IMG/VR virus record: IMGVR_UViG_3300034012_001772
Span: 1-51,961 of that record
Direction: 5' to 3' (one strand)
Length of the DNA: 51,961 nucleotides
Source of the DNA: a virus
Below, in pieces: positions 1-51,961 of the stretch (the stretch's first letter is position 1; every line of letters begins with the position of its first letter). A model generated the notes under the pieces. It was not told the DNA's origin. It ran no database searches and worked only from the letters and a program-made list of their open reading frames with translations. The position numbers were made by a program, and so were the translations under genes.

Positions 1-14
1 GGTGTCTGGCTCAT
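1..14 (-). CDS. Start of a seventh cassette ORF (cut by window edge)
   Basis: Only the first codons (M-S-Q-T) are visible. The ATG lies 11 nt after the cassette boundary box GTTAGCC (32-26). The leader TTCTGAATTTT resembles those of two other cassettes (ATG at 801 and 539), which also place an AT-rich TTTTGA-type leader 10-12 nt after the box. Position and leader are the only support; the product is unknown. Confidence 0.4.
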
Positions 15-25
15 AAAATTCAGAA

Positions 26-127
26 GGCTAACAAGGGAGTCATGGCAACGGGAACTAGCCGTTGTCGCGGTTTGGAGATTCGGAGTCCTGCGCGGCTAGT
101 TCCCGCGCCATACCCCCAGCGTTCGGT
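26..127 (-). repeat. attC-like site of cassette 6
   Basis: Outer boxes on the plus strand are GGCTAAC (26-32) and GTTCGGT (121-127). A perfect 12-bp stem pairs 50-61 with 93-104. Outside it 42-46 (ATGGC) pairs with 107-111, 39-40 with 112-113 and 35-37 with 114-116, leaving A38 and C41 unpaired on the left arm only. One-sided extrahelical bases are typical of attC. The 88-residue ORF of cassette 6 ends at 55, inside the stem. Confidence 0.75.
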
Positions 128-321
128 TTACGGATAATCGGTGTATTGGCTATACACCTCAGCTCTTTCTCGGCATAAGTAAGCGCAGCCGAGAGATCAC
201 CACGGCGGCACGCCGCATGAAGTTCAATTTTGTAATACAATGCCCATGCGCGATGCCAGAACCGAACAAATCGGATGCAGGCAACGGCTCGGGGCTGGTC
301 TGTCGTGTTCATTGTAGTCAT
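55..321 (-). CDS. Cassette 6 ORF, small protein of unknown function
   Basis: 88 residues from the ATG at 321, which overlaps the stop of the preceding cassette ORF (ATGA, 318-321). No in-frame Met lies between the cassette boundary (267) and the body, so the first residues (about M-T-T-M-N-T-T-D-Q-P) are encoded by the neighbouring attC. The body (about residues 20-55) looks helical, with Trp, Tyr and Cys residues (WALYYKIELHAACRRGDL). The last 20 or so residues are encoded by its own attC. No family recognised. Confidence 0.55.
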   Translation of the reverse strand: MTTMNTTDQPRAVACIRFVRFWHRAWALYYKIELHAACRRGDLSAALTYAEKELRCIANTPIIRKPNAGGMARELAAQDSESPNRDNG

Positions 322-354
322 TTGCTCGCCGTCGCCTGATGTGGGTCGTTCTCC
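261..354 (-). repeat. attC-like site of cassette 5
   Basis: Boxes are ACCGAAC (261-267) and GTTCTCC (348-354). CAGGCAACGGC (78-88 of the 201-300 block, i.e. 278-288) pairs with 328-338 with one mismatch, and G277 is unpaired. It shares its left part, from AACAAATCGGATGCAGGCAACG, almost base for base with the site at 812-902. It carries an overlapping TGA/ATG (318-321) that ends one cassette ORF and starts the next. Confidence 0.72.
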
Positions 355-539
355 CAAGAAAATGGGTGTTCAACGATTGGCATTGCAGCGCAGCTTCCCG
401 CTGTCTCACGCCATTCCTCTGCGGCCTTGCGAGCGTTGTTTCGTTCGCGCTCAAGTCGCCTTGCGAGAGTTCTTAGGTTCTCCACATGATCAAGAGGGTC
501 GCGCCCACTCACTGCATCTGTTTCAGGTGTATCGTTCAT
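318..539 (-). CDS. Cassette 5 ORF, small coiled-coil phage protein
   Basis: 73 residues. The start MNDTPETDA followed by a helical stretch with ARRLERERNNARKAAEEW is typical of a widespread class of small phage proteins (N-terminal D-T-P-x-T-D-A, then L-E-R-E-R coiled coil) of unknown role. The ATG lies 12 nt after the cassette boundary box GTTCTCC (558-552) with leader CTCTTTTGAATT and no SD. The stop overlaps the next ATG (318-321) inside attC. Its phage-like character suggests the cassettes carry phage genes. Confidence 0.7.
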   Translation of the reverse strand: MNDTPETDAVSGRDPLDHVENLRTLARRLERERNNARKAAEEWRETAGSCAAMPIVEHPFSWENDPHQATASK

Positions 540-551
540 AATTCAAAAGAG

Positions 552-642
552 GGAGAACAAATCGTCACACCTAACGGGCGACAACATCGTTCTTGGTTTT
601 CAGGCTTCTTTCCCGCCCGTAGGTGGACTTTGGACGTTAGCC
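552..642 (-). repeat. attC-like site of cassette 4
   Basis: Boxes are GGAGAAC (552-558) and GTTAGCC (636-642); total 91 bp. GTC[A]CACCTA[A]CGGGCG on the left arm pairs fully with the right arm if the two bracketed A residues are extrahelical, giving 15 bp. The stop codon of the 54-residue cassette ORF lies within the GTTAGCC box. Confidence 0.75.
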
Positions 643-801
643 AAAGAAATGGAGAAGCATTTGCAGCCCCATTGCGATCATCGTGGCAATGCAACAAGAC
701 CTCCATCGGTCGCGGTCTTGTGTGACGACGTAAAGTTGGTTGCTCAAATCCTGTTCTCGATTCATGCCTTGCTGAATTAGGGTTGTTCTGTGGTCTTTCA
801 T
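637..801 (-). CDS. Cassette 4 ORF, 54-residue membrane-anchored protein
   Basis: Translation gives MKDHRTTLIQQGM, a polar helical segment (residues 13-34), then a C-terminal hydrophobic segment (about residues 35-53, CCIATMIAMGLQMLLHFF) that could span the membrane. The ATG is 10 nt after the cassette boundary box (818-812) and the TAA lies in the R'' box of its own attC. This frame is preferred over a longer overlapping frame at 536-835 because it fits the cassette limits and makes a coherent protein. Function unknown. Confidence 0.65.
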   Translation of the reverse strand: MKDHRTTLIQQGMNREQDLSNQLYVVTQDRDRWRSCCIATMIAMGLQMLLHFFG

Positions 802-811
802 AATCAAAATT

Positions 812-902
812 GGCTAACAAATCGGATGCAGGCAACGCTCGAAGGTCGTTCTGTCGTGCTCATAAAGTCTTGTGCTCGCGTTCCTGATCCGAACCGTTCG
901 GC
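812..902 (-). repeat. attC-like site of cassette 3
   Basis: Boxes are GGCTAAC (812-818) and GTTCGGC (896-902); total 91 bp. CGGAT[G]CAGG[C]AACGC (823-838) pairs perfectly with 878-891 when the bracketed G and C are left unpaired. Unpaired spacers AAAT and AACC separate this stem from the boxes. This is the clearest attC architecture in the window. The zinc-binding cassette ORF ends inside it at 860. Confidence 0.8.
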
Positions 903-1096
903 TCATCAATTTCGCAGCCACATCTTCCGGCGCAATCTGGGCATGTTTCTTCGCCACAGGAGGGGCAGCAATACACGTTTTCGTCGGTTATCACCGTGTA
1001 ATGACACCGTGGACACTCCGAAGCCGAACAAGGGCACTGCACCACAACGCCTATGGCGTTGCTGTCCTGCGTGTTATTTGAGTCTGATTCCGCCAT
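860..1096 (-). CDS. Cassette 3 ORF, cysteine-rich zinc-binding protein
   Basis: 78 residues. After a polar N-terminus come many Cys residues in CPxC, CPRC, CCPSCG, CPDC and CGCE arrangements (about residues 22-60), consistent with two or three zinc ribbons. The start (1096) lies in the stem of the preceding attC, 14 nt after the previous ORF stops. The stop (860) is inside its own attC and overlaps an ATG that opens a 19-codon reading frame. Possibly nucleic-acid or protein binding; no specific family recognised. Confidence 0.62.
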   Translation of the reverse strand: MAESDSNNTQDSNAIGVVVQCPCSASECPRCHYTVITDENVYCCPSCGEETCPDCAGRCGCEIDEPNGSDQEREHKTL

Positions 1097-1123
1097 AGTC
1101 GTGTGTGAGTTTAGATGTTCGCA
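1023..1123 (-). repeat. attC-like site of cassette 2
   Basis: Boxes are GCCGAAC (1023-1029) and GTTCGCA (1117-1123). The left arm CAC[C]ACA[A]CGCCTATGGCG pairs with the right arm around CGCCATAG, with two unpaired bases and one mismatch. It contains both the stop codon of the upstream ORF (1111) and the start codon of the next (1096). Confidence 0.72.
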
Positions 1124-1371
1124 AAACAAATGACGCCATTACACCAGTCGAGTTCCAGTCGCTCGATTTCTGCGATGCTGGCACGGATGTTCTTGGCTCG
1201 TTCCGCACAGGCCCATTTCGAGTGCTGGTCAGTCGCGTTGACCGCATCCATAATGCACTTGTCGGCTACTTCCGCCATGCACGCTCTGGCTTGAGAAAGA
1301 GCGTCAAACGGAAATTGCGAACAAGGCGATGCAGGAGAACACTCTCCCGTTGAGTCTTTTGGTGTGTTCAT
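1111..1371 (-). CDS. Cassette 2 ORF, small cysteine-containing protein
   Basis: 86 residues from the ATG at 1371, which overlaps the stop of the previous ORF (ATGA) within attC. The attC encodes roughly the first 16 residues. The rest is mostly helical (FDALSQARACMAEVADKC; ERAKNIRASIAEIERLEL) with scattered Cys. The last residues are encoded by its own attC. The helical body resembles small phage proteins with A-E-R-A-K-x-I-R-x-x-I-x-E repeats. Function unknown. Confidence 0.6.
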   Translation of the reverse strand: MNTPKDSTGECSPASPCSQFPFDALSQARACMAEVADKCIMDAVNATDQHSKWACAERAKNIRASIAEIERLELDWCNGVICFANI

Positions 1372-1413
1372 GGCTTTTTGGCGGGAGAGTGTCTCTGATC
1401 TTGGACGTTCGGC
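1316..1413 (-). repeat. attC-like site of cassette 1
   Basis: Boxes are TGCGAAC (1316-1322) and GTTCGGC (1407-1413). An 11-bp stem, ACACTCTCCCG (1339-1349) with 1382-1392, extends outwards to 19 bp if three left-arm bases (GAT[G]CAG[G]AGA[A]CAC) are extrahelical. An overlapping TGA/ATG sits in the loop (1368-1371). Confidence 0.78.
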
Positions 1414-1655
1414 GACCAGTTCCACGGCACGGTCAGGTTGCCCATGTTATCGCACGGGAGGGTTGCATCTTCTCGATTGGCACATGGGAAGCACCAACTC
1501 CCGCAGCGTGGGCAGTCCTCACCGCTCGGAGAAAAGCGGTCACGAGAAGGCCACTCCCACACATGATTGCAGTCGTGGCATTGAAATTCACGCCACCCCC
1601 GCCGAACAAGCCCGCTGGAGACAACCGCTCGAAGTTCGTCTGTCGTGTCATTCAT
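1368..1655 (-). CDS. Cassette 1 ORF, zinc-ribbon protein
   Basis: 95 residues. A single zinc ribbon is visible: CHDC (about residues 26-29) and CPRCGSWCFPC (about 48-58), with aromatic residues between (HVWEWPSRDRF). The start (1655) lies inside the degenerate boundary attC, so the N-terminus MNDTTDELRAV is attC-encoded, parallel to the N-termini read from two other attCs. It ends inside its own attC at 1368. It probably binds metal; no specific role can be read. Confidence 0.65.
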   Translation of the reverse strand: MNDTTDELRAVVSSGLVRRGWREFQCHDCNHVWEWPSRDRFSPSGEDCPRCGSWCFPCANREDATLPCDNMGNLTVPWNWSPNVQDQRHSPAKKP

Positions 1656-1694
1656 ACCTTTTTCTTCGCCGTCGCCTGATCCGAGACGTTAGTC
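1601..1694 (-). repeat. Degenerate attC-like site at the array boundary
   Basis: Boxes are GCCGAAC (1601-1607) and GTTAGTC (1688-1694). The core CGCTCGAAG..CTGTCGTG is shared with the site at 812-902, and GCCGTCGCCTGAT with the site at 261-354, so it belongs to the same family. Its two arms no longer pair well beyond about 9 of 11 bases near the loop. It is the most upstream site and may mark where the array joins ordinary phage genes. Confidence 0.5.
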
Positions 1695-1697
1695 ATA

Positions 1698-1985
1698 CTA
1701 TTCGTCCTCTTCTTCGCAATACTCTATTTCGTTGTCTTCCCACAATTGGGCGAACTCGGGTTTTTCAATCTCGTCCAGTATGGCTTGGATTAGCAGGACA
1801 AGCATTTCGGGTTCTGCGGAGCTAAACCTGATGGATGAGCAGATTTGCTCAGGGTCTTTGGGGTCGCGTGTGATCATTGCCGTCACGTTGGCAAGCGTCT
1901 CGTTGTCGAGGTTTTCAACGGCTAGGGCAACGCCAAAGTTGGTGGCAAAAGGCGAATCTTGGATGGGTACTTTTTCAGTGTTCAT
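1698..1985 (-). CDS. Hypothetical acidic phage protein
   Basis: 95 residues from the ATG at 1985, which overlaps the preceding gene's stop (ATGA). The middle reads as a mixed alpha/beta fold (NFGVALAVENL; MLVLLIQAILDEIEK) and the C-terminus is strongly acidic (EDNEIEYCEEEDE). It is the last gene before the cassette array; its stop is 4 nt from the outermost attC box. Not recognised. Confidence 0.72.
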   Translation of the reverse strand: MNTEKVPIQDSPFATNFGVALAVENLDNETLANVTAMITRDPKDPEQICSSIRFSSAEPEMLVLLIQAILDEIEKPEFAQLWEDNEIEYCEEEDE

Positions 1986-2230
1986 GGTGGTGTGAGTGCT
2001 TGATTGGTTTTTTCTGTGATGTGGTATGTGATTGTGCGGCCATCGCGGGTGCGGGTAAGCCAGCCTTGCTTTACCGCCAGTTGCAGTGTGCGGATTTGTG
2101 GGGATGTCGGCCACAGGAGCATCTCTGCCCACGTTGCGCTGCCGCCGTAGAGGTACATCCGCAACAGGACAATGGACATCCCGTGGGGTATGCTGTCATA
2201 GAGCCTCAGAAAACTCGAAATCCATTTCAT
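1982..2230 (-). CDS. Small winged-helix-like protein
   Basis: 82 residues, coupled by ATGA overlaps on both sides (2227-2230 and 1982-1985). After a hydrophobic N-terminal helix, the segment SPQIRTLQLAVKQGWLTRTR then DGRTITYHIT looks like a recognition helix followed by a beta-hairpin wing, as in winged-helix transcription factors. A small regulator of the early unit is possible; this is inference from pattern only. Confidence 0.65.
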   Translation of the reverse strand: MKWISSFLRLYDSIPHGMSIVLLRMYLYGGSATWAEMLLWPTSPQIRTLQLAVKQGWLTRTRDGRTITYHITEKTNQALTPP

Positions 2231-2403
2231 GGAAGTAGTGTGAGCTTGTGCTTATCCGCCCAAAGACGGAGCGTTTTATATGTGGCATTAACTCGGCGTT
2301 CGATCAAGTCCTGCGAATATCCGGCTTTCCGCATATCGTTGGCGCGGATGATCTTACGCTTTTGCTCGTCTGTGGTTTTTGCTGTGGTGGAGTAGGTTAG
2401 CAT
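2227..2403 (-). CDS. Small helix-turn-helix-like protein
   Basis: 58 residues starting MLTYSTTAK at 2403; upstream in-frame codons exist but lie in the leader. Residues 14-50 (KRKIIRANDMRKAGYSQDL followed by IERRVNATYKTLRLWADKH) have the spacing of a helix-turn-helix of the helix-turn-helix-23 or resolvase-tail kind. The stop overlaps the next start. Likely DNA-binding; target unknown. Confidence 0.65.
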   Translation of the reverse strand: MLTYSTTAKTTDEQKRKIIRANDMRKAGYSQDLIERRVNATYKTLRLWADKHKLTLLP

Positions 2404-2413
2404 TGTGTTGTGG

Positions 2414-2770
2414 TTAGAATTGTTTGGCCATGTAGACCACGTTGGACTGATTGACTTTGACTTTGCCATCTGTGGCAGAGGTGATGAACTCGCAGAGGGG
2501 GGGAACTACTGTTTCGTTGTATTGCCGCAAAAAGAAACTGGGGCTATCCGGCCAGTCCGATGATTTGCAGTTGGGATTTCTCTGTTTGAAGATCACATCG
2601 CATGGAAGGTGGAACCAAGGGCTGTCTCGCATCTCGTTGGGGTTGTGCTTCCACAAGCCCATTTTGCGTAGCTTGCCCAAATCTGCTGCAAGAGACATGA
2701 TCATCGCATACGACAGAATCCAGTGGCCATCAGATTCTTCTTGAAGATGAGAGATGTCCTCAAGCAACAT
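2414..2770 (-). CDS. Hypothetical phage protein
   Basis: 118 residues. A mixture of helical and beta segments with several Trp (GHWILSYAMIMSLAADLG; SDWPDSPSFFLRQYNETV). There is no signal peptide, membrane segment or recognised catalytic motif. It sits 6 nt after the gene ending at 2777, within the leftward unit. Confidence 0.7.
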   Translation of the reverse strand: MLLEDISHLQEESDGHWILSYAMIMSLAADLGKLRKMGLWKHNPNEMRDSPWFHLPCDVIFKQRNPNCKSSDWPDSPSFFLRQYNETVVPPLCEFITSATDGKVKVNQSNVVYMAKQF

Positions 2771-2776
2771 GGTTGA

Positions 2777-3055
2777 TTATCCCCTATGTGAGATTTTGGT
2801 TTTGAGGGCCACATTCTTCGACCATGCGAAGGTGAGGTCATCAACTATCTCTTGGATGGAGTCTGCGGCATCGTCGCGTCCTTCCTGCTGGAGCCTGTCT
2901 ATGCCAGACACGGCTTTGGCAATGACGGATTCGATCTTGCCCAGAAGCTGCATATAGGCGTGCTGGACTTGCTCATCCAAGGTGCGAGGCAGATTCCGCT
3001 CTAGGAGATTCCTGAGATGCGGATTGGGGTTTGATGGGGGATCTGTAGGTGTCAT
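2777..3055 (-). CDS. Small helical hypothetical protein
   Basis: 92 residues. The ATG at 3055 is chosen because it follows a CA-rich leader (CACAACACCCAC) like those of other unit-leading genes; a longer frame to 3079 exists. The sequence is mostly helical (residues 30-80, with IESVIAKAVSGIDRLQQEGR), with a Pro/Asn-rich N-terminus. Function unknown. Confidence 0.68.
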   Translation of the reverse strand: MTPTDPPSNPNPHLRNLLERNLPRTLDEQVQHAYMQLLGKIESVIAKAVSGIDRLQQEGRDDAADSIQEIVDDLTFAWSKNVALKTKISHRG

Positions 3056-3127
3056 GTGGGTGTTGTGAAAGCGCACCATACGAAAGGCTCGTCTTGTGAC
3101 AAGCGCAATCGTATGGTGCCGGATTTT

Positions 3128-3925
3128 TTACCAAGTGGCGTTGGCGCGGGAGGCCACTTCCGTTGCGGCTTCCCACAGCCCCATGTTCACCTTCATATCC
3201 GCTTGGATGTTCTTGATGCCACGGGTGGCACGGAACGAGCGGTTGGTGGCCCTGTTGAAGCGACTGATGTCGCGCTGCCCACCACGGGTGAGGTTTTCCT
3301 GAATGCGGTTGAATGCGTTCCAAAGGGTGAGTCCTCGGTCTTCATCACGGTGCAAGTCCAGCAGCATCTGCGGGCCAACGGGGTGAGTGGCACGGTCAAC
3401 GCCCCATCGGAGGATTGCCCCCTGCTCTGCCAAGTGCAGGGCATCATCGTTGCTGACTCCGATGGACTTCCATGAGTCGATGACATCGATGACCTTGGAG
3501 GTCTGGCCAAGAATGGTGTGGCCTGCATCCAGAACACGATCCATGGTGAGCTTGTGGTGGCCGAAACGGACATCCGCTACGGTTGAGGTGCTGACGACCA
3601 TGCCGTTGGCACAGGCGAGGCGGAACACCCCAGCCGTCATGCGGAGTGCGCTGGTGCCGTCATGGCCGTTGATGACCACCATCTCCATCCGCTCGCTGCC
3701 GACGTTGCGGTTGGCAAGGTCGTCGATGCGGGCAAAGCGCAGGAGGTGTTTCTGCAACCCTTGACGCTCCGGCTTGCGGGGCTTGGCTGCGGAGCCACGG
3801 GTGACGACCCAACCTTCGCCACTAAAGGCGTCCACGATGTCGGAGGTGGGAATGAAGCCGTATCCAGCGGACAAGTGGGATGCTGGGGCGGTTGCGTAAA
3901 CGGCTGATGGTAGTGTTGCGATCAT
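3128..3925 (-). CDS. DUF932 family phage protein
   Basis: 265 residues, the usual size for the DUF932 (phage/plasmid-like) family. Hallmarks are YGFIPTSDIVDAF near residue 22, a conserved VINGHDGTSALRMTAGVFR block followed by LACANGMVV, and the downstream FGHHK element. The family is widespread in phages and plasmids and has no firmly known biochemical function. It is the first gene behind the promoter-like element at 3984-4011. Confidence 0.88.
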   Translation of the reverse strand: MIATLPSAVYATAPASHLSAGYGFIPTSDIVDAFSGEGWVVTRGSAAKPRKPERQGLQKHLLRFARIDDLANRNVGSERMEMVVINGHDGTSALRMTAGVFRLACANGMVVSTSTVADVRFGHHKLTMDRVLDAGHTILGQTSKVIDVIDSWKSIGVSNDDALHLAEQGAILRWGVDRATHPVGPQMLLDLHRDEDRGLTLWNAFNRIQENLTRGGQRDISRFNRATNRSFRATRGIKNIQADMKVNMGLWEAATEVASRANATW

Positions 3926-3983
3926 GTTATTTGATGTGTTTGTTTTGTGTTTTACTGAAGCTGCATCGAGCAGCGATGTGAAG

Positions 3984-4011
3984 AGATTAGCAGATGGGCT
4001 GATGCCGTCAA
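3984..4011 (-). promoter_or_regulatory. Leftward promoter candidate for the DUF932 unit
   Basis: On the minus strand TTGACG (4011-4006) is followed after 16 nt by TAATCT (3989-3984). The A/T-rich upstream stretch ends in AAATTGAATTGAC, which closely matches the stretch in front of the 7.8-kb candidate. The -35 is good and the -10 weak. It lies 59 nt upstream of the ATG at 3925. Confidence 0.5.
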
Positions 4012-4024
4012 TTCAATTTATGAA

Positions 4025-4381
4025 TTATTTTTCTGCGGCTGGCTTCAACTTTGGTCTGTCGTCGTTGAGGGTTCCTTGTTGTGTTGCTGTCAGCACGATG
4101 AAAGCGTTGGCTGCGATGTGTGCCATGTGGGATAACCCACTACCTGGATCAATGTCCTCGCCCCGAGCATATGCTGCCCAGTGGCGTCCGATTGCGGCGA
4201 TATAGGTGTGCGAGCAAACCGTAGCACCGATGAAATTCCACGGGCCATAGGTGGCTGCGCCGAAGCCCATCACCCTTGCCGTCTCCAGTAGGGCATCGGG
4301 CGGGAGTAGGTTCATCGGTGCTTTCAGTGAGCCTGCGCGGCCTTTGGGGTCGTCTGCGGTGTATGTGGGGGCATGGCTCAT
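4025..4381 (-). CDS. dATP/dGTP pyrophosphohydrolase-type protein
   Basis: 118 residues. It matches the phage family annotated as dATP/dGTP diphosphohydrolase N-terminal domain (formerly DUF5664): LLPPDALLETARVMGFGAAT, YGPWNF, YIAAIGRHWAAYARGEDIDP and SGLSHMAHIAANAFIVLTA, i.e. the His/Glu/Asp pattern of an all-alpha NTP pyrophosphohydrolase. It probably adjusts the dNTP pool during phage replication and is encoded next to the phage DNA polymerase. Substrate preference cannot be read. The start overlaps the upstream stop (4378-4381). Confidence 0.8.
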   Translation of the reverse strand: MSHAPTYTADDPKGRAGSLKAPMNLLPPDALLETARVMGFGAATYGPWNFIGATVCSHTYIAAIGRHWAAYARGEDIDPGSGLSHMAHIAANAFIVLTATQQGTLNDDRPKLKPAAEK

Positions 4382-4689
4382 GCTGCACCCCCTTCCCAGT
4401 TTTCGCAGCGCAGGTGGGCTTCGCGCTCACGGGCGGCGTAGAGCTTCTCCACGAACTGGCGTTGGTGGCTGTCGGGGTTGTCCATGGCCATCTCCACGGT
4501 GTAGCGGTCAGCCCCGCACAGATGAGTGCTGGGCAACTGGAGAAGGCGTTCGCACATCCGAAGGTGGCTGCGAAGCTCTTCAAAGTTGTGCGAGGTTTCC
4601 CCATCCTCTATGCTGTCTGGGGTGAGGATGATCGGGGGGAAGGTGGCTTCCATGGGTTCGTTGCGTGTGATGTATTCTGAGTCTTTCAT
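4378..4689 (-). CDS. Hypothetical phage protein
   Basis: 103 residues. A polar N-terminus is followed by a helical middle (FEELRSHLRMCERLLQLP) and a second helix (HQRQFVEKLYAAREREAHL). It is ATGA-coupled to both neighbours (4686-4689 and 4378-4381), in the polymerase/nucleotide-metabolism block. No family recognised. Confidence 0.72.
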   Translation of the reverse strand: MKDSEYITRNEPMEATFPPIILTPDSIEDGETSHNFEELRSHLRMCERLLQLPSTHLCGADRYTVEMAMDNPDSHQRQFVEKLYAAREREAHLRCENWEGGAA

Positions 4690-4901
4690 GGCTTTGCTTT
4701 CTTGGTTGTGGATTTGATGTGGGTTTTGTGGAGTTGAGCGCGGTATTTTGAGAGAAAAGCGGAAACGAGACGCTTGAGGATGTATGAGCGTTTCAGGCCG
4801 TTGGATTCGTGTGTGATCATGTCATATACATCTTGCATGGATGCGCGTTTGACGAATGGCTGGAGGGTGATCCAGGAGTTGAAGTTTGGTGGTTTTTTCA
4901 T
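4686..4901 (-). CDS. Small basic hypothetical protein
   Basis: 71 residues, lysine/arginine-rich with a basic tail (STTKKAKP), and a region SMQDVYDMITHESNGLKRSY followed by ILKRLVSAFL that could be a small nucleic-acid-binding helical domain. It lies 3 nt after the polymerase stop codon and its stop overlaps the next start. It may be a replication accessory factor, judged only from charge and position. Confidence 0.68.
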   Translation of the reverse strand: MKKPPNFNSWITLQPFVKRASMQDVYDMITHESNGLKRSYILKRLVSAFLSKYRAQLHKTHIKSTTKKAKP

Positions 4902-4904
4902 GTG

Positions 4905-6902
4905 TTATTTCTTGTAGAACTCGATGGTTGCTCCTTCTGCTGCCAAGGGCAACCCAGATGCCCACTCAGGCATATCGGTGAGGCACTTGGTGAAATGGTC
5001 GAGACTGTGCGGGGAACCACGGGTGAGGCGAACGGCTTCATCGTGGACGAGCATGACAATCTTGTGTCCCGCTTTGATGGCGTTGGCTGTTCCCATAGTC
5101 ATCACGTCTGCGGCAACTGCCTGGGTGACATTCTCCACCAGTTTGCCCCCGTACGTTGAGATTCGGCCCCAGATTTGTTTCATCGGAATCTGCCCGTAGA
5201 ACGTGATCTGGTCGTCCTCAATCGCGGGATCGGGGAAGGACAGATGGCGTTTGCTGGGCAGCTTGATCATCATGAACCTGCGTCCTGCGGTGGCCAATGT
5301 GAACACTTCCAGTTTGCCCACGGTGTGTTTGCTGCCTGGGTTATTGATGGCGTTCTTGCAGGCACGCTCCAGATCATACCAGAGGGACACCACTTTGCGG
5401 TGCGTCTTGCGGAAGGTCTGCACGGCAAGCTCTGCCAAGTCCATCGGGACATCCTCCCCGTAGCTGGCGCAGGTGCCTTGGAACTTGGATGCTCCCATGC
5501 CGTAGCCGCAGCCCAGAACGGACTGCTTGCCCAGAAACCGCTGGGGCTTCGTCACATCCTCCGGCCTGATCTTGAAAATCCGTGCCGCCATGGTCTTGTA
5601 GCGATCCACGTTGCGGGCAAACTCGTCCAGTGCGTCCTCCTGCCCCGCCAGCCAGCAAACGATGCGGGCTTCGATTGCCGCATAGTCCACGGAGTCGAGG
5701 GGTTCGGTGCCATCGTTGATAAAGTGCCGGATGCCGGATGCCAGTGTCTCCAGAATGGGGCCATGGATCAACTCCAAGGTGTCCACACTCAGCCCCTGAC
5801 GCAGGTGGTGGAAGGCGGCTTCGGACTCATCTGTTGACCGCTTCATATTCTGCTGCTGCACCAGCTTTGATGACCAACGCCCAGTGGACGCGCCGTGATA
5901 GAACAAAGTTCCGCGCACCCGATTGTCATCCGGCCCAGCAAGCTCCAGCATCGACTTCACTTTCTTGGTTGCGGCGTAGGACATGACACTGCGCAACTCC
6001 AGTGCTTTGAGTGCGTCTGCTTCTAGCGTGCTTGTCCACGGTTCCCAGTTCTCAATCTCTTCATCCATGGTGGATGCCCGCAAGTCCTCACCTTGGTAGC
6101 CACGTTCACGCAGCCAGATGGTGACTGCTGCCGTCTGGGTGGGGTTGAGTCCTGTCAGCTTGATAAACTCGCCACGCACCCGATCAAGTTCGTTGTCGAT
6201 CATCTGGCTGGCAGCTTTCAGGGCTTCGATGTCCACGGGGAAACCCTCATCGTTGATGATGAGGTCGTAGACGAAAGCAGCATGGGAGATACCGCCCACA
6301 TCGAACAGCTTGAGGGCTTTCTCAACTTCCTGTTCTGTGCGAACATCCTGAACGCAGTACTCGCAGAACTCCTTGAATGCGGCTGGATCGTCCTGCGGGA
6401 ATCTGCGCCACACGGTTCCATGTGTCTTGTCGGGCTTCTGCGGGATGCAGAACTTGCGGATGAGGGTTGAACCCCGTGCATCCTTCTTCTGGCCCAGTTG
6501 CAGATACGCTCCGCACTTGGCAAGCGACTGGGGGATGCAGGCACGGCGGGCCATGGCTTGAGTGCAACGCATCTGCTTCGGGTTGAGCGGGCGGAACTTG
6601 TGCTGCTTGACCATGACCTCGTTCCAGATGACGTACTCGAAAGAGGCGTTGTGGGCGTAGACGAGGTTAGCTTCGTCGGCCATCATCTCGACGAGCATCT
6701 CTTGGGCTTCCATCTGCTCCATGGGGTCGATGAAACTGAGTTGATGCTGGTAGGCCGGAGGCACCCAGAGCAACGGCTTTTCGTGACCACGGGAGATGGC
6801 GAGGCAGAGAACCTCGCAACTGGGGTCACGGGCATAGCGATATACTCCCACGGAGTTGAGGCCTGGCTCAGAGTATGTCTCGAAATCCAGGTGATAGTTC
6901 AT
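4905..6902 (-). CDS. Family A DNA polymerase with 3'-5' exonuclease
   Basis: 665 residues, normal for phage PolA-type replicases. Exonuclease motifs: Exo I LDFETY (D6, E8), Exo II AHNASFE (N85) and Exo III YCVQD (D186). Polymerase motifs: STGRW near 339-343, motif A SVDYAAIEAR (D406), motif B R455-x3-K459-x7-Y467-G, and motif C VHDEAV (H620, D621, E622). Residue 463, equivalent to Phe762 of E. coli Pol I, is Leu. All catalytic residues are present, so it should be the phage's proofreading replicase. It is ATGA-coupled to the small gene upstream (6899-6902). The DUF2815 and DUF2800 neighbours are usual partners of this polymerase type in phages. Confidence 0.95.
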   Translation of the reverse strand: MNYHLDFETYSEPGLNSVGVYRYARDPSCEVLCLAISRGHEKPLLWVPPAYQHQLSFIDPMEQMEAQEMLVEMMADEANLVYAHNASFEYVIWNEVMVKQHKFRPLNPKQMRCTQAMARRACIPQSLAKCGAYLQLGQKKDARGSTLIRKFCIPQKPDKTHGTVWRRFPQDDPAAFKEFCEYCVQDVRTEQEVEKALKLFDVGGISHAAFVYDLIINDEGFPVDIEALKAASQMIDNELDRVRGEFIKLTGLNPTQTAAVTIWLRERGYQGEDLRASTMDEEIENWEPWTSTLEADALKALELRSVMSYAATKKVKSMLELAGPDDNRVRGTLFYHGASTGRWSSKLVQQQNMKRSTDESEAAFHHLRQGLSVDTLELIHGPILETLASGIRHFINDGTEPLDSVDYAAIEARIVCWLAGQEDALDEFARNVDRYKTMAARIFKIRPEDVTKPQRFLGKQSVLGCGYGMGASKFQGTCASYGEDVPMDLAELAVQTFRKTHRKVVSLWYDLERACKNAINNPGSKHTVGKLEVFTLATAGRRFMMIKLPSKRHLSFPDPAIEDDQITFYGQIPMKQIWGRISTYGGKLVENVTQAVAADVMTMGTANAIKAGHKIVMLVHDEAVRLTRGSPHSLDHFTKCLTDMPEWASGLPLAAEGATIEFYKK

Positions 6903-7117
6903 GCTTCTTCTTCTTTGGTGTAGGTGTCCTCGTAGTAGCTGTACTCCTCGCCACGCTTGAGCTTGGCCGTGTTTTCAGAAGTGCGTTCATGGACACGGAT
7001 GCTGGATGCTTTGACTCCCATATATTGCGGGAAGAAAAACTCCAGCAGATCACGCGCACCAACGGCTTTGACGCTTTCAATGGATTCGGGGTCTTTGATG
7101 TGGATTGTGATTGTCAT
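6899..7117 (-). CDS. Small hypothetical protein preceding DNA polymerase
   Basis: 72 residues. The N-terminus is beta-rich (MTITIHIKDPESIESVKAVG) and the C-terminus highly charged (KRGEEYSYYEDTYTKEEEA). It overlaps the polymerase start by ATGA. In its leader a 7-codon ORF (7137-7114, M-S-N-A-N-T-T) ends in an ATGA overlap with this start. It may help control polymerase synthesis; no family recognised. Confidence 0.7.
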   Translation of the reverse strand: MTITIHIKDPESIESVKAVGARDLLEFFFPQYMGVKASSIRVHERTSENTAKLKRGEEYSYYEDTYTKEEEA

Positions 7118-7123
7118 GTGGTA

Positions 7124-7149
7124 TTCGCGTTGCTCATACGGCTTCGCTG
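7124..7149 (-). promoter_or_regulatory. Conserved leader element (copy 1)
   Basis: This 26-nt stretch matches 10925-10951 at all but 2-3 positions. In the transcript it reads CAGCGAAGC, then a GTATGAGC half-palindrome, then AACGCGAA. It precedes the small gene in front of the polymerase. In both copies an ATG within it opens a short frame beginning M-S-N-A-N. Possible post-transcriptional control element. Confidence 0.5.
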
Positions 7150-7204
7150 GGTGTGATTGTGAAAGGGGTGGGCAGTTTCTGTCATGCCCAGGACACGGGA
7201 GGGG

Positions 7205-7756
7205 TTAGGTCAAGTCCTCGTCATCATCGTCGAGGGTGGTGAACTCGTTCTCAGCCACCACTGGGGTGCTGCCGCCGAAGGCTTCGCCGTCCTTGCTGAA
7301 CTGCACGGCCAGAACTTCAGCGTTCACACGCTTACCGAACTGATTATCCTGCGCCCAGAGGCGAATCGTCGCATTGCAGAACGAGCCAGCGTAAGGCTTG
7401 TTATCCGCAGCCGTGAGCGGCTGGAGATCACGGTCAACCACCACGGGGCGGCGGGACGAGGAGGTGCTGACGAACATATTGGTTTCGTCATACCCGTCGA
7501 ACTCCTTGCTGGAGCCTTCGTGGAGGCACACCTTGATGCCCTTGGGCAGGGTTGCGCCCCACTTGGCCTTTTTGCACTCCTCGATGGCGTTGGCGAGGGT
7601 TTGGATTTGCGCCTTGTCCGCTGACTTGTCCAAGAGGAAAGAGCAGGAGAACTTGGGTTCGCTACCGTTGACGCTTTTGGCGACGAACAGTTGGGGGAAT
7701 GAGAGGCGCACGTTTTTAAGGCGCACCTTGGACGGATCGGTTGTTTGGTTACTCAT
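7205..7756 (-). CDS. DUF2815 single-stranded DNA-binding protein
   Basis: 183 residues. It matches the DUF2815 family of phage ssDNA-binding proteins (T7 gp2.5-like OB fold): KVRLKNVRLSFPQLFVAK at the N-terminus, KFSCSFLLDK, the GYDETNMFVSTSSSRRPVVV strand pair, NKPYAGSFCNATIRLWAQDN and a strongly acidic tail (TTLDDDDEDLT). Such acidic tails recruit replication partners in gp2.5-like proteins. It probably coats ssDNA for the nearby polymerase. The candidate promoter at 7817-7844 precedes it. Confidence 0.88.
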   Translation of the reverse strand: MSNQTTDPSKVRLKNVRLSFPQLFVAKSVNGSEPKFSCSFLLDKSADKAQIQTLANAIEECKKAKWGATLPKGIKVCLHEGSSKEFDGYDETNMFVSTSSSRRPVVVDRDLQPLTAADNKPYAGSFCNATIRLWAQDNQFGKRVNAEVLAVQFSKDGEAFGGSTPVVAENEFTTLDDDDEDLT

Positions 7757-7816
7757 AGAGGGGATGTCTGTGGTTATGTTTGGTTTGTGTTATTGCCTGC
7801 TGTCAGGCGAAATTGG

Positions 7817-7844
7817 ATTATGGGGAAAGCGGGGGTAGAGTCAA
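7817..7844 (-). promoter_or_regulatory. Leftward promoter candidate for the ssDNA-binding protein gene
   Basis: On the minus strand TTGACT (7844-7839), 16 nt, then CATAAT (7822-7817). Both boxes match the sigma-70 consensus at 5 of 6 positions. The upstream sequence is A/T-rich (TTCAAAAATTGAATTGACT) and nearly identical to that in front of the 4.0-kb candidate. It lies 60 nt before the ATG at 7756. Confidence 0.62.
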
Positions 7845-7873
7845 TTCAATTTTTGAAATATTATCTGCGGCAA

Positions 7874-9160
7874 CTACTCTGATTCTTCGATGACGGTGAA
7901 CTCGGTGAGCGCGTCCACGGATGGTTTCCACTCAGGGCGGGGGTCTGCGATGGAGGTCAGCTTCGGGCCTCCGGCGATGCGCTGGGTGAGCTTGTCCAAG
8001 GCTTGGGCGTGGAAGTCCTTCTTGTCGATGCCAGCCTCCTTGAGCAGCTTTTCAGCGTTGAAGGGGCTGATGATTTTCTTGTCGTAGGGTTCCACGTTGG
8101 CACTCTCCAGAATGGTAGCCGCTGCATCCTCATCCGTCCACTTGCGTGAACCTCTTCCGGCGATGAGCTTTGTCCCTGGGAGGGCGTTCCCTGACACGGC
8201 ACGATTGAACGCATACTCCTCGCAGGTGGCGAGCCACTTCTTGAGGTCTGGGGCGTGACGGAGAATCTGCGCCAGCTTGTCGTCGGTGATCTCCTCCGGC
8301 GGGGTGGGTGAGAGGGGCGCGGGCTGCATCATCTGGATGATGACTGGCGCGTTGACGGCAAGAGCAGCAACACGGGTATCGCAGAAGGAGGATGCGGGAC
8401 ACCATTTGCAGGTGGACTCAGAAGCCACGAACTTCAGCAGGTGGGTAGTGTTGTCCTGAATCAGTTGTGCGGGGACGCCAATCTCCTTTTCGGTGAACAG
8501 CCTGAATTTGTCCCATGTGATCTCCCAAGTGGACTCAACGCCTTTCGGGGCGTTGGGGTTGTCGCTGGACTCGATGGTGAGGTCGTCGAAGTCGTCCAAG
8601 AGATCGCGGCAACGGGGCTGGAAGATGTGCAGCCGGATGAGTGTGTCGTCGCGCACCCAGCCGTCGAGGTCGTATTCCTCGATTGCGCTGCGTGCGTAGA
8701 TGCTCATCTGCCTGTTGTGGTCGGCATGGACTTTGACGCCCGCACCGTACTTGAAGTCCACCACGTCGATCCTGTTGAGCGTGTGCTGGAACAACAGGTA
8801 ATCCACATGACCCTCATCCTGCGGACGGTAGAACAGAGGCACGGCAAGCTCCACGAACGTCGGAATGACAAAGTTGTCCTTGTGCAGGCTGGCGCAGAAG
8901 TCGCGGTAGGCTTTGCCGTGCTTGATCATCTCCTCGTTTGCTCCCGCAGGGATGGGCTGGCCCTTCATCAGGGCATCGCACACCTCATGAGCTTTGGTGC
9001 CTTCGTCAGCGTAGCGGGAACTGCGCTCCACGATGCGGTAGGCGTTGTCCTCCAAGTAGGCGGGAGATGCTGTGCAAACCGTCCAAGTCGCCGCTTTGCT
9101 TGGGGCGAGGCTGGAATGTTTGCGTGTGCCGTGTTGGGCTGGTTGTGTTGTGGGTGTCAT
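7874..9160 (-). CDS. DUF2800 Cas4/RecB-like nuclease
   Basis: 428 residues. Belongs to DUF2800, a PD-(D/E)XK family of phages. Visible are ADEGTKAHEV (residues 51-60), E104, GHVDYLLF (D120) and VVDFKYGAG (D135, K137), which fit RecB-family motifs. One Cys near the N-terminus (C29) and three in CKWCPASSFC (C251, C254, C260) fit the 1+3 cysteine layout that holds a 4Fe-4S cluster in Cas4/AddB-type nucleases. It probably processes DNA ends during replication or recombination, next to the ssDNA-binding protein. The start region (9142-9166) is identical to that of the gene starting at 10244. Confidence 0.85.
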   Translation of the reverse strand: MTPTTQPAQHGTRKHSSLAPSKAATWTVCTASPAYLEDNAYRIVERSSRYADEGTKAHEVCDALMKGQPIPAGANEEMIKHGKAYRDFCASLHKDNFVIPTFVELAVPLFYRPQDEGHVDYLLFQHTLNRIDVVDFKYGAGVKVHADHNRQMSIYARSAIEEYDLDGWVRDDTLIRLHIFQPRCRDLLDDFDDLTIESSDNPNAPKGVESTWEITWDKFRLFTEKEIGVPAQLIQDNTTHLLKFVASESTCKWCPASSFCDTRVAALAVNAPVIIQMMQPAPLSPTPPEEITDDKLAQILRHAPDLKKWLATCEEYAFNRAVSGNALPGTKLIAGRGSRKWTDEDAAATILESANVEPYDKKIISPFNAEKLLKEAGIDKKDFHAQALDKLTQRIAGGPKLTSIADPRPEWKPSVDALTEFTVIEESE

Positions 9161-9166
9161 GTGTGT
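9142..9166 (-). repeat. Duplicated translation-start region, copy 1
   Basis: 25 bases around the ATG of the DUF2800 gene are identical to 10226-10250 around the ATG of the 73-residue gene. Both genes therefore begin M-T-P-T-T-Q after an ACACAC leader. Confidence 0.75.
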
Positions 9167-9168
9167 AT

Positions 9169-10026
9169 TTATAGGAGGTCGTCGATGTCTTTCTGAATGG
9201 CGGAGGAAACTAACCGCATCCCGTAGTTGTTGGCTTCTTCTGCAAATGTTGCATCTTCACCATAGGTTAATGCATTGTTTTTGAAGGGGCGATAGTCAAC
9301 GTGGTGGTGCCATCGGTTAAATTTGAACACAACCTTGGCTACATCAGGGTGCTGCTGGGCCAAGGACTCTGCGAACTCTTTTCGGTTATCTGTCTCAGCG
9401 TACACCGCGTCAGTGTTCCCCCCTTTCATACGCATCGTCGATACCTTACCACACAGGAATGCGTTGAATAGGATGGTGCAAAGACCTTGTTTTAGAAACC
9501 GCAAACTCAGATCAGTATCTTCATTGTAACGCCCGCGCCATCTTTCAGTGCGCTCTGTCTCCAGTAGGATGCATGAATACACACGGGTGTTTAGGTAGAA
9601 GGGTGGAACCGCATCCGTTTTTTTACAAAACGAGTAGTAGTTCATCCCAGCCATGGGGACATTTGTGAACCGATCCACAAAATCCTCGCAGCAACGGAAA
9701 ATTGTCCCGTCTGCGACCTTGTACTTTTCGTTTTGATGCAGCCTGTGGAACCCCTCGATGTTGTCATCAAGAATCCAGTATCTCTTTACGCCCATAGCCA
9801 AGGCTAACTCCCACACATAGTTCCTGACAGGGATACTTCCCGTTCCAAGATTGCTGAAGGGCGTTACCTGTATGTTGGCATTGGGCCACTTGGCTTGATA
9901 TTCACTCTCCTCCTGCGGTTCGACAACCAAGGTGAACGGAACCCGCATATTGGTCAATTCTCTGACCGTCAGGCAGCTATTAGCCCGCCCCTTGGATATG
10001 ACAAAAACAGGGTATCTAGGGTTCAT
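9169..10026 (-). CDS. TET-associated-type DNA glycosyltransferase
   Basis: 285 residues from the ATG at 10026, which overlaps the upstream stop (ATGA). GT-A fold features follow the TET-associated glycosyltransferase family: PVFVISKGRA (6-15), VPFTLVVEPQEESEY (29-43), VRNYVWELA (67-75), WILDDNI (84-90), LNTRVYSCILL (145-155), RWRGRYNEDTDLSLR (162-176), LFNAFL (186-191), KGGN (201-204), HPDV (226-229) and NRWHHHVDY. In known phages these enzymes act with oxidised 5-methylcytosine to build hypermodified, glycosylated DNA. No TET/JBP oxygenase or cytosine methyltransferase is in this window, so the acceptor base is unproven. Confidence 0.85.
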   Translation of the reverse strand: MNPRYPVFVISKGRANSCLTVRELTNMRVPFTLVVEPQEESEYQAKWPNANIQVTPFSNLGTGSIPVRNYVWELALAMGVKRYWILDDNIEGFHRLHQNEKYKVADGTIFRCCEDFVDRFTNVPMAGMNYYSFCKKTDAVPPFYLNTRVYSCILLETERTERWRGRYNEDTDLSLRFLKQGLCTILFNAFLCGKVSTMRMKGGNTDAVYAETDNRKEFAESLAQQHPDVAKVVFKFNRWHHHVDYRPFKNNALTYGEDATFAEEANNYGMRLVSSAIQKDIDDLL

Positions 10027-10244
10027 AGGGTCATCCACACTTTTTTCTCCGCTCCCCAGTGGGACTTGAATGGGAACCACGCCGACTTGGTTTTTGGGGT
10101 GAAAGTTTGTTCTAGCCTGCTGGATAGCTCTGCCAGTTGTTCAGCATTCTCTACTCTGACAATTATTTGCGCGTATGGACGTTGCTTTGTTTGCTGAAAC
10201 TCAGGCATTCCTAGCCAGTATTCCTGTTGTGTTGTGGGTGTCAT
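10023..10244 (-). CDS. Small partner protein of the glycosyltransferase
   Basis: 73 residues, translationally coupled to the glycosyltransferase (ATGA 10023-10026). The sequence has a ferredoxin-like alternation: RPYAQIIVRV, then NAEQLAELSSRLEQ, then TPKTKSAWFPF. Small proteins with a K-T-K-S-x-W-F-P ending occur beside DNA-modification genes in other phages as far as I recall, so a modification-related role is a reasonable guess, not shown here. Confidence 0.68.
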   Translation of the reverse strand: MTPTTQQEYWLGMPEFQQTKQRPYAQIIVRVENAEQLAELSSRLEQTFTPKTKSAWFPFKSHWGAEKKVWMTL

Positions 10245-10250
10245 GTGTGT
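10226..10250 (-). repeat. Duplicated translation-start region, copy 2
   Basis: Identical to 9142-9166; covers the ATG of the 73-residue gene at 10244. Confidence 0.75.
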
Positions 10251-10897
10251 TACAATGGGGTTCTGAGGTCGTTGAGGAAGTTCTCCACCTTGTCGTCTGG
10301 CAGTTCGCGAGCGCGGTCAACGCCGTAGGTTGCGAGGATGTACTTGATGATGTCCTTCTTGCCCTCTGTGACCATGACTGAGATGACTTCAGCCACATCC
10401 TGACGGACTGCGCCGATGTCCACTGGTTCGGGCTTCGGAGCCTTGGGGGTGCGAGGTTTGCGGACTGGCTTCTTCTCTGGCTCAGGGGTGGGGGCAGGTT
10501 CTGGGAAGGCCGAAAGCTCCGCAGCCGCAGCCGCGATCTCATTTTCAGCTTCCGGCGTGAACATGGCGGCTTGGTGGGCGTTCTCCTCTGGGTCGGAGTC
10601 CTGCTCTTTCTCCGTCTGCTCGGACACGGCGGTGACTTCGCCAAGGTTTGCGCTCTCCAGAACTTTGGCCACCTTCTGCGCAAACTCGGATTGGGGGGTG
10701 TAGTACTCTGGGTTGACCTGTGCATCGGCGGGTGGTGATCCGATTTCTGCCCTTGTCCACTCACCATCGACTCCGATGTAGTATCCGGCGGGTTTCGGGA
10801 CATACTGGTTGCTGTCTTGGCGGGGCTTGGCCTTGAGGGACTCAAGTGTGTCGATGACTTCGATGATGTCGGAGAGGAGGGAACGTAGTGTGTTCAT
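10250..10897 (-). CDS. Hypothetical protein with Pro/Lys-rich linker
   Basis: 215 residues from MNTLRSLLSDIIEVIDTL. The order is an N-terminal helix (1-20), an aromatic patch (AGYYIGVDGEWTRAE), an Ala/Glu-rich middle, a basic Pro/Lys linker (EKKPVRKPRTPKAPKPEP) and a C-terminal helical domain (DVAEVISVMVTEGKKDI to the end). The linker-plus-helical-tail layout suggests an adaptor or DNA-associated protein. No family recognised. A short frame and a conserved hairpin element lie in its leader. Confidence 0.68.
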   Translation of the reverse strand: MNTLRSLLSDIIEVIDTLESLKAKPRQDSNQYVPKPAGYYIGVDGEWTRAEIGSPPADAQVNPEYYTPQSEFAQKVAKVLESANLGEVTAVSEQTEKEQDSDPEENAHQAAMFTPEAENEIAAAAAELSAFPEPAPTPEPEKKPVRKPRTPKAPKPEPVDIGAVRQDVAEVISVMVTEGKKDIIKYILATYGVDRARELPDDKVENFLNDLRTPL

Positions 10898-10924
10898 GTT
10901 GATCAGTGGTTTGTGGTCTGGTTG

Positions 10925-10951
10925 TTCGCGTTGCTCATATGAGCTTCGCTG
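10925..10951 (-). promoter_or_regulatory. Conserved leader element (copy 2) with perfect palindrome
   Basis: Matches 7124-7149. It contains the 12-bp palindrome GCTCATATGAGC (10933-10944). Its ATG opens a 11-codon frame (10938-10903) beginning M-S-N-A-N that stops 5 nt before the main start at 10897. Confidence 0.5.
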
Positions 10952-10992
10952 AAGTGGTTGGGTTGTGGGTATCGCGGTGTGGGGGTGAAATG

Positions 10993-11196
10993 TCATGGCT
11001 GTTCGCTCAGTTCTGCATTTAGAAGCTCGCGTACCTTGTTGATGGTTTCGCGGGATACTTCGACGTAGCCATCTCCGTGGTCGGTCATCTCGGCTTCGAT
11101 GACGATGGCTTGAAGTTCAGCGCAGAGGCGGAGGATTTCTGCTTTGGCCTCATCGAGCTTGGCCTGCATTTTTTGAAGTCGTTTGGTGGTCGTCAT
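10993..11196 (-). CDS. Short coiled-coil protein
   Basis: 67 residues. The ATG at 11196 follows a long CA-rich leader. Residues 3-35 (KRLQKMQAKLDEAKAEILRL onwards) form a heptad-like coiled coil, followed by a polar loop (DHGDGYVEVS) and a helix. It may serve as an oligomerising adaptor. The first gene behind the promoter at 11246-11274. Confidence 0.65.
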   Translation of the reverse strand: MTTTKRLQKMQAKLDEAKAEILRLCAELQAIVIEAEMTDHGDGYVEVSRETINKVRELLNAELSEQP

Positions 11197-11245
11197 AGTG
11201 CTGTGTTTGTGATGTGTTTGTGGTGTGTTTGCGATGTGAGATGCG

Positions 11246-11274
11246 ACTATTTCAGAAACTGAACAGGTTGTCAA
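11246..11274 (-). promoter_or_regulatory. Leftward promoter candidate
   Basis: On the minus strand a consensus -35 TTGACA (11274-11269) is followed after 17 nt by AATAGT (11251-11246), matching 4 of 6 bases. It lies about 50 nt before the start at 11196 and precedes the unit that includes the glycosyltransferase and DUF2800 genes. Confidence 0.6.
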
Positions 11275-11299
11275 CGGGGATTTACTTTTTCTCTGATTC

Positions 11300-11332
11300 G
11301 GTTGGATGGTGGTTGGATGGTGGTTGGACGAT
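11300..11332. repeat. Three tandem 11-bp G-rich repeats
   Basis: Two exact GGTTGGATGGT units and one variant (GGTTGGACGAT) lie at the 3' end of the primase-helicase gene, just upstream of the 11.26-kb promoter candidate. Runs of GG could form a two-tier quadruplex. It might act as an operator, a terminator aid or simply be slippage. Confidence 0.6.
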
Positions 11333-14019
11333 CAAAGGAGTTCATCGATCTCTTGTTGTAGTGTTGTGGTGTTTTGTGTTTCGTTGCTGAAGTCGCTTTG
11401 CTCCTTGAACTCACTCTGTTCGTTGAAGTGGTCACGGGCTGCGGTGTCGAGGGATGCGGCGACTCTGGCCTTCAGGGTTGCGGCGGGGTCGGGGATGGAC
11501 TGGAGTGCGTCCTTGTGAATCCATACCCGATGCCTGTTGCCATCGTCTACGCGGAGTCTCCCATGGAGGCGATAGCCTTCCATGGTCAGGGTGCTGCGGA
11601 GTTGCTGGATGTGGCATGGCAGAGACTCCTCCTGGATGATGCTGCGCAACTTGTCGAAGCTGATGAGGTCGCTGCCGATGAGCGGGTTATCATTGTCGCT
11701 GATGATCTGACGGACGAGTGCGGTCAGGTCGTTGGCGGAGGATTCGATGAGGTCGTCCATGTATTTAGTTTTGGGGGCCGTGCCGTTGGGGTCGAAGGTC
11801 GGGGAGATAGCGTGGTTGAGGAGGAAGGCGCGGAACCCGCCAGGGTGGTCATTGATGAGCTTGTAGATCGGGGCGAAGTAGGACTCTCCCCCCAAAGTTG
11901 CCACCTCGTTGCGCGTTTGCAGGGGTGACTGGATGACGAAGTAGCGTCTGTTGCTGTCGTCGATGGCCAAGGCATCGTGGGCGTTGGAGAAGAAGATGTA
12001 GTTCGTAATGTTCGGGACACACCTGTTGTCCTGATACTTCTGGGTGATTTCCACCGTCCGATTGGTTATGAGGGGCTTGAGCTTGTCCATGGCCATGTAG
12101 CGGGACTTGCTGTGAACACGCACCTCCTCCACGGCGATGAGTTGATGCCCTTGCGCCCACTCGTTATACGAACTGAAGAGACTGCTGCCATCCATGGCGT
12201 AGACGTTGGATTCGCCAAGGGCTGCGCTCATGATGTGCAGAAGCAGGGTCTTGCCGATGCCTTGGCCCCCGCCGATGAGGGGTGCCCACATGATCTTCTG
12301 CCCTGGGTTCTGGACGTTGTACGCGAACCAGTCGAGTAGGGTGCGCTGATGCTCTGGTTCCGCGATGATGTTGGCGAGATGGCGGGTGAGAGCTTCACCG
12401 CAGACTTGGGCGGTGGATGGGTCGGCGGGGGCGTATGAGGGTTTGTAGCTGTTGATGTAGAGTGAGCCGTTGTTCTCGATGAGGGACATCTTCGGGTGCG
12501 CCGGAGAGTAGATGAAGTCCACCACTGCGGGGATGCGAATCTCATTGGTGGCATAGTCTGTTGGCAGGACACGGGGACGGGAAAGCTGTGCGGGGTCGTC
12601 CACATCCTCGGCTGTCGGCGTGAGTTCTCTGGAGAAGGTGGCGTTGAACGCACGGGCGGAATAGGCAACTCCTTTGTCCTTGTCGTAGAATTTCTCGGTT
12701 GCGGAGATGTAGACGAACGGGGCTACCCAGTCGGGCACGGGGAACTCACCATCGTTCTGGGCGATAGCTTCGGCCCGTTGCGCGGCGTAGTGCTGGGCGC
12801 GGAGTTCCTCACGTTTGGCTTTGAGGTCGCGTTGCAGGGTGGCTTGGGTGATGTCCTCCTTGTGAATCTTCTTGAGTGTGCGGGATAGGTCGTTGAGGGC
12901 CATCGCCTCTTCGGTCTTGCTGCGTTTCGGATGTGCCGCCATTTGGTTGAGCGTAAGCTCAATGAGTTCCTTGGCGGAACGGGGCATCTTTTCCAGGGGG
13001 ATAGGCAGAACGGGGGGCGGGACATATCCGGCTTCCTTGGCCATGTGGAGGACGGATCGAAAGGTTGCTGGGGCGCGGCCTTTGGGGGTGTGGGCGAAGC
13101 TGTCCCACTTTGCGCGTGTCTCTTCCAAGGTGGTGTACTTCTGTCCTTGTGCGCTCCAGTCGTTGAAGAGGTTGAAGGCTTCCTCTTCTTCGGGGGTGTT
13201 GTGGAACTGGTGCTTGAGTCCTGCGGCAACGGCCAGCCATGGGGCATAGTCCATGTCGGGATCGAGATGGGAGAGGGTGCTGGATACCGTGGCGAGGGTG
13301 ATGTCGTCCACAGGGTTGCGCAGGTTGTCGAGTTCATCGGGGTCTGTGTCCTCTGATGCGGGGCGGGATGCGGGTGTGCGGGCATTAGCCCCAGTCTGGC
13401 GTTCTCCTGAGATCATGTCCTCGGTGAAGGGGGAACCGTTTTTGGCTACCAGAATGATTGGGCTGGATTTGGCGGGGTCGTCGTCCAAGAAGCGGGACGG
13501 GCGGTACATTGGCTGAACCATTTTGTCGCTGGAGGGGTCGATGCGCTCCAAGTTGAGCATCTGCTGGAGGGTGTGAACTGCTGCGGGGTAGCGGGTCAGC
13601 GGGATGTCTTGGGCTTCTACCACCAGACGGAGGCGGGGATGCGCTGGGGTGGATGAGGTGGTGTGGTGGAGGCTGTAGTTGAGCTTGGCTAGGGTGGACT
13701 CGACCAAGGGGAGGTTTTCCAGAAGATAAGAGGCGGGGGCGGCATCGTCGATGTCCAATGTGACCAGTGAGCAGGCTACGGCGTGCTGGGTTTGTCTGTC
13801 GCTGACTGGAAGGGCAAATCTGGCAGAGGTATAATAAGGCACCTTCTTGACTGCTTTCTTCTCCTTGTCCCCTAGTTGGGCGTATTGGGCGCGGGTAACT
13901 TCCAAGGGAATCGGGGTTGCGAGGTATTTATCGAAGAACTCACCCCAGTTTTGGGCATCGGCTTGTCGGACTTTCCCATATTGGGTGCCGCAGAAGAAGG
14001 TGTTTGGTGTCGGTTTCAT
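11332..14019 (-). CDS. Primase-helicase (prim-pol-like N-terminus, SF3-like helicase C-terminus)
   Basis: 895 residues from MKPTPNTFF; a longer frame begins upstream without a leader. N-terminal archaeo-eukaryotic primase-like core: SLVTLDIDD (84-92), SLHHTTSS (117-124), PRLRLVVEA (128-136) and PMYRPSRF (170-177). A PriCT-2-like module spans about 240-308 (DMDYAPWLAVAAGLKHQF). The helicase has Walker A GGGQGIGKT (583-591), Walker B LIAVEEV (627-633), a sensor-type YIFFSN (674-679) and DDSNRRYF (687-694), as in DUF5906/NrS-1-like phage proteins. It should unwind and prime phage DNA; the repeat-rich block directly upstream is a plausible origin. Confidence 0.88.
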   Translation of the reverse strand: MKPTPNTFFCGTQYGKVRQADAQNWGEFFDKYLATPIPLEVTRAQYAQLGDKEKKAVKKVPYYTSARFALPVSDRQTQHAVACSLVTLDIDDAAPASYLLENLPLVESTLAKLNYSLHHTTSSTPAHPRLRLVVEAQDIPLTRYPAAVHTLQQMLNLERIDPSSDKMVQPMYRPSRFLDDDPAKSSPIILVAKNGSPFTEDMISGERQTGANARTPASRPASEDTDPDELDNLRNPVDDITLATVSSTLSHLDPDMDYAPWLAVAAGLKHQFHNTPEEEEAFNLFNDWSAQGQKYTTLEETRAKWDSFAHTPKGRAPATFRSVLHMAKEAGYVPPPVLPIPLEKMPRSAKELIELTLNQMAAHPKRSKTEEAMALNDLSRTLKKIHKEDITQATLQRDLKAKREELRAQHYAAQRAEAIAQNDGEFPVPDWVAPFVYISATEKFYDKDKGVAYSARAFNATFSRELTPTAEDVDDPAQLSRPRVLPTDYATNEIRIPAVVDFIYSPAHPKMSLIENNGSLYINSYKPSYAPADPSTAQVCGEALTRHLANIIAEPEHQRTLLDWFAYNVQNPGQKIMWAPLIGGGQGIGKTLLLHIMSAALGESNVYAMDGSSLFSSYNEWAQGHQLIAVEEVRVHSKSRYMAMDKLKPLITNRTVEITQKYQDNRCVPNITNYIFFSNAHDALAIDDSNRRYFVIQSPLQTRNEVATLGGESYFAPIYKLINDHPGGFRAFLLNHAISPTFDPNGTAPKTKYMDDLIESSANDLTALVRQIISDNDNPLIGSDLISFDKLRSIIQEESLPCHIQQLRSTLTMEGYRLHGRLRVDDGNRHRVWIHKDALQSIPDPAATLKARVAASLDTAARDHFNEQSEFKEQSDFSNETQNTTTLQQEIDELL

Positions 14020-14152
14020 GTTAAATGGAGTCACAAAAATACCCCCAGACGGCTCTACACAACCATTTGGGGGCAATTTGCGCTGCTGAAGCTAACTGGA
14101 AAGTGTAGCTCCAGAAGCGAATGTGGGATGAGTTACCACTGGTGCGGGATGC

Positions 14153-14158
14153 GGTCAA
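14153..14158 (-). promoter_or_regulatory. Possible -35 element upstream of primase-helicase
   Basis: TTGACC on the minus strand after an A-run (TGAAAAAAAGCATTGACC), similar in setting to the other leftward promoter candidates, but no good -10 is seen 16-18 nt downstream. Confidence 0.3.
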
Positions 14159-14228
14159 TGCTTTTTTTCAGAGTTTCCATCCAGTGTTGACCTGAAAACA
14201 GCGTTTTGATGCGCTTTGCAGGGGTTTT

Positions 14229-14546
14229 TGTCCCAGTGTCCCAGTCTGTCCCGATGTGAAAAAAGTGCTGGGACAGCCGGAATCCCTTATTCTATAAGCC
14301 CTTCCTCTTCTCTGTCCCAGTGTCCCAGTATATAATATGTGATATGTATGAGAGAATATACAAGAGGTATAGGTGATGTGTATAGAGGAGAGGGTATAGG
14401 TGATGTGTATAGATGAAAAAGGGGGTATGTATAAAATCTGTGTACAGAAAAACTTTTGAAAACACTGGGCGGGACAGGACACTGGGACAGAACTGATTTT
14501 TGTCTGGCCCGATCAGGCGTCTGTCCCAGTGTCCCAGTGTCCCAGT
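14229..14546. repeat. TGTCCCAGT iteron-like repeats
   Basis: Seven exact direct copies in three clusters (14229-14245, 14313-14329, 14522-14546) plus a variant at 14247 and inverted copies (CTGGGACAG 14268-14276, ACTGGGACA 14481-14489). Adjacent copies share their end base, so the period is 8 bp. Confidence 0.8.
14366..14413. repeat. Direct repeat pair in AT-rich stretch
   Basis: GGTATAGGTGATGTGTATAG begins at 14366 and again at 14393, a 27-bp period. It lies between the TGTCCCAGT clusters and could be an initiator-binding pair or unwinding element. Confidence 0.75.
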
Positions 14547-14560
14547 GATTTCTGAAAACT

Positions 14561-14889
14561 TTTCGGAGTCGCTATGCTCCTCGGAATTTCGGAGTCGCCA
14601 TCACTTTCGCCCAGTTCAGTTTGTCCCCAGTTCGATGAATCCGATTGCGTCGATCTGGAACTGCATCCCCAGTTGCTCTGCCAGATACTCAATGAGGTAT
14701 CGGGCGTAGACTGGGAAGTACTCCTGCCCCTGAAAGGTGAATACCTCGGCATCCCGTTGCAGGTTGTACTCAAGGGCAAAGTTTGCCAGTGATTGGCGGG
14801 TGAAGGTCATTTGGGGTTTGTGGAGGGTGATGAAGGTGGAATTGCTCATGTGGATGTGGTGGGTTTGGGTTTCAGAGTCGCCATCACTT
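14561..14889 (-). repeat. Dispersed 16-20 bp element at gene ends
   Basis: TTTCGGAGTCGCCATCACTT (14587-14606) recurs with one mismatch at 14870-14889 and partly at 14561-14576. Two copies lie just after the stop codons of consecutive minus-strand genes. Confidence 0.6.
14616..14849 (-). CDS. Hypothetical phage protein
   Basis: 77 residues starting MSNSTFITLHKPQ at 14849 behind a CA-rich leader. Helical and beta elements (SLANFALEYNLQRDAEVFTF; ARYLIEYLAEQLGMQFQID) give no known motif. A 12-codon mini-frame (14884-14846) bridges the upstream gene's stop and this start by overlaps at both ends. First gene on the far side of the putative origin. Confidence 0.65.
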   Translation of the reverse strand: MSNSTFITLHKPQMTFTRQSLANFALEYNLQRDAEVFTFQGQEYFPVYARYLIEYLAEQLGMQFQIDAIGFIELGTN

Positions 14890-15186
14890 CCGATCAGCAG
14901 CGGTAGCCTTGGCACGGATAGACTGGCACTTGGGACACAGGGATGCCCCATCTGGGAGTTCCCGTCGTTCGGTCTGCCCCCATGGCCCGCCCAACTGTTT
15001 GCCTGAACAACTGGTGATGTAGGACACGCGGAGGATCAGGCCGGATCGCGCACCACGGGAATCGTGGCGTTTGCCGATGTGCCACAGACCTGAGTGCGGC
15101 GACTTGATGAACTTGGTTGCGGGGGATAGGTCTAGCTCGGCACTGCGCCGGACTGTTGCGGGGTCTGGGATGTATGAGGTGTCCAT
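14884..15186 (-). CDS. Hypothetical protein with CxxC motif
   Basis: 100 residues from MDTSYIPDPAT at 15186. Basic, with KFIKSPHSGLWHIGKRHDSR and a C-terminal SLCPKCQS. An earlier Cys (YITSCSGKQLGG) could complete a partial zinc site. The preceding leader is CA-rich. Function unknown. Confidence 0.65.
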   Translation of the reverse strand: MDTSYIPDPATVRRSAELDLSPATKFIKSPHSGLWHIGKRHDSRGARSGLILRVSYITSCSGKQLGGPWGQTERRELPDGASLCPKCQSIRAKATAADRK

Positions 15187-15211
15187 GGGGATGTGATGTG
15201 GGGGGTTGGGG

Positions 15212-15409
15212 TTAGTTGAGGTACCAGTGGGCTTCGCAGTCGTCGCAGTGACCCTGCTCCTCATCTGCCGCACAGTTTGTGCTGCCACACTCTGGGCAAC
15301 GCTCTCCAAGTGCGGCGTGAAGGGCTTTCTGTTTTGCTGCCAGGATTGCTGTGAGTCGGGACTGGTCGTTGTCGAGCAGGGCTTCGATGGTTTTGGGGTC
15401 GATGTTCAT
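15212..15409 (-). CDS. Small zinc-ribbon protein
   Basis: 65 residues. A helical N-terminal half precedes a four-Cys zinc ribbon, CPECGSTNC with a following CDDC near the C-terminus. A small DNA- or protein-binding factor is likely; specific role unknown. Confidence 0.72.
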   Translation of the reverse strand: MNIDPKTIEALLDNDQSRLTAILAAKQKALHAALGERCPECGSTNCAADEEQGHCDDCEAHWYLN

Positions 15410-15430
15410 GTGGATGTGCGTGTGTGGGGG

Positions 15431-15814
15431 TTAATCTTCAGCGTCTGGCTCCTGGTTGATCTCCTCAAGCATGGCACGGGTCACGATGCCCTTCTCGATG
15501 AGGCGGGTGAGGTGGTGGTCGAGGTAGGGGCGCATCTTCTCAAATTGGAGCCACTCCAGGGTGGTCGGCTCCACAACTTCAGACCACTCATCCAACGGGG
15601 GTAGCTTTTTGATGTTCCACTCACACCCAAAGTGCTCCAGGCTGATGATGGGGTAGCGAAGCCCGTGGTTCTCAACGTGCTCGGTGCGGACTTGGAGCAG
15701 CATCCCCTTGGGAATGGTTGCGCCAACGTCACGCCTCTTGCGCCCGTCGTGGTTGGGGTTGGGGATTTCCTTGGTCGTGCGGATGTAGCTGATGGTGATG
15801 TCGTTGGTTTTCAT
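15431..15814 (-). CDS. Hypothetical phage protein
   Basis: 127 residues. A beta-rich N-terminal half (ITISYIRTTKEIPN; MLLQVRTEHVENHGLRYPII) leads to a helical C-terminal half with an acidic end (EEINQEPDAED). The leader is CA-rich (CACACACGCACATC) and shows no SD. No family recognised. Confidence 0.7.
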   Translation of the reverse strand: MKTNDITISYIRTTKEIPNPNHDGRKRRDVGATIPKGMLLQVRTEHVENHGLRYPIISLEHFGCEWNIKKLPPLDEWSEVVEPTTLEWLQFEKMRPYLDHHLTRLIEKGIVTRAMLEEINQEPDAED

Positions 15815-15832
15815 GATGTGCGTGTGTGGGGG

Positions 15833-16045
15833 TTAATCTTCGATCTTGCGCCCAAGGGCGAACTCTAGGGCTTTGCGGTTTCCCGTCAGGACAATCTGGG
15901 GGTTCTGGCTCAGTGCCTGGATTGCGTGCATCACCTTGCGTTGATCCTCGTAGTCCTTGGCGAAGCGTGCCAGTTGGAAGGCAGCAACGTCGGGGTTGGA
16001 GTTGATCAGTTCGCGGGCCTTGTCGATGTCATAGTTTGTGGTCAT
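15833..16045 (-). CDS. Small helical hypothetical protein
   Basis: 70 residues, almost entirely helical (IDKARELINSNPDVAAFQLA; EDQRKVMHAIQALSQNPQ). Leader CACACATCACATCCAC, no SD. Unknown function. Confidence 0.68.
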   Translation of the reverse strand: MTTNYDIDKARELINSNPDVAAFQLARFAKDYEDQRKVMHAIQALSQNPQIVLTGNRKALEFALGRKIED

Positions 16046-16075
16046 GTGGATGTGATGTGTGAGGGGTTTGCCGTG

Positions 16076-17014
16076 CTACTTAGCCCAGCGGGTGACTGTC
16101 CAGCTTTCGCTGACGTAGGGGGCAAAGTCCTTGTCGAACTGGTGGCGGATGATGTAGTCCTCCAGGTCGTTGCGGACATCGGCGGGGATTTCGTCGGTTT
16201 CGTCTTGAAAGCCCCACTGGTGGTAGTTGTCCCCTGGGGGGCAGTCCATGTACTCAGCCATGTCTGAGCGTTGGGCAATGTAGGTTTCGACCCAAGGGTC
16301 AGTGATGTCCCCAGCGTGGATGGAAAACCCCGTGTAATCCGCGTTGTCGTCACGGTTTTCATCCGCAGAGCAAGCGGCTTGGTCGAGTGTGGTTTCCACT
16401 TGGTCGAAGGTGGCGGGGGCAGGGATGGACACTGAACCCAAGCCTTCGGTGTCGAAGTCGTCGGAGACGGACACTTCACAGGTGATGGTTTTGCCGTCGA
16501 AGGAGACTCGACTGGAGCAGATTTCCTTCTTGCACCCGCCCCAGCCAGTGTCGAAAGGCTTGCCGGATGCCAGAGCAGCAACCAGTTCTGCCTTCTTGTC
16601 GTCGTAGAAGTCCGATGCGCCCCACTTGGTGAGGTCGCCACGGGTGAAGGTTTCGGAGAACTGGAACATGGCATCGGCGGGGAGGTTTTCAGACACATCC
16701 GCTTCGACAATAAGTGTCAACTGCCCACGGCAACCCACGATTGGTTTCGCCTGATTGATGTAGAGCAAGCGGAAGTCTTTCGGGGTATCCTTGGCAAAGA
16801 AGTCTCGCACCTTCTGTTCGTAGGCACTGAACGAGAGGTTTGCCAAGCTACCGTCCACAGTGCCATCAGACTCAAACCCCAAGACGCGCAAGATCGCAGG
16901 GTGGACGGGTTTGCTATCTTCTGAGTTTAGATTGGGCTGGATTGGGCAAGCCCAGAGTTTGCGCCCTTTGCGCAGAATGACGACGAGGTTGCGGTATGTG
17001 TTGATGGTTTTCAT
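16076..17014 (-). CDS. Hypothetical early phage protein, 312 residues
   Basis: An acidic soluble protein without signal or membrane segment. Features are a basic N-terminal strand region (NLVVILRKGRKLWACPIQP), a central region with GCKKEICSSRVSF and many Asp/Glu, and a Trp-containing C-terminus. It is the second gene of the unit behind the 17.25-kb promoter, which suggests early expression and possibly a host-takeover role. No family recognised. Confidence 0.75.
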   Translation of the reverse strand: MKTINTYRNLVVILRKGRKLWACPIQPNLNSEDSKPVHPAILRVLGFESDGTVDGSLANLSFSAYEQKVRDFFAKDTPKDFRLLYINQAKPIVGCRGQLTLIVEADVSENLPADAMFQFSETFTRGDLTKWGASDFYDDKKAELVAALASGKPFDTGWGGCKKEICSSRVSFDGKTITCEVSVSDDFDTEGLGSVSIPAPATFDQVETTLDQAACSADENRDDNADYTGFSIHAGDITDPWVETYIAQRSDMAEYMDCPPGDNYHQWGFQDETDEIPADVRNDLEDYIIRHQFDKDFAPYVSESWTVTRWAK

Positions 17015-17047
17015 GATGATGTGATGTGTGAGTTTTGAGGTTGTGGG

Positions 17048-17206
17048 TTAGGGTTTCACTCCGGCAGCAAGCAGGAACTTGGCACGGTCAAACATGGAGT
17101 TTTGTTTCACGCAGAAGTCTGCGATTTTCAGTTTCGCAGTTTCCGTGAATTGGGCCGGGTTTTCGGCCAGAATTTTGGCAAGTTCGATGAAGTGTTTTTT
17201 GCTCAT
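17048..17206 (-). CDS. Small first gene of the leftward early unit
   Basis: 52 residues from MSKKHFIELAKIL at 17206. Helical and basic, with LAENPAQFTETAKLKIADFC, reminiscent of small phage proteins with the F-I-x-L-A-x-x-L pattern. It lies 41 nt after the -10 of the leftward promoter candidate. Function unknown. Confidence 0.65.
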   Translation of the reverse strand: MSKKHFIELAKILAENPAQFTETAKLKIADFCVKQNSMFDRAKFLLAAGVKP

Positions 17207-17246
17207 GTTCGTGTTTGATTTGATGTTGTTGTGGACTGGCAACCCC

Positions 17247-17274
17247 AGTCTACATGGGCTGAGAAGGCAGTCAA
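17247..17274 (-). promoter_or_regulatory. Leftward early promoter candidate
   Basis: On the minus strand TTGACT (17274-17269), 16 nt, TAGACT (17252-17247). The upstream side is strongly A/T-rich (TTGAAAAATAAATTGAAAAT), like an UP element. It would drive the leftward replication arm. Confidence 0.55.
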
Positions 17275-17302
17275 CTTATTTTCAATTTATTTTTCAACCT
17301 TG

Positions 17303-17342
17303 CCATCGTATTGACTTCAGATCGCCCATCGTATTGACTTCA
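17303..17342. repeat. Two 17-bp direct repeats, operator candidate
   Basis: CCATCGTATTGACTTCA occurs at 17303-17319 and again, identical, at 17326-17342 (23-bp period, about two helical turns). It sits between the divergent units, on the upstream side of the leftward promoter, where a regulator could bind. Each copy includes TTGACT, but no matching -10 lies downstream on the plus strand. Confidence 0.7.
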
Positions 17343-17394
17343 AGCTGGATGCCCTCTGCGGGGGCGGGGGCAGACGGGCTGTGCCTGGGGTCGG

Positions 17395-17424
17395 GCGGAG
17401 GCGGAGGCGGAGGCGGAGGCGGAG
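17395..17424. repeat. Five tandem GCGGAG units in a G-rich tract
   Basis: Five exact copies at 17395-17424, within a G-rich stretch from about 17360 to 17500 that contains several G4-G6 runs. On the plus strand it could form a G-quadruplex. A similar tract with opposite strand polarity lies at 20996-21145. Confidence 0.75.
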
Positions 17425-17642
17425 GGGGATGGACGGCGGAGGGGGGATGAGGAGGCGGAGGGGGGATGCGGGAGCTGGGGGAGGGGCGTGGCTGGCGTTG
17501 CGCTACGCGTACCGCGTCCGTGTCGCGGGTCGCGCATCATCCAGAGGGGGCAGAATGGGGGCAGTTTGCCGGGGGAAAATAAATTCGAAAATAAATCAGA
17601 TTGGGCTTGATCAGGGGCGCGGAGTGTGCCACGATCCCAGCG

Positions 17643-17658
17643 GGCCGGAAGTCCGGCC
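17643..17658. promoter_or_regulatory. Short inverted repeat before the rightward unit
   Basis: GGCCGGA and TCCGGCC flank a 2-base spacer, 25 nt upstream of the ATG at 17683. It could be an operator half-site pair or a 5' hairpin; no clear promoter is seen next to it. Confidence 0.4.
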
Positions 17659-17682
17659 AAAACACAAACAAAAATACAGCAC

Positions 17683-17994
17683 ATGAAAAACAAAAAAGGG
17701 CACCTTGAGATCGGCGGGAAATTTTACCCCACAGTAGACCGCACGGTCACTCTGGCAGTTAGTGACGATGGAGAGAACATGACAGAAAAGCGGATATTGA
17801 GCATCGAGGGAGTGACAGGAATGTGCAGTGGGAAGATCGAGGCGGCGATCCAGGCAGAGTATCGGTACCGCTGTGGGTGTGAGCACGACTGCTGCGGGCA
17901 TTGGCAGGAGTCGGTAACGCAGGTGTGGCGGGATTCGGTGGGGCGCGATGGTCAGACGTGGATTTTTGAGGTCAACAAGTACCTCAATATTTAA
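17683..17994 (+). CDS. Hypothetical phage protein with Cys cluster
   Basis: 103 residues from MKNKKGHLEIGGKFYP. It is beta-rich with a cluster YRYRCGCEHDCCGHW (about residues 63-77), suggesting a metal or structural site, and a C-terminal WIFEVNKYLNI. Proteins with this Cys/His cluster occur in other phages with no assigned function. The leader AACACAAACAAAAATACAGC is A/C-rich, without SD. Confidence 0.72.
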   Translation: MKNKKGHLEIGGKFYPTVDRTVTLAVSDDGENMTEKRILSIEGVTGMCSGKIEAAIQAEYRYRCGCEHDCCGHWQESVTQVWRDSVGRDGQTWIFEVNKYLNI

Positions 17995-17997
17995 CTC

Positions 17998-18033
17998 CTC
18001 ATCCCTGCCGTCCTGCGGGACGGTGGCAATGAG
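17998..18033 (+). terminator. Intergenic hairpin
   Basis: CCGTCC and GGACGG pair around TGCG, extended outward by TGCC/GGCA and CTCAT/ATGAG. No T-run follows, so it may be an mRNA-processing or attenuator structure rather than a simple terminator. Confidence 0.45.
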
Positions 18034-18084
18034 GGGTTGAGATCAACCCCCCAGCAAAACACAAACACAAACACAAACACAGAC

Positions 18085-19425
18085 ATGAAAGCCACACAAT
18101 TAGAACGAGTAGAACGAGTTGCCGAAACACTTAAGCGCAGTGCGAAGAAGGCAGGGATGCACCTTTATTCTTGGTTTTGCGCGGAGGATGCAATGGCGAT
18201 GATAAATGAGAGGAGTACCTCCTATTGGGCAACTAGGCTGCGGGAACATCGGGAGTACGCCCGTCAATCGACGGTGACGGTGGCGAAGACACCGCCCGCC
18301 TCCCGCCTCCATTGGTCGGCATCGCTGCGCGATCTGGTCACAGACATTGCGGCGGGAGGTTGTCCAGTGGCGGAGGCATTGCAAAAGGCGCGGAAATACC
18401 GCCACGCTCACAGCCAAAAGCTGGCGGGCAACTATTTCAGCTTCCGCGAAAAAGCGGGAATGATCTCGTACTTGCCAGCGGGAAGGCCTTTGGTGCTGAA
18501 TGATGCGGGGCTGTGGGCGCGGGACGGGAGACAGGAAACAAAGCCTGTCAAATGGGCCAAAAGCGTGCTGGCTGGGTGGCAGTTGGCACGGTTGAAAGAT
18601 CACGATTTTTCCGCCTTTGCGGCTAAATTTGCTGCGGCGGAAAATGCATCGGCTTTGCGTGTGGTGCTGGTCGATGATGTGGGGGCAGTTTATGAGGAGC
18701 GTAACCACTCTGAAAGTGTGGGCGGCTCATGTATGCAGCAGTATAATACAGGCTATGGGCCAGACAACGACAACGGCAAAGGGGAGAGGGTCGGGGACTT
18801 TTACGAGCGAGCGGGGGCGAAGGTGCTGGCGATTTGGCGGGGAGATGGACGGTTGGAGGGTCGGGCTATTTATTGGCCTAAAATCCACGGGTTGAGCGGG
18901 GGCGAGGTGGCAGGTGTTGATCGGGTGTACGGGTCGCCGGAGGTGCTGGAGGTGGTCAAAGCGTGGGCGCGGGAGAATGGTGTGGCTATGCGGGCGAACC
19001 CCCAAGGTGGGGGAGATACCAATTGGGTGATCAACGGTGAGTCGCTGGGATATGGGGCGTTCATTGTTCCGGCTCGAAGCGTGTGCGGTGCTGACTTTTT
19101 CCCATACGTTGACACGTTTCGGTATCAAGACGGGGATGGGGATTTGTGGACGGTGCATGACGAGGATCGGACGGTTTACGCATATAGCAGCACCTGCGGG
19201 GATCGGGAGGAGTGCAACCCGCATGAAGGCGAGGTGCAACTGCATGATGGCACATGGCACAACGAGGACGATGCGTACGAGGTGGATGGGGAGTACTATG
19301 CAGGGGAGGACGTGGTGACGTGTCACAGGTCGGGGGAGTATATCCTACTGGATGGGGCGTTTGAGGTGGAGATCTCTCGCCATAACACCGTGTACTTTTC
19401 CTCGGAATACGTGCGCGAAATCTAA
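18085..19425 (+). CDS. Large hypothetical early phage protein
   Basis: 446 residues from MKATQLERVERV; the start follows an A/C-rich leader of CAAACA repeats and lacks SD. Helical N-terminal 130 residues precede a middle domain with SESVGGSCMQQYNTG. The C-terminal 90 residues contain repeated short Asp-rich turns (VHDEDRTVYAYS; LHDGTWHNEDDAYEVDGEYY; GEYILLDGAFEVE), like a small beta-repeat. Its coding strand is G-rich, unlike the C-rich coding strands elsewhere. No function can be read. Confidence 0.75.
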   Translation: MKATQLERVERVAETLKRSAKKAGMHLYSWFCAEDAMAMINERSTSYWATRLREHREYARQSTVTVAKTPPASRLHWSASLRDLVTDIAAGGCPVAEALQKARKYRHAHSQKLAGNYFSFREKAGMISYLPAGRPLVLNDAGLWARDGRQETKPVKWAKSVLAGWQLARLKDHDFSAFAAKFAAAENASALRVVLVDDVGAVYEERNHSESVGGSCMQQYNTGYGPDNDNGKGERVGDFYERAGAKVLAIWRGDGRLEGRAIYWPKIHGLSGGEVAGVDRVYGSPEVLEVVKAWARENGVAMRANPQGGGDTNWVINGESLGYGAFIVPARSVCGADFFPYVDTFRYQDGDGDLWTVHDEDRTVYAYSSTCGDREECNPHEGEVQLHDGTWHNEDDAYEVDGEYYAGEDVVTCHRSGEYILLDGAFEVEISRHNTVYFSSEYVREI

Positions 19426-19447
19426 AATTTAGAAAGGATTCCCAACC

Positions 19448-20470
19448 ATGAAAAACATTGATAAAAAGCTACTGTTTCCGCTCTTGGCGGTTGAGTCGGA
19501 AAGCTATGACACAGACGCAATGCGCGACCATGTGGGGGGCGTACTCTCCACCATGGCGGGCGTGTCTTGGGGCGTTGACGAGTGGGGCAATGTCATTGCC
19601 AGCAAGGGGGAGGGGGCGTACCCTCCCTGCATCGTGGCGCACCTCGACACCGTGCACGACATCACGGGCCACGGCATCCACGTTGTTGAGCATGGAGGCA
19701 GAGTAACGGGCCTTGATCCTGTGGACATGAGGCAGACGGGGATCGGGGGGGATGACAAATGCGGCATCTATGCCGCGCTGTTTCTCCTTCGGGAGTTGCC
19801 AAACTGTCGGGTGGTTTTGACGGTGGACGAGGAGATAGGGGCGGTGGGGGCTTCGCGGCTGGATCTTGCACATCTAGATGGCGTGGGGTTTTTACTCCAA
19901 GCGGATCGGCGGGGATCGGCGGATATGGTGACCCGTGCGTGTGGTGACGTGCTGGCTTCCCCCGTTTTTATCAAAGCGGCGGGCAGGATCGGGAAAAAGT
20001 ACGGATATAAACGGTGTGAGGACGGGGGATTGACTGACGTACAGGAGTTGGTGAGCAGGGGCGCGGGCATTTGCGCTCTCAACCTGTCGGCGGGGTATCA
20101 CCGCCCACACCAGCCCAGCGAGTACATCGACCTGGGCCACCTGTCGCAATGTGTCGGGCTTATGCTCGAGCTTTGTCAATCGTTCGGCGGGAGGGAGTGG
20201 CGACACACCAACCCACCACGCCCCAAGTACTCCCCCAAGGCATACACGGGGGGAGCGTACGCCAGCTATGCGAGCAGTCCGGCGGAGGCGGCGCGACTGG
20301 ATAAATACTGGGCAGATCTGGAGCGGGGGGCGTACCCGACTCAAGCCGAAAGAATGGCAGCAATCACGAAGGCTAGGGCGTTGGACGTTCAGGCGGGCGC
20401 GATGGGAATGCCCGACTGGGAACCAGGGCGGGAAAGTCCGTGGGATGTGGACGAAATGAACCCCTTCTAG
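19448..20470 (+). CDS. M20/M42-like zinc metallopeptidase
   Basis: 340 residues. The metal-ligand pattern of the M20/M28/M42 peptidase clan is visible: AHLDTVHD (HxD), GIGGDDKCG (central Asp), TVDEEIGAVGA (Glu-Glu), LQADRRGS (Asp) and SAGYHRPHQPSEYI (last His). The C-terminal 90 residues are an extra low-complexity tail (YTGGAYASYASS). Such enzymes are amino-/dipeptidases; in a phage it might degrade host peptides or inactivate a peptide effector. GAAAGGA upstream may serve as SD. It precedes a strong terminator and has a G-rich coding strand. Confidence 0.8.
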   Translation: MKNIDKKLLFPLLAVESESYDTDAMRDHVGGVLSTMAGVSWGVDEWGNVIASKGEGAYPPCIVAHLDTVHDITGHGIHVVEHGGRVTGLDPVDMRQTGIGGDDKCGIYAALFLLRELPNCRVVLTVDEEIGAVGASRLDLAHLDGVGFLLQADRRGSADMVTRACGDVLASPVFIKAAGRIGKKYGYKRCEDGGLTDVQELVSRGAGICALNLSAGYHRPHQPSEYIDLGHLSQCVGLMLELCQSFGGREWRHTNPPRPKYSPKAYTGGAYASYASSPAEAARLDKYWADLERGAYPTQAERMAAITKARALDVQAGAMGMPDWEPGRESPWDVDEMNPF

Positions 20471-20492
20471 TCTCCCCCCAAGCCAGCGCCAG

Positions 20493-20524
20493 CCCCGCCC
20501 TTGATAAACAGGGGCGGGGTTTTA
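20493..20524 (+). terminator. Rho-independent terminator
   Basis: CCCCGCCC (20493-20500), loop, GGGCGGGG (20512-20519), then TTTTAT. It closes the short accessory unit 17.7-20.5 kb and separates it from the packaging genes. Confidence 0.85.
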
Positions 20525-20536
20525 TGTTTGGGGGAC

Positions 20537-21031
20537 ATGACACTAACAGCAAAGCGAGACGAGGAAAAGAAATGGGCAGCTTGTCGGGAAGCCGTGGCAC
20601 TTGGGGTGCCGATGAAAGAAGCGGCGGAGAGGTATGGTTTGAGCTATTCAAATGCTAGACAGAGAGCGACACGGGAAAAGTGGGCGACTCCGCGCCGGAT
20701 GTCACAAGCCCAAACCTCACCCCCTCCCCCTCCACCTTCAGAAGTTGCGGTGGCATCATGGCAGGAACAGGGAGAACAGCATCGGCGGCGCATAATGGGC
20801 ATAGTCAACCGTGCGCTAGAAGGTGCCGTACTCACCGCCCCTGAGAACTGGGCAGACCTGGAACGAGCGGCCAGAATAGGTGACCGTGCGGCGGGATTGG
20901 AAAAGCAAGCCCCGACGATTCAACTGGCTTTCCCGATTGCTGCATCCAGCGAGGTTCTCCCGTTTTACGAGGCCGAAACGATTTATGCGGGCACGTCTCC
21001 CCCCCTCCCCCTCCCCACCCCCCCTCTTTAG
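20537..21031 (+). CDS. Terminase small subunit candidate
   Basis: 164 residues from MTLTAKRDEEKKW. Residues 12-50 (REAVALGVPMKEAAERYGLS followed by YSNARQRATREKWATP) form the helix-turn-helix and trailing helix typical of small terminase or related DNA-recognition subunits, and the gene lies directly before the large terminase. A Pro run (SPPPPPPSE) links to a helical C-terminal half. The last 12 residues (T-S-P-P-L-P-L-P and so on) are encoded by the C-rich tract, so the true C-terminus may be eroded. It should recognise the packaging site. Confidence 0.72.
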   Translation: MTLTAKRDEEKKWAACREAVALGVPMKEAAERYGLSYSNARQRATREKWATPRRMSQAQTSPPPPPPSEVAVASWQEQGEQHRRRIMGIVNRALEGAVLTAPENWADLERAARIGDRAAGLEKQAPTIQLAFPIAASSEVLPFYEAETIYAGTSPPLPLPTPPL

Positions 21032-21145
21032 AGCCTCCGCCCCTCCCCCCGCCCGCGCACCCCCCCCTCCCCCTCTCCTCCGCTCCTCCGCTTCACCTCG
21101 CCACCACGCCACCCGTCCCCCTCGACCCCCCGCTCCGACCCAAGA
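20996..21145. repeat. C-rich tract between small and large terminase genes
   Basis: Long C-runs with CCTCC/CTCCGC units, the opposite strand polarity of the G-rich tract at 17.36-17.50 kb. The complementary strand has many G4-G7 runs. It covers the 3' end of the small terminase gene and most of the gap before the large one. Possible packaging site, structured DNA or mutational slippage. Confidence 0.65.
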
Positions 21146-21208
21146 ATTATAGCGTAACCCTCCAAAAATTTTTCTGGTTTTCAGCCCAAACCTAAGAAGC
21201 TCTACCCC

Positions 21209-23152
21209 GTGACCCCTGAAACCTCACAAGCTCCCAACCCCGCAACCCTGCTACGCCAGAAGCGGGCATCCCAGCCACGTCCGAAGCCCTCCACCCCCGC
21301 ACCAGCGCAAGCCGTGGCAAAGCCACCCCCGAAACCCCGACCCCCACAAAAGCCCATCGACCCCAACAGCCCAGCCGACATGGTGCGGCGTGGTTTCCGC
21401 GAACGCTATGGCAAGTGGTGGCCCCCCGTGGGTGGAAAGCCCGCCGCCGACATCTACATCGAGTTCCAAGCGTTCCGGCACAACATCAAGGGGCCGAAAG
21501 CCCCTGGGAAGTTCCAGCATTTCAAGAACATCGTCGATGCGATCTGGAACAACCCAGCATCCCCGAAGAAGTTCATCTGGAATCCGTGGTCGGAAAGGAT
21601 GCTCCGAGAAGCGTGCGAAACCAACTACATCGGCATCGCTGGAAGCCGCTCGTCCGGCAAGTCTCTGACGTTTGCCATCTGGGGGTTGGTCAACTGGCTG
21701 GCTGCACCAGGGGAGACGAAGGTCATTTTTACCTCCACCAGCCTCAAGGATTCCCGTGGACGGATTTGGGGGGACGTGGAAGCCTTCTTCCAAGCAGCCT
21801 GCATTGTCTTTGGCGGGGAGGCCAATATGCCTGGGGAACTTGTCTCCTCCCAAGGACTCATTCGTTTCCGCGCTGACGGTCAACAGTCCGACAAATATGG
21901 ATTGGTTCTCGTCGCTGGGGAAAAGTCACGGGAGAAGGAGTCCATCGGAAAACTTATTGGTTTCAAGGCAGACCGAATGATTCTGGTGGCGGATGAAATG
22001 CCGGAGCTTTCTGAGTCCCTAATCATCGCGGCTGAATCCAACCTTTCGTCCAACCTTGAGTTTCAGTTGGTCGGACTGGGAAACCCCGCATCCTACTACG
22101 ACCCGTTCGGCACGCTTTGCGAACCCATCGAAGGCTGGGCGTCCATCAACGACACAATGGATGAGTGGAAAACCAAACGCGGCAGATGCCTGCGCTTTGA
22201 TGGTGAGCGCAGCCCGAACATCCTTGCGGGGCAAAACCTCTACCCATGGATGTTCACTGAGGCAAAGCTGGCGGAAGCCCGTGAGATGATGGGGGAAACT
22301 TCGGCCAGATACGCCCGAATGGTCAAAGGCGCATGGTGTCCGACTGGCGCAGCAGATTCGATTTTCTCCCCCGCAGACATCATCAGGTATCAGGGCGATA
22401 AACCCGCCATCTGGCAGGAACCGCCCACCCCCGTGGCTGGATTTGACCCAGCTTTCACTAATGGGGGCGACAAAAGCGTCCTATTCTTTGGCAAGTATGG
22501 GACAACCATCGATGGACTCAAGGTTCTGGAATTGGGCGACTATCTGGAAATCAACGAAGACAGGGATGTAAAAAATGAAAGTCGGACACATCAGATTGCC
22601 AGACAGGTTTCCGAAGAGTGCCGCAAGCGCAACGTCCACCCCCGCCACTTGGGCGTCGATGGCACGGGCGCAGGGAAGCCTTTCTGTGATGTGTTGCGTT
22701 CGATCTGGTCTGGCGAGATTCTGGAAGTCAATTTCAGCGGTGCAGCTTCCGAGCTTCCGGCGTCTGGGACAGACAGCACATCTTCAAAAGAACGGTACTC
22801 CAACAAGGTCAGTGAACTCTGGTTCGTGGGACGCGAGTTTCTTCAGTCAAAGCAACTCAAAGGCATCAAACCCGACCTCGCCCGTGAGTTATGCTCCCGA
22901 ACCTACGAAACGCGAGAGCGTGGCAAGGTGCGTGTGGAGCCGAAAACAGACATGAAGGCGCGGATAGGCAGTTCCCCCGACAAATCGGACGCAGCCCTCA
23001 TCGCCCTTGCCGTGTGCCGCCACCGTTTGGGCATATCATCCAAACTCAGCAGCCGAAACTGGGGAAGAGAAGAGGGCGGCAACTTCAACAGAAACCCGAC
23101 ACCCTTCAAAAAGTTCTCGCAAAAGTTGAGCAAAATGGTCAAATACGCCTAA
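21209..23152 (+). CDS. terL: Terminase large subunit
   Basis: 647 residues with a GTG start at 21209 preceded by AAGAAG; the next in-frame ATG is 57 codons in. After a Pro/Lys-rich N-terminal extension (1-56) come the ATPase motifs: Walker A AGSRSSGKS (144-152), Walker B MILVADE (257-263), and the coupling motif GLGNP (289-293). Nuclease acidic residues follow in GFDPAFTNGGD (D413), LGVDGTG (D484) and KSDAALIAL (D594). All key residues are present, so it should translocate and cut DNA at the portal. The Pro-rich extension is longer than usual. Confidence 0.93.
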   Translation: MTPETSQAPNPATLLRQKRASQPRPKPSTPAPAQAVAKPPPKPRPPQKPIDPNSPADMVRRGFRERYGKWWPPVGGKPAADIYIEFQAFRHNIKGPKAPGKFQHFKNIVDAIWNNPASPKKFIWNPWSERMLREACETNYIGIAGSRSSGKSLTFAIWGLVNWLAAPGETKVIFTSTSLKDSRGRIWGDVEAFFQAACIVFGGEANMPGELVSSQGLIRFRADGQQSDKYGLVLVAGEKSREKESIGKLIGFKADRMILVADEMPELSESLIIAAESNLSSNLEFQLVGLGNPASYYDPFGTLCEPIEGWASINDTMDEWKTKRGRCLRFDGERSPNILAGQNLYPWMFTEAKLAEAREMMGETSARYARMVKGAWCPTGAADSIFSPADIIRYQGDKPAIWQEPPTPVAGFDPAFTNGGDKSVLFFGKYGTTIDGLKVLELGDYLEINEDRDVKNESRTHQIARQVSEECRKRNVHPRHLGVDGTGAGKPFCDVLRSIWSGEILEVNFSGAASELPASGTDSTSSKERYSNKVSELWFVGREFLQSKQLKGIKPDLARELCSRTYETRERGKVRVEPKTDMKARIGSSPDKSDAALIALAVCRHRLGISSKLSSRNWGREEGGNFNRNPTPFKKFSQKLSKMVKYA

Positions 23153-23233
23153 ATTCGCCAAATATTCGCATTTAGCTCTTGCCAAATCCCGAAAAATCAG
23201 GTTTCTCAAGCAACACCGCACGTTTACACACGC

Positions 23234-24253
23234 ATGAAGGTAATCATCCCCGTCAGTAGTCAGAATCTCCCCAAGATTCTCCCCCTCATCAAGGTCATCG
23301 AACGACTGGCCCCATACCAACAGGATGATAAGTTCATCTTTCTGACCAGCCCCAGCAAGAAAGGCGAGCTTTGGCCTTTGATCAGTCACCTGCCGTATGC
23401 CTCCACAGAGGTTGCCTTGTCCGGCACACTACGCCAGTTCCCCCTTAACGCCAACGAGTTGTTCTTGGAATGTGCGCGGTATGCCGCCAAGACACTGGCT
23501 CCCGACCAACCGTGGCTGTATCTGACAGGGGAATGCCTCCCCCTCAAGCAGGGCTGGCTGACGCAACTGGAGCGGCAATATCTCAGCCAGAGCAAGCCAT
23601 TCCTCGGCAAATTGGACTACATCCCGCAAAAGATCACCGATTCACAGGGGGTGACACGGGTGCATTTTGGCGAGCCATACACCTTGGAAACGGCCATCTA
23701 CCCACAAGACACGGCAAAACGCTTGGTCGTCAACCTGCTCAACAGAAACACCCACCATGAACAAATTCGTCGCGGAACAATAGTTCCTCACACCTGTTCC
23801 ACCGAACTGATTGCGTCAGCAAAGTGGGCGGAAAACTTCAGCCTGTTTGAGGTTCCCGAAGAGGCGGTTCTTCTGGTGCGGGTCTACGACGACAGTCCAG
23901 CACGGCAACTGCTCACCAACACACCCGTCCCAATCCCCGTCCCCATGGCTCCAGCCCCCGCCGCAGCCCCAGTAGCCGCACCTCCGCCCCCGCCGCCAAT
24001 GGCTGCACCGTCCCTCCCGCCAGGGACATACACGGACTCGTCCGGCAGGATTCACTTGGGAGGCAACCGCCTGTTGTCGGAGACGTTGACAGCGAACCAG
24101 CCAACACAATCGGAGCCTGAGCCAGCAGTGGAGCCGGAGACACCGACAGTGGAGGAGAAAGCAGAGGCAGAACACGCTGACCTTGAGAAGTCACCCCAAG
24201 CGGTTATGGTCATTGGAAAGAAGCCAGGACGACCCGCCAAAAAGAAGAAGTAG
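23234..24253 (+). CDS. Glycosyltransferase-like domain with Pro-rich linker and AT-hook tail
   Basis: 339 residues between terminase and portal. Residues 1-215 resemble a GT-A-type glycosyltransferase (MKVIIPVSSQNLPKILPLIK; PWLYLTGECLPLKQGWLTQL), but the usual acidic metal-binding D-x-D is replaced by T-G-E-C, so activity is uncertain. A long Pro/Ala linker (about 225-260) follows, then an acidic Glu/Pro stretch and a basic end GKKPGRPAKKKK, a classic AT-hook-like G-R-P core. It could tether an enzyme or structural domain to DNA. Function unproven. Confidence 0.62.
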   Translation: MKVIIPVSSQNLPKILPLIKVIERLAPYQQDDKFIFLTSPSKKGELWPLISHLPYASTEVALSGTLRQFPLNANELFLECARYAAKTLAPDQPWLYLTGECLPLKQGWLTQLERQYLSQSKPFLGKLDYIPQKITDSQGVTRVHFGEPYTLETAIYPQDTAKRLVVNLLNRNTHHEQIRRGTIVPHTCSTELIASAKWAENFSLFEVPEEAVLLVRVYDDSPARQLLTNTPVPIPVPMAPAPAAAPVAAPPPPPPMAAPSLPPGTYTDSSGRIHLGGNRLLSETLTANQPTQSEPEPAVEPETPTVEEKAEAEHADLEKSPQAVMVIGKKPGRPAKKKK

Positions 24254-24285
24254 CGGCCCTTGGCGAAATATCGCCGTAGCCCCCT

Positions 24286-26595
24286 ATGAACTCAACTAAC
24301 TCCAACTCTCTGACATCCGACACACTTCTGGCTCCCGTTCAGGAGGATGGAAAGCTCATCACCGCACCCCGTTCACGGATCAAGAACGCCAAAGCTGCCC
24401 ACGAATCCTACATGAGGATGAAGACGGCAGACGAGAACGCCTCGTATACCCGTGCCAAGGTGCAGGCCATGCTGGACGGAGAGGCACCCTATGATCAAGC
24501 TGCCCAGCGGATGAATGGCTTGGCGGAGATGTGCAACGTCAACTGGGGTCAGGGTGAGCAACTTCTGGCTTTGGCAACCAGCCCGTACATCGACTTGGTG
24601 GAGTCTGTGGATCACCTTTGCACGATGCCGACTAACTTTGGCGACCCGACAGCCCGACTCGATTGGGAGCAAATCATGGCAGAAGAGTTCTCCCGTATGG
24701 TGCGCGGCTGGCCTGAGTTCTTTCCGCGCTACCAGTTCCTCATCCACCAGTTCCTCGCCCACGGCGTTGGTGTGGCTTTCCGTGAGGATGAGATCGACTG
24801 GAGATGGCAGATTGCGCCTTTGGGCGACTTCCTCATCCCCCGCCAGACCCGTGCATCGGACGAAGAGATTGAAATTGGTGCGGTGGTGCGGGGAATGCCG
24901 CCCCATGAGTTGTTCAGCAAGATTGAGGACGAGGAAGCCGCAAAAGAGCTAGGCTGGAATGTCCCAGCGGTGAAGAAAGCTCTGATGAATGCCACACAGG
25001 CAGACAAATACAATGCCTCATGGTCGGAATGGGAAACCCTGCAACGGGAGTTCAAGAACAATGACTTGGGTGTGTCCGGCGCAGCCTACACTTCTGAAGT
25101 CAAACTGGTGTTCATGTGGGTGAAGGAACTCGACGGCACGGTGTCGCAGTATGTTTTCCCCGAAAAACTCAACAACGACGAGGACGAGTTTCTCTACGTC
25201 AACAAAAGCCGATACGGTAAAAGCTCCGAAGTTTTCAACACTTTCTGCTACGGAGTAGGAACCAACGGGTATTTCCACAGTATCCGTGGTCTGGGCCACA
25301 AGATTTTCTCTATTGTCCAAGCCCTCAACAGGCTTCGCTGCCGCTTCTTCGACAGCCTGATGACGAGTTCCATGCTCATGCTGGAGCCGGAATCTGAGCA
25401 GGCGATGGAAGACCTTTCCCTCATTCACTTCGGCCCGTTCGTCATCAAGCCGCCGAACGTCAAATTCATCCAGAAGGATTACCCAAACTTCGGCAACTCT
25501 CTGATTCCTGGGCTGAACGAACTCAACTCCCTGCTCCAACAACAGAGCGGCCAGTATTCGACGGAAGCCATTTTCAATCAGGCCAAAGAGCGCACCCAGT
25601 ATGAAGTTCAGGCGCAGTTGGAGTCCCTTTCCAACATCAGCATCTCCGCATTGAGTCTGTTCTACCAGCCATGGGAACGCCTGATGAAGGAAACAGTGCG
25701 CCGTGTGGCCCGCCCAGATTACTTCCCGCAAGACCCAGGCGGGGAACAGGTAGCCGAGTTCCGCGAACGCTGCATGGCCCGTGGAGTGCCGGAAGAGGCT
25801 CTCATGTCCATCGACCCGTCGCGTGTTCGCGTGGTGCGTGCCATTGGTAACGGCTCCAGCGCAGCCCGCTCCGCCATCATGCGGCAGATTTTTGAGTTGT
25901 CGTCCAGCTTTGACCCACAGGGGCGGCAGCAAGCTATCCGCGACCTCACTCGCACCATCGGCGGCGTGGAGGCGGCTGATCGGTATGCCCCTGCCCCAGA
26001 GAATCAGCGGCCCCCGATGGAAACCAAGACGGCAGAACTGGAAAACATCCTGCTCATGCAGGGCAACGAGATTCAAGTGCTGCCATCGGAGATGCACCCC
26101 ATCCATTTCCCAGTTCACCTTGACGCACTGGAACAACTTATTGCATCCATCGACAGCGGCGAACAACCCTTGGAGGAAGCAGCACCGAAACTGTTTCCGC
26201 TGCACACCCACGCTTCCGCACACGCCGAGTTCATGGTGGGCGAACCTGACTACCCCCAAATCAAGAAGCGGTTGCAGCAGATCGACGAAGTGGCTTGGAA
26301 TTTGGCCAAACGCTTGGAAAAATTGCAGCGTGATGCCGCCTTGGCTCAGGAAGAAGCAGCGGCAGACCCCAACAACCCAGAAGCCGCAGCCGCGCAAGGT
26401 GGGGCCAACGCCGCCAATCCGAACGCGCTGCCCGATACCCTGCAACGCCAGATGGTCGAAGCCTCCACCAAGCTACGCATTGCAGAAGAGACGCACTCAC
26501 AGCAGTTGCGCCACCGCGAAGAAGCCTTCCGTCAGAGCCAAGCACTCAAAGACGCCGAAGTCGCAGCCTCCATCGCCCGAAAACAATACACCTAG
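24286..26595 (+). CDS. Portal (head-tail connector) protein
   Basis: 769 residues, in the standard position after terminase. Large, mostly helical, with a central region (MWVKELDGTVSQYVF; GLGHKIFSIVQALNRLRCRF) and a long helical C-terminal barrel-like end (LPDTLQRQMVEASTKLRIAE onwards) as in podoviral-type connectors. Size and context fit a portal; no other gene nearby is a better candidate. It would form the packaging channel and scaffold nucleus. Confidence 0.85.
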   Translation: MNSTNSNSLTSDTLLAPVQEDGKLITAPRSRIKNAKAAHESYMRMKTADENASYTRAKVQAMLDGEAPYDQAAQRMNGLAEMCNVNWGQGEQLLALATSPYIDLVESVDHLCTMPTNFGDPTARLDWEQIMAEEFSRMVRGWPEFFPRYQFLIHQFLAHGVGVAFREDEIDWRWQIAPLGDFLIPRQTRASDEEIEIGAVVRGMPPHELFSKIEDEEAAKELGWNVPAVKKALMNATQADKYNASWSEWETLQREFKNNDLGVSGAAYTSEVKLVFMWVKELDGTVSQYVFPEKLNNDEDEFLYVNKSRYGKSSEVFNTFCYGVGTNGYFHSIRGLGHKIFSIVQALNRLRCRFFDSLMTSSMLMLEPESEQAMEDLSLIHFGPFVIKPPNVKFIQKDYPNFGNSLIPGLNELNSLLQQQSGQYSTEAIFNQAKERTQYEVQAQLESLSNISISALSLFYQPWERLMKETVRRVARPDYFPQDPGGEQVAEFRERCMARGVPEEALMSIDPSRVRVVRAIGNGSSAARSAIMRQIFELSSSFDPQGRQQAIRDLTRTIGGVEAADRYAPAPENQRPPMETKTAELENILLMQGNEIQVLPSEMHPIHFPVHLDALEQLIASIDSGEQPLEEAAPKLFPLHTHASAHAEFMVGEPDYPQIKKRLQQIDEVAWNLAKRLEKLQRDAALAQEEAAADPNNPEAAAAQGGANAANPNALPDTLQRQMVEASTKLRIAEETHSQQLRHREEAFRQSQALKDAEVAASIARKQYT

Positions 26596-26598
26596 CCC

Positions 26599-26835
26599 AT
26601 GCCACTCCACCCCGAACTTTCTGAAACCCCGCACATCTTTGCCGTTAAGGTATTCACGGGGCCGCGTATCATCCAGATTTTCCAGCCTTCCGGCGAGAAA
26701 AAAGGGGATATGCTGTCTGTGACGTATGACGAGTTGTGGGAGGGAACCCAAAAAATCGCAGACATCATCAAGGCGCGAATCGAAAACAAACCTCAAGAAG
26801 ATGAACAACCACAACCTGCAATTATTACGGCATGA
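26599..26835 (+). CDS. Small head-region hypothetical protein
   Basis: 78 residues; a beta-rich first half (IFAVKVFTGPRIIQIFQPSG) and a helical second half (DELWEGTQKIADIIKARIEN). Starts 4 nt after the portal stop and overlaps the next start by ATGA (26832-26835). Unknown. Confidence 0.7.
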   Translation: MPLHPELSETPHIFAVKVFTGPRIIQIFQPSGEKKGDMLSVTYDELWEGTQKIADIIKARIENKPQEDEQPQPAIITA

Positions 26836-27137
26836 CCATAACCAACTGGTACAGCGTTCCCGAATTACGCGAGGAACTTGCAAGGCTTGTCAAGGAAACC
26901 GTCCTAGCCACGGCCATGGAGGTTCTCTCCACCAAAGCCAAGGCGACCCTGCCGTCGATGCAGGTGGATGTGACGACACTGGCGTTGACCCACGCCCATC
27001 TGGCGGGGTATCAGAAAGCTCTGGACGACCTGATGGCGTTATCCCGTCTCCCGCTCGTCTCGAAACGCACTCTGACACCTGACCCCAGTATCACTGACGA
27101 ATGGGGTCACGCCATGCCCAAGAACCTCGACAAGTAA
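26832..27137 (+). CDS. Small head-region hypothetical protein
   Basis: 101 residues, helical (VPELREELARLVKETVLATA; ALTHAHLAGYQKALDDLMAL). ATGA-coupled to the gene before. Between portal and scaffold, so possibly a morphogenesis factor. Not recognised. Confidence 0.7.
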   Translation: MTITNWYSVPELREELARLVKETVLATAMEVLSTKAKATLPSMQVDVTTLALTHAHLAGYQKALDDLMALSRLPLVSKRTLTPDPSITDEWGHAMPKNLDK

Positions 27138-27176
27138 AGTCACAGCCTCACCAACACCAACAACCGCCCCAACTTT

Positions 27177-28334
27177 ATGGAAGACAATACCAGCCCGTAC
27201 GACCTGACCCCGACACCCGCACAGCAAGAATCCACTCAGGAGATGAATCGCCCGCAGGACGACATCCCCGCACAGGACACGGGGGGTGATGAGCCTGGGT
27301 TTCTGTCCAGCCTGTTCCAGTCTCTCGACGCCCCCGAATCCGACACGTCCTCAACCCCGCAACCGCAGCCAAACGATCCCCGCGACAACGGGGACGAGGA
27401 AGCACCCGAAGCCCCAGCAGCCACCCCAGATGATGATCTGAGCGATGCCCCAGCGGGGCTGTCGGAGAAGAACAAGGTCGGCTGGAAGGAACTCAAGTCT
27501 CTCAAGAAGCAAGTCGAGCAGGAGCGCGACAGGCTGAAAGCCGAACTGGAAACGGTGAAATCTCAGCCCCCCGCAGAGGTGGAGGCGACCAGAGCCGAAC
27601 TGGAGCAGGCACGCCAGCAACTGGAGGAATACGAAAGCCGGATGGCTATGGTCAACGTGGAGCAGTCCCGCGAATATCAGGAAAGCATTGCCAAACCCCT
27701 GATGGCAGCGGAGTCGATGATTCAGGAATACGCCAAGGCGTATGAGTTGGACATTCCCCAAATCGCGGCTGCGGCGATGCAGACCAACATCTTGGAGCGC
27801 AACAAGATGCTCTCTGAGATGACGGCGGGCATGAATGACTTCGACAAGTTGGAGTTCAAAAACCTTGTGGACAATGCGCAAACGCTGTTCGCTCGTTCCC
27901 AGCAGGCCAAAGCAAACGCACAGGATTCACTAGCCTACATCGAGCAGCAGCGGGAAAAAGAGATCCAAAAAGCCCAGCAGCAGTATCAGCAGGCGCAGAA
28001 AGAAGCGGCAACCCACGTTCGTGAGTCTCTGACCAAGAGGTTGCCCTTTTTGGCCGAAACCCCGCAACTGTTTGCGGATGCCGAAGGGGCCGATCTGATG
28101 AGCGCAGCCCCCGATGTGCAGGAGTATGCCAAACACGCTGCGGTGCTGCTGCCGACGCTACTGGAGAAGTTCAACGCCCAGAACAAGAGGATTGCCGAAC
28201 TGGAAGCGTCGATCACCAAACGCAGTTCGGGTGGCCCAAGAGCGCGTAGCGGAGGAGTCTCGACGACCCCCGACACCTCTTCCTCCGGCGACAGCTTCAT
28301 GGATGGACTGGAAAAAGCCCTGAACCTGCGCTGA
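27177..28334 (+). CDS. Capsid scaffolding protein candidate
   Basis: 385 residues. An acidic, Pro-rich N-terminal 95 residues precede a long Glu/Lys/Gln coiled coil (about 100-165, QVEQERDRLKAELETVKSQ) and further helices (REKEIQKAQQQYQQAQKEA). Composition, length and position directly upstream of the major capsid protein fit a phage scaffold. No protease fused or nearby was recognised. Confidence 0.82.
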   Translation: MEDNTSPYDLTPTPAQQESTQEMNRPQDDIPAQDTGGDEPGFLSSLFQSLDAPESDTSSTPQPQPNDPRDNGDEEAPEAPAATPDDDLSDAPAGLSEKNKVGWKELKSLKKQVEQERDRLKAELETVKSQPPAEVEATRAELEQARQQLEEYESRMAMVNVEQSREYQESIAKPLMAAESMIQEYAKAYELDIPQIAAAAMQTNILERNKMLSEMTAGMNDFDKLEFKNLVDNAQTLFARSQQAKANAQDSLAYIEQQREKEIQKAQQQYQQAQKEAATHVRESLTKRLPFLAETPQLFADAEGADLMSAAPDVQEYAKHAAVLLPTLLEKFNAQNKRIAELEASITKRSSGGPRARSGGVSTTPDTSSSGDSFMDGLEKALNLR

Positions 28335-28335
28335 T

Positions 28336-28836
28336 ATGGAAATGCCCGATGGCTTGGAGTTGATCACCGACTTCCTCACGCCGGAAGAGGAAACCTCCAT
28401 TTTAGCTGCGATCCCCAAGAAGTCCATGCAGGGGGCAAAAGGGGATCGTAACTCTGTCCAACGCTTCGGGGCCAGAGACGCATACACTTCCGGCACATAT
28501 AACCCCACCATCCCCAAGAGCCTGATAGCCTTGGGCAAAAAACTGGTGGATGCAAGGCATCTGGCAAAGCCGCCAACCAAGGTGACGGTTAATGAGTACT
28601 ACGCTGGCAATAGTCTAGTAGCCCATATTGACAAGCCCGACTGCGGCCCCGTCATCACAGTAGTGAGCCTGCTTTCACCAGCCACCATGGTGTTTTCCAG
28701 AGACAAATTCCCGTCCTACACGGTGGAGCTACCCCCTCGTTCCGTGGTATTCATGCGAGGCGAGTCCCGATACTTGTGGAAACACGCAGTATTGCCACTT
28801 GCCGCGCCACGATACAGCATCGTTTTTCGCCCTTGA
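28336..28836 (+). CDS. AlkB-like Fe(II)/2-oxoglutarate dioxygenase
   Basis: 166 residues. The AlkB pattern is complete: VNEYYAGNSLVAHIDK (H97, D99), VSLLSPATMVF, the P-R-S-V-V-F-M-R-G-E-S-R-Y strand pair, WKHAVLP (H150) and RYSIVFR (R159, R165). AlkB enzymes remove alkyl groups from nucleic acid bases; phage versions may repair or remodel modified bases. It starts 1 nt after the scaffold stop codon, an unusual place between scaffold and capsid. A promoter candidate overlaps its 3' end. Confidence 0.85.
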   Translation: MEMPDGLELITDFLTPEEETSILAAIPKKSMQGAKGDRNSVQRFGARDAYTSGTYNPTIPKSLIALGKKLVDARHLAKPPTKVTVNEYYAGNSLVAHIDKPDCGPVITVVSLLSPATMVFSRDKFPSYTVELPPRSVVFMRGESRYLWKHAVLPLAAPRYSIVFRP

Positions 28837-28860
28837 CGATTAACATACATCCCATAAGAT
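28833..28860 (+). promoter_or_regulatory. Rightward promoter candidate before the capsid gene
   Basis: TTGACG (28833-28838), 16 nt, TAAGAT (28855-28860), overlapping the AlkB-like gene's stop codon. It would give a separate strong transcript for the major capsid protein, with a leader of about 90 nt. Confidence 0.5.
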
Positions 28861-28954
28861 GTTGATGGGTGGCTACTACCTTACAAGTGCAGCACTGCTA
28901 GATTGACCGGAGTTTTTCCCTGTTTGCTCCGACAGGACGCCGCCAAGCACCACG

Positions 28955-30190
28955 ATGTGCATGGCACAAACTTCAATTCAAATCACCCACCCCCCAACTA
29001 CTGTTATGCCTTGCGAATCTGTTAACGAATTTATGGCCCTTGAATCAGGGCGTCTCTCCGGCGAAATCGCTCGCCGTGGTCGTGTGTCGTCCCCCTGGGT
29101 CGCTGTTCTCGAAAAGGATTTCTTCCCTGACGAGATCGGTCACACCCTTACCCGCGTGATCTACCAGCGCACCATCCCCACTGAAGGTGAAGGCGCAGGC
29201 TGGACAAACATCACAGGGTCTACCGAAGGCACCGCTGATCAATCCTGCCGCCCAACGGCTGCGGTTCTGTCGAGCCGTCAATCCCAAACGACCGCCACTT
29301 TGGCTGAATACGTTGTGGATTCCGACGAAATCTGCATCACCGATGCCCGTGCTTCCTACCGTTTCCGCGACCAAATCCGCGAGATCAAACGGAACTTTGA
29401 GAAGAACATCATCGACATCTGGGAAGATCGTCACCGCGATCAGTATATCGCCGCTCTCCCTGACGCAAACCTGCTGACCTTTTCGGGTGGCGCACTGGCC
29501 CCTGGCGCAGGCGGCACGTTCGATGTGGCCTCCGTCCCCGACAGCCAAATCCACCAAGACGCCCTCGACTATGTTCGCTGGAAGATGGTGCATGACGGTG
29601 CTGGCGAAGAAGGTGCCTACGGCAAGATCGACGGACAGCCCATCTTCACGGTGTTCATGTCCAGCGAACAACAACGTGCGCTCATCAAGGGCAACGATGA
29701 CGTTCGTCAGGACTACCGCTACGCCGCCCCTGCGGAGTTGCTGAAGCCATTCGGCGTGAATCGGGTCTACTCCGGCTTCTACCACATCATCGACGACAAA
29801 GCTCCCCGCTGGGACATCGTTGATGGTTCGCCAGACACATGGATTCGCCGCCCGTTCTACTCGGTTTCAGGTGGCATTGCCGTTGTGAACCCAGCCTACG
29901 AATCCGCCGCCTACGAGGATGTGATCGTGTATCACCCAAAAGTGGTCAAGTGCTTGATGCAGAAGCCTCTGTCCAGCTTGGGCAGCGGTGCAAACGTCAA
30001 GCCTTGGGACTACTCCGGCGAGGTGCAGTGGATCAATGAGTATGACCGCGAGTGCAACAAGTACAAGGACAATGGCTACTGGAGCGCACGCCTTCGCGCT
30101 GCATACAGTGCCTTGATCCCTGAGTACGGTTACGTCATCCGCGTCCTGCGCTGCTCCGGCAACCTTGGAACCACGGCTTGCCCAGCGTAA
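28955..30190 (+). CDS. Major capsid protein
   Basis: 411 residues. No homologous fold motif can be proven by eye, but position after portal and scaffold, size, even composition and beta-rich sequence with a conserved-looking C-terminal half (YEDVIVYHPKVVKCLMQKPL; YGYVIRVLRCSGN) fit a HK97-fold major capsid protein. Two in-frame ATGs (28955 and 28961) are close together and neither has an SD; the second (MAQTSIQ) may be used. A strong hairpin follows the gene. Confidence 0.82.
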   Translation: MCMAQTSIQITHPPTTVMPCESVNEFMALESGRLSGEIARRGRVSSPWVAVLEKDFFPDEIGHTLTRVIYQRTIPTEGEGAGWTNITGSTEGTADQSCRPTAAVLSSRQSQTTATLAEYVVDSDEICITDARASYRFRDQIREIKRNFEKNIIDIWEDRHRDQYIAALPDANLLTFSGGALAPGAGGTFDVASVPDSQIHQDALDYVRWKMVHDGAGEEGAYGKIDGQPIFTVFMSSEQQRALIKGNDDVRQDYRYAAPAELLKPFGVNRVYSGFYHIIDDKAPRWDIVDGSPDTWIRRPFYSVSGGIAVVNPAYESAAYEDVIVYHPKVVKCLMQKPLSSLGSGANVKPWDYSGEVQWINEYDRECNKYKDNGYWSARLRAAYSALIPEYGYVIRVLRCSGNLGTTACPA

Positions 30191-30214
30191 GCTAACCCCC
30201 AACATCCTTTGTGG

Positions 30215-30239
30215 GCGGGCATCCTAACTGGGTGCCCGC
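30215..30239 (+). terminator. Strong hairpin after the capsid gene
   Basis: GCGGGCATCC (30215-30224) pairs with GGGTGCCCGC (30230-30239) with one G-T pair and a 5-base loop. No T-run follows, so it may partially terminate or protect the capsid mRNA 3' end. Confidence 0.6.
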
Positions 30240-30263
30240 TCTCAATGCAAACTTTCCACGAAT

Positions 30264-30770
30264 ATGGCTGACGCAATTCCTCTCCGTGACGCACACGAAC
30301 ATCTGTGGTACACTTCGGGTTTCCGCGACCCAGCAGCGGCAGCAACCCCAGACATACGCGCATCTGAAACCGTTTCTCTGTCATCTGTGGGTCGCATTTG
30401 GCTTCCCAATGGCACGGCAGTCCCCGTCCGAAGAGCATTTGCCAATGTTGCTGCCTCCCAAACCGACGAAGAAATCATTCCCGCCAACGCCAGTGCCGCC
30501 ATCCGAATCATTTCCTTGGCGATGGTCACAGGCGGAACAGCCACCAATGTAACGATCAAATCCAAGGAATCGGGTGAATCTTCGGTAGCCATTACCCCCT
30601 TGTTCGCCAACGCAGCCAACGGCGGTGCGGTGCTTCCCCTAAACCTTCACGGTTGGGCGCAGACACCCGATGTTGCGAGAGCGGTGACAGTCACCACTGG
30701 TGCAGGTTCCACCACCGGAATCACACTCAGCTTCATTGAAATCCCATCCGATTGCTTCGATCTCCTGTAA
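30264..30770 (+). CDS. Head decoration or minor structural protein
   Basis: 168 residues, beta-rich. The C-terminal half (TNVTIKSKESGESSVAITPL, then ANGGAVLPLNLHGWAQT, then VTTGAGSTTGITLSFIEIP) follows a common phage virion pattern (A-N-G-G-x-V-L-P, G-W, T-T-G-A-G-S-T-T-G). It probably decorates the capsid, given its place after the major capsid gene. Confidence 0.72.
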   Translation: MADAIPLRDAHEHLWYTSGFRDPAAAATPDIRASETVSLSSVGRIWLPNGTAVPVRRAFANVAASQTDEEIIPANASAAIRIISLAMVTGGTATNVTIKSKESGESSVAITPLFANAANGGAVLPLNLHGWAQTPDVARAVTVTTGAGSTTGITLSFIEIPSDCFDLL

Positions 30771-30804
30771 AAAACCCACCCCCTCAAAACCAGACCCCAC
30801 CTCC

Positions 30805-32064
30805 ATGAAAACCTCATTGCTCATTCTCACAAGCCTTCTGTTTGCTTTCAATCTGGAAGCCGCCACTGTCACTGGCCGAAACGCAAAATCCCCCCTAGTT
30901 GGCACGGAGGAATTTCCCATCAATGACGCTGGCGTGGACAAAAAAGTCACCGCCGCTAACATCCTGTATGGCCTGACGATCACCACCACCACTGGCACGT
31001 TGACCATTGCGAATGGCAAAACAGTGACGGCAAACAACACGCTGACTTTTGCTGGAACGGATGGCACGACCATGACGTTCCCCAGCACCAGTCAAACACT
31101 GGTCGGCCTTACGTCTACGGCTACCCTCACCAACAAAACGCTCACGGCTCCAGTCCTGTCGTCTCCAATCATGACGACCCCAACCCTTGGGGTTGCTACC
31201 GCTACCAGCGTCAACGGTCTGACGATCACCACCAGCACTGGCACGTTGACCGTCGCAAACGGCAAAACCCTTGCTGCTAGCAATACACTGACCTTTGCAG
31301 GCACAGACGGCACAACGATGACGTTCCCAAGCACCAGTGGAACGGTCATCACTGCGACAAGCACGGCCACTCTGACCAACAAAACGCTCACGGCCCCAGT
31401 CTTGACGACTCCAACACTTGGAGTTGCTACCGCTACCACGGTGAACAAGATCACGCTTACCGCCCCAGCCACAGGTGCCACCCTGACGCTGACAGACGGC
31501 AAAACCTTGGCGGTGACAAACAGTCTGACACTGGCAGGCACGGACAGCACCACGTTTACATTCCCAGCCACTTCGGCTACGGTTTTCACTTCCACGCTGT
31601 CCACTAACAACGTCAACGCAGCCAACTCCGTTTGGGGGGCCAGCAATGCTCTTGTGTTTGAGGGTTCTTCCGCTGATGACTTTGAAACGTCCGTCACGGC
31701 AACTGGTCCTACGGCTGACCGCACAGTCACTCTGGCAGATGCTTCTGGCACCGTCGATGTCAATCAGGCCAGCACCGCCGTTGCCCTAGCTGCGGATAAC
31801 CAAGCAGTTACCCCTGGTGCTGCTTCCCGCATCCAACTCTCCAGTAATGACGCAACTCCAGCCAACCGCACATTTACCCTCTCTGCCACGGGCGCGATCA
31901 CTGGGCAAATCTACGTCATCATCGCCCCCGCATCCAATGGCTGCGAGATCGCTGACACAGGTATTCAAGTGCTGAGTGCAGCTTGGAGTCCCGACGCGAA
32001 CGACACACTGACGCTCTTGTTTAATGGCACCAACTTTATCGAGCTTGCCCGTTCCGCCAACTAA
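30805..32064 (+). CDS. Repeat-rich fibre/adhesin-like protein with signal peptide
   Basis: 419 residues. The N-terminus MKTSLLILTSLLFAFNLEAA looks like a Sec signal peptide with cleavage after A-x-A, uncommon for virion proteins. Three degenerate repeats of about 75 residues follow (TLTNKTLTAPVL; NGLTITTSTGTLTVANGKTL; LTFAGTDGTTMTFPSTS), a pattern seen in phage fibre proteins. The C-terminal 90 residues (GQIYVIIAPASNGCEI; TLTLLFNGTNFIELA) form a different beta domain. It may be exported before assembly, or the leader may be non-functional. Confidence 0.7.
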   Translation: MKTSLLILTSLLFAFNLEAATVTGRNAKSPLVGTEEFPINDAGVDKKVTAANILYGLTITTTTGTLTIANGKTVTANNTLTFAGTDGTTMTFPSTSQTLVGLTSTATLTNKTLTAPVLSSPIMTTPTLGVATATSVNGLTITTSTGTLTVANGKTLAASNTLTFAGTDGTTMTFPSTSGTVITATSTATLTNKTLTAPVLTTPTLGVATATTVNKITLTAPATGATLTLTDGKTLAVTNSLTLAGTDSTTFTFPATSATVFTSTLSTNNVNAANSVWGASNALVFEGSSADDFETSVTATGPTADRTVTLADASGTVDVNQASTAVALAADNQAVTPGAASRIQLSSNDATPANRTFTLSATGAITGQIYVIIAPASNGCEIADTGIQVLSAAWSPDANDTLTLLFNGTNFIELARSAN

Positions 32065-32073
32065 GCCCGCCCC

Positions 32074-32454
32074 ATGATTGCCGGAACCTCCACAGCACTC
32101 GATGCAACGCTTGCGTTTCACGAAGGTGATACATGGACAGGCATTCCGCTATTCACGGTCACTCCCGCACCTTTTACCAATCTCTCCTTGGTGGAGATGG
32201 TATTTCTGACCGACGACGAAGCTCGCCGTGAGTCTTGTCGAGTCACTTCAACCGACCCTAATCAAATCTCGATCACGGATGCGGAGAACTGGACATTCAC
32301 CATCCCCACGCAGGCTCTCCCACTAGCGCGGGGTTCGTATGTGTGGGGCATCCATTTGACGGATACTTCTGATCCAGTGCAGAGACAACACTATGCCGAA
32401 GGCAACATCACGGTAAAACCCAAACGCCGCAGGGTGCCAATCCTACCCACCTAA
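32074..32454 (+). CDS. Small baseplate/fibre-like beta protein
   Basis: 126 residues, beta-sandwich-like: LAFHEGDTWTGIPLFTVT, LSLVEMVFLTDDEARRESC, NWTFTIPTQALPLARGSYVW and HYAEGNITVKP. The layout is like the immunoglobulin-like N-terminal domains of BppU-type upper baseplate proteins. It probably connects fibre to tail. Confidence 0.66.
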   Translation: MIAGTSTALDATLAFHEGDTWTGIPLFTVTPAPFTNLSLVEMVFLTDDEARRESCRVTSTDPNQISITDAENWTFTIPTQALPLARGSYVWGIHLTDTSDPVQRQHYAEGNITVKPKRRRVPILPT

Positions 32455-32457
32455 CCC

Positions 32458-35331
32458 ATGTCTGTTGAGATCACAGTCGAACCTGCCCCAACAACCCCTG
32501 AAATCACGGTGAATCCGGCGGGGGAAGTGACTTGCACGGTTACATACAGCACGCTGACAGGGAGCATCAATAACCCTGGTGGAAGCAATGGGGATGTCCA
32601 AGTCAAAAACGGAGTTGGATTTGCAGGCATATCCCCAGGAACAGCAGGACAAGTTCTTACCAGCACAGGGACTGCATGGGAAAGCGCACCACCAGACGGG
32701 ATACCCGATGGCGATAAAGGTGACATCACCGTTTCTGGGGGCGGAGCCATTTGGACGATTGATAATGGGGCAGTGACTCTTGCCAAGCAGGCCAACATGG
32801 CGACTGCTAGTGTCGTCTACCGCAAAACTGCGGGAAGTGGTGTTCCTGAAGTCAATACGCTCGCAACCCTAAAAACCGATCTGGGTCTGACTGGGACAAA
32901 CACAGGCGATCAAACCATCACGCTGACAGGCGATGTAACAGGTTCGGGAACAGGGTCGTTTGCTGCAACTATTGCGAATAGTGCTGTAACGGCAGCGAAA
33001 ATGGCAACTACGCTAGATTTGAGTAGCAAGACGCTGACATTGCCAGCAGCGTTTAATGCTGATACGCCGTCTGATTTTTTTCAAATTAACGATGGTGGCG
33101 GCGGCGAGATGGTTAGGATTGGCATTGATTCAGGACTAAATGGTCAAATCGGATTGTGGGATTCCACGAATGGTGGTTGGGTTTATGCTACAGGCGCAGA
33201 TGTAGGATGGATTCTTGGCGGTGAGTTTACGGCTACCATTTTCAACGGTTCTGGTGCGGCTTTAACAAGCCTAAACGCATCAAACATTGCATTGGGCACA
33301 CTGGCTCTTGCGCGTGGCGGAACAGGCGCATCACTAACCGACCCAAATGCAGACAGGTTGCTATTCTGGGACGACAGCGCAGGTCAAGTAACGTGGCTGG
33401 AGGCTGGTAGCGGGTTGACTATTTCTGGAACAACAATTAGCGCGAGTGGTGGCGTCACAGACGGCGACAAGGGCGACATCACGGTTAGCTCAAGCGGAGC
33501 GGTTTGGACAATTGATCACCAAGCCGTCACCTTCGCCAAGATGCAGCACATCTCCACCGCGCACCTGCTAGGTAGGCACTCAAGCGGATCGGGCGATGTG
33601 CAGCAGATCACCATCGACGGCGGCTTAGAGTTACAAGGTGCCAACCTGCGCCGAGCCGCACTTACTGGCGATGTCACCGCCAGCGCAGGCAGCAACTCAA
33701 CGACAATTGCGAACGATGCCGTCACCTACGCCAAAATGCAAAACATCAGCGCCGCCTCGCGCCTTCTGGGCCGTGGTGCATCTGGCGGCGCAGGAGACAC
33801 ACAGGAAATTTCTATTGGCAGCGGCCTTGCCATAAGCGGCACCACCCTCGCCGTCAGTGGTTACAACCCCTTCGACCAAAACCTAAACACCACGGACGCG
33901 GTGGCATTTGCTGGCCTTGATTTAACGAGTGGGGATATTACATCAGTTTCAGGCAGGTTAGCCTACAATTATTATGATGTCGTTGACTCCTCGGCTGTAC
34001 CCTTTATCTCAGTCGGTCTTTACGACGATCAAGACCCACCCGCCTCGATTGGAGCAGCGTTATTTGGCTTTCGCGGCAATGGCGCAGGCAGTGGCACCCA
34101 AATATTTCAAGGCTCAACCAATAATTTTCAGTTTGAAGGAGTCGGCGGAGCAAACACAGCAGATGTTTACGCTTACCGATTCCTTGGCGACGGCGCAAGC
34201 CTCACCTCCCTCAACGCCGGAAACATCTCCAGCGGCACCCTCGGCGTCGCCAACGGCGGCACCGGAGCCACCACCCTCACCGCCAACGCCGTCCTCCTCG
34301 GCAACGGCACCAGCGCCCCCCTTGAAGTCGCCCCCTCCACCAGCGGCAACGTATTAACCAGCAACGGCACCACCTGGACCTCCACCGCCCCAGCCACCAC
34401 CAACCCCGCAGGCAGCGGCAGCGAGCTTCAGTTCCGCAGCAGCGGCACGGCCTTCGGAGCCGTCACCAACAGCAGCGTCTCTAGCGGTGCCATCACCCTC
34501 GGTGATGCCGAATCCCTCGGCACCACCCCCACCGCCCTCCTCACCCTCCGCAACACCAGCGCCGCCGCCGCAGGCGCGCAGCAGGTCAGCCCCTCCATCG
34601 TCCTCGAAGGCCAAGGGTGGAAAACCACCGCAACAGCAGCAAGCCAAACCGTACGCTTTCGTCAAAATGTGCTGCCCGTCCAAGGTACGACTAACCCATC
34701 TGGAACTTGGAGGCTGCAAAGTGAAATCAACAATTCTGGCACTTGGGTTGATTCAATTCTGGCCCAACCCGGAGGTGTTTTGTATTTAGGGTCAGGAGCT
34801 GGTTCCTTGCAATTAGGAACTTCATTAAATGGCACCGCAATAGGTATTCACAGTGCGGGAGTTTTGTTTTCCGTCAGCTCAGCCTTTAGCACTAAAATCA
34901 CAACTACTGAATTTCGCCTTCCTGCAAACCAAGCACTTGTTTGGACCGGAACAGACAACAACGCCTATACCGGAACAACTGAAGTTTCGTTGATTCGTGA
35001 CGCAAATGGAGTCCTCGCCCAGCGCAATTCCAGCAACGCCCAGACCTTCAGAATCTACGAAACAGACAGTGGCGCAAATGACGAATACCTCGAACTCTCC
35101 GCCGCCGCAGGCACCAACCTCATCCGCCCCCAGGCCACAGGCACAGGCACGGCATCAGTTGTCCGCTACCACACCACAACCACCGTTTTCTGGACCAGTG
35201 GCAGCGGCTCGCCCGAATCTGTCGTTACAGCGCCAGTTGGCTCCATGTACACCAGAACAGATGGCGGTGCAGGAACCACCCTTTACGTCAAAGAATCCGG
35301 CACTGGCTCAACAGGCTGGGTCGCCAAATAA
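32458..35331 (+). CDS. Tail fibre protein
   Basis: 957 residues. Glycine/threonine/serine-rich mosaic of repeated fibre motifs: GDKGDITVSGGGAIWTIDN, WTIDHQAVTFAKMQHIS, LLGRHSSGSGDVQQI, GDVTGSGTGSFAATIANSAV and several GxGAxLTSLNAxNI segments. The C-terminus (YTRTDGGAGTTLYVKESG, then TGWVAK) is the common phage fibre terminus. Receptor binding is the likely role. Base composition changes abruptly at about 34190 and 34620, suggesting a recently exchanged middle segment. Confidence 0.85.
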   Translation: MSVEITVEPAPTTPEITVNPAGEVTCTVTYSTLTGSINNPGGSNGDVQVKNGVGFAGISPGTAGQVLTSTGTAWESAPPDGIPDGDKGDITVSGGGAIWTIDNGAVTLAKQANMATASVVYRKTAGSGVPEVNTLATLKTDLGLTGTNTGDQTITLTGDVTGSGTGSFAATIANSAVTAAKMATTLDLSSKTLTLPAAFNADTPSDFFQINDGGGGEMVRIGIDSGLNGQIGLWDSTNGGWVYATGADVGWILGGEFTATIFNGSGAALTSLNASNIALGTLALARGGTGASLTDPNADRLLFWDDSAGQVTWLEAGSGLTISGTTISASGGVTDGDKGDITVSSSGAVWTIDHQAVTFAKMQHISTAHLLGRHSSGSGDVQQITIDGGLELQGANLRRAALTGDVTASAGSNSTTIANDAVTYAKMQNISAASRLLGRGASGGAGDTQEISIGSGLAISGTTLAVSGYNPFDQNLNTTDAVAFAGLDLTSGDITSVSGRLAYNYYDVVDSSAVPFISVGLYDDQDPPASIGAALFGFRGNGAGSGTQIFQGSTNNFQFEGVGGANTADVYAYRFLGDGASLTSLNAGNISSGTLGVANGGTGATTLTANAVLLGNGTSAPLEVAPSTSGNVLTSNGTTWTSTAPATTNPAGSGSELQFRSSGTAFGAVTNSSVSSGAITLGDAESLGTTPTALLTLRNTSAAAAGAQQVSPSIVLEGQGWKTTATAASQTVRFRQNVLPVQGTTNPSGTWRLQSEINNSGTWVDSILAQPGGVLYLGSGAGSLQLGTSLNGTAIGIHSAGVLFSVSSAFSTKITTTEFRLPANQALVWTGTDNNAYTGTTEVSLIRDANGVLAQRNSSNAQTFRIYETDSGANDEYLELSAAAGTNLIRPQATGTGTASVVRYHTTTTVFWTSGSGSPESVVTAPVGSMYTRTDGGAGTTLYVKESGTGSTGWVAK

Positions 35332-35339
35332 CCACCGCC

Positions 35340-35690
35340 ATGCCTGAACTCATCCCCGCTCCACCACCGCCAGAAAAGACGCAAGCAGAACGCATTGCCG
35401 AAGCCATCATCGCGGAATCGAATCGGCACTTCCCGCAGCGTCTCGACACCTTCAAAAATCTCTGGAGTCTGCTCTGGGAAAACGACACCGCAACGCCCGC
35501 CGAAATTCTCGAAGCGTGGGGCACCAATGCCAAACTCATGTTTCAAGCAGCAGGCGCAGAACGCGCATGGGTGACAACCATCGCCACCGCCCTCGGCACC
35601 ACGGCAGAGGCTTTGCTGGAAGATGCCAAATACTTGACGCCAAAACAACCAGTGACCTTTCACCCCAACGGCACCGTCACCCTCCAATGA
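35340..35690 (+). CDS. Hypothetical protein after the tail fibre
   Basis: 116 residues, helical: ERIAEAIIAESNRHFPQRLD, LWSLLWENDTATPAEILEAW, GTNAKLMFQAAGAERAW. Small proteins with a W-x-x-x-A-T-P-A-E-I-x-x-A-x-G-T-x-A pattern occur downstream of fibres in other phages, without a known role. It overlaps the next start by ATGA (35687-35690). Confidence 0.7.
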   Translation: MPELIPAPPPPEKTQAERIAEAIIAESNRHFPQRLDTFKNLWSLLWENDTATPAEILEAWGTNAKLMFQAAGAERAWVTTIATALGTTAEALLEDAKYLTPKQPVTFHPNGTVTLQ

Positions 35691-35848
35691 TCCGCGCCCT
35701 CCAGCTCCTCCTCGTCATCGCCGCCGCCACTGTGTGCGCGGGATGCACTGCCCTCGCAGTGGCGCAGCAGCGGCTGGAGATCCGCCGCATCGAGCAGGAC
35801 TGGGGCGTGCATAAACCTGACCCTTTCAACCCCAACAGCAAACCATGA
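35687..35848 (+). CDS. Small lipoprotein, spanin-like candidate
   Basis: 53 residues. MIRALQLLLVIAAATVCAGC is a signal peptide with a weak lipobox (V-C-A-G-C, Cys at 20). The mature part (TALAVAQQRLEIRRIEQDW) is short, helical and Pro-ended. Translationally coupled to both neighbours. Small lipoproteins beside holin and endolysin genes are often outer-membrane spanins, so lysis is a plausible role. Confidence 0.62.
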   Translation: MIRALQLLLVIAAATVCAGCTALAVAQQRLEIRRIEQDWGVHKPDPFNPNSKP

Positions 35849-35994
35849 ACGAACAACTACAAAACGCCATCCAAGCTTACGGCCAAGCCCAGTTCAACCT
35901 TGGAGTCGCAACGCTTCGACTTGAGCAAGCGCTTGCGCCAAAGCCAGAGCCACAACCCGAACCGAAGGAGGCGCAAGATGAGCAGCGTGATTGA
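35845..35994 (+). CDS. 49-residue helical protein in lysis block
   Basis: MNEQLQNAIQAYGQAQFNLG, then VATLRLEQALAPKPEPQPEP and an acidic end. Starts by ATGA overlap with the lipoprotein stop (35845-35848) and overlaps the next gene by 17 nt. Probably a structural or lysis accessory protein. Too short for family assignment. Confidence 0.6.
   Translation: MNEQLQNAIQAYGQAQFNLGVATLRLEQALAPKPEPQPEPKEAQDEQRD
35965..35971 (+). promoter_or_regulatory. Strong Shine-Dalgarno sequence
   Basis: AAGGAGG, 6 nt before the ATG at 35978 and inside the preceding ORF. It is the strongest SD noticed in this window and decides the start of the 85-residue gene. Confidence 0.7.
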
Positions 35995-36235
35995 TGCCGC
36001 ACTAGCCTCACCAGTCTCCACTGGCATCGCCGCCGCCGTGTGGCAAGCGCATGAGGAGCAGTTGCAGCGAAGCAAGACAGCGCAACCAGCGACGGTGCGC
36101 GGAGTGCTGAAGGTAACAGGTTCACTTGGTGGTATGGTGTTTACTCCATTTGATTCTGAAGATGGGGATAGGATTTATGAGCGCATCGACATGGAAAAAC
36201 TTTATGCTGGAGTTCAAGTCACACTAACGCTATGA
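35978..36235 (+). CDS. Small beta-rich hypothetical protein
   Basis: 85 residues from MSSVIDAALASPVSTGIAAA, start set by AAGGAGG. The N-terminus is helical and the C-terminus beta-rich (GVLKVTGSLGGMVFTPF; LYAGVQVTLTL). Coupled by ATGA to the next gene (36232-36235). Role unknown. Confidence 0.65.
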   Translation: MSSVIDAALASPVSTGIAAAVWQAHEEQLQRSKTAQPATVRGVLKVTGSLGGMVFTPFDSEDGDRIYERIDMEKLYAGVQVTLTL

Positions 36236-36495
36236 GTATTCAGGACGAAGATGGTAACGAAATCATTCATCTCAACTCGATTTGGAGTGCGAGCTTCAAG
36301 TTGTTGATGCTGATGGTTCCTTTTTTCGCTCTGACTCTCTTCTCTTGGGGAACGTGGGTGACGATCACCATTTTTGACCACCGCGCTCAACTGAGCATCA
36401 TCGCAGACAGACACAACAGAGCCGACACTCGTTATGAGCTTCCCAACACCACCGCATCTCGAAAGACTGAACCGCAGAAAACCAAACCCAATTAA
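36232..36495 (+). CDS. Single-pass membrane protein in lysis block
   Basis: 87 residues with one transmembrane helix (about 23-47, FKLLMLMVPFFALTLFSWGT) and a polar C-terminal 40 residues (HRAQLSIIADRHNRADTRYE). The layout, N-in with a periplasmic tail, would fit an inner-membrane spanin partner for the lipoprotein, but the coiled coil is short. Could also be a holin accessory. Confidence 0.6.
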   Translation: MSIQDEDGNEIIHLNSIWSASFKLLMLMVPFFALTLFSWGTWVTITIFDHRAQLSIIADRHNRADTRYELPNTTASRKTEPQKTKPN

Positions 36496-36499
36496 GCCC

Positions 36500-36691
36500 A
36501 TGAAAATGATGATTGAAAAACTAACTGAGCCTTCAACCATTCGCGGGATTATCGCGTTGCTGGGTGCATTCGGAATCACCGTGCAACCCGAATACCACGA
36601 ACACATCATCGCTGCCGTGCTTGCGTTGATTGGTATCATCAACGTGTGGCGCAAGGAGCCTAAAATCCCCAAAGCGGAGGTCGTAGACTAA
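36500..36691 (+). CDS. Holin
   Basis: 63 residues with two transmembrane helices separated by a short loop (TIRGIIALLGAFGITV; YHEHIIAAVLALIGIINVW) and a charged tail (RKEPKIPKAEVVD). This is the small two-helix holin layout, next to an endolysin. It should form the membrane lesion that times lysis. Confidence 0.75.
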   Translation: MKMMIEKLTEPSTIRGIIALLGAFGITVQPEYHEHIIAAVLALIGIINVWRKEPKIPKAEVVD

Positions 36692-36692
36692 C

Positions 36693-36929
36693 ATGAAAGA
36701 GTTTCTCATCAAACACCTCCTCGGCTGGCTGGCAGGCATCACAGCGAAGCAGTGGTCAACCGCACTCCATTGGGTGAGCATGGCGGCAAAAGATGTGATG
36801 CTGAAAGACGGCGCAAACCGCAAGGATGCTGTCGTCAAGATGCTGAAAAGCTTTTGGCCTGAACTCCAAGGCTGGGCGTTGAACCTGCTTATCGAAACCG
36901 CAGTCGCCTTCCAACGCAAAAACTCATGA
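36693..36929 (+). CDS. Hypothetical protein next to holin
   Basis: 78 residues, amphipathic and helical (KEFLIKHLLGWLAGITAKQW; KMLKSFWPELQGWALNLLIE). Starts 1 nt after the holin stop and overlaps the next start by ATGA. Possibly a holin regulator. Not recognised. Confidence 0.65.
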   Translation: MKEFLIKHLLGWLAGITAKQWSTALHWVSMAAKDVMLKDGANRKDAVVKMLKSFWPELQGWALNLLIETAVAFQRKNS

Positions 36930-37066
36930 CCTTGAAAGCTCATCGCCGTCACAGACTTACCAAGATCAAAGCCGCTGCAAAGCTGGCGTTTATCTTCTGC
37001 ATCGGGGCGGCGGTGTGTGGACTGGTGATTTACATTTGCTCGACCATCATGCTATGCCCGCCCTGA
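36926..37066 (+). CDS. 46-residue basic membrane protein
   Basis: A basic N-terminus (LKAHRRHRLTKIKAAAK) and one transmembrane helix (LAFIFCIGAAVCGLVIYICS). ATGA-coupled to the preceding gene. Probably part of the lysis membrane apparatus. Confidence 0.6.
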   Translation: MTLKAHRRHRLTKIKAAAKLAFIFCIGAAVCGLVIYICSTIMLCPP

Positions 37067-37126
37067 ACGACCAACCTAGGACATCCCTTCTTGACCTCGG
37101 TTCGTGAGTAACCCGACTCCCTTAAA

Positions 37127-37951
37127 ATGAAAAAACCGAAAGAAGCCCCACGCCTTGCGGTCATTTTGTCCGACCTTCATGTGGGTTCTACGGTTGCCAT
37201 CTGGCCGGAGGATTTCGTATCAAGTGAAGGGGTGCCGATTGGGTTGAACAAAATCCAAGAGTGGATTCTTGACCGATGGAATGCAACGCTTGCCGCGATC
37301 AAACAAATCACCAATGGCGATCCCTACGTGCTGATCATCAACGGGGATTTGACCGAAGGCATTCACCACAAGACTTTGCAGGTGATGAGCGCAGACATTG
37401 GTGATCAGGTCAAAGCCTGCGCTATGCTACTCGCCCCCGTTGCAGCGGATGCCCATGCGCTATACATCGTGCTTGGCACTGAGTGCCACACTGGCAACCT
37501 GGAATACATCATCGGAAAAGAACTTGGCGCGGTGAGAAACCCAGAGAATGGGCTTCATGCATTTGACGAACTTCACCTCGAAATCCACGGCACATACGGA
37601 ACAGTGCGCCACCACATTGGCACGGCTGGAAACCCATACCTTGAGTCGGGCGGATTGGGGAGGGCAATGAATACAGAGATCATGGAAGCGGCAAGGTGTG
37701 GCGCACGGATACCCCGATGGATGATGCGGGCGCACAGGCACAAACACGGCATGGTGAACGACGGCAACTCCATGCTGGGGGTCACTGGTGCATGGCAACT
37801 GCTCACACGTTTCGGGAAGAAAGTCGTCCCCGCCGCTCTTTGCCAACCCTCCGCGATGATCCTCGATTGGCGTAACCGCGAGAAAATCACATTGCCCCAA
37901 ACACATGAAATCGTCATCAAACCGAGATCAAAGCGCATCCTCTCTGTGTAA
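37127..37951 (+). CDS. Metallophosphoesterase
   Basis: 274 residues. Calcineurin-like phosphoesterase motifs: LSDLHVGS (D16, H18), IINGDLTEG, GTECHTGN, RHHIGTAGN and RAHRHKHG. All ligand-type residues for two metals are visible. The substrate is unknown; phage enzymes of this kind may act on nucleic acid ends or nucleotides. It lies between the holin cluster and the endolysin, with an HTH gene 7 nt downstream. Confidence 0.85.
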   Translation: MKKPKEAPRLAVILSDLHVGSTVAIWPEDFVSSEGVPIGLNKIQEWILDRWNATLAAIKQITNGDPYVLIINGDLTEGIHHKTLQVMSADIGDQVKACAMLLAPVAADAHALYIVLGTECHTGNLEYIIGKELGAVRNPENGLHAFDELHLEIHGTYGTVRHHIGTAGNPYLESGGLGRAMNTEIMEAARCGARIPRWMMRAHRHKHGMVNDGNSMLGVTGAWQLLTRFGKKVVPAALCQPSAMILDWRNREKITLPQTHEIVIKPRSKRILSV

Positions 37952-37958
37952 CACGGTT

Positions 37959-38177
37959 ATGCTACCTGCACCCCCTATCCCACTATGGCTGATGGATCAA
38001 ACGGGGATAAGGGGACTGGACGAATTTACGGCGAAGGAATACGCCAAGGCAGCAAGCATTAGCCATGCAGCGGCGGCTAAACGACTCAATAGGGAGGTTG
38101 AATTGGGGACGCTATCAGCCCGAATGGGTGTCAGCAGTGGATCATTTGTTAAATTTTACAAGGAGGTCAAATCATGA
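37959..38177 (+). CDS. Small helix-turn-helix protein
   Basis: 72 residues. Residues 22-45 (TAKEYAKAASISHAAAAKRL) look like a helix-turn-helix followed by a short wing (GTLSARMGVSSGSFVKFY). ATGA-coupled to the endolysin (38174-38177). May be a DNA-binding accessory of the metallophosphoesterase or a late regulator. Confidence 0.65.
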   Translation: MLPAPPIPLWLMDQTGIRGLDEFTAKEYAKAASISHAAAAKRLNREVELGTLSARMGVSSGSFVKFYKEVKS

Positions 38178-38749
38178 ACACCATTGAGATTCAAGCAATG
38201 CAACGCAAGATCGGTACAACCCCAGACGGATTCTGGGGGCCAAAATCACAAGCCGCCTGCCGTGCCTACCTGCGTTCATTGATGCCAGCACGTAACCCTT
38301 GGCCCCGAAGTGACCGTGCCAGCGTGGAGGCGTTCTTTGGCAAACCTGGGGATGAATCCAACCTTGTCACTTTTGACTTTCCGTTCCCCACTTACTATGG
38401 TGGCAAGCGGGTGCTGAAAGGACGCTGCCATCACAAGGTCAAGGATAGCCTGCTGCGGATTCTAATCGAAATTGGCTCCAAGTATGGCGGGGATCGCGGC
38501 ATCATGGAAGAAGCCGAAGATTATGGTGGCATTTACAACTATCGCCCGAAGCGCGGCGGATCGTCGTTGTCTCTGCATTCTTGGGGCATTGCGATTGACC
38601 TCGACGCCGATGACAATACCTTTCGTGACTCATGGCCGATGAAGTCAGATATGCCGCTGGAGATTATGGAGTGTTTCGCCCGCGAGGGCTGGCTTTCCGC
38701 TGGCGCATTTTGGAATTTTGACGCAATGCATCACCAAGCAACACAGTAA
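38174..38749 (+). CDS. Endolysin: peptidoglycan-binding plus M15-type peptidase
   Basis: 191 residues. The N-terminal 35 residues (IEIQAMQRKIGTTPDGFWGP) look like a short peptidoglycan-binding repeat. The C-terminal part has the D-Ala-D-Ala carboxypeptidase/M15 zinc motif: SLHSWGIAIDLD (H135, D142) and W-N-F-D-A-M-H-H (D183, H186). The catalytic Glu of the family is Asp here (D183), so the residue should be checked. Acts on the cell wall at the end of infection. Confidence 0.82.
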   Translation: MNTIEIQAMQRKIGTTPDGFWGPKSQAACRAYLRSLMPARNPWPRSDRASVEAFFGKPGDESNLVTFDFPFPTYYGGKRVLKGRCHHKVKDSLLRILIEIGSKYGGDRGIMEEAEDYGGIYNYRPKRGGSSLSLHSWGIAIDLDADDNTFRDSWPMKSDMPLEIMECFAREGWLSAGAFWNFDAMHHQATQ

Positions 38750-38801
38750 CCCTGTGTGTAGCCAGACCTTGACTTATCCACGGTAAATCCTATCCTTTCC
38801 C

Positions 38802-39461
38802 ATGGCATCTGAACTCTATTTAATCCGAAAAGATGGACGCTTTGCTAAATTCAGCAAGGTCGAAGCGGTGGAGTTGACCTCGGGTATGTTAGAGGCAGTA
38901 TTTACTGGCTCCATCAGCACCAACGTCCTCACGGTTACCGCAGTTTCCAGCGGGACAATACGAGTCGGGATGAGCCTCACAAGCAGCGGCACAATTTCTG
39001 ATAACACCACTATTATCGCTTTCGAAACTGGGACAGGCGGAACTGGCACTTACAAAGTCAGCACCAATCAAACCAGAAGCTCGGCAACATTAACTGGGTC
39101 AGGAGACACGGATTCGATGATGGTTTGGTCGAGTGAATACAGGGACATTGGATTTACGCCAACAACAGGTACTACTGGATTTCAAGATGATGGCTACCTT
39201 GCAGTAAGCCCAGTGTATATGGAGGAGGGATACCAAGTATCTGCCGCAGTTAGTGGGCTTACTCCAACCAACACACCGCAAATGTCCCCTGAAAGAGCGC
39301 AAGCCCGAGTTCCAGATAACATCTCTCACCACCCGCTTCGTCAGTCGTTGCTATTCCGCACCCACTGGCAATTCGACAGAGGGGCTTCGTCTGCACCCCG
39401 TTACCTCTATGCCACTTGGGAGCGTGGCGATGTCATCGCAGATAATCCGCCTTCACGCTAA
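38802..39461 (+). CDS. Virion protein with inserted phage beta-module
   Basis: 219 residues. The N-terminal 30 residues and the C-terminal half (LLFRTHWQFDRGASSAPRYL) flank a Gly/Thr/Ser module (about 34-100: FTGSISTNVLTVTAVSSGTI, then GTGGTGTYKVSTNQT) that is widely shuffled among phage structural proteins. Probably a minor virion or fibre-attachment protein. TAATG overlap with the next gene (39459-39463). Confidence 0.68.
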   Translation: MASELYLIRKDGRFAKFSKVEAVELTSGMLEAVFTGSISTNVLTVTAVSSGTIRVGMSLTSSGTISDNTTIIAFETGTGGTGTYKVSTNQTRSSATLTGSGDTDSMMVWSSEYRDIGFTPTTGTTGFQDDGYLAVSPVYMEEGYQVSAAVSGLTPTNTPQMSPERAQARVPDNISHHPLRQSLLFRTHWQFDRGASSAPRYLYATWERGDVIADNPPSR

Positions 39462-40279
39462 TGGCAGCACCCTCCAACCAGACTGGTGGCAAATACACCA
39501 TACTTGACACACCAAACCCCGAAGAGTTTTCATTTCGGGTTTTGGTCGATGCGGCTCGTATCAAGCCGTCCGACATCCCCAGAAGGGAGACGCCGTATAT
39601 TGACTGCAAGTTTCCAGTGAAACCAAGGTTTCTACTGGATTGTGAGTATCGTGATTATATTTACTCCTACGCCAAAGCTGAAGGCGAGGGGGTGTGGTTC
39701 CATTTTGCCAAAAACAAAACATACGAAGAACGCAATACCCCGTTTGAGGTGTATCCGGATTGGAGAGAGTTTTCTTGGCCAGCTATCCTTGAGGATTTGT
39801 ATTTTGTCCAGACAACGACATTTCCGCAAACGGTAGGCACAGGGGGGTCAGCGGTAGCCACAGCCCCCCGCATCTTCCCAAGATTCAAGCATATCCCCCA
39901 AACAAGCGTTCCAAGTGAGGTCAAGGTGGAATTGTTTTTGTCACCCGTTGCTTGGCCGGAATCCGAGCTATTTGTCAATCACCCAATCCCGACAAGTATC
40001 GATGGTTCGTACTTGGGCGTGAGTGTGAGCTTTCCGAGGTGTCTCCACCAAACAGTTGTATTGGGCGAGCAAGTCCCTGGCGCATCTGTTCTCTTTGGAT
40101 CAGGTGTCGTTGACCCCCCACTAGATCGCAACCTTGAGAAGATGATCTTTCCAGCCACCAACTATGAAGATTGGTCATCCTTCATCTTGAGCGATGGACA
40201 ACAAATCACAAATGGGGTATTCCTTCGTGAGCGGATAACCATTTACCCCCCGTACAAACCAGAGGCCATCGTCCAATGA
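39461..40279 (+). CDS. Hypothetical virion protein
   Basis: 272 residues, soluble and beta-rich, no recognised motif. Aromatic-rich segments (EGEGVWFHFAKNKTYEERN; DWREFSWPAILEDLYFVQTT) and a C-terminal FILSDGQQITNGVFLRERIT are visible. Position among late structural genes suggests a tail or fibre-associated role. Confidence 0.65.
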   Translation: MAAPSNQTGGKYTILDTPNPEEFSFRVLVDAARIKPSDIPRRETPYIDCKFPVKPRFLLDCEYRDYIYSYAKAEGEGVWFHFAKNKTYEERNTPFEVYPDWREFSWPAILEDLYFVQTTTFPQTVGTGGSAVATAPRIFPRFKHIPQTSVPSEVKVELFLSPVAWPESELFVNHPIPTSIDGSYLGVSVSFPRCLHQTVVLGEQVPGASVLFGSGVVDPPLDRNLEKMIFPATNYEDWSSFILSDGQQITNGVFLRERITIYPPYKPEAIVQ

Positions 40280-40473
40280 TCAAAACCACCGCTGGCGAGT
40301 TTGAGTCCACCAGCCCTTTTTTGAGCCGCAAATCGCTCTACGGGAAAGGTGAGACGGATGCTGATTCAAACCCAGAGGTGGCCCTTGATTCAAGTTCAGT
40401 AAGAGCGGAATCCCGAAACTCATCGCGTCCCCGCATAAAGCTTGACAGTTTTTCGTTCTCCTACCAGACTTAG
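40276..40473 (+). CDS. Small polar hypothetical ORF
   Basis: 65 residues, Ser/Arg-rich and low in hydrophobic residues (DADSNPEVALDSSSVRAESR). Opens with an ATGA overlap (40276-40279) and stops 2 nt before the glycosyltransferase start. Spacing supports a gene; composition does not strongly. Confidence 0.42.
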   Translation: MIKTTAGEFESTSPFLSRKSLYGKGETDADSNPEVALDSSSVRAESRNSSRPRIKLDSFSFSYQT

Positions 40474-40475
40474 AC

Positions 40476-41183
40476 ATGATCGGAGCAACGGTAGTCAGCC
40501 CAGCATACAGGCACCTCGAAAAAGAGTCAGTAAGCAGATTCAAAAAGTTCACAGGCATCACAGAAGTCGAGGTGGTCAGGTGCAGAGACAAGGATGGGTT
40601 CAACCCAAAGCTCAACCTCGACAAGCTCCTCGGGCGCAAGAAGATCGTGTTTTTTGATGTCGATTGGTGGGCTGTCCAGCCAATCCCAAAAAGCCTTTTC
40701 GAGTCTGACGCTTGGGGCGGGGTTCAAGATTCTGCCACCTGGAACCCGAGAGCCTACCCTGGGATTGACTGTGGATTGTTCAAGCTCGACAAGACGCGCT
40801 ACATCAACAGCGGATTCATGTCTTTCGATCTGAGCAACCCGCTGCATCGAAAAGTGTTTCAGCTCGCCCGCAGGTTGTCGGTTAAGAAAGGTGGCAAGGC
40901 GGTCGATCCAACAGATCAAGGGTACCTGAATATCGCGCTTCAGCGGCTGAATGTGCCGCAAACCATGTGGCCGATGAGCTTTAACTTCTACGTCCTCGCC
41001 GCAGTGTGGGGGCAGGTGCCATACATCCCACGGGTGCTTCACGGCATCCACGCAGCCGGATTCCCCCTCAAGCACAAGAAACACGCCCTCCAAGCCCAAG
41101 CTGCCATTTTCGACATGGTTCCCGCACCGATGTGCATCGAAGCCGTAAAGTTCCACCACGCCTGCCAATTCGAACTAGCATGA
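40476..41183 (+). CDS. GT-A (GT8-like) glycosyltransferase
   Basis: 235 residues. KKIVFFDVDWW holds a D-x-D metal site, followed by FMSFDLSNPLHRKVF (sugar-nucleotide region), a D-Q-G-Y-L-N-I-A-L segment and NFYVLAAVWG, then HGIHAAGFPLK. This is the layout of GT8-type glycosyltransferases. ATGA-coupled (41180-41183) to a methyltransferase, so the pair may glycosylate and methylate the same glycan. Acceptor could be a virion protein or a host glycan. Confidence 0.75.
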   Translation: MIGATVVSPAYRHLEKESVSRFKKFTGITEVEVVRCRDKDGFNPKLNLDKLLGRKKIVFFDVDWWAVQPIPKSLFESDAWGGVQDSATWNPRAYPGIDCGLFKLDKTRYINSGFMSFDLSNPLHRKVFQLARRLSVKKGGKAVDPTDQGYLNIALQRLNVPQTMWPMSFNFYVLAAVWGQVPYIPRVLHGIHAAGFPLKHKKHALQAQAAIFDMVPAPMCIEAVKFHHACQFELA

Positions 41184-42415
41184 GTGCCACACACATCCTG
41201 TTTCCAGATTCAAAGACGCCAAGACTTGAGCAGTATAAGCTGGCGTGGAAGATGCTTCTTGACCCAAGTTCGGAAGAAGAGGATCGGTGCCATGCCAAGT
41301 GTTGGCTGGCATACAGATGCGCAGATGGTGAAATATCATACACAGATTATTTAGACAAAATCAAGCCTGTTTCCCCGAATTTTTCAAACATGGTCAACCA
41401 TCGGCACGCTAGATGGGTTGTGTCGATAACAATGTCGGATATATTCGCTTCACTATCTAATGATCAGTGTGACGAGGGGTGGGTACAAATAGCGGAACAC
41501 ACTTGGCGGTACTGCTTTTACGAGGCGATCTCAATCCAACCCCCCGCAGTTACCTCTTTTGTCAGGTTAGGCGTTATTTTGGCATATAAGGCATTTCTTT
41601 CAGGAGAAGAGAACATATCGGCTAGAATCATCAAAGACACTTGGGAGAGATACAAAAAAGCGTGTCAGGTTTGGCATTGGGAGAATATGACGTATCGCCC
41701 AATGGAAGCTATTGACGATATGAAAGCCTTGCAGATGCTACAGTTTATAGGGGTGGCTTTAGGTTTAGTGCGGAAGTCAAACGCTGAATGGTGTACTCCA
41801 GCAAAGATGATGGCACCAGAGGGAGCTAGATATGATCCTTTTATCCGTGGTATTGCAAGAATGAGCCAACTGGCTACTGACAAAAGCCGAATAATATTCC
41901 CAGACCCAAATAAAACGGAGCGCGAAGCTATTGCTGACTATGCTGGGGGTGGGCTGTTTGTTGAGCTAGGTGTTGCCTCTGCGGCATTTGCGGAACGGGT
42001 GCTGGATAGAAATCGCGGGATGACCTACCTTGGCATTGACAAGTGGGATGATCACCACAATGTCGCTGAGATGGAAAAAGCAGCCATCAAGCTCTCAAGA
42101 TTTGGGAGCAGGGCTGAACTGAAGAGAGCCTCGTTTGGGGATGCTTTCAGAGATTTTGCTGACGAGTCCTGCGATGTCATCTACGTGGACGGGTATGCCC
42201 ACACGGGGCAGGACGACGGCAAAACCCTGCGCGACTGGTGGCCAAAGGTCAAAGCAGGCGGGGTTTTTTCAGGCCATGACTACGATGAGAAGTGGTCAAA
42301 AACCATTGCTGCTGTCGATGAATTTGCTAAAAGCATTGGCCTCCCCGTGGAAGTCATCAAAGATGAACCTTTTCCAAGCTGGGTCATCCGAAAACCAGCC
42401 AAACCGCACCCTTGA
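41180..42415 (+). CDS. SAM-dependent methyltransferase with N-terminal extension
   Basis: 411 residues from the ATG at 41180. Residues 240-400 hold a class I Rossmann methyltransferase core: GGLFVELGVASAAFAERVL, YLGIDKWDD, RASFGDAFRDFADESCDVIY, VDGYAHTG and DWWPKVKAGGVFSGHDYDEK. Methyltransf_24-like. The first 200 or so residues are an unassigned helical domain (RYKKACQVWHWENM). Coupled to the upstream glycosyltransferase. Glycan or protein methylation is more likely than DNA methylation because no N4/N6 or C5 catalytic motif (DPPY or PCQ) is seen. Confidence 0.78.
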   Translation: MSATHILFPDSKTPRLEQYKLAWKMLLDPSSEEEDRCHAKCWLAYRCADGEISYTDYLDKIKPVSPNFSNMVNHRHARWVVSITMSDIFASLSNDQCDEGWVQIAEHTWRYCFYEAISIQPPAVTSFVRLGVILAYKAFLSGEENISARIIKDTWERYKKACQVWHWENMTYRPMEAIDDMKALQMLQFIGVALGLVRKSNAEWCTPAKMMAPEGARYDPFIRGIARMSQLATDKSRIIFPDPNKTEREAIADYAGGGLFVELGVASAAFAERVLDRNRGMTYLGIDKWDDHHNVAEMEKAAIKLSRFGSRAELKRASFGDAFRDFADESCDVIYVDGYAHTGQDDGKTLRDWWPKVKAGGVFSGHDYDEKWSKTIAAVDEFAKSIGLPVEVIKDEPFPSWVIRKPAKPHP

Positions 42416-42445
42416 TTCATCGGGCATAGGCGTTAATGTCAAAGC

Positions 42446-43387
42446 ATGATTTCCCGCATAACTGTCGCGGATGCCCGTGAAGCTCTCTATCCCTACGTTT
42501 GTGGGGACGACAGGAACTCGTCCCGATTTCTGGAATACCTGAATCAGGCTAGGGAGCGAATCCTGAACTCTGGCAAGTGGAAAGGCACTGTTCTGAACGT
42601 GCTTTTCGAGCAGTTGGACGGCTACATCTCTTTGCCGAGGGAGGGCGAAGCACTACTTGGGTTGCACATCAACAACTTCATTTTCCCCGTCAACAGCAAG
42701 TGGTATGAGTACAATGTCAATGGCCCTGGCAAAGTGCCAGACTCCATTCAGTCGATGAATATTGCAATCGACCTTGGGGAGAACTACTGCACCATCGAAG
42801 ACATTGATGAGCCTGTTGAGATCGTCTTGGAAGCGGTAAACGCAGAAGACGCAGGACAAGTGATTCGCCTTTTTGGCAAAGACGAGAACGGCGAAGAAAT
42901 CTTTGATGCTGATGGGGTGAGGGGAGAGGAGATTGAACTCAGCACTTCACCTGTCACATCGACGAAAACCTACTCAACGCTTACTCAGGTAAATAAAGGT
43001 CTGACATTTGGCTACGTCAAACTCTACGCAGACGAATCCCCAGACAGACTTTTAGCCAACTATGCGCCGTCCGAGTTCAATCCGCTATACCGCAGGTATA
43101 TGCTCAAAACCAAGGATGATGCCTCGATCACGGGCAAGATGAAGCTGAGATATTTTCCGCTTTGCTCTGAGAGCGAACCCGTGGTTCCTGCAAATCTGGG
43201 CGCACTAAAGATGGCTCTGTTGGCCCTCACCTACGAGGACAGCAATGATCTGGCGTCTGCCCAGCAATACTGGGGGAATTGCTATTCTCTTTTGGATGAT
43301 CAGATGCGGGAACACCGTGGTAGTGTTCGTGCAACCCCAAATGTCAGTCTGTTCCCATCTGGGAGAGGAATCCCATCACTCCTATAA
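42446..43387 (+). CDS. Tail/neck protein candidate
   Basis: 313 residues. The N-terminus (ITVADAREALYPYVCGDDR; YLNQARERILNSGKWKGTVL) resembles tail-tubular/neck proteins of short-tailed phages that begin with a helical bundle and then beta domains. Middle segments (DGYISLPREGEALLGLH; DLGENYCTIEDIDEPVEIVL) and a helical C-terminus follow. Assignment is from position and general pattern, no motif proof. Confidence 0.6.
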   Translation: MISRITVADAREALYPYVCGDDRNSSRFLEYLNQARERILNSGKWKGTVLNVLFEQLDGYISLPREGEALLGLHINNFIFPVNSKWYEYNVNGPGKVPDSIQSMNIAIDLGENYCTIEDIDEPVEIVLEAVNAEDAGQVIRLFGKDENGEEIFDADGVRGEEIELSTSPVTSTKTYSTLTQVNKGLTFGYVKLYADESPDRLLANYAPSEFNPLYRRYMLKTKDDASITGKMKLRYFPLCSESEPVVPANLGALKMALLALTYEDSNDLASAQQYWGNCYSLLDDQMREHRGSVRATPNVSLFPSGRGIPSLL

Positions 43388-43401
43388 CCTCACTTTGAAT
43401 T

Positions 43402-44688
43402 ATGGCATCACCTTATATGTATTCCGGCGGAGCACTTAAACCCAACAGTGGTGGCGTTTACCCCAACAGCGTTGCAGGCATTAACCAACAACAGCAGTTG
43501 GCGAACCAGACCTCATACCTAAACTCAGCAGGAAATTACGGATGGGACCCAGTTACAGGGGCACCTATCACAGACCTGAATGCGGCAAAAGCTTTGAACA
43601 ACCCGAATAGTGATGCATTCAAAAGCACAGCGTTTGCTTTGAAACAAGGTTTTGGTAACGCGGCAACGCTCCCACAGTATACCCCTGGCGAAGGTGAATA
43701 CAGGATGGCACCCCGAAACAACGGTGGCCCCATGACTCCTGTGGGGCAAACCCCATACACCCCTGGGATGTCCGGCTACCAACGGACGGGGTTTCGAGCA
43801 CCAATCAAGTCAGGGCGCAGCCGCCTTGACCCCGAACGCATCGCCGGAAAGATGGCCCGTGGCACCGCCCGCCCAGGTGAGGTTGCCGCTGCTGAGATGA
43901 TGCTCAAGCTCCCTGGTATGCAGGCAGAGGCGGAGCAAGCCCGTTTCATGAACTCCACAATGGCTGACCCCAAGTTTCAGGAGATGTTGCGCAAGAAGAT
44001 GATGGATGCGATGGGGACGCAGGATCAGACGAACACAAATCAGACGAACGCAGCGAATCCAACAAAAGCAACCACCACGGCTGACTACACGGCAAAGAAT
44101 GGGGGGTTAACCCCCCCACGGCCCAGCGCATTGGACGAAGCATACGCGAAGGGTGGTATGACTCGGCCAACGTCTTCGTATCAACCCCCACGGGGGACGA
44201 CACGCGCAGAAGGCGGCGAAATGGAGATGGGGGACGACGAAGGCGGCGAGGGTGAAGAGGACGCCTACCTCTTGGGTGAAGAAGGGCCGGAGATGGTCAT
44301 CAAGCGCGACAATGGTTCCATGTTCGTGTTGCCAGCCGATGTCACTGAGAAGATCATGGCGGGTATCACCATGGAGGACACAGAGGATAATCAGGACGCC
44401 ATGGCTGCGGCGATGCAGCGCATGGGCATGGAGCCAAAAATGGGTGGCGGCAAGATGAAGCCATACATGAAGGGTGGCAAGATGGGGACGTGTATGTGTG
44501 GGGGCAAAATGGGTTCATGTATGTGCGGCGGCAAGATGAAAGCTCGCATGGGCGGTGGCCCTATGGGTGGAGAGCCTATGGTTTACCGTTCTCCTGGAGC
44601 CATGGGCAAATACTATCAGCTTGACCCCAATGCGGCTTACTCAGTCAATCCGCTAACTGGAAAACCCGAAAGGGCAGAGATGATATGA
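43402..44688 (+). CDS. Virion protein with Met/Cys/Gly/Lys repeat tail
   Basis: 428 residues. The polar Asn/Gly/Gln N-terminal half is followed by LGEEGPEMVIKRDNGSMFVL, a motif seen near the ends of phage tail proteins. The C-terminal segment (about 345-400) repeats GGKM with Cys pairs: KMGGGKMKPYMKGGKMGTCM, then CGGKMGSCMCGGKMKARMGG. Such M/C/G repeats are unusual in virion proteins. ATGA-coupled (44685-44688) to a short basic gene that shares the MGGGPM motif. Possibly metal-binding or membrane-interacting; not known. Confidence 0.7.
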   Translation: MASPYMYSGGALKPNSGGVYPNSVAGINQQQQLANQTSYLNSAGNYGWDPVTGAPITDLNAAKALNNPNSDAFKSTAFALKQGFGNAATLPQYTPGEGEYRMAPRNNGGPMTPVGQTPYTPGMSGYQRTGFRAPIKSGRSRLDPERIAGKMARGTARPGEVAAAEMMLKLPGMQAEAEQARFMNSTMADPKFQEMLRKKMMDAMGTQDQTNTNQTNAANPTKATTTADYTAKNGGLTPPRPSALDEAYAKGGMTRPTSSYQPPRGTTRAEGGEMEMGDDEGGEGEEDAYLLGEEGPEMVIKRDNGSMFVLPADVTEKIMAGITMEDTEDNQDAMAAAMQRMGMEPKMGGGKMKPYMKGGKMGTCMCGGKMGSCMCGGKMKARMGGGPMGGEPMVYRSPGAMGKYYQLDPNAAYSVNPLTGKPERAEMI

Positions 44689-44849
44689 AAAACAAAAGCT
44701 CTACCAAGACACCGCGCAAAACGGCGACCAAAGTGAAGCCTTTGATGGGCGGCGGGCCTATGGCCCAAGAGACAGGCCGGATGGCCCCGATGAGCCGCAC
44801 AAAAACGCGCAAGAACACTCTGTTCGACGCCATGAAGAAACTCGTTTAA
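44685..44849 (+). CDS. Small basic internal protein candidate
   Basis: 54 residues (MKNKSSTKTPRKTATKVKPL, then MGGGPMAQETGRMAPMSRTK and a final LFDAMKKLV). Highly basic, Met/Lys/Arg-rich. It repeats the MGGGPM motif from the end of the coupled upstream protein. Likely a DNA-associated or structural accessory protein of the virion. Confidence 0.62.
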   Translation: MKNKSSTKTPRKTATKVKPLMGGGPMAQETGRMAPMSRTKTRKNTLFDAMKKLV

Positions 44850-44867
44850 CCTATCCCCAGCAACACT

Positions 44868-46145
44868 ATGCCCTCCATCTTTGAAAAACCCTCGCTCCTT
44901 GGCTTCCGTCAGGAAGGCGGAGTTACGCCTGCTAAAAAGAACAAGGGCATTATCCCAGCTATCCCAGGTTTTATCACGGATAATCTGGGTAAAGTTTCAG
45001 ATGTAGCTACTGGATATGGGGCTAACCTGATGAACCAGTTTTGGGGAACAAACTGGAACGGGACTAACTTTTCGGAAACCCCGTTTACTCCTGGGGGAGG
45101 ACTGGTGGATCAGATACAGGGATATATGCAGACAGGAGAAATCCCGTTTTTCAGCAATGCCCCTGTTGCTCCTGTCGTGGGATCAGGTAGGGGTGCGTCG
45201 GGATCATGGGGTGATCCAGTTGTGCCAGCAGCACCGACTTCGATCTTTGGCCCGCCAGCACCAGGAAGTCAGATTTTTGGCCCTCCGTCGATTCTGGCGA
45301 ATCAGCAGCCCGCAGCGGCAGCAGCACCAACGGGAACCCGTGCAGAGCGTGTCAAAGCCGCTATGGAATCCGGCGATTTTGCGGAGAAGCAAAGGCAGTA
45401 CAACCAAGAGGCGATGCGTATGGGCCACCCGTCCATGATGGACGATCAAGGCAACATCGTGGGTCGTGAACTCACTGTGCCTGAACAAATGCGTGATGCG
45501 TTCATGCGCACGGGAGGCAATACCCCGTTCATGCAGACCAATGACCCCATGCAGAGGGCAATGCAGAACGAGATGATGAAGCAAGCCCGTGGGCAAATTG
45601 CAGCCAACACCTTCGGATTTACGCCAGAAGAACGCCGCGCCAATCTGGAAGAGGAGGTGAATGCTCGCAAGATTCTGGCAACCCCACTCGACAGTGGCGT
45701 TCGTGAAGTGGCCCCTGGCGTTCGTGCAGCAACTAGGGATGGGCAAACGGTTGGGTTCTCCACCCCTGGAGACGGCAAAAATGTCCCACAGGGAACCATC
45801 AAAGACCCGATCACGGGTCAAGAGATGCCCTTGGCCCTCTACACCGAAATGACCCGCCAGACGCAGGCCACCAAAGGCATGACTGGTGGAAGCCCGATGG
45901 AGCGTGGCTTGATTGCAGCGATGGCGGCTGAAGAGGCGCGGAAGAAAAAACTGGCATCGGATGCGGCGGCAGCGGCAGTAGCAGCGGCAGCAATACCGCC
46001 TACACCCGCAGCACCGGAGCCTGGCTTTCGCACAAGCCCGACTACGTTTGGAGTTACTCCACAAGGACTGCCAGCGGATACCCCACAAGCGGCATCCACT
46101 AATGCACGGGCGCAGTCTCCGTTTCTCCCCAAGCCCAAAAGGTAA
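44868..46145 (+). CDS. Internal virion protein candidate
   Basis: 425 residues. A Gly/Pro-rich N-terminal part (FGPPAPGSQIFGPPSILAN), a helical middle rich in Met/Gln (NDPMQRAMQNEMMKQARGQI) and an Ala-rich C-terminal stretch (DAAAAAVAAAAIPPTPAAPE). No catalytic motif. Order after the tail-tube-like genes suggests an ejected internal protein, like those of short-tailed phages. Confidence 0.6.
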   Translation: MPSIFEKPSLLGFRQEGGVTPAKKNKGIIPAIPGFITDNLGKVSDVATGYGANLMNQFWGTNWNGTNFSETPFTPGGGLVDQIQGYMQTGEIPFFSNAPVAPVVGSGRGASGSWGDPVVPAAPTSIFGPPAPGSQIFGPPSILANQQPAAAAAPTGTRAERVKAAMESGDFAEKQRQYNQEAMRMGHPSMMDDQGNIVGRELTVPEQMRDAFMRTGGNTPFMQTNDPMQRAMQNEMMKQARGQIAANTFGFTPEERRANLEEEVNARKILATPLDSGVREVAPGVRAATRDGQTVGFSTPGDGKNVPQGTIKDPITGQEMPLALYTEMTRQTQATKGMTGGSPMERGLIAAMAAEEARKKKLASDAAAAAVAAAAIPPTPAAPEPGFRTSPTTFGVTPQGLPADTPQAASTNARAQSPFLPKPKR

Positions 46146-46148
46146 GCT

Positions 46149-47102
46149 ATGCCAGCAGCACTTCCACTCTCCGCGCTTTCCGCTCAAGATCAGGTCATTC
46201 AGAACCTGTTTGCCCCGCCGCAACCGTCACGCTACAACACGGGTGGCGGCGGTGGCGACAACTACGAGTTGCAGGCACTTGGAGCCAGTGGGTTGCTGGG
46301 AAACGCCGGAAAGTTTATCTCCCAGCTTTCGCGCATCCAAGAGATCAGAAAGGTGGAGGATGAAGCTAGGACGGCTGCGGAGGAGATCGGACGAATCCCA
46401 CTCCTCGACCCCCAGTATCAGCAGCGCGTGATGGATGTGCAAAGCCGATTCCCGATGGCCTTTGGCACGCAACCCGTGCAAAGCGCGTTGCGCAACAACA
46501 TGAGTGCGCAGGACGACATTGCCCGTCAGCAACTGGCACAAGATAAATATCAGCAGGAGCAACAGAAGCTCATGGGCAAGCAGTTCATCCGCAAATCCAG
46601 CTTGGAGCAACTGGCGCAGCTTGAGGAGCAGGCTCCGCCCGAACTGGTGGCAGAGCTTGGCCCCGACATCGAGAAACGCGCAATGGCACTGGGTGAGGCC
46701 GAAACCCTCTACCAGCAACTGCCCCCATCCCTGCGCACCAGAGTTGACCCAAGCAACCCCACCGCCGTCAAGAGTGCGCTGAACAAGCACAAGTCGCAAC
46801 TGCCGCCATTCTTTTCCAAGATCAAAGACAACCCCGATGAGCAGGCCAATGCCATCATGTATGCGGAGCAGATCAAGGCACTGAAGGACAAGCAGAACGT
46901 CAAGGACTACGAGGCAACGGAGGATGAGTTTAACACCCTGACAGCGGCACAGGAAGGATTGGAAGCCTTGGTCGGGAAGAACCCACCAATCGACGCGATC
47001 ATCAAAACCAAGTCCCTGCTAGGGGGCGGCGGCGGTGGCGGGGGAGACGGGAAGGACTGGAGGCCAAGCATTATTTTGAACGGCCTCACCCCTCGCCCTT
47101 GA
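46149..47102 (+). CDS. Gln-rich coiled-coil internal virion protein candidate
   Basis: 317 residues with long Gln/Glu/Lys helices (ARQQLAQDKYQQEQQKLMGK; SLEQLAQLEEQAPPELVAEL) and a Gly run (LLGGGGGGGG) near the C-terminus. Follows the previous gene by 3 nt. Proposed as an internal core or ejection protein. Confidence 0.6.
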   Translation: MPAALPLSALSAQDQVIQNLFAPPQPSRYNTGGGGGDNYELQALGASGLLGNAGKFISQLSRIQEIRKVEDEARTAAEEIGRIPLLDPQYQQRVMDVQSRFPMAFGTQPVQSALRNNMSAQDDIARQQLAQDKYQQEQQKLMGKQFIRKSSLEQLAQLEEQAPPELVAELGPDIEKRAMALGEAETLYQQLPPSLRTRVDPSNPTAVKSALNKHKSQLPPFFSKIKDNPDEQANAIMYAEQIKALKDKQNVKDYEATEDEFNTLTAAQEGLEALVGKNPPIDAIIKTKSLLGGGGGGGGDGKDWRPSIILNGLTPRP

Positions 47103-47132
47103 CCCCCAGCGTAAGCGTGGGACAGTGACCCC

Positions 47133-50100
47133 ATGCCAGCTCCACTTGATTGGGCGGAGGTAGAGTCCTCCCCTTGGTTCAACGCACTGACACCATCTGA
47201 AAAATCCGCTACCCATTTGGAATGGCGGGACACGGTGTTGTCGGAACAGGAGGACTTGGATGATGACACAAAAATCAAACTTCTGGCTCTTTCCGAGTCA
47301 CGCGCCAAAACGCTTGCGGGTCAGCCCCAAGACCCCGAACCACTGAAATCTTTCTACGCCGAGCGCGAGAAGAGGAATGCTGAGATCAGCCAAGGATATG
47401 AAGCCTTCACCAATGGTGAGATCGAGGACGATCCTGAGTTTGCGGCACTGGACGACACCTTCAAGGGGCGCAGGGATGCGGCCTTGGTGCGCGGCAGCTT
47501 GTTCGTCAACCCGTCTCTGGTGCTGGACAAGGACAAGTACGAAGCGGCAGTCCGAGCATCGGACGCCCCCACCTCCGAGAAAATTTTAGCCCTGACCCAG
47601 TTCAAGGATCGCAACGAACAGGCATCTCAGAACCTCGCCAACACGCTGAGTTACACGGACGAGGATTTCCGCAAGTTTGCCTCGGATGGATACAATCAGG
47701 GCAAGACCAACTCCCAAGTTGTCAGCGAGTGGAAGGCCAAGCAGAGGCTCCCTGATGGCATCTTCGGCAGCATCTTGGGTGCGGGGCGTCAGGCCAAGCT
47801 GGGATTCTCTGGTGGCCTTTCCGGCCTTGAACGGGCTGTCGGTGGTATCGGCATGGCACTTGGCGTCGGTGGCGAGCAATACGCTGCGGAATCCGGCAAA
47901 GAAGCGGCAAGCTACGCCGCTCGCCGCGAGATAGCCGGAGGAACTCCCATCATTGGCGAAGTGGCGGAGGGTGCAACGAGTCTGATCCCCACCTTGGCCG
48001 TGGGTGCGGTGGGTGCGGCGTTGTCGCCCACCCCAGCCGCTCCTGCTGCGGTTCCTTTGACCTTGGCAGCGGGTGCAGCGGCACGGGCAACACTATCCAG
48101 AGCTTTGACCAGTCTGACGGCGGGTGCGGTCACTGGTGGTCTGCAATCCGCAGGTTCGACGGTGGCAGATGCTTTTGAGATGTACAAGATGCGCGGCGAC
48201 ACGGATGCCGATGCTATCGGGCAAGCGCGGGTGGACGGTGCCGTGTCGGGCATTGTCACGGGTGCGGTCACAGGTCTATTCGGCGCACTGGGAACCAAGC
48301 TGGGTGCTGGCGGTGGTATTGAAACCCTGTTCCGGCGCAAGGGTGCGGAGGTGCTGGCGCAGGCTGGCGAGAAGGAAGTCAAGAACGCCTTCGTCACAGC
48401 CACCAAGTCCATCCTTGGCAATGCCACGGAGGAAGCCATCGAAGAAGGCACAGACCAGTTCATCCAAGGTCTGTATGAGGCAGCAACCCGCAGCCCAGAC
48501 AAGGACTTTCAGAGCATTCTGGAAGAGACGGCACACGCAGCCAAGATCGGCGGTATCCTCGGTGGCGGTATGCAGACCATCAAGGAGGGTCTGACTTTCA
48601 AGTCGATGGTGGAGACGGCCAAGACCGATCCCCAACTGGGCGATCCGACTCAAGCTGCGGCGGTTGCGCAAGGACTGGCTGACGCCAAGCAGTTTGAGCA
48701 GGATGCAAACGAAGCCTTGGAGGCAACGGTGAATGCGGACTTGGGGCTATCTCAAGAAAAAAGGGCAGCACTTATCGCCAAACGCGCAGCCGACCAACTC
48801 CGCACCATTGGCACAGCCCCACTGGCCACCGCTGCGATGGACAACATTGCAGGCGATGCAGAGAACCGTGTGAAGCTCAACGCAGATGCCATCCGCGCCG
48901 AAGTGGTCGATGCATTCTCTCGCCCGACTCTCCCCAGTGCCGAACAGATGGTGCAGGGTGCGGGTCAGACTCTTGCGGGGTTGCCGAGCAGAGAGCAGAT
49001 GGTGCAGGGTGCGGGTCAGACTCTTGCGGGGTTGCCGAGCAGAGAACAGATGGTGCAGGGTGCGGGTCAGACTCTTGCGGGGTTGCCGAGCAGAGAGCAG
49101 ATGGTGCAGGGTGCGGGTCAGACTCTTGCGGGGTTGCCGGATGCTGCAACCATGGCAGCAAACGCAGCAGCACAGCTTCGGGCTGTGGCGAACAACACCG
49201 CTACGCCGGAACAGGTTGCATCTCTGACCGAACAAGGTTTGACCCGTGTGGTAGACGGGCAACCTGTAATCACGGATGCGGGGTTGTCGATGCTGCCCCA
49301 AGATCAGCAACCTCCGCTCAGTGAGGCGGAGAGGGTTGCCGAGATTAAAGCGGCACCACCACCCGTTGCCAAGACTAAACCCCAGACCCCGTGGAAGGTG
49401 CTGTCCACCAAGGGCAAGGTGAAGAGGCTAAAAGACACGGCCAACCCAGAACTGGAGAGCATCCTCTACCCCATTATTCGAAGTGGCGGCATTGGTAGAT
49501 ATAGCGCCGAGCAGAAAAGGGAGCAGATAGCCGAAGGCAAGTATTACGGGGACACAGACAGCCTAGCTACAGGCAGACTGAATGCCTTCTGGGACAAAGA
49601 ACTGTTCAATGTGGGCAGTCAGTCCACACTTGATTCGATGGCACAGGATTTGCATGAGCAGGGCTACTTCCCTGGCTTGGATGTTAAGGATGTCACCACA
49701 AAAATGCTTTTGGATAGAATCGAAGAAGCGATTGTTATTTACGAAGAAGCCAACCGAAATGAGGGGCTTACCGATGCAGAGGTGAGGGATCAGAGGAACG
49801 AAAACCTGAGCGAGCAACAGGCCATCGCTTTTGGTGAAGCAACCAAAAAGCAGGAAGGCAAGACAGAGGTGTCTGTGGCCGATCTCCAAGTTGGCGACAA
49901 GATGATGGTCGATGGTGAAGAAGTCACCGTGTCTGGCCTGAACTACGACGAGGACGGATACACCACGTCCGTCCAACTCCGCAGTGGAACCCGCTTTGGG
50001 ATGCAGTCCGTCTATGTTGGCGACAACAGCGAGAACACCCTCTTCGTGGATGAGATCACCCGCGCCCCCGAAGAACCCGTGTCGGACTTCTTAGAGGGGC

Positions 50101-51961
50101 AAGATGTGGACGAGGAAGCCCCACCAGTCCCCGCAGCCGTCAAAGCGGATGATTTGCCGCCTATCCCAGTGGGACACATCAGATTAACCCATTCCACTAG
50201 CGCACAAGTGGTCGGCAAAATTCTGCAAAGTGGCCGTTTTAATTTTGGGGATGTGATAGACACAACCACGGACTCTTTTTCAAGCAATGAGGATGTGGCG
50301 AACAGGCTGAACACAAGTGAGTCTGGGGCATTTTCCCGTGCCAAATTTGGGGACAAAGTGATACTCATGGATGTTACTTTTGAGGAGTATCGTAAACTAC
50401 GCACGTTCTCCAAAGACAACCCAGGTTTTGTTCCAGCCAGCAGCATTGCCGCAATCTATGATTTGCAGACAAAGCAAATCTCTGCGCCACAAATAGAAAG
50501 CGCGACAGAAGGGGAACTCTTTGATGTCGAACCCACCAAGGGGAAACGCCCCAAAGTGCGCGGCGAAACTGATAAGGCCCAAGTGCCGCAGGAAGATTTG
50601 CTTGGCGAAATGGCCAAGGCCAAGGCTGAGAGCGAAGCCGAACGTGCGCAGACCAAGATCGACTTGGAGCAAGAGCAACCCGCAACACCGCCACCCACCG
50701 ATGAACTGGTTCCTGAACAACGAGATGAACCCCCTGCCGCCGAACCTGAAGCCGCTGCCGCTGCCGAGCCTGCTGCCGCCGCAGAAGAAAAGCCTGCCGC
50801 CCCAGTCACAGAGCCTGCCGTCGCAGTTCAAGGTGGTGCGGTTGTTGATGCAACCGAGGAAGTAGCCCCTGCAACGAAGAAGATCGAAGCCATCCGCGCC
50901 AAACGGGATGATGTAGCCGCCCGTTTGCGCAAAAAGCTGGGTCAGTTCAATACTGGGATTGACCCCGAAGTAGTAGCCATCGCGGCAGAACTGGCAGCAA
51001 CCTACGTCGAAGAAGGCGTGGTGCGCTTTGCCGACTTTGCCGTGCAAGTGCGCAAAGATTTTGCGGACATCTGGGACAGGCTCAAATTCTATCTCAAATC
51101 CGGCTGGGAATCAGCATCTACACAGTTCCCTGAAATCGAAGAGGTGACACGCGATCAGGCGCAACGGGCCATCGCCGCTGCCGACGCCATCAGGGTGGCA
51201 GAGCCGGAGGTGAAGGAGGAGGAAACACCCGCGCCCAAAGATGAGCCAGCACAAGACACTGGTAAGACCAAATCCGAGGACGAAGCCGCTGCCGAGGGTG
51301 CAGCCGACACGTTTATCCCGCCGTCTGAAGGTCAGGGGCCACCGAAGGAGGCAGACCTGTTGCAGAATGTCGGTTTCGGCAAACACCAATACACTGGCGT
51401 CCGAGATGCTACGTTGCGTGACCCGCAGTTCATGTTTGGTGCGTTGTTCGATGACACGGCCATGGCTCAAACCTTGGCAGGTAAAAATGCCCAGCGTTTG
51501 AGGGATGTGCGCAATGTCGTCAGCCGGATGAATGGCTACCGCGAATATCAAAGGGTGATGAATATGTCACCCGAAGAGGTAGCTGCGGAGAACGCCAAGC
51601 TCGCAGATGAGCTTGATCAAACGGTGGCCGACCTACGCAGCAAAGACTTCTTTGTGGACGTTCGCCCAGATGGGCTGATCAGCATCCGCCTCAAACCTGA
51701 ACAGAAAGAAAAATATGAAGACCTCATCCGCAGCAACAACATCCAATGGTCAAACCAGCTTGCCGCATACGTCAGCGGTAGAAGCAGCACTATTATCGCG
51801 TTTGGGCGTGATGTCAGTGACCGATTGGCCGGACGACCAGTTGCTTATGAACGAGCAGCCAGCCAAACCGAAGCCCGAATCACCGCAGATCGAATCCGAG
51901 CAGAGTTAGCGCAAGCCGATGACGAATCCATTCTCGATGCCAAAGAGGTGGACGCTTCCGT
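47133..51961 (+). CDS. Giant multidomain (polyvalent-type) internal protein, truncated by window
   Basis: At least 1609 residues, reading open to the edge. N-terminal helical part; residues about 268-336 hold an Ala/Gly-rich hydrophobic stretch (VGAVGAALSPTPAAPAAV) that could insert into membranes; ATEEAIEEGTDQF near 430 is a helix found in giant phage polyvalent proteins. Four tandem 17-residue repeats (602-669) follow. A compact module near 1010-1114 (GHIRLTHSTSAQVVGKILQS) might be a toxin-like or ADP-ribosyltransferase-like fold, weakly supported. Later, long acidic Pro/Ala linkers lead to VEEGVVRFADFAVQVRKDF (about 1285-1305), another typical polyvalent segment. Probably injected with DNA as an anti-host factor. 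Confidence 0.75.
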   Translation, partial: MPAPLDWAEVESSPWFNALTPSEKSATHLEWRDTVLSEQEDLDDDTKIKLLALSESRAKTLAGQPQDPEPLKSFYAEREKRNAEISQGYEAFTNGEIEDDPEFAALDDTFKGRRDAALVRGSLFVNPSLVLDKDKYEAAVRASDAPTSEKILALTQFKDRNEQASQNLANTLSYTDEDFRKFASDGYNQGKTNSQVVSEWKAKQRLPDGIFGSILGAGRQAKLGFSGGLSGLERAVGGIGMALGVGGEQYAAESGKEAASYAARREIAGGTPIIGEVAEGATSLIPTLAVGAVGAALSPTPAAPAAVPLTLAAGAAARATLSRALTSLTAGAVTGGLQSAGSTVADAFEMYKMRGDTDADAIGQARVDGAVSGIVTGAVTGLFGALGTKLGAGGGIETLFRRKGAEVLAQAGEKEVKNAFVTATKSILGNATEEAIEEGTDQFIQGLYEAATRSPDKDFQSILEETAHAAKIGGILGGGMQTIKEGLTFKSMVETAKTDPQLGDPTQAAAVAQGLADAKQFEQDANEALEATVNADLGLSQEKRAALIAKRAADQLRTIGTAPLATAAMDNIAGDAENRVKLNADAIRAEVVDAFSRPTLPSAEQMVQGAGQTLAGLPSREQMVQGAGQTLAGLPSREQMVQGAGQTLAGLPSREQMVQGAGQTLAGLPDAATMAANAAAQLRAVANNTATPEQVASLTEQGLTRVVDGQPVITDAGLSMLPQDQQPPLSEAERVAEIKAAPPPVAKTKPQTPWKVLSTKGKVKRLKDTANPELESILYPIIRSGGIGRYSAEQKREQIAEGKYYGDTDSLATGRLNAFWDKELFNVGSQSTLDSMAQDLHEQGYFPGLDVKDVTTKMLLDRIEEAIVIYEEANRNEGLTDAEVRDQRNENLSEQQAIAFGEATKKQEGKTEVSVADLQVGDKMMVDGEEVTVSGLNYDEDGYTTSVQLRSGTRFGMQSVYVGDNSENTLFVDEITRAPEEPVSDFLEGQDVDEEAPPVPAAVKADDLPPIPVGHIRLTHSTSAQVVGKILQSGRFNFGDVIDTTTDSFSSNEDVANRLNTSESGAFSRAKFGDKVILMDVTFEEYRKLRTFSKDNPGFVPASSIAAIYDLQTKQISAPQIESATEGELFDVEPTKGKRPKVRGETDKAQVPQEDLLGEMAKAKAESEAERAQTKIDLEQEQPATPPPTDELVPEQRDEPPAAEPEAAAAAEPAAAAEEKPAAPVTEPAVAVQGGAVVDATEEVAPATKKIEAIRAKRDDVAARLRKKLGQFNTGIDPEVVAIAAELAATYVEEGVVRFADFAVQVRKDFADIWDRLKFYLKSGWESASTQFPEIEEVTRDQAQRAIAAADAIRVAEPEVKEEETPAPKDEPAQDTGKTKSEDEAAAEGAADTFIPPSEGQGPPKEADLLQNVGFGKHQYTGVRDATLRDPQFMFGALFDDTAMAQTLAGKNAQRLRDVRNVVSRMNGYREYQRVMNMSPEEVAAENAKLADELDQTVADLRSKDFFVDVRPDGLISIRLKPEQKEKYEDLIRSNNIQWSNQLAAYVSGRSSTIIAFGRDVSDRLAGRPVAYERAASQTEARITADRIRAELAQADDESILDAKEVDAS
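48936..49139 (+). repeat. Four tandem 51-bp in-frame repeats
   Basis: Units at 48936-48986, 48987-49037, 49038-49088 and 49089-49139 encode 17 residues each, S-R-E-Q-M-V-Q-G-A-G-Q-T-L-A-G-L-P (first copy S-A). Copies 2-4 are almost identical at DNA level, which implies recent expansion by slippage or recombination. Confidence 0.9.

Follow-up and report, generated by a model that had tools for sequence, protein, structure and literature searches.

Among the described relatives of the enzyme analysed here, the beta-glucosyl-HMC-alpha-glucosyltransferase (TAGT) of phages T6 and T2 has a GT-A fold and the T6 enzyme glucosylates HMC-DNA, according to the available text of PMC13216743, where TAGT-bearing phages that lack both alpha-GT and beta-GT (288 of 753 genomes) are also flagged as carrying potential novel transferases. 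A second type is found in Nonlabens phage P12024L, in which TAGT lies between a TET gene (2.8e-29) and a DNA methyltransferase gene. The closest described proteins are Aeh1ORF087c of Aeromonas phage Aeh1 and ST65p128 of Aeromonas phage 65. The former is listed in PMC8056088 (citing Iyer 2013) as a glucosyltransferase that presumably modifies DNA at an "unknown base", so that both this entry and the existence of TAGT phages without T4-type glucosyltransferases had already been noted in these sources (PMC13216743 and PMC8056088). Annotation pipelines label such genes "beta-glucosyl-HMC-alpha-glucosyltransferase", which implies hydroxymethylcytosine DNA.

The locus examined in this study belongs with Aeh1ORF087c and ST65p128, which share with it a small N-terminal domain (hereafter N-domain) as well as the TAGT part (glycosyltransferase 40-46% identical); however, they are single fused ORFs, whereas our locus is split with an ATGA overlap. 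The T6/T2 enzyme also matches the Pfam TAGT family PF20691 (3.7e-9) but differs in that it has no N-domain, adjoins the gp42 gene for HMC synthesis and uses already glucosylated HMC as its acceptor. The P12024L TAGT shares PF20691 and 26% identity with ours but has no N-domain and, unlike ours, a TET neighbor. The N-domain of the Aeh1 and 65 enzymes is not described in the available text of PMC2993671 and PMC8056088, and that of PMC13216743 mentions neither this domain, nor its split and fused states, nor a linkage to ParB_N; relative to these sources, the N-domain, its coupling to TAGT and its exclusion from TET appear to be new.

The window (the whole stretch of DNA analysed) spans 51,961 bases and is an entire IMG/VR virus record, in which no terminal repeats were found. 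Its TAGT gene is located between primase and exonuclease genes within a replication/recombination block, and the following features are relevant:

7205-7756, minus strand: ssDNA-binding protein, same block as TAGT (PF10991, 1.9e-38)
7874-9160, minus strand: DUF2800 (Cas4-like) exonuclease, downstream neighbor (PF10926, 3.6e-57; PHROG_69, exonuclease)
9169-10026, minus strand: TAGT-family GT-A glycosyltransferase, 285 aa (PF20691, PHROG_842, homologs, fold of a fused homolog)
9499-9543, minus strand: RWRGRYNEDTDLSLR, catalytic-region block (W, R, G, N, E, D, D and R invariant)
9760-9771, minus strand: LDDN, DxD-like sugar-nucleotide/metal motif (DDN invariant in a 75-row set)
10023-10026, minus strand: ATGA overlap of N-domain stop and TAGT start (sequence; -4 class of split loci)
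10023-10244, minus strand: N-domain (W..MPEF...KTKSIW.P), 73 aa, earlier called the partner (profile match of about 4e-26; fused elsewhere)
10250-10996, minus strand: upstream ORF, 248 aa, 5 nt ahead of the start codon of the N-domain (weakly matching PHROGs of unknown function)
11332-14076, minus strand: VapE/DUF5906 primase-helicase, same block as TAGT (Pfam)

A reading made from the sequence alone had recognized a TAGT-type glycosyltransferase by the blocks RWRGRYNEDTDLSLR, WILDDNI and LNTRVYS, all of which are present in the 285-aa ORF. A profile search returned PF20691 over the complete model (positions 1-205 of 205; E=6.4e-50; 170 bits against a curated cut-off of 27.5 bits), PHROG_842 was matched at 1.8e-42, and homologs in viral contigs were up to 68% identical. 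A 303-aa version with a GTG start at 10080 in the ORF list is a mechanical call; the ATG at 10026 is the better-supported start, judging from relatives and from the ATGA junction. In an alignment of 75 TAGT rows DDN is invariant, and ED, NEDTD and a late His show no or almost no variation. For folding, only fused and glycosyltransferase rows were used, as mixed N-only/GT-only alignments were misaligned. The AF2 model of one fused homolog (L069) reached pLDDT 84.5 and pTM 0.84, and its glycosyltransferase part matched COLGALT1 in Foldseek (3e-5) and, by VIA, GalNAc-T2 (Z 13.6) as well as hyaluronan synthase and BcsA (Z 13-14). This model and the conserved DDN together represent a GT-A fold with a DxD-like motif, and by these matches the ORF is a TAGT-family GT-A glycosyltransferase. 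Searches of the TAGT profile against PDB by sequence, and of PADLOC with TAGT and the N-domain, gave no hit.

The 73-aa ORF had been interpreted as a small partner coupled by ATGA. The coupling holds, as the TGA of this ORF overlaps the TAGT ATG (junction ...GACCCTATGAACCC...), but the idea of a separate partner does not, since comparison with other phages shows the ORF to correspond to the N-terminal domain of the TAGT protein itself: an N-domain homolog is fused upstream within the TAGT ORF in Vibrio phages 1.076.O and 1.124.O, Aeromonas phages 65 and Aeh1, and several metagenomic contigs. The ORF matched no Pfam or PHROG family; it is nevertheless a real coding sequence because it matches a profile of its own homologs at about 4e-26. 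Of 84 loci that had been retrieved by TAGT, 80 were positive with the N-domain profile (two of the other four have TAGT at a contig edge), and a reverse search with the N-domain against viral contigs plus eight further loci gave 82 profile hits, with TAGT beside 80 of them (following in 75, fused in 3, directly upstream in 2, and out of the contig in the remaining 2); both samples consist of the sequences most similar to the window and share members, so they are informative on its relatives rather than on TAGTs in general. Similarly, of 46 evaluable loci in bacterial-genome contigs, 38 carry the N-domain fused or adjacent, and in another three an N-domain ORF lies in the vicinity. Clustering of neighboring genes revealed only TAGT and the N-domain as conserved. 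The window carries the N-domain immediately upstream of TAGT, which, together with fusion to it, is the arrangement that defines what we call the N-domain-TAGT subfamily. Members occur in cultured material, namely the four Vibrio and Aeromonas phages named above, and in contigs from isolates, for example Chryseobacterium gambrini and Rhodovulum euryhalinum. At least six changes of the fused/split state were counted on a quickly built tree (three of them forced by starred branches), and such recurrent switching is a Rosetta-stone pattern.

How the split pair is expressed may be reflected in the junctions. Among 111 distinct split loci, 75 have an overlap of -11 nt, 13 (the window among them) one of -4, and 6 one of -14; ATG is the start codon of TAGT in 97, and only 19 loci show a Shine-Dalgarno core. 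This combination of overlap sizes, ATG starts and few Shine-Dalgarno cores favors coupling by termination-reinitiation. A sequencing error or pseudogene behind the split was rejected, as about 100 distinct loci have such overlapping split genes. In some loci genes are inserted between the N-domain and TAGT while the junctions stay tight; they encode a radical-SAM/SPASM protein (L043), class I methyltransferases (L003 and L105), an NPPY-containing ORF without a Pfam match (L154, L157, and L160), a second TAGT (L204), or a protein with a weak GT4-type match (L211). The radical-SAM/SPASM protein (L043, 7989-8954) has weak similarity to a viperin model. Programmed frameshifting could instead join the overlapping ORFs into one fused protein rather than two chains, and many -11 junctions do show (C/T)CC-stop in the N-domain frame, which resembles known +1 shift sites, while fused forms exist naturally. 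However, the window and 12 other loci would need the opposite frame, the ATG is kept at the great majority of TAGT starts (97/111), the codon before the stop varies among split loci, and insertions separate the two genes in L003, L043, L105, L154, L157, L160 and L211, so we consider frameshifting improbable.

The same reading had reported no TET/JBP or C5-methyltransferase gene in the 52 kb, had linked the family to oxidised cytosine in phage DNA, and had suggested that the missing genes lie elsewhere or that the substrate differs. Six-frame searches of the window record agreed with the first point, as no TET_JBP, DNA_methylase (C5-methyltransferase) or thymidylate synthase/dCMP-hydroxymethylase (PF00303) was detected, and the P12024L TET was recovered as a positive control at 2.8e-29. 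The window hence has neither a TET/JBP gene linked to TAGT nor a C5-methyltransferase, as would mark a TET-associated DNA modification system, nor the dCMP hydroxymethylase (gp42) of T-even HMC glucosylation. The expectation of oxidised cytosine and of genes that merely lie elsewhere fared worse in a wider survey, whose loci are related to one another and hence not independent. TET was found in 0 of 49 records carrying this kind of TAGT (window included) and in none of the tested isolates with the subfamily; C5-methyltransferase was found in 5 of the 49, the window not among them; and dCMP-hydroxymethylase was found in 0 of 47, the sole match to the thymidylate synthase family being that of Aeromonas phage 65, annotated td. 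Conversely, among 19 loci retrieved by the P12024L TET gene, TAGT was present in 8 records and the N-domain in none. Considering that TET is absent throughout this branch while the TAGTs of TET phages have no N-domain, the missing TET is, as far as these sequences tell, a property of the subfamily rather than of the contig. Because most IMG/VR records are fragmentary, any single absence counts for little, and the argument rests on the agreement among near-complete and complete genomes. A canonical pathway, in which oxidised cytosine is supplied by TET and C5-methyltransferase or by dCMP-hydroxymethylase encoded off the contig or in the host, would be compatible with the window, which lacks terminal repeats and is possibly incomplete, and with the five relatives that have C5-methyltransferase. 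It is unlikely to apply, given the survey counts, the different TAGT of TET phages, the absence of both TET and dCMP-hydroxymethylase from two 48-kb Vibrio phage records, and the completely sequenced phages Aeh1 and 65, which Table 4 of PMC2993671 lists without gene 42 and T4 glucosyltransferases.

An AlkB-like 2OG-Fe(II) oxygenase with an HID motif is encoded within the virion gene block of the window (28336-28833, plus strand; PF13532, 6.4e-14), and a 469-aa ORF in the late gene region (41006-42412, plus strand), labeled DNA methyltransferase in PHROGs, has a C-terminal Methyltransf_24 domain (6e-12); both had been overlooked in the sequence-only reading. As the only oxygenase detected in the window, the AlkB-like protein might supply a base hydroxyl (hmU from T, or from 5mC) for TAGT to cap. 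This is a very remote prospect, since out of 36 records with TAGT the window is the sole one to carry it, and since the protein is encoded among virion genes and has ALKBH8 and N6-methyladenine demethylases as its closest solved relatives; its absence from the 35 other records led us to reject it as a hidden TET component.

With the anatomy of the pair, the subfamily and the absence of TET being well supported, the pair is probably a split two-polypeptide form of one enzyme that would glycosylate phage DNA at an as yet undescribed acceptor, a reading we hold with moderate confidence. Overlapping genes would give rise to the N-domain and the TAGT GT-A domain, with termination-reinitiation at ATGA as the most likely mechanism. 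The two chains would then act as a complex that uses a nucleotide-sugar of the host as donor and glycosylates phage DNA while it is being replicated, with no involvement of TET. Positioning on the substrate would fall to the N-domain and, in many relatives, to ParB_N as well, and protection from host nucleases would be the outcome. The role of the N-domain is a guess because its isolated 73-aa model is moderate (pLDDT 80, pTM 0.49) and matched no solved fold in PDB. With respect to domain company, ParB_N occurs at the N-terminus of many longer N-domain ORFs: all seven hits in 50 records lie in an N-domain ORF, and in L030 and L188 a single ORF encodes ParB_N, N-domain and TAGT. In PADLOC, the ParB_N of one such protein (L045) best matched the N-terminal part of a type II methyltransferase (1.7e-16). 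A single 563-aa ORF in L061 (9596-11284) contains N-domain, TAGT and a uracil-DNA-glycosylase-superfamily domain.

We infer DNA as the acceptor from distant homologs, domain fusions and the replication-block context. Considering that the TAGTs of the window and T6 share no pairwise BLAST similarity (E 0.12), activity on DNA is not transferable by close homology. The main rival keeps the same enzyme anatomy with a non-DNA acceptor, be it RNA, a glycan at the surface or a protein of the virion or host. It would fit the nearest solved folds, which are protein- or glycan-directed GT-A enzymes, the absence of a base-hydroxylating enzyme alongside the subfamily, and the position of the gene in Vibrio phage 1.076.O between portal and head-morphogenesis genes. 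We regard it as rather unlikely in view of the linkage or fusion to ParB_N of a kind fused to DNA methyltransferases, to the uracil-DNA-glycosylase domain and to the NPPY-type methyltransferase-like ORF, the position of the window gene inside the replication/recombination block, and the activity of distant TAGTs on DNA described in PMC13216743.

Our results indicate a large TAGT branch in phages without recognisable means to make or oxidise HMC, nearly always accompanied by a nameless domain. If the acceptor is DNA, hundreds of environmental phages would carry an undescribed modification, with a bearing on evasion of restriction and CRISPR. We tentatively raise the possibility of a widespread TET-independent DNA glycosylation, in which N-domain-TAGT enzymes would add sugar to a base without TET oxidation or a hydroxymethylated precursor, by an acceptor chemistry not described before, and in which the inserted radical-SAM enzyme, methyltransferase, second TAGT or GT4-like enzyme of some relatives might elaborate the product.

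Several minor observations were also made. The window encodes a dATP/dGTP diphosphohydrolase N-terminal domain (4025-4381, minus strand; PF18909, 1.9e-28). This domain (dGTP_diPhyd_N) is sometimes tied to diaminopurine genomes, and such a (Z) genome was rejected because PurZ (PF00709) is absent from six frames of the record. In other phages, the split N-domain/TAGT pair of Vibrio phage henriette 12B8 (L173, 4590-5816) is unannotated in the public record, and Aeh1 and POP12 have an extra short N-domain ORF behind TAGT. Two loci (L145 and L156, about 1547-3186) show the reversed order, TAGT followed by the N-domain ORF, with a PRA-PH/MazG-like gene directly upstream (Pfam match in L145). Vibrio phage Kuja (L178, 2199-4918) possesses two tandem fused N-domain-TAGT genes.
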